From assembly GCF_003703475.1 (NCBI RefSeq), contig NZ_RDQM01000007.1, forward strand, positions 1-64,000: DNA of 64,000 nucleotides, in the 5' to 3' direction. Positions 1 to 64,000 of the stretch are shown one piece after another (within the stretch, counting starts at the first letter, position 1; every line of letters begins with the position of its first letter). The notes beneath the pieces were generated by a model. The model did not search any database. It was not told where the DNA came from and saw only the letters and a program-made list of their open reading frames with translations. The position numbers were made by a program, and so were the translations under genes. Source of the DNA: Allofranklinella schreckenbergeri. GTDB lineage: Bacteria > Pseudomonadota > Gammaproteobacteria > Burkholderiales > Burkholderiaceae_C.

Positions 1-217
1 TCACCCCGCACAGAAAACTTTCAATGCAGAGCAACAAACAAAACTTCCAACCAACTCTCGCAAACCCCAAAAATCATTCCGAAGCAGCGAAGCCGTGAAC
101 TATAACACAACTTCAGCAAACCACAAAAAAAATTTTGGGGAATTTTTAGCAAGCCTCCACGGCGCTTGTCCGCTCAATCGATCAGATGCGTAGACATTGA
201 AAAGAAACTTCCTGCAC
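1..217. other. AT-rich intergenic stretch at window edge
   Basis: I see no convincing reading frame here. The stretch is rich in A and T with short A-runs (around 125-150), downstream of the stop of the leftward M61 peptidase gene. No clear hairpin terminator or promoter stands out. It carries no copy of the intergenic repeat found later in the window. Confidence 0.4.
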
Positions 218-2062
218 TCAGCTTCTGCTGAGCAACCAATCATACGCAGACTCACTGTCAGCTATCCGCAGTCTAGGTTCACCCAAGCAAGATTGCGCAC
301 TAGGAGCGTCCAACGCGCACCAGAGCAAGCGAGCGTCGCGTGCCACCAAAACTTCCAGCACATGCTCGTCCTGAGGACTAGGCAGAAGATCATCAAGCTC
401 TGAAAGCTTATGCAAACGCCAGGCGCCAGTCTCTTCGGTGATGCTTGCATCAGAGGTTATTTCGTCTGCATGCCTGCGAAGGCGAACACCCAACCACTCA
501 TCTCCCACTGCCATACCTGCACGCTCGGCGGGACTGAGGCGCTGAATCCGACGCACCATAATCCTCCCCGCACCCTCCTCCACGAGAATCCCTAAACGCT
601 GCTCCCAAGTTGCCGCTTGGAATTCCACAGCAATCCCAGCTCTCTTTAGCAGCTCTACCACTGGCAGCTCATCCCGACCATGCACCCAGTCGTCGATTTC
701 ACGCTGCCAAGAGCGCCCACTTAGTTGCTTCAGCACAGCCAGAACGTCTGCTTCACTAATGGGACCACCTCGGCTGTTATTCCAAAGTTGGCGCATGACT
801 GCGTCAAGAGTGGCAGCTCCTTCTTGGCGCAGGCACAAGTCCAGGCAGAGCGCAACGAGGGCACCCTTGGTGTAATAGCTGACAGTGGCATTCGCTGTGT
901 TTTCATCCTGTCGATAGTATTTAACCCACGCGTCAAAGCTCGCTTCGGCCACGCTTTGCACGGTACGACCTGGAGTTTGAATAACCTGGAACAAAGTTTT
1001 ACCCAGCAGATGCAAATAAGCGCCGTCATCAATACGCTCTGCACGCCTCAATAACAAATCGTCGTAATAACTGGTAAAGCCCTCAAAAAACCAGAGCATA
1101 TAAGTGTAGTTTTCCTGCTCGTAGTCGTAACGCGCCAACTCGCTCGGACGCAAGCGTTTGACATTCCAAGTATGGAAATACTCATGACTGATAAGGCCCA
1201 GCAGCGTGCGGTAGCCCTCCTTGAGCTTGCTTTCTTCAGTTTTTACCCCTTCGTACGAGGGCAAATCGCTACGCTTGCAGATTAATGCAGTGCTGTGTCG
1301 GTGCTCTAGCCCGCCATAACCATTGCCCACAGCATTAAGCATAAAGACGTAGCGATCGTGGGGCACAACTCCTCGCGCGTCATCTTTAATTTCCGGATGC
1401 CAAAATCGCATAGCGGTCTCACATATGGCCTGTGTATCGGCCAGTAGGCGCTCATTATCGAAAGATGGCAAGGCCCCTGCAACAACGAATTCGTGCGGAA
1501 TCCCCAAGACGTCAAACCGACCGCGCCAAAAGGAGCCTATTTCAACAGGCGAATCGGCTAACTCATCGTAATCAACTGCTACATAACTGCCAAAACCTTG
1601 TGCATCAACATCCACAGGCTGCAAGGCCGTCGCGACTTGCCAATGGCTACGCGCAACGGGCTCTCTCAAAGTCAAGCCATGAGGGCGCTCTTCTTGCCCA
1701 TGTACACGTAGGCACAAACTGGTTGGATTAAAAAAACCACGCGCAGCATCCAACCAAGCAGCGCGTACAGAGTTGTCGAAAGCATATACACGGTAACTGA
1801 GTTGCAATGTGCCTGCATCTGAACCCTGACAAGCGATTTGCCAAGTATTTTTGCTTAAAGCCTGCACAGATACGGCCTGGCCGTTTTGACTGGCTTCCAA
1901 GCTACACAGGTGCCGTGAAAATTCACGCACAAGATAACTTCCGGGAATCCAAACAGGCAACGAGACAGTTTGACCGGGCACCGGATCGGTAATCGTCAAC
2001 AAAACCGAGAAGTAGTGTCCATGCAAATCGGCAGGGTGGACAACGTAATGGATGGCTTCCAT
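218..2062 (-). CDS. M61 family metallopeptidase with PDZ domain
   Basis: 614 residues. The zinc-binding motif HEYFH lies at residues 293-297, and the WFFEGFTSYY segment supplies the third ligand (Glu327), as in glycyl-aminopeptidase-type M61 enzymes. Order: N-terminal beta domain (about 1-170), thermolysin-like catalytic domain (about 200-450), then a PDZ-like domain (about 495-570, RIMVRRIQRLSPAERAGM). These peptidases remove N-terminal Gly/Ala or act in protein quality control. No signal peptide is visible, so a cytoplasmic location is likely. The start MEAIHYVV fits the family. It lies about 80 bp downstream of dsbC with a hairpin between, so it is probably transcribed separately. Base composition is lower in GC than later genes. 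Confidence 0.9.
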   Translation of the reverse strand: MEAIHYVVHPADLHGHYFSVLLTITDPVPGQTVSLPVWIPGSYLVREFSRHLCSLEASQNGQAVSVQALSKNTWQIACQGSDAGTLQLSYRVYAFDNSVRAAWLDAARGFFNPTSLCLRVHGQEERPHGLTLREPVARSHWQVATALQPVDVDAQGFGSYVAVDYDELADSPVEIGSFWRGRFDVLGIPHEFVVAGALPSFDNERLLADTQAICETAMRFWHPEIKDDARGVVPHDRYVFMLNAVGNGYGGLEHRHSTALICKRSDLPSYEGVKTEESKLKEGYRTLLGLISHEYFHTWNVKRLRPSELARYDYEQENYTYMLWFFEGFTSYYDDLLLRRAERIDDGAYLHLLGKTLFQVIQTPGRTVQSVAEASFDAWVKYYRQDENTANATVSYYTKGALVALCLDLCLRQEGAATLDAVMRQLWNNSRGGPISEADVLAVLKQLSGRSWQREIDDWVHGRDELPVVELLKRAGIAVEFQAATWEQRLGILVEEGAGRIMVRRIQRLSPAERAGMAVGDEWLGVRLRRHADEITSDASITEETGAWRLHKLSELDDLLPSPQDEHVLEVLVARDARLLWCALDAPSAQSCLGEPRLRIADSESAYDWLLSRS

Positions 2063-2100
2063 GGCAAGGTTAGCTCAAATAATGAGGAGAGTCCTGCGCA

Positions 2101-2128
2101 CAAAAGGCCAGCTGGATGCTGGCCTTTT
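2101..2128 (-). terminator. Hairpin terminator after dsbC
   Basis: The 11-bp perfect inverted repeat AAAAGGCCAGC / GCTGGCCTTTT has a 5-nt loop and ends in T residues on the minus strand. It starts 17 bp after the dsbC stop and lies before the M61 gene. Confidence 0.75.
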
Positions 2129-2144
2129 GCGGTGACGAAAATTC

Positions 2145-2942
2145 TTATTTTGATGAGGTTTTTGGTAATTGCGCAATCTCTTGTAATTTCCTCTCAACCT
2201 GGGCGGAAGGAATGGCCCCAGGAATACGTGCACCATCTTCAAAAATAACGGTGGGAGTTCCCGTAATCTTGTACTGTTTGCCAAAAGCCAAATTACGCTG
2301 AATGGCGTCCAGCTTATCGCACGATGGTTGCGACTCTGGAATACGATCATGAATCATCCAGCCATTCCACGCCTCGACGCGATCTTTAGCGCACCAGATA
2401 TCACGTGACTTCTCAAACGAGTCAGGACTGAGAATGGGGTAGAGGAAAACGTACACCGTAACGTTATCCAGCTTAGCCATATCGCGCTCAAAGCGCTTGC
2501 AGTAACCGCAGTTGGGATCTTCAAAAATGGCAATTTTTCGACTGCCATCACCACGCACAAGAACAAAAGCGTCCTGAATAGGTAGCTTGGTAAAGTCCAC
2601 CGCTGTCAGCGCTTTAATACGGTCTTCTGTCAAGTTGCGATGGGCTTTGGTGTCGTACAACTCACCCTGGATAAGAAAATCGCCATTCGCATTGGCATAG
2701 AACAAATCCGTACCCACACGCACTTCGTACAGCCCCTCCATCGGCGTGGGGCGAATCTCTTCAATGGCTGCTAGCTGAGGAATGCGCTGAGCTAATGTCG
2801 TACGCAACGCCTGAGTGTCCAATTTGGAGCTCGCCGAAGCTCCAGACGGATTAGACAAATTCACCTGCTGAGCAAGGGCGGGAAACGCCGCAAACGCAAT
2901 GCAGGCCAGCGCTGTAGGAATAGCAAACCGAAGAAATCGCAT
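2145..2942 (-). CDS. dsbC: DsbC-type periplasmic disulfide isomerase
   Basis: 265 residues from the chosen ATG at 2942. The upstream in-frame extension to 3002 would overlap the preceding gene and precede the signal peptide, so it is rejected. Signal peptide MRFLRFAIPTALACIAF... ends near PALAQ. An N-terminal dimerisation domain (about 40-105) is followed by a thioredoxin fold with active site CGYC (C145, C148) and cis-proline segment GTPTVIF. A second cysteine pair (WCAKD and PSCDKL) matches the structural disulfide of DsbC. Role: reshuffling wrong disulfides in the periplasm, kept reduced by DsbD. It starts 29 bp after the flavin hydroxylase stop, likely the same transcript. Confidence 0.9.
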   Translation of the reverse strand: MRFLRFAIPTALACIAFAAFPALAQQVNLSNPSGASASSKLDTQALRTTLAQRIPQLAAIEEIRPTPMEGLYEVRVGTDLFYANANGDFLIQGELYDTKAHRNLTEDRIKALTAVDFTKLPIQDAFVLVRGDGSRKIAIFEDPNCGYCKRFERDMAKLDNVTVYVFLYPILSPDSFEKSRDIWCAKDRVEAWNGWMIHDRIPESQPSCDKLDAIQRNLAFGKQYKITGTPTVIFEDGARIPGAIPSAQVERKLQEIAQLPKTSSK

Positions 2943-2971
2943 GAGCAAATGGAAAAGGCTTGAAGAGAAAA

Positions 2972-4162
2972 TTAGGCGTGACGGACTTGATTGAGCGCCC
3001 AAGACTTAAACGGACTGGCTGCAAAACCACGCATCCCAAAATTACGCAAGGATTGAACCCAAGGCTGATCCTGCCAAAACAACCACTGCAGCCGATCCGT
3101 TACGAAAGCATACGGCAGCAACGCAGATTTGCGCTCACGCTCATAGCGACGCAGTAAACGCCGATCCGCAACACTACGCCAAACTGGGCGCTGCTGAAGC
3201 GCTTGACTGAGTAAACCAACGTCACCCAACCCGAGATTGAGACCAGAACCCGCCAGTGGATGGACGGTATGTGCAGCATCGCCCAAGAGAACCCAAGATC
3301 GATCAGGAGCGCCCGGCATCGTCCCAACCCACTGCTGAGCTTTGGCTAAACGAAGCGGCCACCGCGCACGCACTCCAGTCACCGTAAAAGCAGTAGCCGT
3401 CGTCACATCTTGACTGCCTTTTTCATGACTGTGACCTTCTGCGCTGGCAATAAGTGCTTGCATCTCCAAACTCAAGGCATCATCACTTAAGCTTAGTAAG
3501 CGATCAGCCTCTGCAATAGAAGTAGACCAGACAACTGCATACTCATCCCCCTGCCCCCCACCAAGCGGCAGCAGGCCTAGGATATGGGGGCCGTAGAACC
3601 ACTGACTAGCCGTACCCAAATGAGACCGACTGGCCCGCACTCGAGTAGCGATGGCGTGCTGGGGATACGCATAAGTATCCACAACCACAGCCAGATTTTC
3701 TCTACTTACACTGAACTTACCTTCGCAAATGGCCGTTAACGGTGCCTCCACGGGCTCATTCACCCGCTCGACAAAGGGCTGAAAACTCAGGGCATCTTCC
3801 AATCGATCTTCCAGTGAAGGGACATCAACAATCCACGCCAATGCGTCTCCTAGGTTGGAAGCCTCACCTGCCCCCGCATCGAAATGAATGACTCCCCCTG
3901 CATCACCAAACACACACATCTGTTTGACGGGGGTGGTTGCAGGACTGCTGGGCCAGCAGCGTATCGTTTCAAGCAACTGCCGTGAGGCATGATTGAGCGC
4001 ATAGGCTCGAATGTCTCGCCCAATAGACGCTGCACCGGCGTTCGTCTGGGTAGCTGGCTCGACTAAGGCAACACGTAACTTGGCCCGACCGAGTAAGAGC
4101 GCCAAAGTGCGACCCACAATGCCCGAACCTCGGACACACACATCAAAATCTGTATTCGACAT
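2972..4162 (-). CDS. UbiH/UbiF-family FAD-dependent hydroxylase
   Basis: 396 residues from ATG at 4162 (MSNTDFDVCV). The FAD Rossmann motif is RGSGIVGRTLALLL (about 7-20) and the second FAD motif is LLGDAAHTVHPLAGSG with GLNLGLGDV. This is the ubiquinone-biosynthesis hydroxylase family (UbiH, UbiF, UbiI, UbiM), which hydroxylates the polyprenyl-benzoquinone ring. Sequence alone does not tell which ring position, so no symbol is given. The longer reading frame to 4195 adds eleven residues without family resemblance. It precedes dsbC on the same strand. A gap of about 230 bp separates it from pcm upstream. Confidence 0.85.
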   Translation of the reverse strand: MSNTDFDVCVRGSGIVGRTLALLLGRAKLRVALVEPATQTNAGAASIGRDIRAYALNHASRQLLETIRCWPSSPATTPVKQMCVFGDAGGVIHFDAGAGEASNLGDALAWIVDVPSLEDRLEDALSFQPFVERVNEPVEAPLTAICEGKFSVSRENLAVVVDTYAYPQHAIATRVRASRSHLGTASQWFYGPHILGLLPLGGGQGDEYAVVWSTSIAEADRLLSLSDDALSLEMQALIASAEGHSHEKGSQDVTTATAFTVTGVRARWPLRLAKAQQWVGTMPGAPDRSWVLLGDAAHTVHPLAGSGLNLGLGDVGLLSQALQQRPVWRSVADRRLLRRYERERKSALLPYAFVTDRLQWLFWQDQPWVQSLRNFGMRGFAASPFKSWALNQVRHA

Positions 4163-4394
4163 AAGGACATTGTAGGATGAGTGCATATCCCCCACTTCTT
4201 GCCGTCATCCAGAAGCACTCAATAACAACCAGCGCCGCTACATCCCTATAGATGAGGTTACCCAAAGCACACAAAAAACGAAGCTCCTTCGGTTCCAGGC
4301 CTTCCATAGGGCGCTCAGATAAAGCCCCACAGAGTCTTTTTCCACTAACACAGACGGAAAGCTTCCCTGTTCCGAAACCAGTTACGGGAAAGAC

Positions 4395-5102
4395 CTAAAA
4401 CTCGAATAAGCTCGGCTCTTCAAACCCCTGGAGACGAGGCAGGTTGTAATCCCAGGGGCTGCTGGCATGCAAGCGTCCATTGGCCTTGCGAATCAGTTGC
4501 ATCTGCATGGATGGCTCATGGCCAACGCAAGCCATCAAGCGCCCCCCCTCTTTTAATGCTTCCTTAAAGGCATCTGGAACGGCTGCAACTGAGCCACTCA
4601 ACACAATGACGTCAAAGCGCCCATCGAAAATTCCCTGATTGCCGTTGCAATGCCGCACTTCCACGTTTTTGACACGGTTCTTTTCCAAATTTGCCGTTGC
4701 CAATTGCACCATATCCGCTGCGCTTTCCATGGAAACTACACCACGACCAAGCTCAGCCAACAAAGCCGCCATATAGCCGGAACCCGCACCAATTTCGAGG
4801 ATGAAGTCATCGGGCTGCACATCCAAAGTCGCAAGGATGCGCGCCTCTATTTTGGGCGGCAACATGCAAGCGTCCGGTCGTGACACGACTTGATCCTCGG
4901 GAACCAGTGGAATACTGATATCCATGAATGCCCGGGCACGCCAAGCCTGAGGCACAAAATTTTCACGTTTGACCGCTGCAAGTGCTTCAAACACCCGCGT
5001 GTTTTCTACATTCCAGGGACGAATCTGCTGTTCAATCATATTGAAGCGAGCAACGTCTTCTGCTGATACGAACTCATGCAGGCGGTTCAAAGGTAAAGTC
5101 AT
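4395..5102 (-). CDS. pcm: Protein-L-isoaspartate O-methyltransferase
   Basis: 235 residues. The ATG at 5102 has a GGAG ribosome binding site 8 nt upstream, so it is preferred over the TTG seven codons earlier. SAM-binding motif I is LEIGAGSGY (about 102-110). The N-terminal MIEQQIRPWNV and the segment DISIPLVPEDQVVSRP are typical of bacterial Pcm-like proteins. Family role: methylating isoaspartyl residues in damaged proteins for repair. This shorter Burkholderiales subgroup is often annotated only as PCMT-like, so substrate is inferred. It diverges from the response regulator gene at 5308 over a 205-bp intergenic region that should hold both promoters. Confidence 0.88.
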   Translation of the reverse strand: MTLPLNRLHEFVSAEDVARFNMIEQQIRPWNVENTRVFEALAAVKRENFVPQAWRARAFMDISIPLVPEDQVVSRPDACMLPPKIEARILATLDVQPDDFILEIGAGSGYMAALLAELGRGVVSMESAADMVQLATANLEKNRVKNVEVRHCNGNQGIFDGRFDVIVLSGSVAAVPDAFKEALKEGGRLMACVGHEPSMQMQLIRKANGRLHASSPWDYNLPRLQGFEEPSLFEF

Positions 5103-5307
5103 CGTGTACTCCAGTGTGGTCAACTATTCGTCTAGGCTCGGCACGCTTCCGGATTTTAATTCTGGTTTACCTACGCAAAGCATGCTCTGGGATGAGGGGC
5201 GGGGCGCTAGCACATCGCACTCAAAGCCTTTGCGCCACTTCCTACGCTTCAACGCAGGGAATAAGCATGCTGTCACCAACACATCCGCCACCGTGCAACA
5301 ACCTATC

Positions 5308-5937
5308 ATGTTGAAATTTTTGATAGCCGACGACCACCCTCTTTTTCGCGATGCTTTACGCACGTCGGTACTCAAAATTTGGCCAAACGCCGCCATCCAT
5401 GAAGCCGAGCATGTACAGGCCTTGTATGCCTTGGCGGCACAGCACAACCAAGCCGACTTGTTATTACTTGACCTTGGCATGCCAGGAGGAGTGGGGTTGG
5501 ATCCGTTACTGCACCTACGCGCCCACCACCCACAATTGCCTATAGCCATCGTGTCCGCGCATGAAGACTCCCAGCTCATTCGACGCGCCATGGAGCATGG
5601 CGCATTGGGCTATATCCCCAAATCGTCCGACCTGCACACCCTGTCTCAAGCTCTGCACACAATTCTTGAAGGCGAACCATGGTTCCCACAGGACATCACC
5701 CATGGCACTCCAAGTGCCGAAGACGATTTTCACGCCACCCGCATAGCCGAACTCACGCCACAACAAGCCCGCATCCTGCAAATGGTGGCCGCTGGGCGAC
5801 TCAACAAACAAATTGCGCATGATTTAGGCCTATCCGAAGCAACCATCAAAGCCCACATGACCGCCGTACTACGCAAACTGGGAGCATCCAACCGCACTGA
5901 AGCCGTCGCTATTGCGCGCAAGCTGGGCCTGGCGTAA
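5308..5937 (+). CDS. NarL/FixJ-type response regulator
   Basis: 209 residues from ATG at 5308 (MLKFLIADDHP). The frame is open upstream to 4969, but that part overlaps pcm. Receiver domain 1-120: acidic pair D8/D9, phospho-acceptor D55 in LLLLDLGMPG, switch Ser in IVSAHED, Lys104 in YIPKSS. LuxR-type helix-turn-helix about 148-199 (LTPQQARILQMVAAGR, IAHDLGLSEATIKAHM). It is a DNA-binding transcription factor controlled by phosphorylation. No sensor kinase gene lies beside it, so its partner and targets are unknown. Its stop is 41 bp from the convergent fbp stop, one of only two convergent junctions here without the repeat element. Confidence 0.92.
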   Translation: MLKFLIADDHPLFRDALRTSVLKIWPNAAIHEAEHVQALYALAAQHNQADLLLLDLGMPGGVGLDPLLHLRAHHPQLPIAIVSAHEDSQLIRRAMEHGALGYIPKSSDLHTLSQALHTILEGEPWFPQDITHGTPSAEDDFHATRIAELTPQQARILQMVAAGRLNKQIAHDLGLSEATIKAHMTAVLRKLGASNRTEAVAIARKLGLA

Positions 5938-5978
5938 CAGCAGACGGCTCTGGCCACCACAAACTTACAAGCAGACGC

Positions 5979-7013
5979 TCAAGCTGACACGGCTTGTTGC
6001 TCTGCATCGTATTCCGCGTAATACCTTTGCACGCGCTCGACCTCATTTTTGGAGCCCATGATCACACTCACGCGCTCATGCAACTGAGTCGGTTGCACAT
6101 CCAAAATGCGCTGGCGCCCATTGGTCGCTGCGCCACCTGCTTGCTCGATCAACCATCCCATGGGATTGGCTTCGTACATCAAGCGCAGCTTGCCCGGCTT
6201 ATGTGGCTCGCGCTTATCCCAAGGGTACATAAAGATGCCCCCCCGCGTAAGAATGCGGTGGATGTCTGCCACCATCGACGCAATCCAGCGCATATTGAAA
6301 TTCTTGCCGCGCGGGCCATCCTCGCCCTGTAAGCACTCGTCTATATAGCGACGCACGACCGGATCCCAGTGCCGCATATTGCTCATATTGATGGAAAACT
6401 CTTTGGTGTCCTCCGGAATCTTCACGCCATCTTCAATCAGCACGAAAGATCCCTGCTCCCGATCCAGCGTAAACATGGCCACGCCATTGCCCACCGTCAA
6501 CGCCAGCGTGCTTTGCGGCCCAAAAATGCAATAGCCTGCAGCCACTTGCTTGGCGCCCGCCTGCAAAAAATCATCCACTGTCACTCCGCGCTGGTCTTGC
6601 GGCTTTTCCAGCACACTAAAGATCGTGCCAATACTCACATTCACATCGATATTGGACGAGCCATCCAGCGGATCAAACAACAGCAAATATTCCCCTTGGG
6701 GATAACGGTTAGGCACGAGGTAAATACCTTCCATTTCCTCACTAGCCATAGCCGCCAGGTGCCCACCCCATTCATTGGCCTCAATCAGCACCTCGTTGGC
6801 AATGATGTCGAGCTTCTTTTGCACTTCGCCCTGCACGTTCTCGCTGCCTGCGGCGCCAAGCACTCCTCCAAGCGCCCCTTTATTCACTTCGAAACTGATG
6901 CGTTTGCAGGCGCGCGAAACCACCTCCAGCAACAAGCGCAACTGGGCCGGAATGTGGCCATTGACACGCTGCTGCTCTACCAAATAACGGGTGAGAGAAA
7001 TACGCTTAGACAT
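5979..7013 (-). CDS. fbp: Class 1 fructose-1,6-bisphosphatase
   Basis: 344 residues, normal for the class. It hydrolyses fructose 1,6-bisphosphate to fructose 6-phosphate in gluconeogenesis. Metal and substrate motifs: SEEME (about 91-95), [13 protein letters not shown] (113-125), and the C-terminal [21 protein letters not shown]-terminus [16 protein letters not shown] is typical, supporting this ATG. Cytoplasmic, stand-alone gene; the next upstream gene is the divergent porin about 300 bp away. With ppsA at 54.6 kb it suggests gluconeogenic growth on organic acids. Confidence 0.97.
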
Positions 7014-7311
7014 AGAGACTCACAAGTAAAAAAACACAAAGCGGAATTATCAGGGTTGCAAGCCAATTCGCCTGGCTTCAACACGTGGCCCCTGGATGCA
7101 TGGCATCGCCACATAAAACCTCAAAAGTTGTTTCATCACGACAGAAGATGAGGGTTTATCCTCATTTGCGAGCGCCTTCGAGTGCATGGCCTTGGTCTAA
7201 GCGCCTCGCAGACGTAAACTTTCACGCCTGTGTCCCAATGCGGAACCTGGCGCCCCATTTTTCAGCGAGTCCGCGTGAAATTGCGGCACATTTTTTGTTC
7301 GACCTGAGTCC
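7014..7311. other. Divergent intergenic region fbp / porin
   Basis: About 300 bp separating two divergent starts, so it should hold promoters for both. No well-spaced -35/-10 pair could be assigned with confidence. No conserved small gene was seen. Confidence 0.35.
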
Positions 7312-8280
7312 ATGAAAGCCATGAAAAAACATCTCCCTCTCGTCTTGCTCCCCCTGCTGGTCGCCGGCGCAGCCCATGCGCAAAGCAGCGTCACGCTCTA
7401 CGGTCGCGTCAACACAACGGTCGAGCACCAAAAATTCCAAGGTGAATCCGCCAAGACCGCCATGCACACCAACGGCTCTTACATCGGTTTCCGCGGTGTG
7501 GAAGACCTCGGCGGCGGTCTGAAAGCCGGTTTCCAACTGGAGCAAGCCATCGACTCCACTAATGGTGCATCTAACGGCTTTGCACGTCAGTCCGAGCTGT
7601 TCTTGGGTGGCAACTTCGGCAAGCTGCGCGTGGGTAACTACAACTCCACCGCATACACGGCAACTGCGGATTACATCAGCATGCATAACCATGACACAGG
7701 TTCGTCCTCTGATGCACTCTTTGCCTACATCGTCCCTAATGAAGCCAAGATCGGCTACGTTACGCCCGAGTTTGGCGGCTTCTCCGCTGAAGTGGGTTAC
7801 GGCCTGGAAGACAACCACGGCGGCAAATCCCCCTATGACCTGAGCCTGAGCTACAAGGCTGGCAACTTCGACCTGGCTGGCGCATTTGCCAAGCACGACA
7901 AGGCTGAGGCTTACACCTTGCGTGCGCTCTACACCACCGGCAACTTTGCACTGGGTGGCTATGTGCAATACGACGAGCAAAGCTTTGCCAACCAAACGGC
8001 CGATCGCCTCTCTGCCCGCCTGGCTGCCGCCTACACCGCTGGCGCTTCTGAATTCCACGTCAACGTAGGCTGGGCTGACGAGTACGACAACATGGCCAAG
8101 ACCGGCGCTACCCAGCTGACCCTCGGCTACAACTACAACCTGAGCAAGCGCACCAAGCTCTACGGCTTCTACACCCGCATCGACAACGAGCAAAACGCCC
8201 ACTACGGCTACTCGCTCAGCGCCCGCCCTGCTGGCAAGGATTTCAGCTCCTTTGCAGTGGGTCTGCGCCACCTGTTCTGA
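7312..8280 (+). CDS. Gram-negative outer-membrane porin
   Basis: 322 residues. Signal peptide MKAMKKHLPLVLLPLLVAGAAHAQ is followed at once by SSVTLYGRVNTTVEH, the usual first strand of Burkholderiales general porins. Alternating amphipathic strands with many Gly/Tyr/Asn follow, and the chain ends in LRHLF with terminal Phe, the outer-membrane assembly signal. Expected role: passive trimeric pore for small hydrophilic solutes. Length is slightly short for the family. The second in-frame ATG at 7321 (MKKHLPLV) could be the true start. It is monocistronic, ending in a strong terminator at 8297. Confidence 0.92.
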   Translation: MKAMKKHLPLVLLPLLVAGAAHAQSSVTLYGRVNTTVEHQKFQGESAKTAMHTNGSYIGFRGVEDLGGGLKAGFQLEQAIDSTNGASNGFARQSELFLGGNFGKLRVGNYNSTAYTATADYISMHNHDTGSSSDALFAYIVPNEAKIGYVTPEFGGFSAEVGYGLEDNHGGKSPYDLSLSYKAGNFDLAGAFAKHDKAEAYTLRALYTTGNFALGGYVQYDEQSFANQTADRLSARLAAAYTAGASEFHVNVGWADEYDNMAKTGATQLTLGYNYNLSKRTKLYGFYTRIDNEQNAHYGYSLSARPAGKDFSSFAVGLRHLF

Positions 8281-8296
8281 TAACGCTTAGCGTCAC

Positions 8297-8334
8297 AAAA
8301 AACGGCTGGATCTCACGATCCAGCCGTTTTTTTA
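8297..8334 (+). terminator. Strong intrinsic terminator after porin gene
   Basis: AACGGCTGGAT pairs with ATCCAGCCGTT around a short loop, flanked by A-rich 5' and seven T 3'. The A/T flanks could make it work for rhlE from the other side too, although the rhlE stop is more than 100 bp away. A repeat element copy begins right after it. Confidence 0.88.
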
Positions 8335-8342
8335 TGCGCAAA

Positions 8343-8452
8343 TTTACAAATCAAAGAAAGAAGAATTTTTCACTAACCCTTTCCAGCCAAGCCGAAAAGC
8401 TTCACCGAAAAATCCGATTGATCTGGAAATTAAAACAGCACAATCACCCATC
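8343..8452. repeat. Intergenic repeat element, copy 1 (degenerate)
   Basis: The left end TTTACAAATCAAAGAAAG matches the family end, followed by a decayed internal part (CACTAACCC, GCCGAAAAGC). A far end resembling AAACAGCACAATCACCC overlaps the rhlE stop (TGA). It lies in the porin/rhlE convergent junction. Confidence 0.6.
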
Positions 8453-9931
8453 CTGCTTTTGCGGCGCTGGCGCAGCGCGCAACAAAGCAGCCACCCGCGC
8501 TTTGGGCTTGATATTGGTCGAACGGCGATACGTCACGCTTTTGCGCACCGATGCCTCCCAAGAAGGAACGTCACTGGTCGCTGGCGGCTCGTAAGGCTGA
8601 TCGAACAAAGGATCGCTCTGGGCTGCACCCCGTCGATAAGCCAGCGTGTTGCCCGCTTGGCGCGCACTGCCGTGGTCTTCGTAACGGTCGCGGCTACGCT
8701 CATCTCGATAGCGGTTGCGCTCGTCACGCTGCACGCGCTCTCTGCGCCGCTCTTCGTTTTGCCCAGCGCGCGCCAGTCGGCCGCTGGTTCGCTGTAGCTC
8801 CAGCGGCTCAGCTTGAATTTTGCGACCGATGAGCTTCGCGATTTCAGCCAACTGACGATCTTCGCGCACAGTCACCAACGTGAATGCCAAACCCGACGCG
8901 CCCCCCCGGCCCGTGCGGCCAATGCGGTGTACGTAGTCCTCCGCGTGAAACGGCACGTCGTAATTGAACACGGCGGGGACATCTTTGATGTCCAGGCCGC
9001 GTGCGGCCACATCGGTGCAAATCAGCAGCTCCACTTCGCCCGCTTTGAATGCATCCAGCGCCTTGAGCCGCTCATCCTGGCTTTTATCGCCATGCAGCGC
9101 CGCCGTTCGCACGCCATCGCGCTCCAAAGCGCGCGCCAGCCGGGCGCACCCCAGGCGGCTGTTGACGAAAACAAATGCCTGCTGACGGCCATGCTCAAGA
9201 AAAAGCTGCAACACCGCCCGGCGCTTATCGTCCTCCCCTACGCGGAAGAAGTTTTGCTCAATGCTGGCGGCTGTGGCGTTGGGGCGAGCGACCTCAATCA
9301 ACACGGGGTTTTGCAGATAACTCTCTGCCAAACGCTTGATTTCGGGCGAAAAGGTGGCGGAAAACAGCAGCGTCGTTCGCTTTTTGGGCAGGTGGGACAG
9401 AATGCGCTGCAAATCCGGCAAAAAGCCGATATCCAGCATCCGATCCGCTTCATCGAGCACCACATATTCCACTTGCGCCAGGCTGACCGATTTCGCTTCC
9501 AGATGGTCCAGCAGACGCCCCGGCGTGGCCACCAATATCTCCACCCCTTTTTTAAGTTCGGCGATTTGCGGCTTCATATCCATGCCGCCAAAAACGACAG
9601 CGCTGCGCAATTTGGTGTGCTGCGCAAATTGGGCCACCTGGTCGGCTACCTGATCGGCCAGCTCGCGCGTGGGCAAGAGCACCAGTGCGCGCACGGGGTG
9701 GCGCGCAGGCGAGGCCGAGCTGTTCTCATGCTTGAGCATGCGCTGCAACAGTGGCAGCGAGAACGCCGCCGTCTTGCCCGTGCCCGTCTGCGCCGCGCCC
9801 ATGACGTCCTGCCCGGCAAGAACGACCGGGATGGCCTGCTCCTGAATCGGCGTCATATCCTGATAGCCCATTTGCGCAATGGCGCGCTGGATAGGCTCGG
9901 CCAGCATCAAAGTAGAAAATGGTTTGCTCAT
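8444..9931 (-). CDS. rhlE: DEAD-box ATP-dependent RNA helicase, RhlE type
   Basis: 495 residues from ATG at 9931 (MSKPFSTLML). The upstream open frame to 10150 has no family resemblance. Motifs in order: Q motif around MTPIQEQAIP (26-35), Walker A AQTGTGKT (47-54), PTRELADQV, TPGRLLDHL, DEAD (160-163), SAT, ARGLDIKDV, HRIGRTGRGG (335-344). A basic Arg-rich C-terminal tail (after about 375: RRRERVQRDERNRYRDERS) probably binds RNA. Role: ATP-driven RNA unwinding in ribosome assembly or RNA decay. The stop codon TGA lies in sequence resembling the intergenic repeat. Confidence 0.93.
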   Translation of the reverse strand: MSKPFSTLMLAEPIQRAIAQMGYQDMTPIQEQAIPVVLAGQDVMGAAQTGTGKTAAFSLPLLQRMLKHENSSASPARHPVRALVLLPTRELADQVADQVAQFAQHTKLRSAVVFGGMDMKPQIAELKKGVEILVATPGRLLDHLEAKSVSLAQVEYVVLDEADRMLDIGFLPDLQRILSHLPKKRTTLLFSATFSPEIKRLAESYLQNPVLIEVARPNATAASIEQNFFRVGEDDKRRAVLQLFLEHGRQQAFVFVNSRLGCARLARALERDGVRTAALHGDKSQDERLKALDAFKAGEVELLICTDVAARGLDIKDVPAVFNYDVPFHAEDYVHRIGRTGRGGASGLAFTLVTVREDRQLAEIAKLIGRKIQAEPLELQRTSGRLARAGQNEERRRERVQRDERNRYRDERSRDRYEDHGSARQAGNTLAYRRGAAQSDPLFDQPYEPPATSDVPSWEASVRKSVTYRRSTNIKPKARVAALLRAAPAPQKQDG

Positions 9932-10214
9932 GTATATGGCGTTTGTACTGGGCAATAACAGTTCACTGCCCGCCCGAATGTGCCGGGCATTGTGTGCAAA
10001 ATTTAAAAAAACATTTGCCGAACCGCGCGCCGGGATAGCGCCCTGTGCGGATCTTCTCCTAAAGAGGCCCCCCCTGCAACGCAGCCGCTGACGATTATGC
10101 GGGCATATGCCCTCTGGCACGCGTAGCCCATGGCTTGACAAGCAGCCCATCCGGCCAAAGGCTTGCGTTACACTCCTGAATCATTTTTTTACTTTCCCCT
10201 GACCGCACTACTGC

Positions 10215-10919
10215 ATGAAGCCCCTCAGCGAAACTGCCGCCAAAAAGCAAGTGAGCCAACTGCAAGCCGCCATCATTGATGGATTGGAAGACATCAAGGC
10301 GCAAAACATCCAGGTGTTCGACACGACAGAGCTTACCCCGCTGTTTGAGCGCGTCATCATTGCCTCTGGCAGCTCCAGCCGCCAGACCAAGGCCCTGGCG
10401 GCAAGCGTGCGCGACAAGGTGCGCGAGGCGGGCTTTAACAAACCCAGCATTGGTGGCGAAGACAACGGCGAGTGGGTGACCGTCGATTGCGGTGCCATTG
10501 TGGCCCACATCATGCAGCCAGCCATTCGCGACTACTACCGCCTGGAAGAAATCTGGGGGGACAAACCCGTCAAGCTGACAGCGAAAAAAATCAGCAAGGC
10601 GGCAACGAAAGCGGCCGCAAAAACCGCGGCCGACAATGCGCAAACGACCGACGAAGGTGCAGCCCCTGCCCCCGTGAAAACCAGCGCACGCAAAGCCTCC
10701 TCACGCAAGGCGGCAGCATCGCCAGACGCCGCCACGCCCGTGCGCAAAGCGGTGGCCAAAAAAGCACCGGCCAAGGCAGCCACGAAAACCACCGCCAAGG
10801 CCACCACTAAAGCTGCCGCCAAAACGCCAGCCAAATCGGCAGTCAAAAAGGCCGCAACCAAAGCTGCCACGAAGTCGGCCGCCAAAACTGCGGCAGCCAA
10901 AACCCAGCCCACTGCCTAA
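10215..10919 (+). CDS. rsfS: Ribosomal silencing factor RsfS with long Ala/Lys-rich tail
   Basis: 234 residues. Residues 1-118 are a complete RsfS/Iojap domain (KAQNIQVFDTTELTPLFE, GSSSRQTKALA, WVTVDCGAIVAHIMQP, RDYYRLEEIWGDKPV). RsfS binds ribosomal protein uL14 and blocks subunit joining when nutrients are short. Usual length is 105-135, so residues about 119-234 are an extra tail of Lys, Ala, Pro and Thr (for example KKAPAKAATKTTAKATTKAA), like histone H1 or AlgP C-termini. The usual downstream rlmH is absent; an amidohydrolase follows about 165 bp later. A TTGACA hexamer at 10135-10140 is seen, but without a well-spaced -10. Confidence 0.93.
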   Translation: MKPLSETAAKKQVSQLQAAIIDGLEDIKAQNIQVFDTTELTPLFERVIIASGSSSRQTKALAASVRDKVREAGFNKPSIGGEDNGEWVTVDCGAIVAHIMQPAIRDYYRLEEIWGDKPVKLTAKKISKAATKAAAKTAADNAQTTDEGAAPAPVKTSARKASSRKAAASPDAATPVRKAVAKKAPAKAATKTTAKATTKAAAKTPAKSAVKKAATKAATKSAAKTAAAKTQPTA

Positions 10920-11083
10920 TCCCGCGCTGTAGGGATGCTGGAGGCGGGCGCTTGCAGCCTCTCACCTCAAGGCGTACCCACAAGCGCTCCTACGCGCTGG
11001 GCCATGCTTTTGCGCAGGGCTCAAGCCCACAAAGCTGTACCAGGCGTGGCGGCGCGTTCCCCCCCACTCACCAAAGGATTGCC

Positions 11084-12277
11084 ATGCGCTCTATCGCTGC
11101 CATTGCCGAGAAACATGCCGAGCTGACTGCTATTCGGCGCGATCTCCACGCATACCCCGAATTGGCTTTTGAAGAGCACCGCACGGCAGATCTGATTGCC
11201 AACAAGCTGCTGGACTGGGGCATTGAGGTGCACAGCGGCCTGGCCACCACGGGCGTGGTGGGGCTGATCCACGGCAAGCACCGCCCGGTTCGCACGCGCC
11301 TGCTGGGCTTGCGCGCGGATATGGACGCCCTGCCCGTGCAGGAGCAAAACACCTTTGCCCATGCCAGCCGTCACCCCGGTTGCATGCACGCTTGCGGGCA
11401 CGACGGGCACGTTGCCATGCTGCTGGGCGCGGCGCAGTACCTGGCGGCAACGCGCGATTTCGCTGGCACCGTAGCGGTGATTTTTCAGCCCGCCGAGGAG
11501 TTCGGCGGCGGCGCCAATGTGATGCTGCGTGAAGGGCTGCTGGAGCGTTTTCCGCTCGAAGCCATTTTTGGCCTGCACAACATGCCCGGCATCCCGGCTG
11601 GCAGTTTTGCCCTCTCCAGCGGGCCGGTGCTGGCCTCCAACAACGAATTCAAGCTGCTCATCCAGGGCAAGGGCGGGCACGCCGCAATGCCGCATTTGAC
11701 GGCGGACCCGATCATCGTGGCCTCGCAAATCATCCCCGCGCTGCAAACCATCATCAGCCGTAACAAGCCGCCGCTGGAGTCGGCGGTCATCTCCGTGACC
11801 ACCATGCTCGCTGGCGACACCTTCAACGTCATCCCCGACCATTGCATGATGGGCGGGACGGTGCGCGCTTACACCACGCCAACGCTGGATTTGATCGAAA
11901 CGCGTATGCGCGAGGTGGCCGAAATGATCGCGCAGGCCCACGGGGCCAGCAGCGTTTTGGAGTTCAACCGCATCTACCCCGCCACCCACAACCACGAGGC
12001 GGAAACGAACTTCGCCCGCGAGGTGCTGAAAAAGCTCGTCGGCCCCAAACGGCTGCTCCAGCAAAGCCCGATCATGGCGGCGGAGGATTTTGCTTTCATG
12101 CTTGAGCGCGTGCCCGGCTGCTATGCCTTCATCGGCAACGGCGACGGCAGCCACCGCCTGGACGGCCACGGCCAAGGGCCATGCCTGGTGCACAACTCCA
12201 GCTACGACTTTAACGACGAGATCATTCCCCTGGGGGCGAGTTATTTCGCCCGACTGGTCGAGCGCTGGTTGATTTAA
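11084..12277 (+). CDS. M20 family amidohydrolase (hippurate hydrolase-like)
   Basis: 397 residues from ATG at 11084, with AAAGGA 6 nt upstream. The in-frame extension to 10952 is not family-like. Metal-site motifs: MDALPVQE (80-87), HACGHDGH (102-109), QPAEEFGGGA with the catalytic/metal Glu pair (138-139), and a C-terminal His region (CLVHNSSYDFND). A dimerisation domain lies between about 190 and 300 (GGHAAMPHLTADP). This subfamily (AbgA, IAA-amino acid hydrolases, hippurate hydrolase) cleaves N-acyl amino acids; the real substrate cannot be read from sequence. Cytoplasmic. It ends in a convergent junction with the Bug receptor gene. Confidence 0.9.
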   Translation: MRSIAAIAEKHAELTAIRRDLHAYPELAFEEHRTADLIANKLLDWGIEVHSGLATTGVVGLIHGKHRPVRTRLLGLRADMDALPVQEQNTFAHASRHPGCMHACGHDGHVAMLLGAAQYLAATRDFAGTVAVIFQPAEEFGGGANVMLREGLLERFPLEAIFGLHNMPGIPAGSFALSSGPVLASNNEFKLLIQGKGGHAAMPHLTADPIIVASQIIPALQTIISRNKPPLESAVISVTTMLAGDTFNVIPDHCMMGGTVRAYTTPTLDLIETRMREVAEMIAQAHGASSVLEFNRIYPATHNHEAETNFAREVLKKLVGPKRLLQQSPIMAAEDFAFMLERVPGCYAFIGNGDGSHRLDGHGQGPCLVHNSSYDFNDEIIPLGASYFARLVERWLI

Positions 12278-12316
12278 GGCATCTTCAGCCCACGTTTGGC
12301 CGCCTCTCCACCACTT

Positions 12317-12390
12317 CACATCAAAGTAAAAACAATTCCCCAACTATATTGCCAAAACAAGGCAATTTTATTTCCTATTGATTTGTAAAA
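12317..12390. repeat. Intergenic repeat element, copy 2
   Basis: Left end CACATCAAAGTAAAAACAA; internal box on the right in reverse orientation (ATTGCCAAAACAAGG); right end TTTCCTATTGATTTGTAAAA. The right end runs directly into the terminator hairpin. Convergent junction. Confidence 0.85.
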
Positions 12391-12417
12391 AAGAGCCGCT
12401 TATGCGGCTCTTTTTTA
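12388..12417. terminator. Bidirectional terminator between amidohydrolase and Bug genes
   Basis: AAAAAAGAGCCGC / GCGGCTCTTTTTT with a 4-nt loop is symmetric, with A-runs before and T-runs after. It can therefore serve both convergent genes. Its A-run is shared with the end of repeat copy 2. Confidence 0.88.
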
Positions 12418-12429
12418 CTTAATGCGCTC

Positions 12430-13491
12430 TCATTGGGGCTTGAGGCCCAGCTTCTCCAACTGCGGCCCCCATTGCGTGCGCTCTTGGGCGATGCGCTGTG
12501 CAAATGCAGCGGCGCTTTCGTGCAGAGCGATGGAGCCGTTGGCGCGCATGGTTTTGAGAAAGCCCTCATCTTGCAGCGCTTGGCCGATGGCTTGGTTCAA
12601 GCGCTCAACAACGGCATCGGGCGTGCCCGCAGGCGCCACCACACCCAGCCAGACGGCGCTTTCAAACCCGGGGTAGCCCGCTTGCTCCAGCGTCGGCGCC
12701 TGGGCGAAGGTGGGGCTATCGACCTTTGGGCTGACGGCCAAGGCTTTGAGCCGCCCATCCTTGACCAATGGCTCCACCAGCGCGGTACCCGCGAAATACA
12801 CCTGGGTGTCGCCCGCCACGGTGGCGGTCAGCGCATCGGGGCCGGTTTTGTAGGGGATATGCACGATGTCCACACCCGCCTGCTTGCGCCAGAACTCGAA
12901 CAGCACATGCGGCGGGCTGCCGTTGCTGGAGCTGGCGTAATTGAGCGTGCCGGGCGCAGCTTTGGCTTTGGCGACCAGCTCGGCCAGCGTGCTCACCCCG
13001 GCTTTGGGGCTTGCCACCATCGCCATCGGCAACACCGCCACGGGGCTGACGGGCTGAAGGTCTTTGGCCGGGTCGTAGGTGAGTTTGGGAAAGACGTAGG
13101 GGTTCCACACCATATGCGCGTTGGTGACGATGGCCAGGGTGTGGCCATCGGCCGCACTGCTCTTGAGGTGTTGCAACGCCACCATGCCGCCCGCGCCGGG
13201 GCGGTTGTCCACTACCACGGATTGGCCCAGCGCCGCGTGCAGCTTTTCCGCCAAGGGCCGCGCAAAAATATCCGGCAGGCTGCCCGCTCCGCCGTTGACG
13301 ACGATGGTCATCGTCTGACTGGGAAAGGGCTTGGCAGCTCCGCCCTGTTGCGCCAGCGCCGCCTGGGACCAGGCCAGCAGCGCGACGCCCGCGGCGCATG
13401 CGCTCAAAGCGGCCAACATGCGCCGACGCGGTGTTACAGCTTGGTACATTCGGGCGGGGCTGCGGGATGTGATGGATGTGGGCGTACTCAT
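12430..13491 (-). CDS. Bug-family (TctC) periplasmic solute-binding receptor
   Basis: 353 residues. A long N-terminal region (about 1-25, with an RRRML segment) precedes a hydrophobic signal core, and cleavage is likely near AALAQQ. Family marks: FPSQTMTIVVNGGAGSLPDI, VVVDNRPGAGGMVA, DGHTLAIVTNAH, GTLNYASSSNGSPPH, HIPYKTGPDALT. Bug proteins bind carboxylates such as tricarboxylates, nicotinate or amino acids, and are highly expanded in Burkholderiales. No TctA/TctB membrane genes lie nearby, so it is an orphan receptor of unknown ligand. A later ATG (MYQAVTPRRR, residue 15) is an alternative start. Confidence 0.92.
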   Translation of the reverse strand: MSTPTSITSRSPARMYQAVTPRRRMLAALSACAAGVALLAWSQAALAQQGGAAKPFPSQTMTIVVNGGAGSLPDIFARPLAEKLHAALGQSVVVDNRPGAGGMVALQHLKSSAADGHTLAIVTNAHMVWNPYVFPKLTYDPAKDLQPVSPVAVLPMAMVASPKAGVSTLAELVAKAKAAPGTLNYASSSNGSPPHVLFEFWRKQAGVDIVHIPYKTGPDALTATVAGDTQVYFAGTALVEPLVKDGRLKALAVSPKVDSPTFAQAPTLEQAGYPGFESAVWLGVVAPAGTPDAVVERLNQAIGQALQDEGFLKTMRANGSIALHESAAAFAQRIAQERTQWGPQLEKLGLKPQ

Positions 13492-13559
13492 GCAGCGGCT
13501 CTCCTTTCCTTGTTTGCCTGCAAATAACAGTCATTATCGATTATCGATCAGGGCGCGCC

Positions 13560-15533
13560 ATGGCTTTGTTTCCACAGATTTACAGCCGTATTCACAAACG
13601 CTGCGAGAACGCCGGGGAGCGCCTGGTGCTGGAGCAACTGCGCCGCTGCCTGGGCGACGATTGCATCGTCTGGCACGACATTCCCGTCGGCCCGTTGCAG
13701 CGCCGGCCGGACTTCGTGATCTTCAACCCCAGCCGTGGCGTGCTGGTGCTGGAGGTCAAGCACTGGAAGCTCTCCAGCATCCACGGCGGCAGCCGCACGC
13801 GCGTGCAATTGCTGCTCGAAGGCGGCATCACAAGCTGCCAACACCCGCAAGAGCAGGCCTACCAATGTGCGCTGCAAATCAACAATGTGCTGGCGCGCGA
13901 CGCCCGCCTGAAACAGACCGAGGCGCCCTACCAGGGCCAATGCGCCGTGCCCTATGGCTGGGGCGCGGTGATGAGCAACGTGCACCAAAGCCAGTGGCAA
14001 GACACGGATGCGCAAGCGCTCTTCCCCGCCGAACGCACGCTGACGCGCGACGATCTGGGCTCCACAGTCGCCCCCGAAGCATTCCAGGAGCGACTGTGGA
14101 GCCTGTTCACCGCGCGCTTTCCCACCGCGCTGACGCCGCCGCAGCAAGACCGTGTGCGCTGGCACCTGTTCCCCGAAATCCGCATCACCCATCCCAGTGC
14201 CACACCACGCGCGGGGGTGCGCACGGCAGATCAACAGGCTGCGCAACAGGCAGAACTTTTCGCCATTCCGGATCTGATGCAGGTGATGGATTTGAACCAG
14301 GAGCAAACCGCCCGCACGCTGGGCCGGGGCCACCGCGTCATCCACGGCGCGGCTGGCTCGGGCAAAACCATGATCCTGGTCTATCGCGCCCGCTATCTGG
14401 CGCAGCAAGCGCTGGGGCAGCCGGTGCTGGTGCTTTGCTACAACCGGCCGCTGGCCGATCGCATCGCCCACCAGCTTGCTGCGCACGGCGTGGCCCCGGA
14501 GCGCGTGGTCGTGCGCACCTTCCACGCCTGGTGCGAAGACATGCTGCGCCAGCACCACATCGCACCGCCCGCCTGTGCGCGGCGCAGCCCCGAGTACTTC
14601 CAAAGCCTGACCGAGCAAGTCGAGCGCGCCCTGCACACCGGCCAGTTGCCGCAAGGCCAATACGCCGCGCTGCTGATTGACGAAGCGCACGATTTCGACG
14701 CCGCCTGGCTGCGCATCGCCGCGCAAATGGTCAACCCGCAAACGCGCTCGCTGTTGGTGCTCTACGACGACGCCCAATCCATCTACAAACCCAGCCAAAA
14801 GCGCTTCAGCTTCGCCAGCGTAGGCATTGAGGCCAAAGGGCGCACCAGCATCCTGCGGCTCAATTACCGCAATACCGTGGAAGTGCTGGCGCTGGCCATG
14901 CAATGCGCCAACACCCTGCTCACCGAAGTGGGCGAGAGCGACGCGCATATGCAGCGCATCCGCCCCGCCAGCGCCGGGCGGCGCGGCCCCATGCCGCAAT
15001 TGCTGCGCTTTGCCAACGGGCGCGACGAGGCCCAAGCCCTGGCCGAGCACATCGCCGCGCTGGTTGAAGCGGGCACACCGCCCGAAGACATCGCCGTGCT
15101 CTGCCGCGACAAGTACAACTGGGCCATGCTGCAAACCGAGCTCAGCCGCCGCGACATCCCCTGGCAAACACGCGGCCAGCGTAACTCGCGCGGGCAAAAC
15201 GGCAATATCGATTGGGGCGAGCGCAGCGTCAAACTGCTGAGCATGCACGCCTCCAAAGGGCTGGAGTTCCCCCACGTCTTTCTCATGCGGGTGGATTTAA
15301 TGCCTGGCAAACATCCACTGGAAGAAGAATTGCGCGTGCTCTACGTGGCCATGACGCGCGCCACCGAGCGGCTCACCCTCTCCTGCGCAGGCGATTCTGA
15401 CATCGTGCAGCGCGTGCAAAGCGCCCTGCACGCCATCGCCGATTGGGATGCCTCAGAAGAGACAGCAGGGCCAGATGAGCATCACAAAATTATCAATCAA
15501 GAGAAAAAATTTCCGCCCATTTTGGCAAATTAA
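13560..15533 (+). CDS. NERD nuclease domain fused to UvrD/Rep-type helicase
   Basis: 657 residues from ATG at 13560 (MALFPQIYSR). The N-terminal NERD domain (about 15-125) has the nuclease core D51 (RRPDFVIF) and E65-V-K67 (VLEVKHW). The superfamily 1 helicase part has Walker A GAAGSGKT (263-270), motif II LLIDEAHDF (371-379), and a late motif SMHASKGLEF. Role inferred: ATP-driven DNA translocase with nuclease activity, in repair or in restriction of foreign DNA; similar fusions occur in defence neighbourhoods. The last residues (KIINQEKKFPPILAN) are encoded inside intergenic repeat copy 3. The neighbours give no pathway clue. Confidence 0.88.
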   Translation: MALFPQIYSRIHKRCENAGERLVLEQLRRCLGDDCIVWHDIPVGPLQRRPDFVIFNPSRGVLVLEVKHWKLSSIHGGSRTRVQLLLEGGITSCQHPQEQAYQCALQINNVLARDARLKQTEAPYQGQCAVPYGWGAVMSNVHQSQWQDTDAQALFPAERTLTRDDLGSTVAPEAFQERLWSLFTARFPTALTPPQQDRVRWHLFPEIRITHPSATPRAGVRTADQQAAQQAELFAIPDLMQVMDLNQEQTARTLGRGHRVIHGAAGSGKTMILVYRARYLAQQALGQPVLVLCYNRPLADRIAHQLAAHGVAPERVVVRTFHAWCEDMLRQHHIAPPACARRSPEYFQSLTEQVERALHTGQLPQGQYAALLIDEAHDFDAAWLRIAAQMVNPQTRSLLVLYDDAQSIYKPSQKRFSFASVGIEAKGRTSILRLNYRNTVEVLALAMQCANTLLTEVGESDAHMQRIRPASAGRRGPMPQLLRFANGRDEAQALAEHIAALVEAGTPPEDIAVLCRDKYNWAMLQTELSRRDIPWQTRGQRNSRGQNGNIDWGERSVKLLSMHASKGLEFPHVFLMRVDLMPGKHPLEEELRVLYVAMTRATERLTLSCAGDSDIVQRVQSALHAIADWDASEETAGPDEHHKIINQEKKFPPILAN

Positions 15534-15566
15534 TCAATGAAATGAATTTATTTTGATTTATAAAGT
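15485..15566. repeat. Intergenic repeat element, copy 3
   Basis: Left end AATTATCAATCAAGAGAAAA, internal box CCGCCCATTTTGGCAAAT, right end TTTATTTTGATTTATAAAG. It overlaps the 3' end of the NERD-helicase gene and abuts the convergent DUF1566 gene stop. Confidence 0.8.
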
Positions 15567-16060
15567 CACTCATGCGCCACACGCAACAGCCGGACAGCAC
15601 CGCTGTGGCTATTTCGCCCACTCCATTTGATGGAGCCATCGGCAAAGTTCACACACCAAACGCCATCAGCCCCTGCGCTGTAGCGGCGCGTAGCCGTCCA
15701 GAAAAACCGGCTGTGGGTATTGGGGAACACCGTCTCGTCAATCGCCGGTTGCGCACACGCCCAATCCAGCAAGCTGGCCAGCTCTTTCACCTCCGGCAAA
15801 CGCCACCCCCGTTGTTGCTGCGCGTATTGCAACGCATCGGCATAGGTCATGACTTCTGGCACGCCCACGCAGTCGCGACCATTCCACACCTGCCCAACAC
15901 TGCATCGCGCCCAAACCAAGCCGGTGTGAACGTCCTTGACTTCTGCCCCCCGCCCTACAAAACGGCTCGGCGCACTGCTGGGGCAATCCTGCGCGTGCGT
16001 AGCCGACAGCAATAACAAGGCAAGCGCCATGCAGGCGCGACGTCCGAGAAGCAGCAACAT
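15566..16060 (-). CDS. Exported DUF1566 (Lcl C-terminal-like) domain protein
   Basis: 164 residues from ATG at 16060, preceded by GAGGTG 8-9 nt upstream. The signal peptide MLLLLGRRACMALALLLLSATHAQ is followed by a short linker and a DUF1566 domain: VKDVHTGLVWARC, TYADALQYAQ, GWRLPEVKELASLLD, FFWTATRRY, WCVNFADGS, VRLLRV. This fold is a sulfatase-modifying/C-type-lectin-like module found in secreted and surface proteins. Four or more cysteines suggest disulfides formed by the Dsb system. Function is unknown. It diverges from the glt operon across about 390 bp. Confidence 0.82.
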   Translation of the reverse strand: MLLLLGRRACMALALLLLSATHAQDCPSSAPSRFVGRGAEVKDVHTGLVWARCSVGQVWNGRDCVGVPEVMTYADALQYAQQQRGWRLPEVKELASLLDWACAQPAIDETVFPNTHSRFFWTATRRYSAGADGVWCVNFADGSIKWSGRNSHSGAVRLLRVAHE

Positions 16061-16451
16061 AGAGAGCACCTCACAACATCCAAACCGCACGCCAGCAACA
16101 TGCCCGCCTTGGAACGCAAAAACACACGCGCAAAAAATGGCAGCGCCCACCGCGCCGCCAGCCATGTCTTTCGGCCCAAAGGCTTGAAAGTCAAAATTCC
16201 CGGAAGGGCCAAGCAGTTTTTTCTGCCTTCCCCCTGCGATATTGCGTACGGAGTTTAAAAATGTAAATTCTATTCACAGCCTCAAAAATGTAAACCGCGC
16301 ACCCCCGCACATACCCTCCCCCCCAGCCAGGCTCAGTGCGCCGGGGGTTTGCCATAATGCCCGCCACGCCCAGGGCAAGCTTGCCGAGCCTGCGCTTTCC
16401 GCCAGCACCCCATGCTGGGGCGTTCGTTTTCACCTATTGCAGGAGCAACCC
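16061..16451. other. Divergent intergenic region DUF1566 / gltI
   Basis: 391 bp without a convincing gene. It contains two copies of AAAAATGTAAA (16257-16267 and 16284-16294), 27 bp apart, in an AT-rich patch. These could be regulator or promoter elements for the glt operon. Confidence 0.4.
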
Positions 16452-17345
16452 ATGAAAAAACACCTGTTCGCACTGACCTTGATGGCCGTGGCCACAACGG
16501 CCGCCTTCGCCCAAGCCAACACGCTGGAGAAAGTCAAAAACTCCGGCGAAATCTCCCTGGGCGTGCGCGAGTCTTCCGGCTTGGGCTACACCCTGGGCAA
16601 CGGCAAATACGTGGGCTTCCACACCGAAATGGCCGAGAACATCATCAAAGATCTCGAAAAAGAAGTCGGCAAGCCCATCAAAATCAAATACCAGCCCATC
16701 ACATCGCAAAACCGCATTCCGCTGGTGACCAACGGCACCATTGATTTCGAATGCGGCTCCACCACCAACAACCTGGCGCGCCAAAAAGACGTGGACTTTG
16801 CCCACACCACCTTCGTGGAAGAGGTACGCATGGCCACCAAAAAAGATTCGGGCATCAACTCCGTGGCTGACCTCAAAGGCAAAACCGTCGCCGTCACCAC
16901 CGGCACCACCTCCGTGCAGACCCTGCGCAAACACCGCCGCGCCGAAGGCGTGAACTTCAAGGAAGTGATGGGCAAAGACCATGCCGACAGCTTCCTGCTG
17001 CTGGAAACTGGCCGTGCCGATGTGTTTGTGATGGATGGCACTATCCTCGCCGCCAACATCGCCAAGTCGCAAAAGCCCGGCGACTACCATATGGTGGGCG
17101 AAGTGCTCAACGTAGAACCAATCGCTTGCATGCTGCGTAAAAACGACGAGGCTTTCAAAGCCGCCATCAACAAGAGCATTGAGCGCCAAATCAAGGATGG
17201 CACGCTGGAGAAGCTGTGGGACAAGTGGTTCCTGCAACCTACGCCGCCGGCCAACACCGTCATCAACCTGCAATTGTCTGAAAGCACCAAAAAAGCCTGG
17301 GCCAACCCCAACAACAAACCCGCTGAAGACTACAAAGTCGAGTAA
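16452..17345 (+). CDS. gltI: Glutamate/aspartate ABC transporter substrate-binding protein
   Basis: 297 residues from ATG at 16452, with AGGAG 7 nt upstream. Signal peptide MKKHLFALTLMAVATTAAFAQ. The mature protein starts ANTLEKVKNSGEISLGVRESSG, a standard type II periplasmic binding fold. The segment FECGSTTNNLARQKDVDF is characteristic of the GltI/DEBP group, which binds glutamate and aspartate. It is first in gltIJKL. The 134-bp gap to gltJ may let the abundant binding protein be expressed above the membrane parts. Confidence 0.93.
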   Translation: MKKHLFALTLMAVATTAAFAQANTLEKVKNSGEISLGVRESSGLGYTLGNGKYVGFHTEMAENIIKDLEKEVGKPIKIKYQPITSQNRIPLVTNGTIDFECGSTTNNLARQKDVDFAHTTFVEEVRMATKKDSGINSVADLKGKTVAVTTGTTSVQTLRKHRRAEGVNFKEVMGKDHADSFLLLETGRADVFVMDGTILAANIAKSQKPGDYHMVGEVLNVEPIACMLRKNDEAFKAAINKSIERQIKDGTLEKLWDKWFLQPTPPANTVINLQLSESTKKAWANPNNKPAEDYKVE

Positions 17346-17479
17346 TCGGCACAGGGCCTGAGGCTTGCCGCCACGGCCCGCATCACGCTCCGCGACCGCC
17401 ATGCCCTGGCGCGTGGAGCGTTTTTGATGGCCTTGAAAACAACAGACCACAGCGACAGACAAAGGGACAAGGACTCACC

Positions 17480-18232
17480 ATGACTTGGGATTGGCAAGTT
17501 TTCTGCCAGGACAACATCACCAACGAAGTCGTCAGCGGCTGCTTTGGCCAAGGCGGCGACATTACCTATCTGGACTGGCTGCTCTCGGCCTGGGGCTGGA
17601 CGGTCTCCGTCTCCTTGCTGGCGCTGCTGCTGGCGCTGGTCACCGGCTCCGTCATTGGCACGCTGCGTACGCTGCCAAACAACCCCTGGCTGGTTCGCCT
17701 GGGCAACGCCTGGGTGGAGCTGCTGCGCAACGTGCCGCTGCTGGTGCAGATTTTTCTCTGGTACCACGTCGTGCCTGCGCTGTTTCCCGCCATGCGCTCA
17801 GTCTCCGGCTTTGTGCTGGTGGTATGCGCCCTGGGCTTTTTCACCTCCGCACGGATTGCCGAGCAGGTCAAGGCCGGCATCCAGGCCCTGCCACGCGGGC
17901 AACGCAACGCGGGCATGGCGCTGGGGCTGACCACCGCGCAGTGCTACCGCCACGTACTGCTGCCGATGGCGTTTCGCATCATCATTCCGCCGCTGACGAG
18001 CGAGTCGATGAACATCTTCAAAAATTCGTCGGTGGCTTTCGCCGTCTCCATCTCCGAGCTGACCATGTTCGCCATGCAGGCGCAGGAGGAAACCTCCCGC
18101 GGTGTGGAGATTTATCTGGCCGTCACGGGCCTTTACATCGTCTCCGCCTTCATCATCAACCGCATCATGGCGTTCATCGAAAAGCGCACACGGGTGCCCG
18201 GTTTCATCGCTGGCGCAGCGGGGGGGCATTGA
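17480..18232 (+). CDS. gltJ: Glutamate/aspartate ABC transporter permease GltJ
   Basis: 250 residues, RBS AAGGA 6 nt before ATG. An integral inner-membrane protein with about five hydrophobic segments. The EAA-loop region ALPRGQRNAGMALGLT (about 136-151) contacts the ATPase. The N-terminal part WQVFCQDNITNEV with a long periplasmic stretch is typical of GltJ. It pairs with GltK to form the channel for glutamate and aspartate. The stop is one base before gltK, indicating translational coupling. Confidence 0.93.
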   Translation: MTWDWQVFCQDNITNEVVSGCFGQGGDITYLDWLLSAWGWTVSVSLLALLLALVTGSVIGTLRTLPNNPWLVRLGNAWVELLRNVPLLVQIFLWYHVVPALFPAMRSVSGFVLVVCALGFFTSARIAEQVKAGIQALPRGQRNAGMALGLTTAQCYRHVLLPMAFRIIIPPLTSESMNIFKNSSVAFAVSISELTMFAMQAQEETSRGVEIYLAVTGLYIVSAFIINRIMAFIEKRTRVPGFIAGAAGGH

Positions 18233-18233
18233 T

Positions 18234-18899
18234 ATGACACTGGATTGGAGCTTTCTCACCTGGGACATGATTGGCAACTATGTCCTCAAAGGTTTGTACT
18301 TCAGTGCGTACCTCACCGTCATTGCCACGCTAGGCGGCATCTTGCTGGGCACCGTGCTGGCGTTGATGCGCCTTTCCAGCCAGAAATGGCTGGCGCTGCC
18401 TGCCACCATTTACGTCAACGGCATGCGCTCCATCCCTCTGGTGATGGTGATTTTGTGGTTCTTTTTGCTGGTGCCACTCATCATCGGACGCCCGATCGGG
18501 GCCGAGTTTTCCGCCGTCATCACCTTCATCGCGTTTGAAGCGGCCTACTTCAGCGAAATCATGCGCGCCGGCATTCAATCCATCCCGCGCGGCCAGGTGC
18601 ACGCGGGCATGGCGCTGGGCATGACCTATGGTCAAAACATGCGCCTGGTCGTGCTGCCACAGGCGTTCCGCAACATGCTGCCCGTGCTGTTGACACAAAC
18701 CATCATCTTGTTCCAGGACACTTCGCTGGTTTACGCCATCGGCGCTTATGACATGCTCAAAGGCTTTGAGACGGCAGGCAAAAACTACGGTCGCCCGATG
18801 GAAGCCTACATCGCCGCTGCGCTGGTGTATTTCGTCATCTGTTTTGGCCTGTCGGCAGCCGTCAAGCAACTGCATAAAAAAATCGCCATCATTCGCTAA
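18234..18899 (+). CDS. gltK: Glutamate/aspartate ABC transporter permease GltK
   Basis: 221 residues from ATG at 18234, one base after the gltJ stop; a G-rich tract in the gltJ 3' end can serve as ribosome binding site. Longer in-frame starts lie inside gltJ and are rejected. Five or so membrane segments and the EAA motif SIPRGQVHAGMALGMT identify a His/Glu/Gln-type amino-acid permease subunit. It forms a heterodimer with GltJ. The next gene, gltL, starts 18 bp downstream. Confidence 0.93.
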   Translation: MTLDWSFLTWDMIGNYVLKGLYFSAYLTVIATLGGILLGTVLALMRLSSQKWLALPATIYVNGMRSIPLVMVILWFFLLVPLIIGRPIGAEFSAVITFIAFEAAYFSEIMRAGIQSIPRGQVHAGMALGMTYGQNMRLVVLPQAFRNMLPVLLTQTIILFQDTSLVYAIGAYDMLKGFETAGKNYGRPMEAYIAAALVYFVICFGLSAAVKQLHKKIAIIR

Positions 18900-18917
18900 C
18901 GCGTCATCGAGAAACTC

Positions 18918-19655
18918 ATGATTGAACTGAAAAACGTCTCTAAATGGTATGGCGAGGTCCAAGTCCTCAACGATTGCACCACGCGCATCGCCAAAGGGGA
19001 GGTCGTCGTCATTGCCGGCCCGTCCGGATCGGGCAAATCAACGCTGATCAAAACCATCAACGCCCTGGAACCCTTCCAAAAAGGCGAGATTTGGGTCGAT
19101 GGCGTGCCCGTACACGACAAAAAAACCGATTTGCCCAAGCTGCGCAGCCACGTCGGCATGGTGTTCCAGCACTTTGAACTGTTCCCGCACCTGTCGGTAA
19201 CGGAGAACCTGACGCTGGCGCAAGTCAAGGTGCTGGGGCGCAACCCCACCGATGCCAAGGCCCACGGTCTTAAATACCTCGATCGCGTCGGCCTGATGGC
19301 GCACAAAGACAAGTTCCCCGGTCAGCTCTCCGGCGGCCAGCAACAGCGCGTGGCCATTGCGCGCGCGCTGGCGATGGATCCCATCGTGATGCTGTTTGAC
19401 GAGCCAACTTCGGCGCTGGACCCGGAAATGGTGGGCGAAGTGCTGGATGTGATGGTGGGCCTGGCTGGCGAGGGCATGACCATGATGGTCGTCACGCACG
19501 AAATGGGCTTTGCCCGCAAGGTGGGCCACCGCGTGATTTTCATGGATGTGGGCGGCAAGATCCTGGAGGACTGCACCACGCAAGAGTTTTTCGGCAATCC
19601 AGAAGCACGCCAGCCACGCACCAAGGACTTTTTGCAGAAAATCCTCTCGCATTGA
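18918..19655 (+). CDS. gltL: Glutamate/aspartate ABC transporter ATP-binding protein
   Basis: 245 residues. Walker [10 protein letters not shown] (about 35-43), Q-loop [14 protein letters not shown] signature [15 protein letters not shown], Walker [14 protein letters not shown], and H-loop VVTHEMGFA. It is the cytoplasmic ATPase that powers GltIJK. Length and motifs match polar amino-acid importer ATPases. Last gene of the operon; a GC-rich hairpin follows. Confidence 0.95.
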
Positions 19656-19678
19656 CCCCGCACTGCGCACCCGTAAAA

Positions 19679-19713
19679 AAAGCGCTGCGGCCCAACCGGG
19701 CCGCAGCGCTTTC
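19679..19713 (+). terminator. Hairpin after gltL
   Basis: AAAGCGCTGCGGCCC pairs perfectly with GGGCCGCAGCGCTTT around a 4-nt loop. The T tail is only three bases, but the A-run 5' gives a U tract on the opposite strand, where it may serve the convergent small gene. Confidence 0.65.
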
Positions 19714-19756
19714 GCATCTTGTGAGAGGCTGAGGCCTCGACGGCCACGCCCCCCTC

Positions 19757-20062
19757 TCAATAATTGACGGAAACCGCCGGAATATCGATACGCACAACGG
19801 GTTTGCCCACCGCACCGAGCACGGCCGAAGCGAACGACTCAGCCCACTTTTCATCTTGCAACTGGGCCACGCTGGCGGTAGAGGCAATCGCCAGCACCTT
19901 GTCGGCAACCAAGACCTTGCCGCTGGCGCGCAGAGGCTCACAATCGAGTGCAACGAACTGGGCATCCAACCACTGCCGCGCCTCCAGCGAGGGCATGGCC
20001 TGATGCACGGGCAAGTGAAATTCTTGCGAGGCAGAGAGCACGATGGTGACTTCCTTTTGCAT
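19757..20062 (-). CDS. Conserved hypothetical small protein
   Basis: 101 residues from ATG at 20062, with AAAGG 5 nt upstream. No signal peptide, membrane segment, cysteine motif or nucleotide-binding motif is seen. It has a mixed alpha/beta look (KEVTIVLSAS, KVLVADKVLAIA, KPVVRIDIPAVSV). I do not recognise the family. Coding likelihood is supported by good start context, the absence of a better competing frame, and its fit between gltL and dsbA. It converges on gltL across a 100-bp junction that has a hairpin but no repeat element. Confidence 0.6.
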   Translation of the reverse strand: MQKEVTIVLSASQEFHLPVHQAMPSLEARQWLDAQFVALDCEPLRASGKVLVADKVLAIASTASVAQLQDEKWAESFASAVLGAVGKPVVRIDIPAVSVNY

Positions 20063-20302
20063 GCGAACCTTTCGTTTTCAATCAATTGTGAGCAACTAGC
20101 TTAGCGTAATTTTTGCATGCCACAATCGACATTGAGCGCCCGCCATAGCGTATTCGCTGCTGTCCTAGGGTTTGTTCTTATGCCCATGCACGGTGCGCAG
20201 GAGCGCAGACGGAACTTTTCCGCCCGCGCTGCCTCCCAGGCGGCCTTGCCAGCGCCTGGAGCGGTGCGCGCATTCATTACCATTTGACCAGAGGAGTTTC
20301 CC

Positions 20303-20977
20303 GTGTCCATTAACCGTCGCGACTTTTCCATTTCCACAGTATTGCTGGGCGCTACCAGCTTGAGCGCCCTGCCCGCCTGGGCGCAGGAGCCGCCTAAAGA
20401 AGGCCAGCAGTACGCCAAGCTGGCTACGCCCGTCAACCTGGACACCCCTGCTGGGAAAATCGAAGTGCTGGAATTCTTCTGGTACTCCTGCCCTCATTGC
20501 AATTCCTTCGAGCCGATGTTCGAGACCTGGAAGAAGGCCCAGCCCGAGGACGTCATCGTGCGCCGCGTGCCAATTGCTTTCCAGCAAAACGGCAACTTCG
20601 TACCCCAGCAAAAGCTGTACTACACGCTGGAAGCGCTGAATTTGCTGGACAAGTTGCATATGGCCGCTTTCCGCGCCGTGCACACCGAGCGCAAGCGCCT
20701 GAACTCCGACGATGCCGTGTTCGAGTGGGTCAAGGGCCAGCCGGGCGTGAATCTGGACGAGTTCAAGAAGATGTACAACTCCTTCACCATCTCCAACCTG
20801 ATTCGCCGCGCCACGACGCTGCAAAACAGCTTCGACGTGCAAGGCGTGCCTGCGCTGGGCGTGGCGGGCAAGTACTACACCGACGGCACGATGGCGCGCA
20901 ACCTGGCCAACGCCTTGCAGGTGGTCAACTATCTGGTGGAGCAGGAGCGCAAAGCCATGAAAGGCGGCAAGGGCTGA
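20303..20977 (+). CDS. dsbA: DsbA-type thiol:disulfide oxidoreductase
   Basis: 224 residues with a GTG start (GTGTCCATT), AGAGGAG 8 nt upstream. The N-terminus NRRDFSISTVLLGATSLSALPAWAQ has twin arginines before a mild hydrophobic core, resembling a Tat signal. Active site CPHC lies in FFWYSCPHCNSFEP; cis-proline segment GVPALGVAGKYYT. It introduces disulfides into exported proteins and is reoxidised by DsbB. Its cluster partners in many relatives (argS, SPOR protein) are not here. A terminator lies about 60 bp after the stop. Confidence 0.93.
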   Translation: MSINRRDFSISTVLLGATSLSALPAWAQEPPKEGQQYAKLATPVNLDTPAGKIEVLEFFWYSCPHCNSFEPMFETWKKAQPEDVIVRRVPIAFQQNGNFVPQQKLYYTLEALNLLDKLHMAAFRAVHTERKRLNSDDAVFEWVKGQPGVNLDEFKKMYNSFTISNLIRRATTLQNSFDVQGVPALGVAGKYYTDGTMARNLANALQVVNYLVEQERKAMKGGKG

Positions 20978-21036
20978 GCGCCTGCTCAAACACAGGGCTG
21001 CGGCTGATACAGCGTCAGCCGATGGGACTCTTGCCA

Positions 21037-21063
21037 GCGCGGCCGCCACGGCCGCGTTTTTTT
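21037..21063 (+). terminator. Intrinsic terminator after dsbA
   Basis: A GC-rich hairpin (GCGCGGC / GCCGCG) is followed by seven T. It sits just before repeat copy 4. Confidence 0.8.
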
Positions 21064-21082
21064 ACGCCCACAATCTTATTGA

Positions 21083-21169
21083 CTACAAATCAAAAGACAA
21101 TTTTCAAAAAATTTTTTATTTACAGTGTTGCCGAAATCAATTTTTCATATTTCTTTTGATTTGAAAAAT
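21083..21169. repeat. Intergenic repeat element, copy 4
   Basis: Left end CTACAAATCAAAAGACAATT; internal box in reverse orientation GTTGCCGAAATCAATTTTT; right end TTTCTTTTGATTTGAAAAAT. It touches the stop codon (TAA) of the leftward adenosyltransferase gene. Convergent junction. Confidence 0.85.
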
Positions 21170-21744
21170 TAGCCATCGTCTTGCATCTGCTGCTGGCGCA
21201 GCTTCTCGCTTTGCCAATACACCTCGCCTTCGCCGTGGTGCAAGTTCAAATAGCGCGAGAGCACAAACAGCCAATCCGAGAGGCGGTTGAGGTACTGGCG
21301 CGGGCCGGGATTCATCGCCTCTTGCGCCTGTAGCGCCACCACCGAACGCTCGGCGCGGCGCGCCGCCGTGCGGCATACATGGGCCAGGCACGCCGCGCGG
21401 CTGCCCGCAGGCAGGATGAACTCCTTGAGCCTGGGCAACTGCTGGTTGTAGGTCTGCAAAGCCACCTCCAAATCCTGCAACGCCTGCTCTTTCAGCAAGA
21501 CAAAGCCCGGCATCGACAGCTCCCCGCCCAGATCGAAAAGCTGGTGCTGGATGTTCACCAATTGCTGGCGCACATCGCCTGGCAGCGGCTCGCACAGCAG
21601 CAAGCCGATATGGGAGTTGAGCTCATCCACATCGCCAATGGCCGCGATGCGCTGCGACGCCTTGGACAGCCGCGTGTTATCGCCCAGCCCCGTCGTCCCG
21701 TCATCGCCCGTACGCGTCGTGATTGCACTGAGCCGATTGCCCAT
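21169..21744 (-). CDS. PduO-type cob(I)alamin adenosyltransferase
   Basis: 191 residues from ATG at 21744, with GGAGG 4 nt upstream; the frame opens a little earlier but without such a site. ATP-binding motif TRTGDDGTTGL near the N-terminus, DELNSHIG, FILPAG, RRAERSVVAL and NRLSDWLFVLSR are hallmark motifs. The enzyme makes adenosylcobalamin from cob(I)alamin and ATP. No other B12 gene or cobalamin riboswitch is seen nearby. Its stop is formed at the edge of repeat copy 4. Confidence 0.93.
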   Translation of the reverse strand: MGNRLSAITTRTGDDGTTGLGDNTRLSKASQRIAAIGDVDELNSHIGLLLCEPLPGDVRQQLVNIQHQLFDLGGELSMPGFVLLKEQALQDLEVALQTYNQQLPRLKEFILPAGSRAACLAHVCRTAARRAERSVVALQAQEAMNPGPRQYLNRLSDWLFVLSRYLNLHHGEGEVYWQSEKLRQQQMQDDG

Positions 21745-21805
21745 TTGTCCTCCATCCATTTCACCTATGATCGCGCCAGTCTAAATCAATCGCAAAAGGA
21801 TTCCC

Positions 21806-22759
21806 ATGGCATTTGCAGGCTTGCTGGCCCTGCTCGACGACATCGCCACCGTGTTGGACGACGTGGCTGTAATGACCAAAGTGGCCGCCCGCAAAGGCGC
21901 GGCCATGTCCGACGATGTGGCCGTCTTGACCAAAGTGGCCGCCCAGAAATCGGCCGGCGTGCTGGGCGACGATTTGGCCCTCAATGCCCAGCAGGTCACT
22001 GGCGTGGCCTCTGCGCGCGAGCTGCCCGTCGTCTGGGCTGTGGCCAAAGGCTCTTTCATCAACAAGGCCATTTTGGTGCCCCTGGCTTTGTTGATCAGCG
22101 CGTTTGCGCCCAAACTCGTCACACCGCTGTTGATGATCGGCGGCGCTTTCCTGTGCTTTGAGGGGGCGGAAAAAATCCTGCACAAATTCCTGCCCCACGG
22201 CCACGCCGAGCAAGGGCATGCCGATGCCGCCCAGGAAGCGCCTTTGGATGAAGCCGCCAAAATCAAAGGCGCCGTGCGCACCGACTTCATCCTCTCCGCC
22301 GAAATCATGGCCATTGTGCTGGGCGTGGTCGATGGCAAGCCCTTCGCCCAGCAAGCCGTCGTCCTGGTGCTGCTGGCGGTGCTGATGACGATCGCCGTCT
22401 ATGGGCTGGTGGCCTGCATCGTCAAACTCGACGATCTGGGCCTGTGGCTGGCGCGCCAGCGCGACGCCCTGCGCCGCGGCCTGGGCCAGGCGATTTTGTG
22501 GGCTGCGCCTTGGCTGATGAAAACGCTTTCCATCGTCGGCATGGCCGCCATGTTCATGGTCGGCGGCGGCATCCTGGTGCATGGCGCACCTGCCCTGCAC
22601 CACGCTGTCGAGCACGTCAGCGCCCAGCTCACCGGCAACCCGGCCAATGCCCTCATCAACACCTTGGGCAACGCCCTTGTCGGCGTGATCGCTGGCGTCT
22701 TGATCGTGGCCGTCGTCACCGGCGCACAAAAGCTGTTTCGCCGCACACCCAAAGCCTGA
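21806..22759 (+). CDS. DUF808 family membrane protein (YedI-like)
   Basis: 317 residues, RBS AAAAGGA before ATG. The start MAFAGLLALLDDIATVLDDVA and the segment VTGVASARELPVVWAVAKGS are the DUF808 signature. Several hydrophobic segments (about 85-125, 170-215, 255-275, 295-310) indicate an inner-membrane protein. The family is widespread, but its function is not known. It is followed 127 bp later by nnrS; co-transcription is possible, without a known link. Confidence 0.88.
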   Translation: MAFAGLLALLDDIATVLDDVAVMTKVAARKGAAMSDDVAVLTKVAAQKSAGVLGDDLALNAQQVTGVASARELPVVWAVAKGSFINKAILVPLALLISAFAPKLVTPLLMIGGAFLCFEGAEKILHKFLPHGHAEQGHADAAQEAPLDEAAKIKGAVRTDFILSAEIMAIVLGVVDGKPFAQQAVVLVLLAVLMTIAVYGLVACIVKLDDLGLWLARQRDALRRGLGQAILWAAPWLMKTLSIVGMAAMFMVGGGILVHGAPALHHAVEHVSAQLTGNPANALINTLGNALVGVIAGVLIVAVVTGAQKLFRRTPKA

Positions 22760-22886
22760 TGCCCGGTGCGTTGGCGCAGCGCATGCCAGCGCCACAGGCG
22801 GGCAGCCGCTGGCGCTGATGGCCCACCAGTCCCGCGCCAGCCCTGCAAAGATTTGTCCGCAAAGGTTTGCCTGCCCGGCCAAGACC

Positions 22887-24224
22887 ATGAACAGGCCCTT
22901 ACCTCTACGCTCCATTTCCACCGCCATGCCTACCTCTCGCCTTTGGCAAACGCTGCTGGCCCAGCCCGTGATGATGTGCGGGCTGCGGCCTTTTTTTCTG
23001 CTCACCGCCATCAGCGCGCTGGTGTGCATCCCGCCCTGGCTGCTGTTTTACACCGGGCAGGCGCAAGTGGCCCAGTGGCTGGCGCTGATGCCCGGGGGGC
23101 CTATCGTCTGGCATGCGCATGAGCTGGTTTTTGGCTTTGGCATGGCTGCGGTTGCGGGGTTTTTGCTCGTGGCGGTGCCCGAATTCACCCAAAGCGCGCC
23201 GATGGGCCGCCACGCGCTGGCCTGGTTGTGCCTGTGCTGGCTGGCCGCCCGCCTCGTTTGGCTGGCCGCGCCTGCGCTGCCTCTGGCGCTTAGCGTGGGG
23301 CTGATGGCGCTGACCCAGGCGGCTTTTTTCGCGCTGTTGCTGGCGCTGGTGACGCCGCGCTTGTTCAGCACGGCCGGGCGGCTGCATCTGGCCTTTCTCT
23401 ACGCGCTGCTGGCGCTGGCGAGCTTGCAGGCCGGTTTTTTGTGGGCGCTTTGCACGGAGGGCGAGGCTTTGCGCTGGCTGAACGCCGCAGTGGGCGCGCT
23501 GATGGCGCTGACGATTGTGGCGGCCAGCCGCATTTCCATGCGCATTGTGAACAGCCGCATCGTGGCGGGGGTGCTACACCCGCCTTTGCCGGGCGCGGCT
23601 GTGTATTTGGCGCGCCCGCCACGGCGCAATTTCGCCATTTTCACCATCGTGTTGTGCAGCGCGCTGGAGTTTTTCGGCGCGCCCGAGGGAGTGACGGGCT
23701 GGTGCGCCCTGGCGGCGGCAGCGGCGGTGCTGGGGCTGCTCAACGATTGGCATATCGGCCGCCCGTTGTTCAACCGCTGGGCTTTGGGCCTGTATGTGTG
23801 CTATTGGATGCTGGCGCTGGGCTATGCCTTGATGGGGCTGACGTGGCTGCAAGCACCCTGGGCGCCGCTGACGCCAACGGCGGGGCGGCATTTGCTGACG
23901 ATTGGCACAATGGGCCTGTCCATTCTGGTGGTGATGTGCATTGCCGGGCGCCAGCATTGCGGCCATTGGCTTGACCAGCGTGTATGGGTACCGCTGGCGG
24001 CGTTGGCGCTGCTGCTCTCGGCCCTGCTGCGCGCCTGGGCGGGCATGCCTGCGGGGGCAGAGCATTTCGAGCGTTGGCTGATGGCCTCGGGCCTGGCCTG
24101 GTGCCTGGCGTTTGCGCTGTACCTGTGGCACATGGGCGCCATCCTTTTCGGCCCCCGGCAGGACGGGCTGCAGGGTTGCCAGGAGCCAGCCAATGCGCAC
24201 GAGTTGGGCAGCGGCTGCGGTTGA
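22887..24224 (+). CDS. nnrS: NnrS family haem-copper membrane protein
   Basis: 445 residues from the ATG at 22887. Starts at 22818 and 22926 (MPTSRLWQTL) are also open and no ribosome binding site decides, so the N-terminus is uncertain. About twelve membrane segments. Key motifs: GLRPFFLLTA, WHAHELVFGFGMAAVAGFLL, RMRIVNSR-like segment SMRIVNSRI, and RHLLTIGTMGLSILVVM. NnrS proteins carry haem and copper and protect against nitric-oxide stress, and often accompany denitrification genes. None of those are near. It converges on bioD. Confidence 0.85.
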   Translation: MNRPLPLRSISTAMPTSRLWQTLLAQPVMMCGLRPFFLLTAISALVCIPPWLLFYTGQAQVAQWLALMPGGPIVWHAHELVFGFGMAAVAGFLLVAVPEFTQSAPMGRHALAWLCLCWLAARLVWLAAPALPLALSVGLMALTQAAFFALLLALVTPRLFSTAGRLHLAFLYALLALASLQAGFLWALCTEGEALRWLNAAVGALMALTIVAASRISMRIVNSRIVAGVLHPPLPGAAVYLARPPRRNFAIFTIVLCSALEFFGAPEGVTGWCALAAAAAVLGLLNDWHIGRPLFNRWALGLYVCYWMLALGYALMGLTWLQAPWAPLTPTAGRHLLTIGTMGLSILVVMCIAGRQHCGHWLDQRVWVPLAALALLLSALLRAWAGMPAGAEHFERWLMASGLAWCLAFALYLWHMGAILFGPRQDGLQGCQEPANAHELGSGCG

Positions 24225-24298
24225 TACGGGCGTTTGACACAGCATTTAGCACGGCATTTGGCAGGCGCCTTCGGCAAGCTGCCCGCCCCGCAAATTTC

Positions 24299-24372
24299 TA
24301 CATCACAAGAAATACAGATTTACACCCAAAATGCCGAAACAAGGAAGTTATTTTTCCTATTGATTTATAAAA
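24299..24372. repeat. Intergenic repeat element, copy 5
   Basis: Left end ACATCACAAGAAATAC; reverse box AATGCCGAAACAAGGAAG; right end TTTTCCTATTGATTTATAAA. It overlaps the bioD stop codon, which is the TAA within the element's end. Convergent junction. Confidence 0.85.
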
Positions 24373-25147
24373 AACCAGCATCCGGGAGCATTTTCACCCC
24401 CTCGGGCAACCACGGCAGGCGCAGCCGTGGCAGCAGGCGTTGCGCCAACGCATCCAGCGCCGGGCCGCCTCGCTCGGCCTCGCCCGCCACATGCGGCACC
24501 AGCCCCAGGCACGGCGCGCCATAGGCTTGCTGCAACTGCGCTTGCAGATAGCGCACGTTGTCGGCCTGGCGCTGCATGGCCGGGTCGATGTGGTTGCCCA
24601 GCCAGCCCGCCAGGCGCAACCCGCGCGCGGCAATGGCTTCGGCCGTGAGCAAGGCATGGTTGAGGCAGCCCAGGCGCAGGCCCACCACCAACACCACGGG
24701 CATCGGCGGCCGTTGCAGGGCGCAGGCCAGATCGGCGCTGTCGAGCGTGTCGGACAAGGGCGCGCGCCAGCCGCCCACGCCCTCCACCAACAGCACGTCG
24801 GCCTGCGCGGCCAGGCGCTGGCGGGCGGCGGCGATGGCGGCCAGGTCAACCGGGCGGCCTTCTTCACGCGCGGCGATGTGGGGGGAAACCGCCGCCTGGT
24901 AGAGAAACGGGTTCACATCCGCGCGCACGGCGTCCGTCATCGGCACGTTGCTGGCGGCCACCAGCGCCTGCACATCTTCATTGCGGCCGTGGGCATCCAC
25001 CCCGGCGGCCACGGGCTTCATGCCCAGGGCGCGCAGGCCCGACAGATGCGCCGTGCGCAGCAGCAGCGCGGTGACAAAGGTTTTGCCGATGCCGGTGTCG
25101 GTGCCCGCGATGAAATAGGTATGAGGGCAAGCTTGTGCGGCGGTCAT
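24365..25147 (-). CDS. bioD: ATP-dependent dethiobiotin synthetase
   Basis: 260 residues. Walker A variant GTDTGIGKT (15-23), substrate segment KPVAAG (about 44-49), VEGVGGWRAPL (about 121-131), and LRLGCLNHALLTAEAI. It carboxylates 7,8-diaminopelargonate and closes the ureido ring to dethiobiotin, the step before BioB. The ATG overlaps the bioC stop as ATGA, so it is translationally coupled. Last gene in the bioAFHCD operon. The C-terminus (GFL then TAA) runs into repeat copy 5. Confidence 0.96.
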   Translation of the reverse strand: MTAAQACPHTYFIAGTDTGIGKTFVTALLLRTAHLSGLRALGMKPVAAGVDAHGRNEDVQALVAASNVPMTDAVRADVNPFLYQAAVSPHIAAREEGRPVDLAAIAAARQRLAAQADVLLVEGVGGWRAPLSDTLDSADLACALQRPPMPVVLVVGLRLGCLNHALLTAEAIAARGLRLAGWLGNHIDPAMQRQADNVRYLQAQLQQAYGAPCLGLVPHVAGEAERGGPALDALAQRLLPRLRLPWLPEGVKMLPDAGFL

Positions 25148-26088
25148 GGATGCATGCGGGTTGTGGGCGTTGTGGGCGTTGTGGGCGCGGAAGATTCCGG
25201 GGGCACGGCATCCCCCGCCCGCGCCAGCAGATAAATCACCTGATAGCTCAAAGGCAAGCCCTGCGCGGTGCGCTGGCGCTCGTAGGCTTGCTCCAGCCGC
25301 GCCCAGCCCGCCCGGCCCAGCGGCGTGGTGCGCCCTCCCGGCCCCACGCGGTTGGCCCCCACGGCCTTGAGCGCTTGCAGCACGGCGCGCACACTGGGGT
25401 AATGCGCCGTGAGCGTGGCGCGCTGCACGCGCACATCCACAAAGCCAGCGGCGGCCAGGGCGGCGCGCAGGCTGGCTTCTTCCTCAAAGTGCAATACGTG
25501 GCGATGGGCATCGACAGCGGCAAAGGCTTGCGCCAGCTCGCCCAGCGTGCCCGTGCCCAGGGTGGCCACAGCCAGCACGCCGCCGGGGCGCAACACCCGC
25601 CGCGCCTGGGCCGCAATCGTGGGCGCATGGCACCACTGCCACACCAGGCTGGACCAATACAGGCCCACGCTGCCCGCAGCCAACGGCAGGGCGTGCAAAT
25701 CGGCGCAGACGCTGGCCCCGCCGCGCTGCGGGCTACGCGCCAGCACTTGCTGGCTGCGCTGACACATGGCCGGGGCAGCGTCCAGCGCCAGCAGGTAGGG
25801 GGCTGAGCAGGGCGCACTCCCATGCGCAGCCACATATTCAGCCAGCAACGGCAAGGCATAGCCCGTGCCGCTGCCTGCATCCAGCACTGGCACAGCCACC
25901 GGCCAGGCGCTTGCCTGCAATTGCGCCAGCAAGCCTTGCACTGCCTGGCGCTGCACCTGGGCGGCCGCGTCGTAGCTGGCGGCGGCGCGATCAAAGGCGG
26001 CGCGGACGTGTGCGCGAGCCGGGCGCGCGACATCAGGCGTTGCGATAGGAGCGGGTGGGCAAGACATGGTGGCAGAGGCTGGGTTCAT
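25144..26088 (-). CDS. bioC: Malonyl-ACP O-methyltransferase BioC
   Basis: 314 residues. The start ATG at 26088 overlaps the bioH TGA (ATGA), which settles it against the long upstream open frame. The class I SAM fold has motif I VPVLDAGSGTGYALPLL, and N-terminal FDRAAASYDAAAQVQRQ is the BioC signature; VGLYWSSLVWQWCH also fits. It methylates malonyl-ACP so that fatty-acid enzymes can build the pimeloyl chain. The C-terminus has a low-complexity PTTPTTPTT run. An internal ATG at 26067 is a weaker alternative. Confidence 0.93.
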   Translation of the reverse strand: MNPASATMSCPPAPIATPDVARPARAHVRAAFDRAAASYDAAAQVQRQAVQGLLAQLQASAWPVAVPVLDAGSGTGYALPLLAEYVAAHGSAPCSAPYLLALDAAPAMCQRSQQVLARSPQRGGASVCADLHALPLAAGSVGLYWSSLVWQWCHAPTIAAQARRVLRPGGVLAVATLGTGTLGELAQAFAAVDAHRHVLHFEEEASLRAALAAAGFVDVRVQRATLTAHYPSVRAVLQALKAVGANRVGPGGRTTPLGRAGWARLEQAYERQRTAQGLPLSYQVIYLLARAGDAVPPESSAPTTPTTPTTRMHP

Positions 26089-26972
26089 GCCTGGGCATCC
26101 ATCGCCCCCGCCCAACGGGCCAGCGCGGCGGCGCACTGGGCGGGGTCGTGCAAGAAAGGGGCGTGGGCGGCGTCCGGCAGGGTCAATTGTTCGGCCTGTG
26201 GCAAATGATCGGCCAGCCATTGAGCGGCGGCCAGTGGCATCAGTCCGTCCTGCCCACCGTGGAGGATCAGCGTGGGCTGCGTGATGCGGGCGGCCTGCGC
26301 GCGCAAATCCAGCGTTTGCAGCCAATCCAGCCCGGCCAGCAGCGCGGCTTGATCGGGTAGCGGCGGCTGGGTCAGCGCCAGCAATTGGCGGTTGATGGCT
26401 TTGGCGCGGCTATCGCCCTGGTTGCTGAGCGTGGCAAAACGCGGCAGCACACTGGCAGGCAAAGCGCGCACGGCTTGGGCAAAGGCGCTGAGCAAAACCG
26501 GCTGCTGGGCGCAGGCAAAGCCCTCGCGGCGCACAAAGCTGGGCGTGCTGCCGATCAGCGCCAGGCGGGCGATGCGGCTGCCCGGCTGCGTGGCCGTCGA
26601 ACCCGCCTCCGAACTCGCCGCCAATTGCGCCAGCATGCCGCCCAGCGACCAGCCCACCAGCGTGCAGCCGGGCGGCAATTGCGTTGCCAAAGCGTGTGCT
26701 ACGGCTTGCGCATCCTCGCCCGCGTAAGCGCTGCCGTGGTAGCCGGGCAAATCGGCCAGGTACACGGGCAGATGCGGCGCAGCGTCGCGCAAATGCGGCA
26801 GCAGGGGCAGCCACACGCGCCGATCCAGCCCCCAGCCGTGCAGTAGCACCAGCGGCGCGGGCGCGCCTGTAGCCGCTTGGCTCGCGGCGTCATGCAAGGG
26901 GGCGGGGGCAAGCGCTGCGGCGCCGGGGGCGTTCGGCGCGCGGGCATCCATCGGTGTCAGGGTCAATTGCAT
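26085..26972 (-). CDS. bioH: Pimeloyl-ACP methyl ester carboxylesterase BioH
   Basis: 295 residues from ATG at 26972, which overlaps the end of bioF by 10 bp. A second ATG at 26951 is possible. After an Ala/Pro-rich N-terminal 40 residues comes an alpha/beta hydrolase: oxyanion [10 protein letters not shown], nucleophile elbow GWSLGG (Ser about 109), acid Asp in [10 protein letters not shown], and catalytic His in DAAHAPFLH. BioH removes the methyl group put on by BioC, ending chain elongation. The extended N-terminus is unusual and suggests that a later start may be used. Confidence 0.92.
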
Positions 26973-28210
26973 GGCGGGGTTGGGGTTTCTGCCGCAGGCG
27001 GCGTCAACAAATGGCTGGCATGCAGCAAGGCGGCCGCCAGCCGATCCACATCGGCCAGCGTGTGCGCGGCCGATAAAGAAATGCGCAGCCGCGCCGTGCC
27101 CGCAGGCACGGTGGGTGGGCGGATCGCAGGCACCCACAGCCCTTGCTGCATCAGATGTTGTTGCAGCGCCAACGCGGCGTGGTTGTCGCCCACATGCAGG
27201 GGTTGAATGGCCGTGTGGGACGGCAGCAAGCGCCGGGGCGCATCGGCCAGAGCCTGTCGCAGATGTGCAATCAAGCGCTGCAAGTGGGCGCGGCGCGCAT
27301 CGCCATCCGAGCCGGCCAATATCTCCAGCGCCGCCAGCACGCCGCAGGCCACGGCGGGGCTGGATGCCGTGGTGAAGATATAGGTGCGCGCGGTTTGCAG
27401 CAGCCATTCAATCACCGTGGTCGATGCAGCCACAAACGCGCCGCTCACGCCCACGGCCTTGCCCAGCGTGCCCATGAGGATGAGGCGCGGCGCAGCGGCC
27501 AAGCCCAAATGCGCCAGGCTGCCGCGGCCCTGTGGCCCCAGCACGCCCAGGCCGTGGGCATCGTCCAGCACCAGCCAGGCATCGAAACGCTCGGCCAGCG
27601 CCAGCAGTTCGCGCAAGGGGGCCAGATCGCCATCCATGCTGAAAACGGCGTCGCTCAGAATCAATTTACGGCGTGCGCTGGATTGCGCCAACAAACGCTC
27701 CAGCGCGGCCATGTCGTTGTGGGCGTAGCGCACATGATCGGCGCGAGAGAGTTGCACCGCATCGATCAGCGAAGCGTGGTTGAGCCGATCGGCAAACACT
27801 GCATCGCCCCGGCCCACCAACGCGGGCACGATGGCCAGATTGGCCATGTAACCGGTGGAAAAAAACAGCGCGCGCTCAAAGCCAGTGAAAGCGGCCAAGC
27901 GCTCTTCAAGTTGATCGAACGGCTCCAGATGGCCCGACACCAGATGCGAAGCGCCGCTGCCCGCGCCCCAACGCTGCGCGCCCTCGGCCACGGCAGCGGC
28001 CACGCGCGCATCGGCGGCCAGACCCAGATAGTCGTTGCTGCAAAAAGAGAGCAGCGCTTGCCCGTCCACCACCGCTTGCGGCCCTGCGGGCGATTGCAGC
28101 GTGCGGCGCGTGCGCAGCAGGCCTTGCTCGCGGCGCTGGGCCAGGGCGGATTCGAGTTCGTTCCAGATCATGGGCGGCCTTTGTCCCGTCATTTCCATCA
28201 CTGCCGTCAC
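26963..28210 (-). CDS. bioF: 8-amino-7-oxononanoate synthase
   Basis: 415 residues with a GTG start at 28210 that overlaps the bioA TGA (GTGA). ATGs at codons 5, 7 and 14 are alternatives. The PLP enzyme of the alpha-oxoamine synthase family: [21 protein letters not shown], the [10 protein letters not shown] aspartate site, and PLP lysine K251 in [13 protein letters not shown]. It condenses pimeloyl-ACP with alanine. The 3' end overlaps bioH. Confidence 0.96.
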
Positions 28211-29646
28211 GCGGCAAACGCAGGCGATGCGGCGGCATGGGGCGCAGCGCCGTCATCGGCCAAAGCCGCGTCCAGCGCCTGCGCGGCGCGCGTGGCGAGA
28301 AATTCCAGCTCATCCAGCGTCGCCACGTAGGGCGGCATGAAGTAAATCGTGTGTCCCAAGGGGCGCAGCAGCACGCCGCGTGCCAGGGCTTCGCGGTAGA
28401 AGCGGCGGCCAAAGGCGGCGTCGCGGCTGTCCACATCCAGCGCCCAAATCATGCCGTGCTGGCGCAGGTGGCGCACGCGGGGATGGGCTGCCAGCGGTTG
28501 CAGCATTTGGCTGAATGCGGCGGCCTTGGCACGGTTAGCGGCCAGCACATCGTCGCTGGCGAAGATGTCGAGCACGGCCAGCGCCGCGCGGCAGGCCAGC
28601 GGGTTGCCGGTGTAGGAGTGCGAGTGCAAAAAGCCGCGCGCGAGTTGCTCGTCCAAAAACGCTTCGTAAATCGCGTCGCTGGCCAAGACCACCGACAGCG
28701 GCAAGTAACCGCCCGTGATGCCTTTGGACAGGCACAGCAGATCGGGGCGGATGGGCTTGCCATCCACCACCGCTTGTTCATGCGCAAAAAAGCTGCCCGT
28801 GCGGCCAAAGCCCACAGCGATTTCGTCGGCAATGAAATGCACCTGATAGCGGTCGCACAGCGCGCGCACCTGCGCCAGATAGATCGGGTCGTGCATCGCC
28901 ATGCCGCTGGCGCATTGCACCAGCGGCTCCACAATCAGCGCGGCGATGTGTTCATGCTCGCGCGCCAGCAATGCTTCCAGCGCTTGCGCGGCGCGGCGGG
29001 CTACGTCGGCTGCCGTTTCGCCGCTCTGGGCCTGCCGGGCATCGGGGCTGGGCACGACAAAAGCGGGCTGCGTGAGTGGGCCGTAGGCCTGTTTGAACAA
29101 GGCCACATCGGTCACGGCCAGCGCGCCCACCGTTTCGCCGTGGTAGCTGCCCGCCACGCACACGTAGCGGCGCTTGGCGCTCTGGCCCCGGTTCTGCCAG
29201 TAGTGGAAGGACATCTTCAGCGCAATTTCCACCGCCGATGCGCCATCGGACGCATAAAAGGCATGCCCCAGCGCCCCGCCCGTGAGCGCACTCAAGCGCT
29301 CGGACAAGGCCACCACCGGCTCATGCGTAAAGCCCGCGAGCATGACGTGCTCCAGTTGATCGAGCTGTTCGCGCAACGCCGCATTGATGCGCGGGTTGGC
29401 GTGGCCGAACAGATTGGTCCACCATGAGCTGATGCCATCCAGCCAGCGCTGGCCCGCCTCGCCATACAGCCACACGCCTTGCCCGCGCACGATGGGCAGC
29501 AGCGGCAAGGCGTTGGGGCCTGCGCCCAGGTGGTGCTGCATTTGCGTGCAGGGGTGCCACACGGCGGCCAGGCTGCGCTGCAACAAACCGGGCGCGCGGG
29601 CAGGCGCAGGCGGGGGGAAAGCGGGCGGCAAGGGGGATGAAGTCAT
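28207..29646 (-). CDS. bioA: Adenosylmethionine-8-amino-7-oxononanoate aminotransferase
   Basis: 479 residues from ATG at 29646; an earlier in-frame start at 29691 is less likely. A class III aminotransferase: VWHPCTQM near the N-terminus, [53 protein letters not shown], and PLP lysine in [13 protein letters not shown]. It uses SAM as amino donor to make 7,8-diaminopelargonate. First gene of bioA-F-H-C-D; bioB is not in the window. The upstream region (29647-30104) shows no clear BirA operator. Confidence 0.96.
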
Positions 29647-29837
29647 GGCAGGCAAAAGCGGACAAACCCCGCCCTGGCGCGCTGGACTCAATGGGCTGAA
29701 TGGATGAGAGGGGCGCAGCAGAACGGGCGAGCGATTCTAGGGATGCTCGGCCCGGCTCTGGCGGAAACTGGGCACGTCATGGCACGTCAGGACACGCTGG
29801 CAGGGCGAGCGTGGGGGCGCCGCGCTCAAAATATCAC

Positions 29838-29982
29838 TTTTACAAATCAATGAGAAAAGAAACCACCCTGTTTCGGCAATTTGTGCAACAAGCCCTATTT
29901 TCTTTGAATTGCAATTCCGCATTTCATGAATTGCAATTCAAAGGCAAAAAAACCACCCCGTTTCGGCTTGATGGCAATCAAG
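29838..29982. repeat. Intergenic repeat element, copy 6 (double, divergent region)
   Basis: Two boxes in the same orientation: TTTACAAATCAATGAGAAAA with CCACCCTGTTTCGGCAAT at 29838-29883, and AATTCAAAGGCAAAAAAACC with CCACCCCGTTTCGGC from about 29935. Between them lie two GAATTGCAATTC palindromes (29906-29917, 29928-29939). This is the only copy in a divergent region (bioA / EamA gene). Confidence 0.8.
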
Positions 29983-30104
29983 CTGCTTTTCCGATGGTTT
30001 GGCAATGATTGGCAGGCCCGCAGCGCTTGCCGCTTTTGGGCACTGCCGCCGCCCGCCCACTGCAAAGGCCCCTACACTCGCCCTCTTTTGCTTTGGGAAG
30101 CACC

Positions 30105-31007
30105 ATGCACGCGCTTTGGATGGTTCTGGCCACCTTTTTATTCGCCACGATGGGGGTGTGCGTGAAGTTTGCCTCGGCCCACTTCACGGCGGCGGAGATG
30201 GTGTTTTACCGCGGGCTGATCGGCATGGCGTTTCTGGGCCTGCTGGCGTGGCGTCAGGGCGTGTCGCTGGCCACGCGCTACCCCGGCATGCACGCCTGGC
30301 GCAGCATCGTGGGCGTGGGTGCGCTGGGGGCGTGGTTTTATGCGCTGGGCAAGCTGCCGCTGGCCACGGCGATGACGCTCAATTACATGAGCAGCGTGTG
30401 GATTGGCGTGTTCGTCGTCGCCGGCGCACTGCTGAGCTGGCGGCCGCGCCCCGGCCAGGCGCGCCCGCCGCTGCACGGCGGGCTGCTGCTGGCGATCATG
30501 CTGGGCTTTGTGGGCGTGGTGCTGATGCTGCGCCCCAGCTTTGCCAGCCAGCAAAGTTTTGCGGCGCTGGTGGGCTTGATCTCCGGCATGCTCGCCGCCC
30601 TGGCCTATATGCAGGTGGTGGTGCTGGCACGCATTGGCGAGCCGGAAACGCGCGTGGTGTTTTACTTCGCCGCAGGCAGCGCGGGGGCGGGCGCGTTGGT
30701 GATGCTGGCCTCTGACGTGCACACGCTGCTCACGCCCGCCGCCTGGTGGCTGCTGCCCATCGGACTGCTGGCCGCCCTGGGGCAAATGTGCATGACGCAC
30801 GCCTACTCCACCGCCGCCAGCGCGCGCAATACGCTGGTCGTGGCCAGCTTGCAATACTCGGGCATCTTGTTCGCCTCGCTCTACAGCGTGCTGCTGTTTG
30901 AGCAAGAGCGCATCGGCCTGTGGGGCTGGGTGGGCGTGGCGCTGATCGTGCTGGGCGGCCTGCTGGCGACGGTGCTGCGGGCGCGCTCGGCCAAGCCTGC
31001 TGGATGA
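30105..31007 (+). CDS. DMT/EamA family transporter
   Basis: 300 residues from ATG at 30105 (GGGAAG upstream). Two EamA repeats give about ten membrane helices: first half 1-135, second half 145-295. MHALWMVLATFLFATMGVCVKFAS and LGALGAWFYALGKLPLATAMTLNYMS-like segments are typical of drug/metabolite exporters (YdcZ/RhaT superfamily). The substrate is unknown. It is followed 36 bp later by an esterase gene, possibly the same transcript. The divergent neighbour is the biotin operon, which does not by itself imply biotin transport. Confidence 0.88.
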   Translation: MHALWMVLATFLFATMGVCVKFASAHFTAAEMVFYRGLIGMAFLGLLAWRQGVSLATRYPGMHAWRSIVGVGALGAWFYALGKLPLATAMTLNYMSSVWIGVFVVAGALLSWRPRPGQARPPLHGGLLLAIMLGFVGVVLMLRPSFASQQSFAALVGLISGMLAALAYMQVVVLARIGEPETRVVFYFAAGSAGAGALVMLASDVHTLLTPAAWWLLPIGLLAALGQMCMTHAYSTAASARNTLVVASLQYSGILFASLYSVLLFEQERIGLWGWVGVALIVLGGLLATVLRARSAKPAG

Positions 31008-31043
31008 TGCCGCCTTGCTCCCTCTATTTTCCCTATTGCCCCC

Positions 31044-32039
31044 ATGCACCAAGACCCCACCCAACAACCCTGGTGGCCTGAGCTGACGCCGGCCATGCGC
31101 GGCGTCGTGCTGGGCATGGCGCGCGCGGCCTTGCCGCCCATGCACACGCAAACGCCGCAGCAAGCGCGCCAAAGCTACAGCCAGGCCGCCCAGGTGCTGG
31201 AAGAAAACATGCCGCCGGGCGTGCATTGGCGCGATGGCTGCCTGCCCGCGCGCGATGGCCATCCCCTGCCCTATCGCCTGTATCTGCCCAGCCCGCCTGG
31301 CGCCGCCCGCCCGCCGGCCGCATCGCCGCTGCCCGCAACACTGCCGGGCGTGCTTTACCTGCACGGCGGCGGCTTCACCATCGGCGGCATTGGCACGCAC
31401 GATGTGCTGTGCGCCCGCATGGCCGCAGGCGCGCAGGTGGCGGTGCTCTCGCTGGAATACCGGCTGGCGCCCGAATACCGCTTCCCGACCGCGGTGGAGG
31501 ACAGTTGGGACGCCCTGCAATGGCTGGCCCGGCATGGCCGCGACTGGGGCCTGAACCCGGCGCGCCTGGCCGTGGCGGGCGACAGCGCTGGCGGCACCCT
31601 GGCCGCCGTTTTGGCGCTGATGGCGCGCGATGCGGGCCTGGCGCTGCAAGCGCAATGCCTGATTTACCCCGGCGCCAGCGCCCATCAGGACACCGCCTCG
31701 CACCAGCGTTTTGCCACCGGCCCCGTACTCACCGAGACGCTCCTCACCTGGTTTTTCCAGCACTACATCGACCGCGCCCAGCGCGAGGATTGGCGCTTTG
31801 CCCCGCTGCTGGCGCCCGAGCTGGAGGGCGCTGCCCCCGCCCTGCTGGTGCTGGCCGAGTGCGATGCGCTGGTGGACGAAGGCATTGCCTACGCCGACCG
31901 CCTGCGCATGGAGGGCGTGCCCGTGCAGTTGGAGCTGTACCGGGGCGTGACGCATGAATTCATCAAAATGGGCCGCGCCCTGCCCGAAGCCGCCCAGGCG
32001 CATGCAGCCATCGCCGCGTTTTTGCGCGAGCGGCTGTGA
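31044..32039 (+). CDS. Alpha/beta hydrolase fold-3 (HSL-type esterase)
   Basis: 331 residues. Oxyanion motif YLHGGGFTIGG (HGGG at 107-110), nucleophile elbow GDSAGG (Ser181), acid Asp in ECDALVDEG and His in VTHEFIKMG. It belongs to the hormone-sensitive-lipase family of carboxylesterases, which cleave short-chain esters. No signal peptide, so cytoplasmic. Substrate unknown. It ends in a convergent junction with repeat copy 7. Confidence 0.9.
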   Translation: MHQDPTQQPWWPELTPAMRGVVLGMARAALPPMHTQTPQQARQSYSQAAQVLEENMPPGVHWRDGCLPARDGHPLPYRLYLPSPPGAARPPAASPLPATLPGVLYLHGGGFTIGGIGTHDVLCARMAAGAQVAVLSLEYRLAPEYRFPTAVEDSWDALQWLARHGRDWGLNPARLAVAGDSAGGTLAAVLALMARDAGLALQAQCLIYPGASAHQDTASHQRFATGPVLTETLLTWFFQHYIDRAQREDWRFAPLLAPELEGAAPALLVLAECDALVDEGIAYADRLRMEGVPVQLELYRGVTHEFIKMGRALPEAAQAHAAIAAFLRERL

Positions 32040-32060
32040 ATGGGGCGCGGGCACCTCAAA

Positions 32061-32136
32061 TATTACAAATCAAAAGAAATGAAATAACCCTGTTTAGGCA
32101 ATATTTTAGTCAATTCAATTTTCTTTTGAAAAATAA
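32061..32136. repeat. Intergenic repeat element, copy 7
   Basis: Left end TATTACAAATCAAAAGAAAT; box AACCCTGTTTAGGCAATAT; right end AATTTTCTTTTGAAAAATAA. It is followed at once by a minus-strand terminator. Convergent junction. Confidence 0.88.
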
Positions 32137-32163
32137 AACCCGCAGCCCTTGCAGACTGCGGGT
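32132..32163 (-). terminator. Terminator of the leftward coiled-coil protein gene
   Basis: CCCGCAG and CTGCGGG form the stem. On the minus strand it is followed by TTTTATTTTT, which comes from the repeat end. Confidence 0.75.
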
Positions 32164-32201
32164 ATACGGGGCCTGTGCCAAGGCCAAAACCTGCGCGGCG
32201 T

Positions 32202-32729
32202 TCAGCGCAAGCGGTTGATCTCGCGCTGAATCCCCTCGATATCGGCCTGGGTGCGCTCGATATTGGCCTTCAGTTCCGCCGTGCGCTCGATGTAGCCTTG
32301 CGGATTGCGCAGCTCCAGCGCCGTGCGCACTGGTGAGCCGCCGTTGTACTCCTCTTGCAAGGCGCGCAAGCGCTCCTGCGATTTGCGCAGCTCGGCCTGC
32401 AAGATGGTGCGCGCATCGGCGTCGCGGTCGCGCTGGGCGTTGTTGGCCACCTTGGGCACAGGCGAGGGCGCGGCGCTGCTGGCACGCGGCGCAGACGATG
32501 CGGACGCACCCGCACTGGAGCTGCCAGAAGCGCTGGCGCGGCGCGGCGCGGAGCTTTGGATGATGGTGACGTTGGTGTCCTCCACCAGGCGGCAATCCTT
32601 GCGCTTGGCCGCGCTGGCGGCATTGGTGTACTCGTTGCCGCAGCGGTACACACGCTGCTGCGCCAACGCAGCCGTGCCATACAGCGCCAGCAAAGCCGCA
32701 CCGAGGTACTTGAGCGATGATGTTTTCAT
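32202..32729 (-). CDS. Exported coiled-coil protein, DUF4124-like N-terminus
   Basis: 175 residues. Signal peptide MKTSSLKYLGAALLALYGTAALAQ, then a short segment QRVYRCGNEYTNAASAAKRKDC with two cysteines, as in Burkholderiales DUF4124-like exported proteins. A Ser/Ala-rich linker (about 62-95) follows, and a charged C-terminal coiled coil (about 100-175, RKSQERLRALQEEY, NIERTQADIEGIQREINRLR). It is probably periplasmic. No enzymatic motif is seen; function unknown. Confidence 0.8.
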   Translation of the reverse strand: MKTSSLKYLGAALLALYGTAALAQQRVYRCGNEYTNAASAAKRKDCRLVEDTNVTIIQSSAPRRASASGSSSAGASASSAPRASSAAPSPVPKVANNAQRDRDADARTILQAELRKSQERLRALQEEYNGGSPVRTALELRNPQGYIERTAELKANIERTQADIEGIQREINRLR

Positions 32730-32926
32730 GGGAACGTCCTAAATCAATGCGCAAACCCCGCGCCGATGCCATGCACCAACGGGGTGCGCCAGTGGGCTAC
32801 GCCAATGCGGGCGGGCAGCGCGGGCGAACCTGCGCAAAGCAAGGGCCGCTGCCCCCTCCCCCTCTGTGTTGAATGCGGAAAAATTCTAAACCAGCGCACT
32901 TGCGCGGCTGCGTGCCTTAGCGCGCC

Positions 32927-33259
32927 TCAGACAGGGGAAAAATCCAGCGCCTGGCCGCTTTGCTCCGAGGCAAAACGGTTGAGCAGGGCGAAAAATTCCC
33001 CCATGCCTTTGGTGTCTTGCCAGCGGCCTTGCTCGTGTTTGAAATGAAAGCCCCCGGCACGCGCGGCCAGCCACACTTCGTGCAGCGGCTTTTGCTGGTT
33101 GACCACGATTTGCGAGCGGTTGGGGAAAACAATCGTCACCATGCCGCCTACGCGCTGGGCGTCCAGGTCGATCTCGGTGGTTTCGGTGATGCGGTCACAA
33201 GCCTGCTCAATCTGCAAAAGCAGGGCATCGGCCAAATCGGCGTATTCCAGGTCTGTCAT
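32927..33259 (-). CDS. cyaY: Frataxin-like iron-binding protein CyaY
   Basis: 110 residues, the usual length. N-terminal acidic helix [22 protein letters not shown] and the beta-sheet motif [19 protein letters not shown] with PLHEVWLAA and GFHFKH are characteristic. CyaY binds iron and modulates iron-sulfur cluster assembly by IscS. It diverges from lptM-lysA, an arrangement common in proteobacteria. Confidence 0.95.
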
Positions 33260-33285
33260 GTCGCTTTCGTTGGGGGGCGTCTATT

Positions 33286-33291
33286 TACAAT
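33286..33291 (+). promoter_or_regulatory. Putative -10 element before lptM
   Basis: TACAAT lies seven bases before the lptM ATG. A typical initiation site would fall at or next to the start codon, implying a very short or absent leader. No strong -35 is seen at the right distance. Confidence 0.35.
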
Positions 33292-33297
33292 GGCGCG

Positions 33298-33495
33298 ATG
33301 CCTTTCTTCGCAGAAATTGTAATTCGCGCTGCTGCGCCACTGGCCCTGGCAGCCGCTGCGGCCACTGCCCTGGGCGGCTGTGGCCAGACCGGGCCGCTGT
33401 ATTTGCCAGATGCCACAGCGCCATCGCCCGCCGCCACGCCCCCTGTGCAAACGCCTGCGCCAGCCCCCGCGCCTGCAGCGCCTGTAGGCTCTTAG
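33298..33495 (+). CDS. lptM: LptM-type small lipoprotein (YifL family)
   Basis: 65 residues. A hydrophobic signal and lipobox ALGGC are followed by GQTGPLYLP, the hallmark of LptM/YifL lipoproteins next to lysA. The rest is a Pro/Ala linker (PSPAATPPVQTPAPAPAPA). LptM assists oxidative maturation of LptD in the LPS translocon at the outer membrane. It lies directly upstream of lysA and divergent from cyaY. Lipid modification would need LspA, encoded at 57.7 kb. Confidence 0.88.
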   Translation: MPFFAEIVIRAAAPLALAAAAATALGGCGQTGPLYLPDATAPSPAATPPVQTPAPAPAPAAPVGS

Positions 33496-33580
33496 CGCTC
33501 TCCCATTGCCTTTTGCTGTGGGCCATGCTTTGCTGTGTGGCCTTGGCTTTTTTTGCCCCTTTTTTGCCTGCTTTTTCACC

Positions 33581-34864
<1,284 letters not shown>

Positions 34865-34879
<15 letters not shown>

Positions 34880-34944
34880 GAAAACAAATCGCCCATTTTC
34901 GGCAACATATCGTTCAAATCAAATTTACATTGATTTGAAAATAT
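34865..34944. repeat. Intergenic repeat element, copy 8
   Basis: Left end TCTATAAATCAATAAGAAAA; box TCGCCCATTTTCGGCAACAT; right end TTACATTGATTTGAAAAT. It provides the lysA stop codon. Convergent junction with the FMN reductase gene. Confidence 0.88.
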
Positions 34945-34968
34945 CCCGGCGGGCGCCACCCCCATTCT

Positions 34969-35520
34969 TCACGCCTGCCCTTGCTTGTGCACCCATTGCA
35001 CAAACGCATGCAGCCATTTGTGCAAGCGCGGGCGCAGGGCCTCGGCCAGCTCGCCCTCGGGGGTGAAGCTGGCCTCGTCGCACTGCACGCAGCGATCAGG
35101 CCCCGCCATCAGCACCACGCCCTGGGCGCTGAGGATGGCGCGCAAATGTTGCTGGGCCACGGCCGTGCCTGCGGGCGCGGGGGAGGCGCCGATGATGGCG
35201 CCGGGCTTGTCAAACCACACGCTTTGCCCCGAGGGGCGCGAGCCGTGGTCAATGGCGTTTTTCAGCGCGGCGGGGATGGAGCGGTTGTGCTCCGGCGTCA
35301 CAAACAGCAGCCCGTCGGCCTGCGCCACCTGGGCCTTGATGCGCGCCACCGCCGCGCAAGGCTGATGCTCCGCATCGCGGTTGAACAGCGGCAAATCGCC
35401 CAGCTCCATCCACTCAAACCGATACCCCGGCGGCGCCATGCGCGCCAGCGCCTGGGCCAGACGGCGGTTGAGGGATTGGGCGCTCAAGCTGCCCACGATG
35501 ACGACGATGGTGCGATCCAC
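34969..35520 (-). CDS. NADPH-dependent FMN reductase family protein
   Basis: 183 residues with a GTG start at 35520, AGGAG 8 nt upstream. A flavodoxin-like fold with FMN phosphate loop GSLSAQSLNRR (about 11-21), and TPEHNRSIPAALKNAIDHGS, the signature of chromate reductase/azoreductase-like enzymes (ChrR, YieF, ArsH relatives). It reduces quinones or metals with NAD(P)H; the natural substrate is unknown. It is divergent from the PLP lyase gene over about 170 bp. Confidence 0.9.
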   Translation of the reverse strand: MDRTIVVIVGSLSAQSLNRRLAQALARMAPPGYRFEWMELGDLPLFNRDAEHQPCAAVARIKAQVAQADGLLFVTPEHNRSIPAALKNAIDHGSRPSGQSVWFDKPGAIIGASPAPAGTAVAQQHLRAILSAQGVVLMAGPDRCVQCDEASFTPEGELAEALRPRLHKWLHAFVQWVHKQGQA

Positions 35521-35689
35521 GGTGAAAACTCCTTTCTGTGCAAGCCGGGGGGCGACGCGCGAAATAACGGCAGAATCGCGGCCCCGTACCTTCTATGTCT
35601 ATGCGTCTGCCCTGCCCTATGGCCTGCCGCCACGGCAGACCGTGCAGTGCCGCTATTTCAAACAAACCCCGAGATTGTCCCTCCCAGCC

Positions 35690-36940
35690 ATGACCGCGCC
35701 ACACCCCACGCCCCAGCTTGCCACCTCGCTCATCCACCACCCCTACCAGCCGCCAGCCGGTTTTGCGGGCACGGCGGTGGCAGTGCACAAAGCCTCCACC
35801 ATCCTCTTTCCCAGCATGGACGCGGTGCGCCAGCGCGATTGGGCCTTCAAGACCAGCTACACCTACGGCCTGCACGGCACACCCACCAGCTTTGTGCTGG
35901 AGGAGCGCCTGGCCCATCTGGAAGGGGCCAGGCATTGCCTGCTCGCGCCCAGCGGGCTGGCCGCCGTCACGCTGGTGAACCTGGCGCTGCTGCGCCCGGG
36001 CGACGAAGTGCTGCTGCCGCTGAATTTGTACGGCCCCAATCAGGAGTTCATTGCCGATTGCCTGGGCGATTTCGGCGTCACCCACGCGTTTTACGACCCG
36101 CTGGACGCCGCCGACCTGGCCGCGCGCATCCAGCCCAGCACGCGCCTGGTCTGGCTGGAAGCGGCTGGCTCCATCAGCATGGAATTCCCCGACCTGGCCG
36201 GCCTGCTGGCCGTGTGCAACGCGCGCGGCGTGCTGACGGCGCTGGACAACACCTGGGGCGCGGGGCTGGCCTTCGCCCCCTTCGATCTGACCGGCCCCGA
36301 TGGCCAGCCCCTGCGGCTGGACGTGAGCGTGCACGCCCTGACCAAATACCCCAGCGGCGGCGGCGATGTGCTGATGGGCAGCGTCTGCACACGCGATGAC
36401 GACATGCTCAAAACCCTCAAGCGCCGCCACATGCAGCTCGGCCTGGGCGTGGGCATGAACGATGTGGAAGCCGTGCTGCGCGGCCTGCCCAGCATGACCG
36501 TGCGCTACCAGGCGCAAGACCGCGCGGCGCGCCAACTGGCCCGCTTTCTGGCCGGGCATGAGGCCGTGGCGCAGGTGCTGCACCCAGCCCTGCCCGACGC
36601 CCCCGGCCATGTCTATTGGCAACAAATCTGCGGTCAGGCGGCCAACGATTGGGGTGGCCAGGGCGCGGCGGCGGGCATCTTCTCCTTCGTGCCCCATGCG
36701 GCGTGGACGAGCGCGCACATCGACCGTTTCTGCGAAGCCTTGCAGCTTTTTGGCATTGGCTATAGCTGGGGTGGGCCGCAAAGCCTGGTGATGGCTTACG
36801 ACCTGCAAGGCCGTGCCCAGCGCCCCGGCGCGCAGCATGTGCGCGGCGCGCGCGTGATCCGCCTGTGCATTGGGCTGGAGCACCCCGACGATTTGCAGGC
36901 CGACCTGGCGCAAGCGCTGGCACAGGTGCACCCGCACTGA
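35690..36940 (+). CDS. metC: Cys/Met metabolism PLP enzyme (cystathionine beta-lyase-like)
   Basis: 416 residues from ATG at 35690; the open frame upstream overlaps the divergent gene. Fold type I: SYTYGLHGTPT (about 56-66), LLAPSGLAAVTLV, Asp in ALDNTWGAGLAF (D186), and PLP lysine K219 in HALTKYPSGGGD. GGG after the lysine and the MetC-like middle region favour beta-lyase over gamma-synthase. Likely role: cystathionine to homocysteine in methionine synthesis. Sure of the family, less sure of the exact reaction. Confidence 0.87.
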   Translation: MTAPHPTPQLATSLIHHPYQPPAGFAGTAVAVHKASTILFPSMDAVRQRDWAFKTSYTYGLHGTPTSFVLEERLAHLEGARHCLLAPSGLAAVTLVNLALLRPGDEVLLPLNLYGPNQEFIADCLGDFGVTHAFYDPLDAADLAARIQPSTRLVWLEAAGSISMEFPDLAGLLAVCNARGVLTALDNTWGAGLAFAPFDLTGPDGQPLRLDVSVHALTKYPSGGGDVLMGSVCTRDDDMLKTLKRRHMQLGLGVGMNDVEAVLRGLPSMTVRYQAQDRAARQLARFLAGHEAVAQVLHPALPDAPGHVYWQQICGQAANDWGGQGAAAGIFSFVPHAAWTSAHIDRFCEALQLFGIGYSWGGPQSLVMAYDLQGRAQRPGAQHVRGARVIRLCIGLEHPDDLQADLAQALAQVHPH

Positions 36941-36992
36941 GCGCCTGTTGCCACAACCGGGCAACAGGCCATACCGATCAAGCGGTCATAAA

Positions 36993-37033
36993 AAAACGGC
37001 CCATGGCTTTCCTACCCAGCCATGGGCCGTTTT
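36993..37033. terminator. Bidirectional terminator after metC-like gene
   Basis: AAAACGGCCCATGGCT pairs with AGCCATGGGCCGTTTT around a 9-nt loop, with A-run before and T-run after. It can serve both convergent genes. A partial repeat follows directly. Confidence 0.88.
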
Positions 37034-37057
37034 GTTGATTTCCTTTGATTTGAAAAA
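37034..37057. repeat. Intergenic repeat element, copy 9 (end remnant)
   Basis: Only the right end GATTTCCTTTGATTTGAAAA remains, fused to the terminator. No internal box is visible. Confidence 0.6.
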
Positions 37058-37064
37058 GAGCCAA

Positions 37065-37646
37065 TCACTCCGGCTGTTTGCCCAGCAGCAGCAGCGACAG
37101 CTCATCGCCCAGCCAGATCTGGATGTTGTGCTCACGCGCAAAGCGCTGCGCCGAGGGGCTGACCTCACCGCCCGCGGCCAGGTACAGCCCTTGGCCAATG
37201 CCGCTGTCGTGCATCGCGGCGGCCAACTGGCGCACCGGCTCCAGCCCATGCACCGAGGCTTTCCAGCGCCGGGCGTACACCAGCGTGTACTGCCCCTCGC
37301 GGGCGATGCGCCAATCGGCGCCACGGTGCTCAGACGCGCTGGCATGCACGCCCAGCACGCGCCAGGCATGGGTGAGGCGCTGGGCAAAGTCATCCCACCC
37401 CATGTGCCGCACCTGCTCCAGCGCCTGGGCGCGCTTTTCATCGCTGGGCGTGCGCCACTGCTGCCAAAACGCCAGCAGGCCGATCACCAGCAAGGGGAAG
37501 GTGCCCGCCAGCGCAAACAGTGCGTATTCGCGCGGGATAAACACCCCCAGCACGGCCGCCAGGGCCAGCGCCAGCATAATGCTGACCCACCAAGGCGAAC
37601 GCAGCAGCAAACCGAAAAGCGTGTGGCGCGGGATAGTGATTTTCAC
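37065..37646 (-). CDS. Membrane-anchored Mrr-like restriction endonuclease domain protein
   Basis: 193 residues from a GTG at 37646; the longer frame reaches 37856, and no ribosome binding site decides. Two hydrophobic segments (about 20-37 and 43-62) are followed by a cytoplasmic domain resembling Mrr_cat: GWDDFAQRLTHAWRVLG, GADWRIAREG, LVYARRWKASVHGLEPVRQLAAAMHDSG, GLYLAAGGEVSPSAQRFA, IQIWLG. The usual catalytic Gln/Glu-x-Lys before RWK reads Y-A-R here, so nuclease activity is doubtful. Such proteins are widespread and of unclear role; some relatives act in DNA restriction. Confidence 0.75.
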   Translation of the reverse strand: MKITIPRHTLFGLLLRSPWWVSIMLALALAAVLGVFIPREYALFALAGTFPLLVIGLLAFWQQWRTPSDEKRAQALEQVRHMGWDDFAQRLTHAWRVLGVHASASEHRGADWRIAREGQYTLVYARRWKASVHGLEPVRQLAAAMHDSGIGQGLYLAAGGEVSPSAQRFAREHNIQIWLGDELSLLLLGKQPE

Positions 37647-37875
37647 GATGGGATGAAACTGAAACAAAGGGGCGCTGAAAGCCCGAAACGGCGGCCCGAA
37701 TCGGGGGGCGAGAGTGTGCCAGAAAGCCCGTTTCTTGTCCCGCCCAGCCAGCACGCCCACCGCCTTCTGCCGCCCCCGCGCTGCGCCCCTGCCTTGCGCG
37801 GCCCCTGCGGGCCTTTTTCGCGCACGGCCGCCCACCAGGCCAGCGCGCTCCCCCACAACTTCTCATCAAAAAAAC

Positions 37876-38958
37876 ATGGTGCAGCAACAAACCCTGCTCG
37901 CAGCGCTTGCGGGCGTGAAAGATTTTCAAGGCGAGGATTTCGTCTCCACCAAACGCATTGCCGATATGCGCATCGAGGGCGATGCCGTGCATTTGACGGT
38001 GCAGATGCCCTACCCGGCGCAGTCGCTGCACGAGGGCCTGCGCGCCCAGTTCGAGGCTGCCGCGCGCAGCGCGGGCGCGCAATCGGTGCAGGTGGACTTT
38101 GCCCTCAAAGTCGCCGCACACGCCGTGCAGCCGGGCATCAAGGTGCTGGAGCAGGTGCGCAATATCGTGGTGGTGGCCTCCGGCAAGGGGGGCGTGGGCA
38201 AAAGCACCACCGCCGCCAATTTGGCGCTGGCGCTGGCGCAGGAAGGCGCGCGCGTGGGCTTGCTCGATGCCGATATTTACGGCCCCAGCATGCCCACCAT
38301 GCTGGGCGTGCACGAGCGGCCCCGCAGCGTGGACGGCAAGACGATGGATCCGCTGCACGCGCACGGCGTGCAGGCCATGTCGATTGGCTTTTTGATTGAG
38401 CCCGACGATGCCATGGTCTGGCGCGGGCCGATGGTGGTGCAGGCGCTGGAGCAAATGCTGCGCCAGACGAACTGGAGCGATCTGGATTACCTGCTCATCG
38501 ACATGCCACCGGGCACGGGCGATGTGCAGCTCACCATCGCCCAGCGCGTGCCCGTCACCGGCGCGGTGATCGTCAGCACGCCGCAGGACATCGCCTTGAT
38601 CGACGCGCGCAAAGGCATTCGCATGTTCGAGAAAGTCGGCGTGCCCATCCTCGGGCTGGTGGAGAACATGGCCGTGCACGTATGCAGCCAGTGCGGCCAC
38701 GCCGAGCACATCTTTGGCGCCGATGGCGGCCAGCGCCTGGCTGCCGACATCGGCATCGACTATCTGGGCGCGCTGCCGCTGGATATCCGCATCCGCGAGC
38801 AAGCCGATGGCGGCGCCCCCACCGTGGTGGCCGATGCGCAAGGGGCCATCGCCGCCCAGTACCGCGCCATCGCCCACCGCGTGGGGGCCAAAATCGCCCA
38901 GCGCGGCAAGGATTACTCGCACAAATTCCCCACCATCACCGTCAGCAAAGGCACGTGA
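37876..38958 (+). CDS. apbC: Mrp/ApbC iron-sulfur carrier ATPase
   Basis: 360 residues from ATG at 37876. An N-terminal DUF59-like domain (about 5-85) is followed by a deviant Walker A SGKGGVGKS (102-110), ADIYGPSMPTMLG, DMPPGTGDVQLT, and a CxxC pair (C270, C273 in VCSQCGH) that bridges a 4Fe-4S cluster at the dimer interface. Role: cluster carrier for apo-enzymes, cytoplasmic. The upstream open frame lies over the divergent Mrr-like gene and is not used. The binding-protein gene follows after 127 bp with its own ribosome binding site. Confidence 0.95.
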   Translation: MVQQQTLLAALAGVKDFQGEDFVSTKRIADMRIEGDAVHLTVQMPYPAQSLHEGLRAQFEAAARSAGAQSVQVDFALKVAAHAVQPGIKVLEQVRNIVVVASGKGGVGKSTTAANLALALAQEGARVGLLDADIYGPSMPTMLGVHERPRSVDGKTMDPLHAHGVQAMSIGFLIEPDDAMVWRGPMVVQALEQMLRQTNWSDLDYLLIDMPPGTGDVQLTIAQRVPVTGAVIVSTPQDIALIDARKGIRMFEKVGVPILGLVENMAVHVCSQCGHAEHIFGADGGQRLAADIGIDYLGALPLDIRIREQADGGAPTVVADAQGAIAAQYRAIAHRVGAKIAQRGKDYSHKFPTITVSKGT

Positions 38959-39085
38959 GCTGCACATCAGCAGAACATGCACCGCCCGCGCGCCGCGCGC
39001 CAAATGCACCAGGCATGCGCCAAAAGCCCGGCACAATCGCGCGTTTCCCTCCTCTCCCCTCTCAACACACACAAGGAGATCACCC

Positions 39086-39847
39086 ATGAAAACTCTCAAA
39101 ACCCTGCTGGCCGCTGCCAGCCTGTGCGCCCTGGCGCCGCTGAGCGCGCAGGCGCAAGACACCATCCGCATCGGCATCGAGGGCGCTTACCCTCCGTTCA
39201 ACGCGGTCGATGCTGCGGGCAAGCTGCACGGCTTTGACGTGGACATCGCCAACGCCCTGTGCGCCAAGATGCAGGCCAAGTGCGAGCTGGTGGCGCAGGA
39301 TTGGGACGGCATCATCCCCGCGCTGATGGCCAAGAAGTTCGACGCCATCGTCTCCTCCATGGTCGAAACCGAGGAGCGCAGCCGCCAGGTGGACTTCTCC
39401 AAGCCCTACTACCGCGCCTCGCTGGCCGTGGCCGTGCCCAAGGACTCCAAAATCGCCGACGTGGCCGCCGCCTCCATGAAAGGCAAGACCGTGGGCGCGC
39501 AATCGTCGAGCACGCAAGGCGCGTATGCCGAAGACGTCTATGGCAAGGCCGGCGCCGACGTCAAGCTCTACCCCACGCCCGATGAAGCGGGCACCGACCT
39601 CATCAACGGCCGTCTGGACGCCATCGTCCACGACAAGCTGCCGCTGCTGGAGTGGCTCAACAAGAGCGGCAAGGATTGCTGCAAGCTGCTGGGCGACATC
39701 CCCGGCACCGAAGGCAAGGCCAGCGTAGCCGTGCGCAAAGGCGAGACTGCCCTGCGCGATCGCTTCAGCAAAGCCATTGAAGAAATCCGCGCCGATGGCA
39801 GCTACCAGAAGATTTCCGAGCGCTACTTTGGCGTGGACATCTACTGA
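39086..39847 (+). CDS. Basic amino acid ABC transporter substrate-binding protein
   Basis: 253 residues from ATG at 39086, AAGGAG 9 nt upstream. Signal peptide MKTLKTLLAAASLCALAPLSAQAQ. The mature start DTIRIGIEGAYPPFNAVDAAG, then GFDVDIANALC and AQDWDGIIPALMAKKFDAI, matches the lysine/arginine/ornithine/histidine-binding group (ArgT, HisJ, ArtJ). Two cysteine pairs are possible. No permease or ATPase follows, so it is an orphan binding protein here. It ends before repeat copy 10 and a terminator. Confidence 0.9.
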   Translation: MKTLKTLLAAASLCALAPLSAQAQDTIRIGIEGAYPPFNAVDAAGKLHGFDVDIANALCAKMQAKCELVAQDWDGIIPALMAKKFDAIVSSMVETEERSRQVDFSKPYYRASLAVAVPKDSKIADVAAASMKGKTVGAQSSSTQGAYAEDVYGKAGADVKLYPTPDEAGTDLINGRLDAIVHDKLPLLEWLNKSGKDCCKLLGDIPGTEGKASVAVRKGETALRDRFSKAIEEIRADGSYQKISERYFGVDIY

Positions 39848-39874
39848 GCGGCCCTCCCAACCATCCACCATCAT

Positions 39875-39948
39875 GACAAATCAAACTGAAATCAACTTCA
39901 ATATCATCATGCCAAAATAGGGTGATTTATTTTCTTTTTGATTTGTAA
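39875..39948. repeat. Intergenic repeat element, copy 10
   Basis: Left end GACAAATCAAACTGAAATCA; reverse box ATGCCAAAATAGGGTGATTT; right end TTTTCTTTTTGATTTGTAAA. Both inverted ends are well preserved. It lies between two tandem rightward genes and runs into a terminator. Confidence 0.9.
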
Positions 39949-39973
39949 AAAGCGGGCTTTCGCCCGCTTTTTG
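39947..39973 (+). terminator. Intrinsic terminator fused to repeat copy 10
   Basis: AAAAAGCGGGC / GCCCGCTTTTT with a TTTC loop. The 5' A-run is the end of the repeat. Confidence 0.85.
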
Positions 39974-40100
39974 CACGCCCGCGCTGCACACTTCACACCG
40001 GCTTCGCACGGCTTCTTGCTGCGTTCGCGGTTTTTTCTCCCAGGCCCGCCACACTGCGGCACATCGCGCGCCTTGCCGCGCACACCTTCTGGGAGCAACC

Positions 40101-41555
40101 ATGCCTTTTCGACTGGCCACCAAAATCATCACCATCGGCGCGATCGTGATCGTGCTGCAAATTGCGCTGTCCATGATCTGGTCGCAAATCCGCGAACGGC
40201 AACACGCGCAGGAATCGGTAGCAGACAACATCGCCGCCTCCGCCGCGGGCGAGCAAACCCTCATCGGCCCCTTGCTGCTGATCGAATACCGCCAAGAAGT
40301 GCGCGAGGTGCAAGCCGACGTGCTCACCGGGCACCATAAAGAACACACCCGCATCGTCGAAGGCTCGCGCGTGATCGCCCCGCAAACCGTGCAGCTCACC
40401 GGCCAGGCGCAGGTGGAAAAGCGCCAGCGCGGCATTTACCACGCCAATTTGTACCGCTCGCAATGGCAGGTGCAAGGGCGCATCGACGTACCCGAGCTGG
40501 CCCAGACGCTGGCGGCGCAACACTCCCAGCCCAGCCGCCTGCTGGGCGCGCGGGCCTTTTTGGTGCTGGGCGTGAGCGACCAGCGCGGCATCAGCAACAA
40601 CCCCCAGGTGCACATCGGCGAGCGCAGCGCCACCTTCCAGGCTGGCAGCCGCGACGTGCTGCCATCGCCCGCCATCCACGCCGATCTGGGCGACATCGAT
40701 CTGAGCCAGGCGCACGATTGGCCCTTCAAGCTGGAGCTGGATTTGATGGGTTCGCAGCGCCTGGCTATTGCGCCCACGGCGCAGTTCACGCAAGTGCAGA
40801 TGCGCTCGAACTGGCCCCACCCCAGCTTCCAGGGCCGTTTTCTGCCCGACACACGCGAGGTCAGCGCCGAGGGCTACAGCGCCAGCTGGAGCGTTTCGCA
40901 CCTGGCGCGCAACTACCAGCGCGCCCTGCACGCGGCCAGCGGAGCGCATGCCGAGCGCGAATCGCTGCAAATCACGTTTTTTGACCCCGTCAACATCTAC
41001 GCCCAAGCCGTGCGCGCGGTCAAATACGGGCTGCTGTTCATCGCGCTGACGTTTGCCGCCTTTTTCCTCATCGAAACCACGCGCCGCCAGCCCATTCACC
41101 CCATGCAATACCTGCTGGCGGGCGCGGCGCTGGCGATTTTCTTTCTGCTGCTGATCTCGCTGTCCGAGCATTTGCCGTTCTGGCTGTCCTACCTCGCCGC
41201 CGCGCTGGCCTGCGTGACGCTGCTGAGCCTGTACCTTGGCGCGGCGCTGCGCAACCGCTGGCACGGCGCCGCCTTTGGCGCGGGGATTGCGGCGCTGTAC
41301 GGCATCCTCTACGCCATCTTGCTCTCGGAGGACAACGCCTTGCTCATGGGCAGCCTGTTGCTGTTCGCCGCCCTGGCCGCGCTGATGCTGGGCACGCGCC
41401 ACATCGATTGGTATGCGCTGGTTGGCCCCATGCAACCCCTGCGGCGCGGCGCGCCCCCCGCCCATGCCCAGGGCGAAGCCGATACCGCGCTGCATGCGGC
41501 GGAGGCGAATGCAAGCCCTGCCACTGAAGCGGGCGCTGAAAAACCCCAGGCGTAA
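40101..41555 (+). CDS. creD: CreD family inner-membrane protein
   Basis: 484 residues, GGGAGC upstream of ATG. One N-terminal membrane helix (about 8-28) is followed by a large periplasmic domain (about 30-310), then a cluster of about five helices (about 312-450). GEQTLIGPLLLIEY, VKYGLLFIALTFAAFFLIE, HPMQYLLAGAALAIFFLLL and ALYGILYAILLSEDNALLMGSLLLF-like segments define CreD. CreD affects envelope integrity and colicin E2 tolerance, and in some bacteria beta-lactam response under CreBC. No creBC genes are seen here. The C-terminal 30 residues are an Ala-rich tail. Confidence 0.92.
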   Translation: MPFRLATKIITIGAIVIVLQIALSMIWSQIRERQHAQESVADNIAASAAGEQTLIGPLLLIEYRQEVREVQADVLTGHHKEHTRIVEGSRVIAPQTVQLTGQAQVEKRQRGIYHANLYRSQWQVQGRIDVPELAQTLAAQHSQPSRLLGARAFLVLGVSDQRGISNNPQVHIGERSATFQAGSRDVLPSPAIHADLGDIDLSQAHDWPFKLELDLMGSQRLAIAPTAQFTQVQMRSNWPHPSFQGRFLPDTREVSAEGYSASWSVSHLARNYQRALHAASGAHAERESLQITFFDPVNIYAQAVRAVKYGLLFIALTFAAFFLIETTRRQPIHPMQYLLAGAALAIFFLLLISLSEHLPFWLSYLAAALACVTLLSLYLGAALRNRWHGAAFGAGIAALYGILYAILLSEDNALLMGSLLLFAALAALMLGTRHIDWYALVGPMQPLRRGAPPAHAQGEADTALHAAEANASPATEAGAEKPQA

Positions 41556-41580
41556 AAAACCCGCTTCACGCCACTGCCCC

Positions 41581-41628
41581 AAAAACCAACGCGCTACGCC
41601 AGTTTTCTGGCGTAGCGCGTTGGTTTTT
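41581..41628. terminator. Long perfect hairpin after creD
   Basis: A 22-bp perfect inverted repeat with a TTTT loop, with A5 at the start and T5 at the end. It is symmetric, so it can terminate both creD and the convergent serB transcript. Confidence 0.88.
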
Positions 41629-41675
41629 CTGAAGGGCGATGGGAGCAGGCCCGAAAACACGCCTGCAATACAGTA

Positions 41676-41753
41676 TTTTTTACATTTCAAAAGAAAAAAA
41701 TTCACCCAATTTCGGCAATATAGGCATGAATCGATATTTACTTTGATATGGAA
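41676..41753. repeat. Intergenic repeat element, copy 11
   Basis: Left end TTTACATTTCAAAAGAAAAA; box TTCACCCAATTTCGGCAATAT; right end TTTACTTTGATATGG. Convergent junction creD/serB. Confidence 0.85.
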
Positions 41754-41782
41754 TTCAAGTTTTGAATCCGCTGAACAGCCCC

Positions 41783-42496
41783 TCAAGGCCGCACCACTTC
41801 CAGCAAGCGATCCAGCCCGCCCTGGTTGATGCTGACCTTGGCCACCGAGCGCACGCGCGGTTTGGCGTGGAAGGCCACCGATAGGCCCACAGCCTGCATC
41901 ATGGGAATGTCGTTGGCGCCATCGCCCACGGCGATGACCTGCTCGGGCGCAATGCCCATGAGCGAGGCCAAATCCAGCACCGCGCGGCGCTTTTCTTCGC
42001 CATCGCAGATATCGCCCCAGGATTGATCGCGCATGCGGCCGGTGAGCACGCCACCCTCCACCTCCAGCCAATTGGAGCGGGAAAAATCCAGCCCCAGGCG
42101 CGCTTTGACGCGATCGGTGAAAAAGGTGAAGCCGCCCGAGACCAGCAAGGTTTTCAGCCCGGCCTGCTGGCACGCCTGCACCAGCTCCTGCGCGCCCGGC
42201 GTGAGCGCGACGCGCTGGGCGTAAACCTGCTCGAGCTGCTCCAGCGTCACGCCCTTGAGCAAAGCCACGCGCTGGCGCAGGCTTTCCTTGTAATCGGCAA
42301 TCACGCCTTGCATGGCCGCTTCGGTGATGGCTGCCACTTCGGCTTTTTTGCCCACCACGTCGGCAATCTCGTCCACGCACTCGGAGGTGACCAGCGTGGA
42401 ATCCATATCAAAAGCGATGAGGCGAAAGTCCTTGAGCGACAGCGGCGGCGTGATGCCGTTGATTTCCAGGCCAGCGGCCCATTCTTGTTTGTTCAT
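41783..42496 (-). CDS. serB: Phosphoserine phosphatase
   Basis: 237 residues. HAD superfamily: motif I AFDMDSTLV (nucleophile D30, acid D32), ECVDEIADVVG, motif II LLVSGGFTFF, motif III K in the GEEKRRAV region, motif IV AVGDGANDIPMM. It performs the last step of serine synthesis. The protein lacks the N-terminal ACT domain of longer SerB forms, as is usual in this group. Monocistronic, about 70 bp after the pntB stop. Confidence 0.95.
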   Translation of the reverse strand: MNKQEWAAGLEINGITPPLSLKDFRLIAFDMDSTLVTSECVDEIADVVGKKAEVAAITEAAMQGVIADYKESLRQRVALLKGVTLEQLEQVYAQRVALTPGAQELVQACQQAGLKTLLVSGGFTFFTDRVKARLGLDFSRSNWLEVEGGVLTGRMRDQSWGDICDGEEKRRAVLDLASLMGIAPEQVIAVGDGANDIPMMQAVGLSVAFHAKPRVRSVAKVSINQGGLDRLLEVVRP

Positions 42497-42565
42497 GGTT
42501 TTTTCTTCGCTACAGAAAACACAAAGGCCGCAGCGCCCAGGCTGCGGCCCCGTGAAGGGTTGGGT

Positions 42566-43987
42566 TTACTCAATGGCCTTGGTGATGTCCTCCACCACCT
42601 TCTTGGCATCGCCAAAAACCATCATGGTCTTGTCCATATAGAACAGCTCGTTGTCCAGCCCGGCATAGCCTGCGGCCATGGAGCGCTTGTTGACGATGAC
42701 GGTCTTGGCCTTGTAGGCCTCCAGGATGGGCATGCCGTAGATCGGGCTGCCTTTTTGCAGCGCCACGGGATTGACCACGTCATTGGCGCCCAGCACGATG
42801 GCCACATCCACCTGACCGAACTCGCCGTTGATGTCTTCCATCTCGAACACCTGGTCGTAAGGCACCTCGGCCTCGGCCAGCAGCACGTTCATGTGGCCGG
42901 GCATGCGGCCTGCCACGGGGTGAATGGCGTACTTCACGTCAATGCCTTTTTCCGTCAGCTTGGCCGCCAGCTCCTTGACGGCATGCTGCGCGCGCGCCAC
43001 GGCCAGGCCGTAGCCGGGCACGATGACCACGCTGTCGGCATTGCCCAGCACGAAGGCCGCATCGTCGGCGCTGCCGCTCTTGACGCTGCGCTGCTCCTGC
43101 TCGCCGCCCGCAGCGGCGGCCGCATCGCCGCCAAAGCCGCCCAGGATGACGTTGAAGAACGAGCGGTTCATGGCCTTGCACATGATGTAGCTGAGGATGG
43201 CGCCCGAGCTGCCCACCAGCGAGCCAGCGATGATGAGCATGCTGTTGTTGAGCGAGAAGCCAATGCCTGCTGCGGCCCAGCCCGAGTAGCTGTTGAGCAT
43301 GGACACCACCACAGGCATGTCCGCCCCGCCGATGGGGATGATGAGCAGCACGCCCAGCGCAAATCCCAAGGCGATCACCATGGTCATGGAGAACGCGCCC
43401 TGGCTGCGCCAGAAAGCCAGCACGAAGATCAGCGACAACACGCCCAGCGCCAGGTTCAGCCAGTGCTGGCCCGCAAACACCACGGGCTTGCCCTGGAACA
43501 GGCGGAATTTGTACTTGCCCGAGAGCTTGCCAAAGGCAATCACCGAGCCGGTGAAGGTGATGGCGCCGATGAAGGCGCCCAGCGCCAGCTCGATGCGGTT
43601 GCCGCCCGGGATGGGCTGGCCTTTGGCGCTGATGCCGAAAGCCCACGGCTCAGCCACGGCGGCCACGGCGATAAAGACGGCGGCCAAGCCGATCATGCTG
43701 TGCATGAAGGCCACCAGCTCGGGCATCTTGGTCATCTCCACGCGCTTGGCCATGATGGTGCCCGCGGTGCCGCCCATCAACAGGCCCAGGATGACCCAGC
43801 CCAGGCCCAAAGCGCCGCCAGCGAGCTTGATGATGAGCGCAGCAGTGGTCAGCGTGGCAATCACCATGCCGACCATGCCGAAGCGATTGCCGCGGATGGA
43901 GGTGGTGGGGTGCGAAAGGCCCTTGAGCGCCTGGATGAAGCAAACGCTGGCGATCAGGTACAGGATGGTGACGAAGTTCATGCTCAT
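42566..43987 (-). CDS. pntB: NAD(P) transhydrogenase subunit beta
   Basis: 473 residues. About eight or nine membrane helices in the first 300 residues, then the NADP-binding domain III with VIVPGYGLAVARAQ, HPVAGRMPGHMNVLLAEA and VVNKRSMAAGYAGLDNELF. PntB and PntA form the proton-pumping transhydrogenase that makes NADPH from NADH. The ATG at 43987 overlaps the pntAb stop (ATGA), so translation is coupled. Last gene of pntAa-pntAb-pntB. Confidence 0.96.
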   Translation of the reverse strand: MSMNFVTILYLIASVCFIQALKGLSHPTTSIRGNRFGMVGMVIATLTTAALIIKLAGGALGLGWVILGLLMGGTAGTIMAKRVEMTKMPELVAFMHSMIGLAAVFIAVAAVAEPWAFGISAKGQPIPGGNRIELALGAFIGAITFTGSVIAFGKLSGKYKFRLFQGKPVVFAGQHWLNLALGVLSLIFVLAFWRSQGAFSMTMVIALGFALGVLLIIPIGGADMPVVVSMLNSYSGWAAAGIGFSLNNSMLIIAGSLVGSSGAILSYIMCKAMNRSFFNVILGGFGGDAAAAAGGEQEQRSVKSGSADDAAFVLGNADSVVIVPGYGLAVARAQHAVKELAAKLTEKGIDVKYAIHPVAGRMPGHMNVLLAEAEVPYDQVFEMEDINGEFGQVDVAIVLGANDVVNPVALQKGSPIYGMPILEAYKAKTVIVNKRSMAAGYAGLDNELFYMDKTMMVFGDAKKVVEDITKAIE

Positions 43988-44313
43988 GCTGCACCGCCTT
44001 TCTTGGCCTCAGCGGCGGGCTTGCGCTCTTTTTTCTTGAACATCTCCAGCATGCGACGCGTGACCAAAAAGCCACCAAAGACGTTGACTGCTGCCAACGC
44101 CACGGCCAGCACGCCCATGAGCTTGGCAAAGCCGCCTTCGGTGAGCGCGGCGGCCAGCATGGCGCCAACGATGACGATGGCGGAAATGGCGTTGGTCACC
44201 GCCATCAGCGGCGTGTGCAGCGCGGGGGTGACGTTCCAGACCACGTGGTAACCCACGTAAATGGCCAGCACGAAGATGATGAGATTGGTAACTATGGGCG
44301 AGACGAAATCCAT
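43984..44313 (-). CDS. pntAb: NAD(P) transhydrogenase subunit alpha, membrane part
   Basis: 109 residues from ATG at 44313, AGGAG 7 nt upstream. Three to four membrane helices (MDFVSPIVTNLIIFVLAIYV, TPLMAVTNAISAIVIVGAM, GVLAVALAAVNVFGGFLV) form the C-terminal domain of PntA as a separate protein, as in split alpha-subunit systems. A Lys/Ala-rich tail follows (KKKERKPAAEAKKGG). Confidence 0.93.
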   Translation of the reverse strand: MDFVSPIVTNLIIFVLAIYVGYHVVWNVTPALHTPLMAVTNAISAIVIVGAMLAAALTEGGFAKLMGVLAVALAAVNVFGGFLVTRRMLEMFKKKERKPAAEAKKGGAA

Positions 44314-44393
44314 GGTGCGGCTCCTGCGATGGATGGTTTCTGACTTCAATAGATGGGGGGAGGCGGTGAGCGGCAAAGCGCGCCGGGCCGAAA

Positions 44394-45524
44394 TCAGCGC
44401 CCGCGCAGCACTTGCCCGTCACGGGCGACCAGACAGGCGGCAACGATGTCGTCTTCCAGATCGATCTTCAGACCCTCATCCTTGGGCAGGATGAGCTTGA
44501 GGAAGTCCAGCACGTTGCGTGCATACAGCGCGGAAGCATCGGCGGCCATTTGCGCGGGCAGGTTGGTGGGCCCCAGCAGCGTCACGCCATCGTGCTGCAC
44601 GGTTTGATCAGCCACCGTCAGCGGGCAGTTGCCGCCGCCATTGGCGCCACGGCCTGCGGCCAGATCGACAATGACGGAGCCGGGGCGCATGGCGCGCACC
44701 ATCTCCTCGGTAATCAGCGTCGGCGCCGGGCGACCGGGGATCAGCGCCGTGCTGATCACCACATCCGCCGCGGCCACGCGCTTGGCCACCTCTTGTTTTT
44801 GGCGCTCCAGCCAGCTTGCAGGCATCGGGCGGGCATAACCGCCCACGCCTTCGGCGGCTTCGCGCTCCTCATCGGTTTCGTAGGGCACGTCGATGAACTT
44901 CGCGCCCAGCGATTCAACCTGCTCTTTCACGCTCGGGCGCACGTCGCTGGCTTCGATGGTCGCCCCCAGACGTTTGGCGGTGGCAATGGCCTGCAAACCC
45001 GCCACACCCACACCCAACACCACCACGCGCGCCGCTTTGATGGTGCCCGCCGCCGTCATCAACATGGGGAAAAAGCGCTGGTACACGCTGGCGGCCAGCA
45101 CCACTGCCTTGTAACCGGCGATGTTGGCCTGGGAGGAGAGCACATCCATGCTTTGCGCACGCGTGGTGCGCGGGGCGGCTTCCAGGGCAAAAGCCGTCAG
45201 CCCGGCATCGGCCAGGCGTTGCAGGCCTTCCGCGTCGAAGGGATCGAGCATGCCCACCAGCGTGGCGCCACGCTTGCAATGCGCCAGCTCTTCGGGCGAG
45301 GGTGCACGCACCTTCAACACCAGATCCGCGCCCAACGCGGCTGCGGCATCGACGATTTGCGCGCCCGCTGCCACGTAAGCGTCATTGGTCACCGAAGCGG
45401 CCACGCCCGCGCCAGATTGCACGCCTATGGTGTGGCCCTGCGCCACGAGTTTCTTCGCCGTCTCGGGCGTCAGCGCCACGCGCGTCTCGCCTGCAAACGT
45501 TTCCAAAGGTACGCCTATGTGCAT
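44394..45524 (-). CDS. pntAa: NAD(P) transhydrogenase subunit alpha, NAD-binding part
   Basis: 376 residues from ATG at 45524 with AAAGGA about 8 nt upstream; ATG at 45533 is the alternative. Alanine-dehydrogenase/PntA fold: MHIGVPLETFAGETRVALTP, the SQANIAGYKAVV helix, Rossmann motif VVVLGVGVAGLQAIATAKRLG, RQKQEVAKRVAAADVVIST, ITEEMVRAMRPGSVIVDLA. It is the soluble domain I that transfers hydride from NADH. Its stop lies 80 bp before pntAb. A 14-bp palindrome lies upstream at 45654. Confidence 0.95.
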   Translation of the reverse strand: MHIGVPLETFAGETRVALTPETAKKLVAQGHTIGVQSGAGVAASVTNDAYVAAGAQIVDAAAALGADLVLKVRAPSPEELAHCKRGATLVGMLDPFDAEGLQRLADAGLTAFALEAAPRTTRAQSMDVLSSQANIAGYKAVVLAASVYQRFFPMLMTAAGTIKAARVVVLGVGVAGLQAIATAKRLGATIEASDVRPSVKEQVESLGAKFIDVPYETDEEREAAEGVGGYARPMPASWLERQKQEVAKRVAAADVVISTALIPGRPAPTLITEEMVRAMRPGSVIVDLAAGRGANGGGNCPLTVADQTVQHDGVTLLGPTNLPAQMAADASALYARNVLDFLKLILPKDEGLKIDLEDDIVAACLVARDGQVLRGR

Positions 45525-45854
45525 CCGAAGCATCCTTTCATGCTGCTGGGCGGCGCAAAGACGGGGGACCACGCCCCAACAGCCGAGCTGCACGCTCGCT
45601 GCATCCGTTTGCCGCCGTATGGGTTATTCCGTTTGACTGGTTTGGCTGATTTACCCAGTGCCTAGGCAATATAGCCTAGGCACTGGGCCATCAATTCCGT
45701 ACAGCCCTTATGGAAATCCATCAAAACGGCCATTCTAGAAACCATTCATGCCTAGAGCAGGCAGGTTTGCTGCATTTTTCAAAGCAAAGAGATAGGGACC
45801 AGCGCACGCCCCTCCTCCATAGCCGCCCCTTCCGCCCCAACAGCGCAGAGTGCA
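45525..45854. other. Intergenic region upstream of pntAa
   Basis: 330 bp between the downstream end of the 45855 gene and pntAa. I see no gene. It holds the palindrome at 45654-45687 and presumably the pnt promoter. Confidence 0.4.
45654..45687. promoter_or_regulatory. Perfect 14-bp palindrome upstream of pnt operon
   Basis: CCCAGTGCCTAGGC, six bases AATATA, then the exact reverse complement. There is no T tract on either side, so it is not a standard terminator. It could be an operator or an mRNA hairpin in the pntAa leader. Confidence 0.5.
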
Positions 45855-46388
45855 TCACACACCCTGGCGGCGCAGGTAATGGGGGTTGGGTCGCCTATGG
45901 CGCTCGAGAAACGCCATCTCCTCCCGGCCCAGCTCCAAGTCTTGATCCGCCAATTGGGCAAACCGCGCCCAGTCTTCGGCTTTGCGGGCTGCTTCCATTT
46001 GCTCGCGCAAGGTGCTGCGAAGCTGCCAAAGCCTTTGGTGTTCCTCACAGGGGATGTGGTAGGCCTTGTAAGCAAACCAGATGCTCCAGGCCTGGCGGGT
46101 ATCGACCCAGGCGGGCGGCTCCTCATAGAGCATGCCCTCCTGGATCAATCGCTCGACCAACTGGCGATGTTCCTGCGCATCGATTTGGAAAGGCTGCCAC
46201 TGCACGGCGCCGCTCATTCCCGCGTCGGCCTGGCCCTGCCGCAATACGTCATTGACCACCGCCAGCGGCGGGATGAGCCGCCCCGTCATGAAGTAGGGGA
46301 TGGCGCGCAGCAATTGAGGGAGCGCGCCGGCTTGCTCTTGCCAGCGGCCGCTGCACCCCGGGCTGATGGCGTATGTCAGCTCGCGCAC
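45855..46388 (-). CDS. Hypothetical protein coupled to carboxynorspermidine dehydrogenase
   Basis: 177 residues from a GTG at 46388 that overlaps the dehydrogenase stop by 13 bp; ATG at residue 34 is an alternative start. No signal peptide or membrane span. The C-terminal third is highly charged and helical (LWQLRSTLREQMEAARKAEDWARFAQLADQ-type, split here), likely a coiled coil. I do not recognise the family. The overlap and order (nspC, dehydrogenase, this gene) suggest co-translation with polyamine genes. Confidence 0.6.
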   Translation of the reverse strand: MRELTYAISPGCSGRWQEQAGALPQLLRAIPYFMTGRLIPPLAVVNDVLRQGQADAGMSGAVQWQPFQIDAQEHRQLVERLIQEGMLYEEPPAWVDTRQAWSIWFAYKAYHIPCEEHQRLWQLRSTLREQMEAARKAEDWARFAQLADQDLELGREEMAFLERHRRPNPHYLRRQGV

Positions 46389-47665
46389 GTCGCCACGAGC
46401 TCGGCCGCAGCGGGAGCCTTCTCAAACTGCACCAGCTTGTCGGCCTGGCCCGCTTCACGGATGTGCGTGGGCAGCCCCATGCCGTTCATCAAGTTGATGA
46501 AGGGTTGGTAGGGCAGCTCTTCCACGTTGACCATGCGCTGCACGTCCCAATCGCCCTGGGCAATGAGGATGGCCGCCGCCGCTGCGGGCACGCCTGCGGT
46601 GTAGGAAATGCCTTGGCTGCCCACCTCGGCAAAGGCTTCGACGTGGTCGGCCACGTTGTAGATGAAAACCTCGCGCGCCTGACCGCCTTGGCGGCCTTTG
46701 ACCAGGTTGCCGATGCAGGTTTTGCCCACGTAGCCAGGAGCCAGCGAAGCGGGGTCGGGCAGCACAGCCTTGATGAGTTGCAGGGGCACGACTTCCTGGC
46801 CGTTGTCCAGCCGCACGGGCTTTTCCGACAGCAGGCCAAGGTTGCGCAACACGGTAAAGACGTTGATGTAGTGCTCGCCAAAACCCATCCAGAAGCGAAT
46901 ATTGGGCACATTCAGGTTTTGCGAGAGCGAGTGCAGCTCGTCATGGCCGGTGAGGTAGGAGGTTTGCACGCCCACGACGGGCAAATCGTCGCTGCGCTGC
47001 ACTTCGAACATCTTGTTGGACTGCCAGCGCCCGCCCTGCCAGGACCAGACCTGGCCCGTGAATTCCCGAAAGTTGATTTCGGGGTTGAAGTTGGTGGCGA
47101 AGTAACGCCCGTGGCTGCCGGCGTTGATGTCGATGATGTCGATGCTGTCCACTTCGTCGAAGTATTCGCGCACGGCCAAGGCGGCGTAAGCGTTGACGAC
47201 GCCGGGGTCGAAGCCGCAGCCGAGGATCGCCGTCACGCCTTTTTCCGCACACAGGGCTTTGCGCTTCCATTCATGGTTGGCGTACCAGGGTGGGGTTTCG
47301 CAGACTTTGGCCGGATCCTCGTGGATGGCGGTATCCAGATAGGCCGCGCCAGTTTCGATGCAGGCTTGCAAGACGGACATGTTGACGAACGCATGGCCGA
47401 GATTGAGCACGATTTGCGCCCCGGTCTGTTCGATCAGCGCACGCACGGCCGCGCTGTCCATGGCGTCCACCTGGTGCGCTTTGAGCACGCCCTTGGGATT
47501 TTGCAAAGCGCCTTTTTCATGGATGCCATCAATGATGGCCAGGCACTTTTTGATATTGCGCGAGGCGATATGGATATCGCCCAACAGCTGGTTGTGGCGG
47601 GCGCACTTATGCGCCACTACCTGCCCAACTCCACCAGCGCCGATGATCAAAACGTTCTTTTTCAT
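46376..47665 (-). CDS. Carboxynorspermidine dehydrogenase (saccharopine dehydrogenase family)
   Basis: 429 residues from ATG at 47665; an AGGGGGC stretch lies 10-17 nt upstream. Rossmann motif VLIIGAGGVGQVVAHKCA, SRNIKKC, DAMDSAAV, GCGFDPGVVNAYA, DINAGSHGRYFATNFNPEIN. These match the carboxyspermidine/carboxynorspermidine dehydrogenase group (CANSDH/CASDH). It makes carboxy(nor)spermidine from aspartate semialdehyde and a diamine with NADPH. The neighbouring decarboxylase gene finishes the pathway. It starts 119 bp after the nspC stop. Confidence 0.9.
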   Translation of the reverse strand: MKKNVLIIGAGGVGQVVAHKCARHNQLLGDIHIASRNIKKCLAIIDGIHEKGALQNPKGVLKAHQVDAMDSAAVRALIEQTGAQIVLNLGHAFVNMSVLQACIETGAAYLDTAIHEDPAKVCETPPWYANHEWKRKALCAEKGVTAILGCGFDPGVVNAYAALAVREYFDEVDSIDIIDINAGSHGRYFATNFNPEINFREFTGQVWSWQGGRWQSNKMFEVQRSDDLPVVGVQTSYLTGHDELHSLSQNLNVPNIRFWMGFGEHYINVFTVLRNLGLLSEKPVRLDNGQEVVPLQLIKAVLPDPASLAPGYVGKTCIGNLVKGRQGGQAREVFIYNVADHVEAFAEVGSQGISYTAGVPAAAAAILIAQGDWDVQRMVNVEELPYQPFINLMNGMGLPTHIREAGQADKLVQFEKAPAAAELVATCAS

Positions 47666-47774
47666 TTCGCACAAAGCCCCCTGTAAAAAGCGCCGCGACG
47701 ATTGCGGCTGGAAAAAAACGGTTGCAGCAAGCTCGTGGCCCTTTGGCTCACGGCCTGCCCCATTTCTGCGCTAT

Positions 47775-47802
47775 CCGCCAGCCTTCAAGAGAGGCTGGCG
47801 GC
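47775..47802 (-). other. Inverted repeat at nspC stop codon
   Basis: CCGCCAGCCT / AGGCTGGCGG with a 7-nt loop includes the nspC TGA. There is no T tract, so it is a weak terminator or mRNA-end stabiliser ahead of the dehydrogenase gene. Confidence 0.45.
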
Positions 47803-48906
47803 GTAGTCTTCATAGCCGAACTGGCGCACCAACTCCACACGCCCATCCAGCCGCTTGACGGCAATGGCGGGCATGGCAATGCCGTTAAACCAGTTTTTCT
47901 TGACCATCGTGTAGCCCGCTGCGTCCTGAATGCTCAGGCGGTCGCCCACTTGCAAAGGCTTCTCGAAGCGGAAGCTGCCAAAGATATCGCCCGCCAGGCA
48001 GGTTTTGCCGCACACCAGGTATTCGTGCGCGCCGGTATTGGGTTCCATGCGCGCATCCAGGTTGTAAATGAGCAAATCCAGCATGTGCGCCTCGGTGGAG
48101 CTGTCCACAATAGCCAGTTGCTTGCCGTTGCAGCCCACATCCAGCACGCTGACTTCCAGCGTGGCCGCGCCGCTGATGGCCGCCTCGCCCGGCTCCAGAT
48201 AGACCTGCACGCCGTGGCGCTGGGCAAAGTCTTGCAGGCGCTGGGCCAGGCGCTCCAGCGGATAGTCCGGGTCGCTGAAATGGATGCCGCCGCCCAGGCT
48301 GACCCACTGCACACGCGCCAGCAGCGCGCCATAACGCGCCTCAATCTGGCCCAACATCTGGTCAAAGCTGTCGAAGCTGCGGTTTTCGCAATTGTTGTGA
48401 AACATCAAACCACTGAGCTGGTCGATCACGGCAGCGATTTTGTCCGCATCGCCTTCGCCCAAACGGCTGTGCGGACGTGCCGGATCGGCCAGCAAATAGG
48501 GCGAATTGCTGGTGCCGGGATTGACCCGCAACCCGATAGGCTTGCCCGCCGCACGCGCCTTGTCGCCAAAACGCTGAAGCTGGCTCAGCGAGTTGAAGAT
48601 GATCTTGTCGCCATGCGCCAGCACCGCATCGATCTCATGATCGGCGTAAGCCACGCTGTAGGCATGGGTTTCGCCGCCGAATTTCTCCTGCCCCAACCGC
48701 ACTTCGTACAGGGAGGAGGAGGTCGTGCCATCCATGTACTGGCGCATGAGCGGAAACACGGCCCAACTGGCAAAGCATTTGAGCGCCAGCAGCGCGCGTG
48801 CGCCGGAGAGTTCGCGCAGGCGGGCGATACGCTGCATGTTCACGAGCAGGGCCTGCTCGTCAATGCAATAGAACGGGGTAGGCAGGCTGGCGAGGGTGGT
48901 TGTCAA
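47785..48906 (-). CDS. nspC: Carboxynorspermidine decarboxylase
   Basis: 373 residues from a TTG at 48906, which has GGAG about 9 nt upstream. Another TTG five codons earlier is possible; no ATG or GTG fits before the conserved LPTPFYCIDEQAL. A PLP barrel enzyme of the alanine-racemase/ODC fold: LALKCFASWAVFP (PLP lysine K43), MFHNNCEN, SLGGGIHFSDPDYPLE, LEPGEA, and VCGKTCLAGDIFG (active-site Cys). It decarboxylates carboxynorspermidine or carboxyspermidine to the polyamine. Confidence 0.92.
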   Translation of the reverse strand: MTTTLASLPTPFYCIDEQALLVNMQRIARLRELSGARALLALKCFASWAVFPLMRQYMDGTTSSSLYEVRLGQEKFGGETHAYSVAYADHEIDAVLAHGDKIIFNSLSQLQRFGDKARAAGKPIGLRVNPGTSNSPYLLADPARPHSRLGEGDADKIAAVIDQLSGLMFHNNCENRSFDSFDQMLGQIEARYGALLARVQWVSLGGGIHFSDPDYPLERLAQRLQDFAQRHGVQVYLEPGEAAISGAATLEVSVLDVGCNGKQLAIVDSSTEAHMLDLLIYNLDARMEPNTGAHEYLVCGKTCLAGDIFGSFRFEKPLQVGDRLSIQDAAGYTMVKKNWFNGIAMPAIAVKRLDGRVELVRQFGYEDYAASLS

Positions 48907-49443
48907 TTCAGGAAACTCCAATACAGGCGGTGGCGTTCACAGCAGTCACACGGTGCGCGCCGGCTCAGAAATCAGCCCAAGCAAACGGCTGCCCAGCAGG
49001 GTCGCCAAGCCATATTTCGCACAGGGCAGAGGGAAAAGAGGGGGGGGAAGAAGGAGAACAGGCCAAGGGCCAGCGACCGCTGGCGCCCTTACCACACGAT
49101 CAGGGCGCGATCCATGCGGTAGCGGCGCTGGGGCCGAATCGATGGCGCTTCAGGGTGCGCACAACCCGGATGGGCAATCAAGGCAAAAGTCATGGCGATA
49201 CAACCTCAAGATGAATGAAGGGGGTTGTGACCAACCAGGCTGCACTCGGGGACGCCAAATCCCACGGTGCGACTGCAAGGGCGCTGCGAAACGACGGCGC
49301 AGGCCCGAAAGGGGGCCGATTCTACAGTCCCTGCACTGCATTGGGCCTTTGCTACACTGCCTCGCCCTTTGTCTTTGGCTTGCACCGCCAGACATAGGCT
49401 GGCCACCGCCCTCAACGACCGCCCCAAGCGGGCACCATGCGAC
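48907..49443. other. Divergent intergenic region nspC / trpE
   Basis: 537 bp. It holds a possible 34-codon reading frame on the minus strand (49089-49193) and G-rich stretches (49035-49060). I see no trp leader peptide with Trp codons and attenuator hairpins before trpE. Confidence 0.4.
49089..49193 (-). CDS. Possible 34-residue protein upstream of nspC
   Basis: The frame starts ATGACTTTTGCC with GAGG 10 nt upstream and ends TAA. The predicted peptide begins MTFALIAHPGCAHPEAP and ends RMDRALIVW, with two cysteine-free basic patches and one Cys. It has no recognised family. It may be a leader peptide, an unrelated small protein, or chance. Confidence 0.3.
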   Translation of the reverse strand: MTFALIAHPGCAHPEAPSIRPQRRYRMDRALIVW

Positions 49444-50985
49444 GTGATCACCGATCTTGAATTCCAAAGCCTCGCACGCGAAGGCTACAACCGCATTCCG
49501 CTCATGGCTGAAGCCTTTGCGGATCTCGAAACCCCGCTCTCGCTCTACCTCAAGCTCGCCCACAGCCAGGGCGGCGGGGGCAACAGCTTTTTGCTCGAAT
49601 CCGTCGTCGGCGGCGAACGCTTCGGTCGCTACAGCTTCATCGGCCTGCCCGCCCGCACCCTGCTGCGCGCCAGCGGCTTTGGCGAGCAGGCCCGCACGGA
49701 AGTCGTCACCGACGGGCAAGTGGTCGAAACGCACCAGGGCAACCCGCTGGACTTCATCGCCAGCTACCAAAACCGTTTCAAAGTCGCCCTGCGCCCGGGG
49801 CTGCCGCGCTTTGCGGGCGGGCTGGCCGGGTATTTCGGCTACGACACGGTGCGCCACATTGAGCGCAAACTGCAAGCCAGTTGCCCGCCCGATGATTTGC
49901 ACCTGCCCGACATCGTGCTGTTGCACACGGAGGAAGTCGCCGTCATCGACAACCTCTCGGGCAAGCTGTATCTGCTGGTGTGGGCCGACCCGACGCAAAG
50001 CGAAGCCTACAGCCGCGCCAAACGCCGCCTGCGCGAGCTGCGCGAACGCCTGCATGCCAGCGTGCAAGCCCCGCCCGTCGCCCCCGCCAGTGAAAGCCCC
50101 GCGCCGCTGCGCCGCTTCGACAAGGCCGACTACCTCAAGGCGGTGGAGCGCGCCAAGGACATGATTGCCGCAGGCGAATTCATGCAAGTGCAAATCGGCC
50201 AGCGCATCGAGCGCCCCTACACGCAAAGCCCGCTCTCGCTCTACCGCGCCCTGCGCTCGCTCAACCCCAGCCCCTACATGTACTACTACCACTTCAGCCA
50301 CGCAGCGGCAGGCCCGGGTGCGGCAGAAGGGGACGACCTGCACGTGGTAGGCGCCAGCCCCGAAATCCTGGTGCGCCAGGAGCGCTGCGACGACGGCCAC
50401 ACCATCACCATCCGCCCGCTGGCGGGCACACGCCCGCGCGGCGCCACGCCCGAACAAGACAAAGCCGCCGAGCAAGAGCTGGTGGCCGACCCGAAAGAGC
50501 GCGCCGAGCACGTCATGCTCATCGACCTGGCGCGCAACGACATTGGCCGCATCGCCGAGATCGGCAGCGTCAAAGTCACCGAAGCCTTTGTGGTCGAGCG
50601 CTACAGCCACGTGATGCACATCGTCAGCAATGTAGAAGGCAAATTGCTGCCCGGCATGGGGCCGATGGACGTGCTGCGCGCCAGCTTTCCCGCTGGCACC
50701 CTCACGGGCGCGCCCAAAGTGCACGCCATGGAATTGATCGACGAGCTGGAACCCATCAAACGGGGCATCTACGGCGGCGCTTGCGGCTACATCAGCTACG
50801 CCGGCGACATGGATGTGGCCATCGCCATCCGCACTGGCGTCATCCGGGGCCAGACACTGTACGTGCAGGCCGCCGCTGGCGTCGTCGCCGACTCCATCCC
50901 CGAAATGGAGTGGCGCGAAACCGAGCACAAAGCCCGCGCCCTGCTGCGCGCCGCCGAGCTGGTGGACGAAGGCTTTGATCTTTGA
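49444..50985 (+). CDS. trpE: Anthranilate synthase component I
   Basis: 513 residues from GTG at 49444 (VITDLEFQSLAREGYNRIPL), which matches the family N-terminus; no strong ribosome binding site is seen. The N-terminal regulatory half carries the LLES tryptophan-binding motif (SFLLESV). The C-terminal chorismate-binding half has PLAGTRPRG, LIDLARNDIGR, FPAGTLTGAPK, GGACGYI. It forms anthranilate with TrpG. The usual trpG, trpD and trpC neighbours are absent; a TerB-like gene follows. Confidence 0.95.
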   Translation: MITDLEFQSLAREGYNRIPLMAEAFADLETPLSLYLKLAHSQGGGGNSFLLESVVGGERFGRYSFIGLPARTLLRASGFGEQARTEVVTDGQVVETHQGNPLDFIASYQNRFKVALRPGLPRFAGGLAGYFGYDTVRHIERKLQASCPPDDLHLPDIVLLHTEEVAVIDNLSGKLYLLVWADPTQSEAYSRAKRRLRELRERLHASVQAPPVAPASESPAPLRRFDKADYLKAVERAKDMIAAGEFMQVQIGQRIERPYTQSPLSLYRALRSLNPSPYMYYYHFSHAAAGPGAAEGDDLHVVGASPEILVRQERCDDGHTITIRPLAGTRPRGATPEQDKAAEQELVADPKERAEHVMLIDLARNDIGRIAEIGSVKVTEAFVVERYSHVMHIVSNVEGKLLPGMGPMDVLRASFPAGTLTGAPKVHAMELIDELEPIKRGIYGGACGYISYAGDMDVAIAIRTGVIRGQTLYVQAAAGVVADSIPEMEWRETEHKARALLRAAELVDEGFDL

Positions 50986-51091
50986 TACCCGAGCCTGCTC
51001 ACAACCTGTGCGGCGCGGCGCGTGGGGAACCTTCGCGCCGCTGCGGCAATCGCAGCCGCTTTGCCCTGAACGCATTGAAGGAGCCAACACC

Positions 51092-52192
51092 ATGAACAAC
51101 GACGAAATCCGCGCCATCCTCACCATCAGCCTGCTGGCCGCCTACGCCGACAGCGAAAAGCACGCCCGCGAGCGCGAGGAAATCCGCCGCATTGCCGAGG
51201 GGCTGGTGCAAACGCCCGAAATCAACCTGCCCGGCCTATACCAGGACGTGCTGCTCAAGCGCATCACCTTGGACGATGCCGTGCAGGCCCTGCCTTCGGA
51301 AGAAGGCCGCCATCTGGCCTATGAAATGGCCGTGTGCGTCTGCGATGCGGACGACATCACCAGCGCCAAAGAGCAAGCGTTTTTGGACACGCTGCGCGAA
51401 AAACTCGCGCTCGATCAGCGCTTCGCCCACGATGCCTTCGCGCAAACGCAAGCCCTTGCCCAAGCCCCGCTGCAAACGCCTGAGGCAGCGCTCACAACAA
51501 CACCCGTTGCCGCGCCAACCGCCAACCCCGCCCTGGCCAACACCATCGTGCTGGGCGCAGGCATGGCCGCTGGCGCAGCCGCCAGCGCCATCACCGGCGC
51601 GCTGACGCCCGCACCCGCCCCGCACCCGCAACTGCCGCCTGTCCCTGCCGCCTCGCGGCGCAACAGCACCCTCAGCACCGCCGAGATGGACAGCAAAATC
51701 CTGCGCGCCGCCATCCTCAACGGCGCCATTGAACTGCTGCCCGAATCACTCTCCACCATGGCCATCATTCCGCTGCAAATGCGCCTGGTGTACCAAATCG
51801 GCCAAAGCTACGGCTACGAGCTGGACAAAGGCCACATCCGCGACTTTCTGGCCACCATCGGCGTGGGCATGACCTCGCAATACCTGGAGCAAGCCGGGCG
51901 CAAGCTGCTCAAAGGCTTGCTGGGTAAAGCCGGCAAAGGTTTGTTGGGCGGCCTGGGCAAACAAGCCGTCAGCTCGGGCATGAGCTTTGCCTCCACCTAC
52001 GCGCTGGGGCATGTGGCCAATCAGTATTACGCAGGCGGGCGGGCGCTTTCGACGCAAATGCTCAAGGATGCGTACAACCACGTCCTGGGAGATGGCCGCA
52101 CGCTCTACAACCAATACCTGCCCCAAATGCAAGAGCAGGCCCGGGGATTGGACGCCAGCAAAATCCTGGCGCTGGTGCGTGGCCAAGGCTGA
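51092..52192 (+). CDS. TerB-like / DUF697-like helical protein
   Basis: 366 residues from ATG at 51092 with AAGGAG 8 nt upstream; longer frames lie inside trpE. The N-terminal 1-115 resembles TerB-type all-helical domains (ILTISLLAAYADSEKHARER, acidic metal-binding-like residues). A Pro/Ala linker (about 125-190) has a hydrophobic stretch (IVLGAGMAAGAAASAITGA). The C-terminal 200-320 (ILRAAILNGAIELLPESL, IPLQMRLVYQIGQSYGYEL) resembles the DUF697/YcjF-type domain. Probably membrane-associated; function unknown. Confidence 0.75.
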   Translation: MNNDEIRAILTISLLAAYADSEKHAREREEIRRIAEGLVQTPEINLPGLYQDVLLKRITLDDAVQALPSEEGRHLAYEMAVCVCDADDITSAKEQAFLDTLREKLALDQRFAHDAFAQTQALAQAPLQTPEAALTTTPVAAPTANPALANTIVLGAGMAAGAAASAITGALTPAPAPHPQLPPVPAASRRNSTLSTAEMDSKILRAAILNGAIELLPESLSTMAIIPLQMRLVYQIGQSYGYELDKGHIRDFLATIGVGMTSQYLEQAGRKLLKGLLGKAGKGLLGGLGKQAVSSGMSFASTYALGHVANQYYAGGRALSTQMLKDAYNHVLGDGRTLYNQYLPQMQEQARGLDASKILALVRGQG

Positions 52193-52213
52193 CGCGCCGC
52201 CGCCCCAAAAAGC

Positions 52214-52245
52214 AAAGGCCGCTCGGCATATAGCCAGCGGCCTTT
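52214..52245. terminator. Hairpin after TerB-like gene
   Basis: AAAGGCCGCT pairs with AGCGGCCTTT over a 12-nt loop, followed by GTTATTT. The T tract is imperfect. Repeat copy 12 begins just after. Confidence 0.6.
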
Positions 52246-52248
52246 GTT

Positions 52249-52327
52249 ATTTCAATCAAACTAAAATTCACATCATGTATATGATGCCAAAAAAGCATAA
52301 TTTTATTTCTTTTGAAATATAAAATTT
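52249..52327. repeat. Intergenic repeat element, copy 12
   Basis: Left end ATTTCAATCAAACTAAAATT; reverse box ATGCCAAAAAAGCATAATTT; right end ATTTCTTTTGAAATATAAAA. It lies between the rightward TerB-like gene and the leftward tRNA, a convergent arrangement. Confidence 0.78.
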
Positions 52328-52442
52328 TAGAAAAATTGAGTCATCAACCAGCAAAACGCAACGGGGTGATCCGCCCAAACCTTCCCTAAAAACCAAACGG
52401 CCTGCCAGGAAAAAGACCTGGCAGGCCGTTGCTTGCATCTGT

Positions 52443-52518
52443 TGGCGCGGCTGGCGGGGATCGAACCCACGACCCTTGGCTTCGGAGGCCAATACTCTAT
52501 CCACTGAGCTACAGCCGC
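52443..52518 (-). tRNA. tRNA-Arg (anticodon CCG)
   Basis: 76 nt. Acceptor arms GCGGCTG / CAGCCGC, discriminator G and an encoded CCA. D arm AGCTCAGTGGATAGAG; anticodon stem TTGGC/GCCAA with loop CTCCGAA gives CCG, reading the Arg codon CGG; T arm GTGGGTTCGATCCCCGC. Confidence 0.97.
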
Positions 52519-52590
52519 TGGAATTCGCTTTGCGATTGCAGCGAAACGGCGGATTATCGCACGCCCTCGCCCCACCCAAAAGCCAATCGC

Positions 52591-52596
52591 TATAAT
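52591..52596 (+). promoter_or_regulatory. Putative -10 of the ZIP transporter gene
   Basis: A perfect TATAAT 54 bp before the ATG, in the gap between the tRNA and the transporter gene. No good -35 at 17 bp. Possibly driven with help of an activator. Confidence 0.4.
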
Positions 52597-52649
52597 GAGT
52601 GCCTGTTATTAATTGTGACGGAGCGTCACGGGCCGTCTGCACAACTGCT

Positions 52650-53597
52650 ATGACTTTGGGATTGATTGTGCTGGCCACACTGGTTGCGGGCGTTGGCAGC
52701 GTCTGGATAGCGGCGGCGCTGATCCGCCTGGGGATTGGGCGCGACGGCACGCGCGTGCAAGAGCACCACTTGCTCAGCTTTGCCGCAGGGGCTTTGCTGG
52801 CCACCGCCTTCATCCACCTGCTGCCCGAAGCGCTGGAGGCGCACGCCCACGACACACGCACCCTGTTTGCCATCCTGCTGGCTGGCCTGCTGGCGTTTTT
52901 TCTGCTGGATAAAGCGGAAATCTGGCACCACGGGCATGAACACGCCCATCCCCCGCATCACGCCCACGAGGCCGCCCACACACACGACGGTCACGCCCAT
53001 CGCCATGCCCCTTCTGGCGGCTGGGCCATTCTGGCTGGCGACAGCATCCACTGTTTTGGCGATGGCGTTCTCATCGCCTCGGCTTTCTTGGTGGACGCAC
53101 GCCTGGGCATCCTCAGCGCCCTGTCCGTGCTGGCGCACGAAATCCCGCATCACATCAGCGATCTGATTGTGCTGACCCGTGCGCAGCCGCACGCAGCGGG
53201 GCCACAGCAGCGGCGCAAGCTGGCATTGATCAAAGTCTCCATTGCAGGCGCCGTCACCTTGCTCGGCGGCATCGCGGGATACGCCATGCTGGCTTGGCTG
53301 GGCGCGCGCTGGCAAGCGTATTTCCTGATCTTGGCCGCCAGCAGCTTCATCTACGTCGCTCTGGCCGACTTGATTCCGCAACTGCAACTCAAACTCAGCG
53401 CGCTGGGCATCGCCACCCAAGTGGCCTGGCTGCTGGGCGGCATGCTGTTGGTGGGCGCTGTCAGCAACACATTGCACCACGGGCACGACCATGGGCATAC
53501 GCACAACCACTCCCATCAGCCAGCCCCCCAGGAACTCAACAGCTTTCGCCAGCACCCGCTGCATATCGATCGCCTGATCCCCCGAAAACAGCCCTGA
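52650..53597 (+). CDS. ZIP family metal transporter
   Basis: 315 residues from ATG at 52650. About eight membrane helices with a His-rich loop between helices 3 and 4 (HHGHEHAHPPHHAHEAAHTH, about 91-125). Metal-site helices are DSIHCFGDGVLIASAF and SVLAHEIPHHISDL. A second His-rich segment lies near the C-terminus (HHGHDHGHTHNHSH). ZIP proteins import zinc, iron or other divalent metals. The promoter region has a TATAAT; no Zur site could be identified. Confidence 0.92.
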   Translation: MTLGLIVLATLVAGVGSVWIAAALIRLGIGRDGTRVQEHHLLSFAAGALLATAFIHLLPEALEAHAHDTRTLFAILLAGLLAFFLLDKAEIWHHGHEHAHPPHHAHEAAHTHDGHAHRHAPSGGWAILAGDSIHCFGDGVLIASAFLVDARLGILSALSVLAHEIPHHISDLIVLTRAQPHAAGPQQRRKLALIKVSIAGAVTLLGGIAGYAMLAWLGARWQAYFLILAASSFIYVALADLIPQLQLKLSALGIATQVAWLLGGMLLVGAVSNTLHHGHDHGHTHNHSHQPAPQELNSFRQHPLHIDRLIPRKQP

Positions 53598-53676
53598 AAC
53601 CGGGTTTTGGCATAATCGCCGCCCACGCCCAAAGGCCCGCGCGAGGCCCCGGCGGCAAACCCGGTCCGATCGCACC

Positions 53677-54315
53677 ATGGCCTACAAACTCATCATCTCC
53701 AAAGACAATCAGATACTGCGCGAGCACCTCTTGCGCGGAGAAACCAAAGTAGGCCGTCGCCATCACAACGATCTGGTGCTGGAAGACGCCACCGTCAGCG
53801 GCAAGCACGCCGTCCTCCGCATGCCTGCACAAAAGGTCCAAATCGAAGACCTCGGCAGCACCAACGGCACTTACGTCAATGGCGACTGGCTGGAGCCACA
53901 CACTATGCGTCAACTGCGTTTGGGCGATGCCATCGTCATCGGCCCCTACCGCATCACGCTGCAGGCACAAATCACCGATGCACATCAAGACACCGGCTCC
54001 GAGCCCAGCATCTTTGCCAACACCGTCCCCAGCATGCTGGACTACCGCAGCGCCTCCATTGAATTCACCGCAGGCTCTGGCTCCAGCGTCGGTCGCAAAC
54101 TGCCTTTAACCAAAGTGGTCACCACCATTGGCACCCCGGGCATGGGCGTTATCTCCCTCACGCGCAAGCTCAACCTCTACATCCTCAAACAACTGGAGGG
54201 CGAGCACCCCGCCACCGTCAATGGATCCCCGGTCACGGAGGCTGGCGTCAAGCTCACCCACGGCGACCGTGTTCGCCTCGCCAGCATTGAGTTTCTCTTT
54301 CACATTGACGACTGA
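53677..54315 (+). CDS. Protein with two FHA domains
   Basis: 212 residues. FHA domain 1 is residues 5-95 with the core GRRHHNDLVLEDATVSGKHA and GSTNGTYVNG, including the Ser/His and Asn residues that bind phosphothreonine. A second, weaker FHA-like region lies at about 125-210 (KVVTTIGTPGMGVISLTRK, VNGSPVT, LTHGDRVRLASIEFLF). No catalytic domain or membrane span. Partner kinase unknown and not encoded nearby. ppsA follows after about 240 bp. Confidence 0.9.
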   Translation: MAYKLIISKDNQILREHLLRGETKVGRRHHNDLVLEDATVSGKHAVLRMPAQKVQIEDLGSTNGTYVNGDWLEPHTMRQLRLGDAIVIGPYRITLQAQITDAHQDTGSEPSIFANTVPSMLDYRSASIEFTAGSGSSVGRKLPLTKVVTTIGTPGMGVISLTRKLNLYILKQLEGEHPATVNGSPVTEAGVKLTHGDRVRLASIEFLFHIDD

Positions 54316-54555
54316 CTCTCTTGTCCCACTAGAGCTTTGATCGCCCCAGCCTCGGCACCCCCAGGCTCTCAGCTCCCGCACCCAGTTTTCCCTCTCCCCT
54401 GCTGCCATGTTCGCGCCTAGAACAGAACCCACAAAGCGCACTCTGCCATGCAGAGCACGGCCTGCGTGGGGAGGACGCGCCTGCCACTGCCACCACATCT
54501 CCTGCGCAGCGCAAGACAGGCGCTTGACTGTTTCTTTCACTTCTGGAGTCTTTTC

Positions 54556-56946
54556 ATGGCACAACGTTTCGATGCGACCGCCTTGGTCGTCGCGTTTGAG
54601 AACCTGAGAATGAGCGACGTCGAAGTCGTAGGCGGCAAAAACGCCTCGCTCGGCGAAATGATTTCCCAACTGCCCCAGGGCGTGCGCGTGCCCACGGGCT
54701 TTGCCACCACGGCCCATGCTTTCCGCGAATTCCTCAAGCACGGCGGCCTGGCTGAAAAAATCAGCCAGCGCCTGGCCGCGCTGAATGTGGACGACGTGCG
54801 CGCCCTGGCCGAGGCAGGCGCCGAGATCCGCCACATGGTCGAATCCCAGCCCTTTCCGCCCGAGCTGGAAAAAGCCATCCGCGATGCCTTTGCCGCGCTC
54901 AGCGCAGGCAACGATCAAGCCTCATTCGCCGTACGCTCCTCAGCCACGGCCGAAGACCTGCCCGACGCTTCTTTCGCTGGCCAGCAGGAGACTTTCCTGA
55001 ACGTCGTCGGTATTGAAGACGTGCTGGCCAAGACCCGGGAAGTCTTTGCCTCCCTCTACAACGACCGCGCCATCAGCTACCGCGTGCACAAAGGCTTTGC
55101 GCACGATGTCGTCGCCCTCTCGGTCGGCGTGCAGCGCATGGTGCGCTCGGACAAAGGCGCCGCTGGCGTGATGTTCACCATCGACACCGAAAGCGGCTTT
55201 GACCAAGTCGTCTTCATCACCGCCAGCTATGGCCTGGGCGAAACCGTGGTGCAAGGCGCCGTCAACCCCGATGAGTTTTACGTGCACAAGCCCGGCCTCA
55301 AGGCCGGTCGCCAGGCGCTGATTCGCCGCAACCTCGGCTCCAAGCTGATCCAGATGGTGTTCTCCTCGCCCGAGGAAAAAGCCGCCACCGGCAAGCTGGT
55401 GCAAACCGTGGACGTGCCCGCCGAAATGCGCAACCGTTACGCCCTCACCGACGCCGAGGTACATGAGCTGGCCCGCTACGCCCTCATCATCGAAGAACAC
55501 TACGGCCGCCCCATGGACATCGAATGGGGCAAAGACGGCACCGACGGCCAGCTCTACATCCTGCAAGCGCGCCCTGAGACCGTCAAAAGCCAGCAAAAAG
55601 ACAAAGCCGAACAACGCTACAAGCTGCTGGGCACCGGCCCCGTGCTCAGCGAAGGCCGCGCCATCGGCCAGAAAATCGGCACCGGCCCGGTGCGCCTGGT
55701 CAACGACATCGCCGAAATGGAGCGCGTACAGCCTGGCGACGTGCTGGTGACCGACATGACCGACCCCAACTGGGAGCCTGTGATGAAGCGCGCCAGCGCC
55801 ATCGTCACCAACCGTGGCGGGCGCACCTGCCACGCCGCCATCATTGCGCGCGAGCTGGGCATTCCCGCCGTCGTCGGCTGCGGCGATGCCACGGCCAAGC
55901 TCAAGGACGGCACGCTGGTCACCGTCAGTTGCGCCGAGGGCGACACCGGCCGCATTTACGACGGCCTGCTGGAGACCGAAGTCACCGAAGTGCAGCGCGG
56001 CGAGATGCCCGCCATCGGCACCAAGATCATGATGAACGTAGGCAACCCGCAACTGGCCTTCGACTTCGCCCAACTGCCGGGCGATGGCGTGGGCCTGGCA
56101 CGGCTGGAGTTCATCATCAACAACAACATCGGCGTGCACCCCAAGGCCATCCTGGACTATCCCAACGTCGATGCCGACCTGAAGCAAGCCGTGGAAAGCG
56201 TGGCGCGCGGCCACGCCAGCCCCCGCGCGTTCTACGTGGACAAAGTCGCCGAAGGCGTGGCCACCATTGCTGCCGCCTTCTGGCCCAAGCCCGTCATCGT
56301 GCGCCTGTCGGACTTCAAGAGCAACGAATACCGCAAGCTCATCGGCGGCAGCCGCTACGAGCCCGAAGAAGAAAACCCCATGCTGGGCTTTCGCGGCGCG
56401 GCGCGCTACATCAGCGAGGACTTCGGCCCTGCCTTCGCCATGGAGTGCGAAGCCCTCAAGCGCGTGCGCGACGACATGGGCCTGACCAACGTGCAAGTCA
56501 TGGTGCCCTTCGTGCGCACGCTGGGCCAGGCCGAGCGCGTGACCCGGCTGCTGGCCCAGCACGGCCTGGAGCGCGGCGTCAACGACCTGAAGGTGGTGAT
56601 GATGTGCGAGGTGCCCAGCAACGCCATCCTGGCCGACCAATTCCTGCAATTTTTCGACGGCTTCTCCATCGGCTCCAACGACCTGACCCAGCTCACCCTG
56701 GGGCTGGACCGCGACAGCGGCATGGAGTTGCTGGCTGCCGATTTCGACGAGCGCGACCCCGCCGTGCAGGCCCTGCTGCAACGCGCCATTGGCGCTTGCA
56801 AGGCCCAGGGCAAATACGTCGGCATCTGCGGCCAAGGCCCCAGCGATCACCCCGACTTCGCCCAATGGCTGGCCCAGCAAGGCATCTCCTCCATCTCGCT
56901 CAACCCCGATAGCGTGGTAGAGACCTGGAAAAAGCTGGCCGAGTGA
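54556..56946 (+). CDS. ppsA: Phosphoenolpyruvate synthase
   Basis: 796 residues from ATG at 54556 with TGGAG 7 nt upstream. Order: ATP-grasp pyruvate-phosphate dikinase N-terminal domain (about 15-345, [30 protein letters not shown]), phosphohistidine domain with [15 protein letters not shown] (His about 420), then the PEP/pyruvate barrel (about 480-790) with the [11 protein letters not shown] Cys near the end. It converts pyruvate plus ATP to PEP for gluconeogenesis. The usual neighbouring regulator PpsR gene is not seen. A 15-bp inverted repeat lies after the stop. Confidence 0.97.
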
Positions 56947-56970
56947 GGCAAGCCAGCCCATCGGCATAGG

Positions 56971-57005
56971 CAACACAAAGCGGGCCTTGCGCCCGCTTTG
57001 TGTTG
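56971..57005. terminator. 15-bp perfect inverted repeat after ppsA
   Basis: CAACACAAAGCGGGC, 5-nt loop, then the exact complement ending TTTGTGTTG. No continuous T-run, but adjacent repeat copy 13 is AT-rich. Confidence 0.6.
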
Positions 57006-57084
57006 CAAAATCAATCAAAAGAAAACACCAATCAATACCAAATTGCCGAAACAGCGCGATTATTTTTCTTTTGATTTGTAATTT
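57006..57084. repeat. Intergenic repeat element, copy 13
   Basis: Left end AAAATCAATCAAAAGAAAAC; reverse box AATTGCCGAAACAGCGCGAT; right end TTTTTCTTTTGATTTGTAAT. Both ends and the box are well preserved. It overlaps the last codons of the leftward gene at 57060. Convergent junction. Confidence 0.92.
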
Positions 57085-57623
57085 TGAGAGGCTGGTTTGG
57101 CTGCTGGCTGTTTCCCGGCCCGCTCAAAATGAAAGGGCGCGGAAACCGCGCACGGCTGCCATAGCTGCATGTACACCAAGCCTTGGCCTGACATGCGCGA
57201 AGGGCTGAGCACGCGCAACTCGTATTGCACATCCAAGGGCAGCGCCAGGCCCTGCACCTGCACACCGCGGGCGCTGGCGATGAAGTGGTTGGGGCCGCGC
57301 TGTTGCCATTGCACGGCTGGGTGCCCAAGCAGTTGCGCGGGGTGAAAGGGTTTTTGAAAGCCGATGTGCTCCCCTCTTTGCTGCGGCAACAGGCGCTGCA
57401 AAGACTCCACCAGGCCAGGCATGCAGGTGGCGCTGGCTTGGGCGCGCCCCATATCCCAACGCCAGTAACCGTCTTGCGGCTGGATGCGGCGCTCCGCTTT
57501 GGCGGAAGTGGGGGATGGGCTTGGCTGCGCAGGCTGGCCGCGCGCGCCGCTGGCCTGGGCCGATCCCCAGGCGCTACACATCAAAGCCAGAGCGATCAAA
57601 CCCAAGCGCAGCAGCATCTTCAC
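57060..57623 (-). CDS. Exported hypothetical protein ending inside a repeat
   Basis: 187 residues from GTG at 57623 with AAGGAG about 9 nt upstream; ATG two codons later is the alternative. Signal peptide KMLLRLGLIALALMCSAWGSAQA. The mature protein has a Pro/Ser linker, then a segment with SATCMPGLVESLQRLLP and AGKQPAAKPAS at the end. No known domain. The final residues NYKSKEK and stop TAA are written in repeat copy 13, so the original C-terminus was probably different. It lies about 95 bp downstream of lspA on the same strand. Confidence 0.65.
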   Translation of the reverse strand: MKMLLRLGLIALALMCSAWGSAQASGARGQPAQPSPSPTSAKAERRIQPQDGYWRWDMGRAQASATCMPGLVESLQRLLPQQRGEHIGFQKPFHPAQLLGHPAVQWQQRGPNHFIASARGVQVQGLALPLDVQYELRVLSPSRMSGQGLVYMQLWQPCAVSAPFHFERAGKQPAAKPASQNYKSKEK

Positions 57624-57718
57624 GGCGGATTTCTCCTTCAAAAAACGGTACCAAAAGCGGCACCTCAAACAGCACTCCAAGCGGCAAAGAGGTCGGGGGG
57701 CTGCCCGGGGCGCTGCGC

Positions 57719-58291
57719 TCAGCGCTCAGGCCCCTGCCCCGCACCATGCGCTGACGAGGCTTGCTGCCGACGCTCCTCGCGCCAGCGTTGCCACTCCACC
57801 AGCAGCATGCCGATCACGCCTGCGGTGATTGCCATATCGGCCAGGTTGAAGGCGGGAAAGTGCCGGCCCGCCCAGTGGAAATCCAGGTAATCCACCACGT
57901 AGCCGTAGGCCAGCCGGTCGATCGCATTGCCAATGGCCCCGCCCAGTATCAGCGTCAAGGCCAAGGCAAACAGTTTGTGCTGCCCGTGGCTGCGCAGTTG
58001 CCAGATGAGAAAGGCGCTGGCGATGGCAGCGATGCCGACGAAGAACCAGCGCTGCCAGCCATCGTGCCCGGCCAGAAAGGAGAAAGCCGCGCCGGTGTTG
58101 TGCACGCGCACGAAGTTGAAAAAGCTGGTGATGGCAGAGGAATGGCCCCAAGCGTAGTTCTGCACGATCCAGAGCTTGATGCCCTGATCGAGCACGACCA
58201 GCACCAGGGCCAGCAGCAGCCAGCGCCACAAGGGCGCGCGGTGGGGCTGAGGGCTGGGAGCGGAAGGGGGGGAAGCGGCTTGCGGCGTCAC
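57719..58291 (-). CDS. lspA: Lipoprotein signal peptidase II
   Basis: 190 residues with a GTG start at 58291. Four membrane helices (about 22-40, 80-98, 106-122, 152-166). Catalytic aspartates D125 ([10 protein letters not shown]) and D152 ([11 protein letters not shown]), plus NTGAAFSFL. It cleaves the signal peptide of prolipoproteins after lipid attachment, for example LptM and the BamE-like protein here. ileS, its usual upstream neighbour, is missing; a repeat element stands upstream instead. Confidence 0.95.
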
Positions 58292-58387
58292 GGGCGCGTC
58301 TCGGCAAAAAAACGGCGCACCTTAGCACATCTTCCCCATCGCCCCAGCCTGCGCGCCCTGGCAGGTTGAGGGCTTTCCCAACCCCTT

Positions 58388-58463
58388 ATTTACAAATCAA
58401 TAGGAATAAAAACCACCCTATTTAGGCAACATGGAAATGAAATCATTTTTCCTATATGGAAAC
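58388..58463. repeat. Intergenic repeat element, copy 14
   Basis: Left end TTTACAAATCAATAGGAATA; box ACCACCCTATTTAGGCAACAT; right end weak (CATTTTTCCTATATGG). It lies upstream of lspA and downstream of scpA, both leftward. Confidence 0.85.
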
Positions 58464-58779
58464 CTCGAGATCCCCGTCCACGGGATGCATTCATCGTGCC
58501 CTCACGCAGATTTCGACAGCGCTTCATGGAGCGGCGCCATGCTTGGGCGCTTCAAGTCCCACGGCCAGGCCCCGCCGCGTGGAGCCGTGAAACCCACATG
58601 CTTTCGGATTGCCATGCCCCATACCTTGCCTTCGCCGCCCGTCTGGCCCTTGCCCTCTCGCCCCACTTGCACTGCGCCCAGTGCAAAGCCAAACACCGCG
58701 CCCAACGGCGCGCGGCTGTGGCAGCAGTCGCTGCACGCACTGCTGGCCCGCCACCGGGCGCGGCAGCAGCGCCAACGTT
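58464..58779. other. Unassigned stretch between repeat copy 14 and scpA
   Basis: 316 bp with no recognised gene. A rightward frame from ATG 58614 to 58790 encodes a basic C-terminus (HALLARHRARQQRQRFTR) but overlaps the scpA end and has no clear ribosome binding site. Confidence 0.35.
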
Positions 58780-59724
58780 TTACGCGCTGAATGCGTCCCC
58801 AGCAAGCTCTGGCGGCGCTGCGCCTTCGCGCTCCGGGCGCGCCTGCTCGGCAAGATCGGCAGGATCGGCCTGATGGCGCACGACGACGTAAATCGGCGCA
58901 AACGCCTCGGCCTGGGTGATTTCAATCAGCGTTTCCTTGGCCAGCTCCAGCATGGCGATGAAGGTGACGACCAGCACCGGCAGCCCTTGGCGGGGGTCGA
59001 ACAAATCCTCAAACGGCACGTAGGGCTTGCCGCGCAAGTCGCGCAGCACCTGACTCATGAACTCGCGCACGCTGAGTTTTTCGCGCGTGATGGTGTGGTG
59101 CGCCACCAGCTTGCTGCGCCGCACAATGGCCAGCCAGGCGCGGCGCAAGTCCTCCGGCTCCACACGCGGCAGCACGGGCGCCAGCCCCAGATCGAAATGC
59201 GCGTGCGGCAGCCAGAAATCGCGCCCTTGCTGCGGCAGCGCGTGCAGGGCCTGGGCGGCGAGCTTGGTTTTTTCGTACTCCAACAGGCGGCGCACGAGCT
59301 GGGCGCGCGGGTCTTCGGCCTCCTCCTCCTGCACGGCTGGCGGGCGCGGCAGCAGCATGCGGGATTTGATTTCGATGAGCATGGCGGCCATCAGCAGGTA
59401 TTCGGCTGCCAGCTCCAGATTGCGCTCGCGGATTTCCTGCACATACCCCATGTACTGCTGCGTCAGCGGCACCATGGGGATGTCGAGGATGTTGAAGTTT
59501 TGCTTGCGGATGAGGTAGAGCAGCAAATCCAGCGGGCCTTCAAACGCCTCCAGAAACACCTCCAGCGCATCGGGCGGGATGTACAAATCGGCGGGCAGCT
59601 CGAACAGCGGCTCGCCATACAGGCGCGCCAAAGCCGCAGCCTGGGCCACATCGGCGGCATCTTCTCCCTCTGGCGCTGGTGCTGGCGCTGGCTCAGGCTC
59701 TGACCCGGACTCTGGCGCTCGCAT
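58780..59724 (-). CDS. scpA: Segregation and condensation protein A
   Basis: 314 residues from ATG at 59724 with GGAGG 8 nt upstream; the GTG twelve codons earlier (59760) has none. Signature EGPLDLLLYLIRKQNFNILDIPMV-type segment (about 61-84, split), EIKSRMLLPRP, and the C-terminal winged helix. ScpA is the kleisin of the SMC-ScpAB complex that condenses and separates chromosomes. An acidic Pro/Ala-rich N-terminus (about 1-35) is an extension beyond the core. DUF3460 lies upstream; scpB is not here. Confidence 0.93.
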   Translation of the reverse strand: MRAPESGSEPEPAPAPAPEGEDAADVAQAAALARLYGEPLFELPADLYIPPDALEVFLEAFEGPLDLLLYLIRKQNFNILDIPMVPLTQQYMGYVQEIRERNLELAAEYLLMAAMLIEIKSRMLLPRPPAVQEEEAEDPRAQLVRRLLEYEKTKLAAQALHALPQQGRDFWLPHAHFDLGLAPVLPRVEPEDLRRAWLAIVRRSKLVAHHTITREKLSVREFMSQVLRDLRGKPYVPFEDLFDPRQGLPVLVVTFIAMLELAKETLIEITQAEAFAPIYVVVRHQADPADLAEQARPEREGAAPPELAGDAFSA

Positions 59725-59797
59725 GGCCACAGCCTCCAGCGCGGTTTGCTCTTGTTGCACAGGCGCTTGCGCTGCTCAATGGCCTGCCGCCTGCGGC

Positions 59798-60010
59798 TTA
59801 TTCGGCATCCGGGTTGGTTTGGTACACATACGGCTTTTGCGCCACGCGACCCGCCTGATACTCCTGCCACAGCTTGCGATCAACCAACTTGTCCCACAGC
59901 AAATTGCGGCCTGCTTGCTGCTGCGCATCCAGGTGCGGGCGCTCGGCTTTGAGGTTGTCGATGAACTGGGTCGCTTCGGAGGTGTAGTGGGGGCGTTGGA
60001 AGAATGACAT
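59798..60010 (-). CDS. DUF3460 family small protein
   Basis: 70 residues, MSFFQRPHYTSEATQFIDNL, then DKLVDRKLWQEYQAGRVAQK, the DUF3460 pattern. Found mostly in Betaproteobacteria, usually directly upstream of scpA as here. Function unknown; a link with chromosome segregation is inferred only from position. Soluble, basic. Confidence 0.9.
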   Translation of the reverse strand: MSFFQRPHYTSEATQFIDNLKAERPHLDAQQQAGRNLLWDKLVDRKLWQEYQAGRVAQKPYVYQTNPDAE

Positions 60011-60130
60011 AGACTCTTGCTGTAAGTGAAACGGGGCGGCTGGAAAACACGCCAGATACGCCCCTTTTTTGCAGCCTTCGCGCTGCTTCTTGGCGGCCTT
60101 TAGCAGCTTTTGGGCAGCTCTTGGCAGCCG

Positions 60131-60679
60131 ATGAAAACGGGGATTTTAGCGGTGGGCACACACACAAACTCAGGCTGGGCGCTGGCCCTGGCCATCCTCT
60201 TTGTCGCCGTGATAGTGGCGCTGGCAGGCTGCGATCCGCTCGCGCTGGACAAGCTCAAACCCGGCCAATCAACCGAGGCCGACGTACGCGACGCCATGGG
60301 CACGCCTGAAATGATTTGGGACGATGGCCAAGGCGTGCGCACCTTCGAATACAACCGCCAGCCCGCCGGGCACGTCAACTACATGCTGACGCTGGGCGCC
60401 GACGGCAAGCTGCAAGCCATCCGCCAAGTGCTCACCGAGGCCGAATTCGCCAAAGTGCAACCGGGCATGCACTACGACCAAGTGCGCCGCATGCTGGGCA
60501 AACCGGCCAAGGATGTGTGGTACCCGCTCAAGCGCGAACACCATGTGGATTGGCGCTATCTGAAAACGCCCACCGACTCGGCCATGTTCACCGTCGTGCT
60601 CGACGCCAACCGCATCGTGCTGCGCTCAGCCACGGGCGTGGATATGGATGAGGAATACCGCTCGGGCGGAAGGCGGTAA
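60131..60679 (+). CDS. bamE: SmpA/OmlA (BamE-like) outer-membrane lipoprotein
   Basis: 182 residues from ATG at 60131. Signal and lipobox ALAGC (Cys34), then two SmpA/OmlA-type halves: LKPGQSTEADVRDAMGTPEMIW and VQPGMHYDQVRRMLGKPAKDVW. BamE assists BamA in outer-membrane protein insertion. This version is longer than E. coli BamE (about 113 residues) and carries two such motifs, so it may be a paralogue rather than the Bam subunit. The stop TAA abuts repeat copy 15. Confidence 0.75.
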   Translation: MKTGILAVGTHTNSGWALALAILFVAVIVALAGCDPLALDKLKPGQSTEADVRDAMGTPEMIWDDGQGVRTFEYNRQPAGHVNYMLTLGADGKLQAIRQVLTEAEFAKVQPGMHYDQVRRMLGKPAKDVWYPLKREHHVDWRYLKTPTDSAMFTVVLDANRIVLRSATGVDMDEEYRSGGRR

Positions 60680-60756
60680 TTTTCCAATTCAAAGGAAATA
60701 AAATGCCCTTTAATTGGCTTGATAGTCAAAATGGTCGATTTCCTTTGATCTGATTA
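60679..60756. repeat. Intergenic repeat element, copy 15
   Basis: Left end TTTTCCAATTCAAAGGAAAT (the AATTCAAAGG variant also seen in copy 6), box ATGCCCTTTAATTGGCTTGAT, right end GATTTCCTTTGATCTGATTA. It includes the stop codons of both convergent genes (bamE-like and araC-type). Confidence 0.75.
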
Positions 60757-61791
60757 ACCACTACCCATCCATGGCTGACGCCCCACGCGCTTGGGCGGCA
60801 TGCCGTAGTAGCGCTCAAAGGCGGCGCTGAAGCTCGATGGATGCTGGTAGCCCACGCGGTAGGCGACGGTGGAGACGTACAGCCCCTGCTCCAGCAGCTC
60901 CCGGGCTTTTTCCATGCGGATGGCAGTCAGCATGCGGTAGGCGCTGGTGCCAAACAGCGCCCGAAAGCCCCGCTTGAGCTGGCATTCGCTCAAACCCACG
61001 GCCGTGCACAGGTAGCCGATGCTCAGCGGCTGGGCATACTGCTGCATCAGCAGCTCGCGGGCGCGCAGCAGGCGGTCTTGCTCACTGCCGCGCAAACGGC
61101 GCGCAGGGGCCGTGGCATTGGCCGTGGCTGGTGCGCCGCTTGGCAGATGCCGCAGCAGCTCGGCCAGCAGGCTGAGGCTGGCGATGTGCCACTGCAAGGG
61201 GCTGGGCGCAGTCATGCTCGAATTCACCCCCAGGGATGCGCGGCTTTGCGCGCGCAGGTGCAGCAGGCGCTGGGCCAGATGCTGGGCCGCGCCATCGCTG
61301 CGGCCAAAGAACAGCAGCCGCGCCTGCTCGGCCTGCGCCATATCGGCCAGCGCGGCTTGCAGGCCGTACTGGTGCAAGGCGCGCTCCTGCACCAGCAGGC
61401 GCAACTGGCGGGTGGTCTGCCCGGCGGGGAAATGCCTTTGCCCCTGCACGTGGGCAAAGGCGCTGATGGTGCTGTGCCCGCTGGCGAAGTCAAAGCGCTG
61501 GCCTGCGCCATCAAGGGTGAAGGAATGCCCTTGCAGGCCCAGCGTCAAGATCAGCACGCGCCCGGCGTGGGATTGCTCGCTGCGCTGCACCAGATCGCGG
61601 CGGGGCGCGTAGTGCGAATAGGCCAGCGTCAGCCCATCGGCCACGGGCAGGAACTCGCTGTAGCACTCGCCCGCCTGTGGCGGCAGCGCCTGGCGCTGCC
61701 AGCCGCGCGCCCTGGCCGCACCGTCTGGGCTGGTGATGGCGGTGTCTTCGATGGGCCTTGCGGCGCTGGCGGTTGCGGCGGGTTCTGGCAT
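60754..61791 (-). CDS. AraC-family regulator of the TonB receptor gene
   Basis: 345 residues from ATG at 61791 with AAGGA 8 nt upstream. The N-terminal sensory part (about 30-215) is PchR-like in length. The C-terminal double helix-turn-helix (about 240-340) has LSIGYLCTAVGLSECQLKRGF, MRMEKARELLEQG-like RMEKARELLEQGLYVSTVA, and VGYQHPSSFSAAFERYYGMPP. Likely activates the divergent receptor gene through the direct repeats at 61853-61892, with a siderophore or haem as inducer. The stop lies within repeat copy 15. Confidence 0.9.
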   Translation of the reverse strand: MPEPAATASAARPIEDTAITSPDGAARARGWQRQALPPQAGECYSEFLPVADGLTLAYSHYAPRRDLVQRSEQSHAGRVLILTLGLQGHSFTLDGAGQRFDFASGHSTISAFAHVQGQRHFPAGQTTRQLRLLVQERALHQYGLQAALADMAQAEQARLLFFGRSDGAAQHLAQRLLHLRAQSRASLGVNSSMTAPSPLQWHIASLSLLAELLRHLPSGAPATANATAPARRLRGSEQDRLLRARELLMQQYAQPLSIGYLCTAVGLSECQLKRGFRALFGTSAYRMLTAIRMEKARELLEQGLYVSTVAYRVGYQHPSSFSAAFERYYGMPPKRVGRQPWMGSG

Positions 61792-61852
61792 GGCGTCGTC
61801 CTTGGCTTGTGGCTTTGGGTGCCTGAGCCTTGGCACGCGGGAGCCTGACAGT

Positions 61853-61892
61853 CCGGATTGCCTATGTCTTGCTCCGGAATGCCTATGTTTTG
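61853..61892. promoter_or_regulatory. Tandem operator repeats, probable AraC-type binding site
   Basis: CCGGATTGCCTATGTCTTG and CCGGAATGCCTATGTTTTG are 19-bp direct repeats with starts 21 bp apart, two DNA turns. Such spacing suits an AraC-type dimer. They lie between the divergent regulator and receptor genes, beside the Fur-like box. Confidence 0.75.
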
Positions 61893-61910
61893 AATGAGAG
61901 CAATTCTCAC
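61892..61910. promoter_or_regulatory. Fur-box-like palindrome
   Basis: GAATGAGAGCAATTCTCAC matches the AATGAGAATNATTCTCATT Fur pattern at most positions. It is 48 bp before the receptor ATG, so iron-loaded Fur would block transcription. Confidence 0.75.
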
Positions 61911-61957
61911 AAAAAATTTACAGTGCCCAGGCACAAAAACGCCTTTCGGAGCACGAC

Positions 61958-63955
61958 ATGAGAACCCGTTTTTCCCGCTGGCCCAGCGCCTTGCCGCTGG
62001 CGCTGGCCTTGCCTGCCACAGCCCTGGCACAGGGCGCGGCCGCCCCGGCGCAGTTACCCGCCATCATCGTCACCGCCGACAAAACGCCGCAGGCGCTGGA
62101 GCAAACGCCCGCCAGCGTGGCCGTGCTCGATGCGCTGGACGTGCAGGCCGACAACCTGCACAGCCTGAGCCAGCTCGAAGGGCGAGCGCCGGGCCTGTCC
62201 TTCCAGCCCTTTGGCCAGGCGGGCCTGAATGCGCCAGTGCTGCGCGGGCTGACGGCCAACTTCAACAGCTTTGCCACCTCGGCGCTGCTCATGGTCGATG
62301 GCGTGCCCACGCCCTCGGCGCAGGGCTTTGAGGACGCGCTGCTGGATGTGGCCCGCATCGAAGTGCTGCGCGGCCCGCAATCGACGCTGTACGGGGCCAA
62401 CGCCCAGGCCGGGGTGATCGCCATCCACAGCCAACCGATCGATGGCACGCCGCGCACCCGCGTGGCCGCCGAGCTGGGCAGCCGCAATTTGCAGCGCGCG
62501 CAGTTCGCGCTCAGCCGGCCTGTGGTCGAGGGCCGGCTTTACGCCAGCATTGCCGCCAGCGCCATGCGCCAGCAGGGCTTCATCCGCAATCAGCACACGG
62601 GCGGGCGGGACGACGCACGCCAAAACAGCCAGCTGAAGCTGGGCCTGCGCTGGACGCCCACGGCCCACACCGAGGCCGTGCTGCGCTACGCGCGGCAGGA
62701 CTACGACGATGGCGCCAACCGCTGGGGCAGCCCGCGCCAGCCGCGCGCGCAGGTGGCCTCGGGCACGCCCGGTTGGAACCGCTCAGGCGGGCAATCGCTG
62801 TCGCTGCACGCCACGCACGATGGGGGCGCGGGCCTGCGCTGGCATGCCATCACGGCCTGGAGCCGTTTTTCCGACCACACGCAGCAGGACACGGACTTCG
62901 GCCCGGCCGATGCACTGCACGTCGGCCGCGACAACCGGCTGCGCACGCTCTCGCAGGAATTGCGGCTGGAAGGCCAGCTGGGCCAGGCCCAATGGCTGGG
63001 CGGCCTCTACCTTGCGCAAGACCGCCACCGCCTGCACTACCGCAGCCAGCGCATGGGCCAGCTCGACCAGCCGCGCTCGCAGATGAACAAGCGCACGCTG
63101 GCCTGGTTCACGCACTGGAGCCTGCCGCTGAGCGAGCGCTGGAGCCTGGCCGCTGGCGCACGCATTGAGCAGCAGCGCGCCCGCATCACGCCGCAGGGCC
63201 AGGCCGCGCGGCGGCAGTCCTGGCACCACCTCTCACCCAAGCTGGCGCTGCAATACCAACTGCGGCCAGAGCAGCAGTGGTATGCCAGCGTCAGCCGGGG
63301 CGTGCGCAGCGGCGGCTTCAATGCCTTGTCGGTGGCCACCGACCACGCGCCCTTCGCGCCGGAGACGAGCTGGTCCTACGAAACCGGCCTCAAGGGCTGG
63401 GCGCTGGACAAGCGCCTGCGCTACACACTGGCGCTCTACCACATGCGCATCGGCGACATGCAGGTGATGCAAATGCCCAGGCCGGGCTTCATGTACCTGA
63501 CCAATGCCGCCAGCGCGCGCTCCCAGGGGCTGGAGTGGGATCTGGACTATTTGCTCGGCGGGGGCTGGCAGTTCAAGGCCGGGCTGGCCGCCAACCGCAC
63601 GCGCTTTGCGCGCTTCGTCGATGGCGCGGCCGACTACAGCGGCAAACGCAATCCCTTTGCGCCGCGCCTGAGCGGCCATGCCAGCCTGCGTTACGACGCG
63701 CCGCAGGGCTGGTACGCCCAGGCCAGCCTGACGGGCAGCGGCAAGGTCTATCTGGATGCCGCCAACCGCCACCAGCGCCGTGGCCACGTGCTGCTCAACC
63801 TGGCCGCAGGCTACCAGCGCGGGCCTTGGGAGATCAGCGCCCATGTGCGCAATGCCGGCAACACCGCTTACGACGCCGTGGGCTATCAGAACGGCTTTGT
63901 CACCGTCTACAGCCTGCCGCGCGAAATCAGTCTGCGCCTGAGCTGGCAGCATTGA
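61958..63955 (+). CDS. TonB-dependent outer-membrane receptor (siderophore type)
   Basis: 665 residues, GGAGCACGAC before ATG. Signal peptide MRTRFSRWPSALPLALALPATALAQ. TonB-box-like region LPAIIVTADKT (about 33-43). Plug domain about 45-160 (GFEDALLDVARIEVLRGPQS, TLYGANAQAGVIAI). The rest is the barrel, ending in EISLRLSWQH, with an aromatic-rich last strand. It imports a ferric siderophore or similar ligand using TonB energy. Regulated by the AraC-type gene and a Fur box. The ligand cannot be read from the sequence. Confidence 0.93.
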   Translation: MRTRFSRWPSALPLALALPATALAQGAAAPAQLPAIIVTADKTPQALEQTPASVAVLDALDVQADNLHSLSQLEGRAPGLSFQPFGQAGLNAPVLRGLTANFNSFATSALLMVDGVPTPSAQGFEDALLDVARIEVLRGPQSTLYGANAQAGVIAIHSQPIDGTPRTRVAAELGSRNLQRAQFALSRPVVEGRLYASIAASAMRQQGFIRNQHTGGRDDARQNSQLKLGLRWTPTAHTEAVLRYARQDYDDGANRWGSPRQPRAQVASGTPGWNRSGGQSLSLHATHDGGAGLRWHAITAWSRFSDHTQQDTDFGPADALHVGRDNRLRTLSQELRLEGQLGQAQWLGGLYLAQDRHRLHYRSQRMGQLDQPRSQMNKRTLAWFTHWSLPLSERWSLAAGARIEQQRARITPQGQAARRQSWHHLSPKLALQYQLRPEQQWYASVSRGVRSGGFNALSVATDHAPFAPETSWSYETGLKGWALDKRLRYTLALYHMRIGDMQVMQMPRPGFMYLTNAASARSQGLEWDLDYLLGGGWQFKAGLAANRTRFARFVDGAADYSGKRNPFAPRLSGHASLRYDAPQGWYAQASLTGSGKVYLDAANRHQRRGHVLLNLAAGYQRGPWEISAHVRNAGNTAYDAVGYQNGFVTVYSLPREISLRLSWQH

Positions 63956-63963
63956 GGCGCGCG

Positions 63964-64000
63964 ATGTCCTGGCATGACCCTTTGCACAACAACCCCTTGC
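63964..64000 (+). CDS. Possible start of the next gene, cut by window end
   Basis: ATG nine bases after the receptor stop, open to the window end (MSWHDPLHNNPL). Position suggests an operon with the receptor. Too short to identify. Confidence 0.3.
   Translation, partial: MSWHDPLHNNPL

What the first reader, a model, noticed from the sequence alone, without database searches (positions are those of the whole stretch)
12317..12417. Repeat elements fused to intrinsic terminators
Copies 2, 7, 9 and 10 run straight into a G/C hairpin whose A- or T-run is the end of the element. Copies 1, 4, 12 and 13 start within about 20 bp of a hairpin. The AT-rich element end could provide the U tract for one strand, giving a composite bidirectional terminator.
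Basis: partly seen in the sequence, partly recalled or inferred. Interest (0 to 1): 0.55.

Follow-up and report, generated by a model that had tools for sequence, protein, structure and literature searches.

The report
Selected DNA element at gene ends
Two closely related bacteria carry hundreds of copies of a 75-letter AT-rich DNA element, roughly one for every four genes and mostly just past gene ends, kept intact by natural selection; it is a separate thing from the ordinary hairpin terminators that sometimes sit next to it, and its function is still unproven.

Summary
The fusion at 12317-12417 is real: a 74-bp AT-rich element (12317-12390, minus strand) abuts a strong two-way hairpin (12390-12413). 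But hairpin fusion is not a property of the element. In 864 kb of this genome 17 of 194 copies have a hairpin within 5 bp; 16.9 are expected if each copy is placed at random in its own gap. A sister species agrees (11 of 89 against 9.9). Only 11 of 269 predicted terminators take their U-tract from an element end.

The element itself is the finding. It has two inverted arms (CAAATCAAAAGGAAA) and a central TTTcGGCA at fixed spacing, with an estimated 630 copies. Among 10 genomes of the genus it is abundant in two. It lies mostly just past stop codons: 52 of 84 convergent, 116 of 325 codirectional and 15 of 92 divergent gaps hold one. It is nearly always single (5 multiple gaps, 32 expected) and unoriented. 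Sister copies keep their profile score (+2.0 bits; neutral simulation loses about 18) and length. The arms barely covary. I read it as a protein-bound, symmetric DNA boundary at transcription-unit ends; roadblock termination or a supercoil/nucleoid role is inferred, not shown.

The parts
12317..12390 (-). Element copy named in the finding
   Evidence: nhmmer E 6.6e-16; 63.9 bits with model R1
12390..12413 (.). Bidirectional intrinsic-terminator hairpin abutting the element's left end, between a + strand M20 peptidase gene (10952-12277) and a - strand TctC receptor gene (12430-13491)
   Evidence: Pfam
8343..8362 (+).
   Evidence: nhmmer E 1.8 only, below the inclusion threshold; sequence; hairpin
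15495..15559 (+). Weak element copy at the end of a + strand gene
   Evidence: E 1.8e-5; degenerate in the sister species too
21105..21168 (-). Element copy
   Evidence: E 1.4e-8
24300..24372 (-). Element copy between convergent genes
   Evidence: E 2.1e-14; context
29838..29911 (+). Element copy (first of a close pair in a divergent gap)
   Evidence: E 8e-17; context
29931..30000 (+). Element copy with a hairpin (29964-29985) inside its right half
   Evidence: E 1.8e-11; hairpin
32062..32129 (+). Element copy between convergent genes
   Evidence: E 7.4e-15; context
34864..34937 (+). Element copy between convergent genes
   Evidence: E 2.5e-14; context
39877..39950 (-). Element copy abutting a hairpin (39951-39968)
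   Evidence: E 7.7e-16; hairpin
41678..41750 (+). Element copy between convergent genes
   Evidence: E 1.4e-16; context
52253..52324 (-). Element copy, 5 bp from a hairpin (52212-52247)
   Evidence: E 7.1e-12; hairpin
57013..57081 (-). Element copy between convergent genes, hairpin at 56980-56996
   Evidence: E 6.8e-16; context; hairpin
58389..58456 (+). Element copy
   Evidence: E 4.2e-15
60680..60752 (+). Element copy between convergent genes
   Evidence: E 1.9e-13; context

Best explanation
The repeat is a symmetric DNA site of about 75 bp that a host DNA-binding protein (unidentified) recognises through two inverted arms and a central block. It stands as a single boundary mark at the 3' end of roughly a third of transcription units (an estimate from codirectional gaps), and so at just over half of convergent gene pairs. 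Shown by computation on the sampled DNA: the anatomy, the placement, the near absence of second copies in a gap, the absence of orientation bias, purifying selection on copies compared with the sister species, weak arm covariation, and independence from predicted hairpin terminators. Inferred: that a protein binds it, and that the bound site stops or releases RNA polymerase arriving from either side, or holds a topoisomerase or nucleoid protein where transcription units end. The adjacent hairpins are ordinary intrinsic terminators sharing short intergenic gaps.
For: Placement: 192 of 194 copies are outside called genes. Codirectional gaps: median 18 bp after the stop codon, 86 nearer the stop and 31 nearer the next start, of 119. 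Occupied gaps of at least 60 bp: 52/84 convergent, 116/325 codirectional, 15/92 divergent; G005: 31/45, 49/144, 4/43. Multiple copies: 5 of 602 non-divergent gaps against 31.6 expected by length, and occupancy of convergent and codirectional gaps hardly depends on length above 40 bp. Spacing is more even than random eligible gaps (CV 0.76 against 0.89, p 0.003). Orientation in codirectional gaps: 57 sense, 62 antisense. Selection: 40 sister orthologues score 2.0 +/- 1.4 bits higher than the copies they were found from, against a simulated neutral loss of about 18 bits (one of the 41 located copies, 15495, had no profile hit in G005 and was left out). Gap columns are 0.9% inside the element and 8-13% in flanking intergenic DNA; arms and core show few changes, spacers up to 44% (39 pairs). 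Arm pairing is 75.4% Watson-Crick against 73.1% when arms are swapped between copies, so a base-paired stem is not mainly what is kept.
Against: No binding protein was identified and nothing was measured in cells. Gene ends with an element do not clearly lack intrinsic terminators, and this clade has more of them than three relatives without abundant elements, so the element does not obviously replace them. Divergent gaps over 300 bp hold one in 10 of 33 cases, about as often as codirectional gaps; unseen small genes might explain this but were not checked. Averaged over its whole length the element changes slightly faster than other intergenic DNA (13.5% against 10.7%; more conserved in 16 of 30 loci). 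Arm pairing, though small, exceeds permutation (z 4.5) and copies fold somewhat better than shuffles (mean z -1.84 over 188), so some RNA or cruciform contribution is not excluded. A 3' location is also where any tolerated insertion would survive. Gene calls come from my own simple caller.
Confidence: 0.5

Rival explanations
1. Composite terminator: the AT-rich end of the element supplies the U-tract of an adjoining GC hairpin.
For: Clear cases at 12390-12413 and 39951-39968. Left ends, which begin with T-runs, carry 12 of the 17 abutting cases.
Against: 17 of 194 abutting against 16.9 expected, much the same in G005 (11 of 89 against 9.9). Only 11 of 269 terminators have their tract in an element. 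Where both occur, hairpin-first and element-first are 21 and 22 in convergent gaps, 16 and 9 in codirectional gaps.
Confidence: 0.07
2. Topological or nucleoid site in the manner of E. coli BIMEs: the bound element recruits gyrase or a nucleoid protein where positive supercoils build up beyond gene ends. This is a sub-version of the best explanation without termination.
For: Convergent preference, few second copies, even spacing and no clear complementarity with intrinsic terminators. Gyrase cleaves BIME-2 and acts downstream of highly transcribed units in E. coli (PMC6379681, passages read).
Against: No sequence relation to BIMEs was seen. In the same paper BIME-2 cleavage rose when transcription was blocked, so BIME-2 is not simply a response to transcription. 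The IHF consensus is exact in only 2 of 188 copies. No gyrase data for this organism.
Confidence: 0.3
3. RNA element of 3' untranslated regions: the inverted arms form a hairpin in the transcript that stabilises or processes mRNA.
For: Location just after stop codons; copies fold better than dinucleotide shuffles, mean z -1.84 with 43% below -2 (two window copies gave -0.4 and -1.1); inverted arms; small excess of arm pairing.
Against: No orientation bias although the core is not palindromic (57 sense, 62 antisense; 28 and 24). With columns close to independent between copies, arm pairing hardly covaries. RNAalifold finds no consensus pair in the 14 window copies. No Rfam match at gathering score.
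Confidence: 0.13
4. Inert remnants of an old miniature transposon burst, now decaying.
For: Inverted ends, high copy number, restriction to one small clade.
Against: Orthologous copies do not decay and keep their length. Second copies in a gap are far rarer than by length. No convincing target-site duplication and no transposase-sized pair of arms in 864 kb. No near-identical copies (best pair 88%).
Confidence: 0.06

Closest known systems
BIME / REP repeats of E. coli and relatives (and REPINs)
   Same: Hundreds of intergenic copies, inverted-repeat ends, at gene 3' ends (REP location recalled).
   Different: REPs are short palindromes of 20-40 bp (abstract start of PMC3733652 in a search listing); this is AT-rich, about 75 bp, with three blocks at fixed spacing. 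No IS200-like/RAYT transposase (PF01797) match in G000 or in G005, whose genome is 80% complete.
Rho-independent bidirectional terminators
   Same: Same places: gene ends and convergent gaps, usable from both sides.
   Different: No consensus hairpin in the 14 window copies; statistically independent of predicted terminators.
MITEs / Correia-type elements (definitions recalled)
   Same: Short, AT-rich, inverted ends, many copies.
   Different: No convincing target-site duplication, no partner transposase found in the 31% examined, no near-identical copies, purifying selection at the compared loci.
DNA uptake sequences (DUS/USS)
   Same: Many copies that look like draws from one profile; in some species they lie in terminators (recalled; the title of Kingsford 2007 was seen only in a reference list; a paper search found none).
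   Different: Three blocks over about 75 bp rather than a short core (recalled), and 192 of 194 copies are outside genes.
Protein roadblock termination (for example Reb1 in yeast, repressor roadblocks in E. coli; recalled)
   Same: What the element would work like: a bound protein at gene ends stopping polymerase.
   Different: I know of no genome-wide bacterial case (recall; one search, listed two papers, of which only the abstract starts were seen, PMC13082048 on roadblocks among them). Nothing here shows the protein or the block.

Membership tests
Intrinsic terminator (or composite with one) | GC-rich hairpin followed by a U-tract within the element | tested here: not met
   RNAalifold finds no consensus pair in 14 copies; 16 of 269 predicted hairpins overlap an element
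Intrinsic terminator (or composite with one) | Association with adjoining hairpins beyond chance | tested here: not met
   17 of 194 against 16.9; 13 of 140 against 12.8; 11 of 89 against 9.9
REP/BIME/REPIN | Companion RAYT (Y1 transposase) in the genome | tested here: not met
   PF01797: no match in G000 (99% complete) or G005 (80% complete)
REP/BIME/REPIN | Location at gene 3' ends | tested here: met
REP/BIME/REPIN | GTAG or CGTC tag at the foot of a short palindrome (definition from a search listing and recall) | tested here: not met
   Consensus has no such foot, read by eye
MITE | Terminal inverted repeats | tested here: met
   CAAATCAAAAGGAAA / TTTTCCTTTGATTTG in the consensus
MITE | Target-site duplication | tested here: inconclusive
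   No offset stood out convincingly in 188 copies; the test is weak for old insertions
MITE | Autonomous partner with the same ends | tested here: inconclusive
   22 lone arms, no inverted pair 60-4000 bp apart, in the 31% of the genome examined
DNA uptake sequence | Short core found in genes as well as between them (recalled) | tested here: not met
   192 of 194 copies outside genes; constraint spread over three blocks
IHF site | WATCAANNNNTTR (recalled consensus) | tested here: not met
   2 of 188 copies
Known RNA family | Rfam match at gathering score | tested here: not met
   Only a tRNA in the window
Protein roadblock terminator | Bound protein and transcript ends at the site | not testable with these tools
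   Needs binding and RNA 3'-end data

The most novel reading that the evidence does not exclude
A single bacterial lineage has evolved a genome-wide, protein-dependent, bidirectional transcription boundary: a dedicated three-block DNA site, one per gene end or convergent pair, that stops or insulates RNA polymerase independently of RNA hairpins.
Probability: 0.25. Interest if true: 0.85.

Novelty: new variant of a known kind. Interest (0 to 1): 0.6.

Why it matters
Interspersed bacterial repeats are usually argued to be either selfish debris or host sites, with little locus-by-locus evidence (my own view of the field). Here copies can be shown to be held by selection between two species while their spacers run free, and they follow a near one-per-gene-end rule. 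That makes the question of what repeats at gene 3' ends do directly testable, in a clade where relatives of the same genus with few or no copies serve as controls.

Tried and rejected
Hairpin fusion as the basis of the element: rejected by placement nulls in two genomes. Element as a substitute for intrinsic terminators: gene ends with and without it do not differ clearly, and relatives with few or no copies have fewer predicted terminators, not more (gene ends in convergent gaps of at least 40 bp: G000 77/176, G005 48/92, G006 16/100, G001 7/24, G004 7/30). That comparison counts terminators overlapping elements and is affected by base composition and by smaller samples of the relatives.

RAYT mobilisation: rejected. 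Target-site duplications and an autonomous element: not found. IHF: rejected. Plasmid and phage relatives of one window copy: none; an exact pattern in viral contigs: none. Analogous over-represented words in gene-end gaps of G006, G001 and G004 (154, 81 and 97 gaps): none that look like an element; for G001 no word passed the count threshold. The 12 kb, 12 kb and 10.5 kb stretches of G006, G008 and G009 that match part of the window hold no element. My first arm-register test used a wrong range of offsets and was replaced. Paper searches for this element: Comamonadaceae with 'intergenic repeat' gave none; a broader one gave only the RAYT paper (listing). The statement that it is undescribed rests on those two searches, on Rfam, and on a find in one REP survey whose main text does not mention Comamonadaceae, Burkholderiales or Acidovorax (PMC12306157).

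Full report
WHAT WAS CLAIMED.

THE PLACE ITSELF. At 12317-12390 (minus strand) there is a copy of the repeat. Directly beside it, at 12390-12413, is a hairpin flanked by A6 and T6 that folds at -24.8 and -24.5 kcal/mol on the two strands. It lies between a + strand M20 peptidase gene and a - strand TctC receptor gene, so it is an ordinary two-way intrinsic terminator between convergent genes. The element's TTTTT end overlaps the hairpin's T-run on the minus strand.

THE ELEMENT. A profile of 14 window copies found at least 150 copies in the genome (150 candidates were scored and all matched). In the 864 kb read here (window plus 40 stretches) a refined profile finds 194 copies at E < 1e-3, of 210 at E up to 1, or 225 per Mb. 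Extrapolated to 2.82 Mb that is about 630. Fourteen of the 194 are in the 64 kb window; a degenerate arm at 8343 and a 23-bp partial hit at 37035-37057 are not counted. The consensus is TTTTACAAATCAAAAGGAAAAAAAATAACCTTGTTTCGGCATGATGGTAATAAAGTTAATTTTCCTTTGATTTG. It has two inverted arms with centres about 58 bp apart and a TTTcGGCA block close to the dyad centre.

HAIRPINS. With one scanner on all intergenic DNA (stem at least 5 pairs, at least 4 G-C pairs, dG <= -10, T-tract), 17 of 194 copies have a hairpin within 5 bp and 32 within 20 bp. Random placement of each copy within its own gap gives 16.9 +/- 3.0 and 30.3 +/- 3.4. The 140 copies in gaps of at least 140 bp give 13 and 26 against 12.8 and 24.8. 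In G005 it is 11 and 14 of 89 against 9.9 and 16.5. Only 11 of 269 terminators have their U-tract in an element end. Leaving out the 16 that overlap an element, gene ends with an element have a terminator in 36/108 (convergent) and 23/116 (codirectional) cases, those without in 30/68 and 48/233. The fusions are best explained as crowding of two features in short gaps.

PLACEMENT. Only 2 of 194 copies have their midpoint inside called genes. In codirectional gaps the copy lies a median 18 bp after the upstream stop codon (86 nearer the stop, 31 nearer the next start, of 119). Among gaps of at least 60 bp, 52/84 convergent, 116/325 codirectional and 15/92 divergent gaps hold one. With the element subtracted, occupancy of convergent gaps by size class is 5/7, 7/11, 11/17, 17/32, 8/17 and 4/8; of codirectional gaps 26-33% above 40 bp and 11-12% below; of divergent gaps 0/7 below 80 bp, 1/16, 4/40, and 10/33 above 300 bp. 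The last figure does not fit a pure gene-end rule unless such gaps hide small genes, which was not checked. Five of 602 non-divergent gaps hold more than one; length-weighted scatter predicts 31.6 +/- 3.5. Spacing is more even than random eligible gaps (CV 0.76 against 0.89, p 0.003). If about 0.3 of gene ends at unit boundaries carry one, convergent gaps should be about 51% occupied, close to the observed 52 of 92 (inference). Orientation relative to the upstream gene in codirectional gaps is 57 sense and 62 antisense. G005 repeats the pattern: 31/45, 49/144, 4/43; multiple non-divergent gaps 5 against 14.9 expected; orientation 28 and 24; 37 of 52 nearer the stop; 3 of 93 copies inside genes. 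It is not a fully independent sample, since many loci are orthologous.

SELECTION. G005 is 94% identical to the window over a 13 kb stretch, with 8.7% divergence at four-fold sites of 107 genes. Of 41 copies whose two flanks were located in G005, 39 are present at the same place by profile; the other two are still visible as diverged copies in alignment. In the other direction 38 of 40 are present; of the two exceptions one is present on alignment and one is a real difference. In 39 aligned pairs (copies with E <= 1e-5), gap columns are 0.9% inside the element, 13% in the 20 bp beside it and 8% in other intergenic DNA. Changes are few in the arms and core (0-3 of 39 at most columns of AATCAA, GGCA and TTTT) and up to 17 of 39 in the spacers. 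Mean substitution over the whole element (13.5%) is higher than in other intergenic DNA (10.7%) and lower than in the 20 bp beside it (19.6%), and the element was the more conserved of the two in 16 loci and the less in 14. So the constraint is on blocks and length, not on the overall sequence. The cleanest test: with a profile trained on 150 other copies, 40 sister orthologues score 2.0 +/- 1.4 bits more than the copies they were found from, whereas the same number of random substitutions would cost about 18 bits (38 of 40 above the neutral mean). The copy at 15495, without a profile hit in G005, was not among the 40.

PROBABLY NOT AN RNA STEM, NOT VISIBLY MOBILE NOW. Mean identity between copies is 0.628; the best pair is 0.88. 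Shuffling each column between copies gives a somewhat narrower spread (sd 0.051 against 0.062) and a maximum of about 0.82, so columns are close to independent, with slight family structure and no near-identical pairs (the equal mean is true by construction). At that divergence a required stem would be expected to covary strongly, yet Watson-Crick pairing of the arms is 75.4% against 73.1% after swapping arms between copies (z 4.5, small but not zero). Copies do fold somewhat better than shuffles (mean z -1.84), as inverted arms must. No RAYT, no convincing target duplication and no autonomous pair in 864 kb were found.

DISTRIBUTION. Of 10 genomes of the genus, two have at least 150 copies (lists capped), and G006, G008 and G009 have 3, 1 and 1. 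None of 30 genomes from other genera of the family and order match at E <= 0.001. In a sample of 399 family genomes, under stricter filters, only G000 and G006 match (G005 and G009 are not among the rows listed). One G006 copy and one degenerate G006/G008 copy lie in stretches unusually like this clade. The first is 98% identical to G005 over 1.9 kb (88% to G000). The second is 97% (G008) and 94% (G006) identical to G000 over 3 kb, while the longer matches of G006 and G008 to the window are mostly 73-79% identical, at most 86%. They look like recombination imports (inference). In the second, the arms are unrecognisable while the core remains, as expected if arms are kept only where their partner protein exists; this is a single case and the direction of change is inferred.

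MECHANISM. The best reading is a protein-bound, two-sided boundary at transcription-unit ends. Roadblock termination and a topological or nucleoid role both fit; the lack of clear complementarity with intrinsic terminators leans slightly against pure termination. BIME-2 sites in E. coli are the closest functional analogy (gyrase cleavage in BIME-2, and more gyrase downstream of transcribed units; the paper also finds that BIME-2 cleavage rises when transcription is blocked; PMC6379681, passages read), without sequence or transposase kinship seen here.

LIMITS. Gene starts and ends come from my own codon-based caller. About 31% of the genome was examined. The binding protein is hypothetical.

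Noticed in passing
L136 (G006:C2), 1445-2140: Array of 3.5 units of 197 bp, 97% matching, three of whose units have weak partial matches to the element model; followed by a 253-bp tandem array.
   Followed up: partly
L126 (G008), L133 (G006), L167 (G000): A 3 kb stretch 94-97% identical between species whose longer matches to the window are mostly 73-79% identical, suggesting recombination between congeners; the element there has no recognisable arms in G006 and G008.
   Followed up: partly
G000 and G005 stretches against G006, G001, G004: Gene ends in convergent gaps carry predicted intrinsic terminators 1.5 to 3 times as often in the element-bearing clade (77/176 and 48/92) as in three relatives (16/100, 7/24, 7/30); base composition may explain part of it.
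   Followed up: partly
element spacers, G000 against G005: Spacer columns differ in up to 44% of orthologous pairs, well above four-fold sites (8.7%), and differences per pair are over-dispersed (variance 23.0 against 7.7 expected for 16 ungapped 74-bp pairs, 9.8 against 5.1 for 10 of 73 bp); possible exchange between copies, not tested.
   Followed up: no
window 29838-30000: Two copies in the same orientation about 20 bp apart in a divergent gap, one of only 7 gaps of 699 with two copies in the sample.
   Followed up: no
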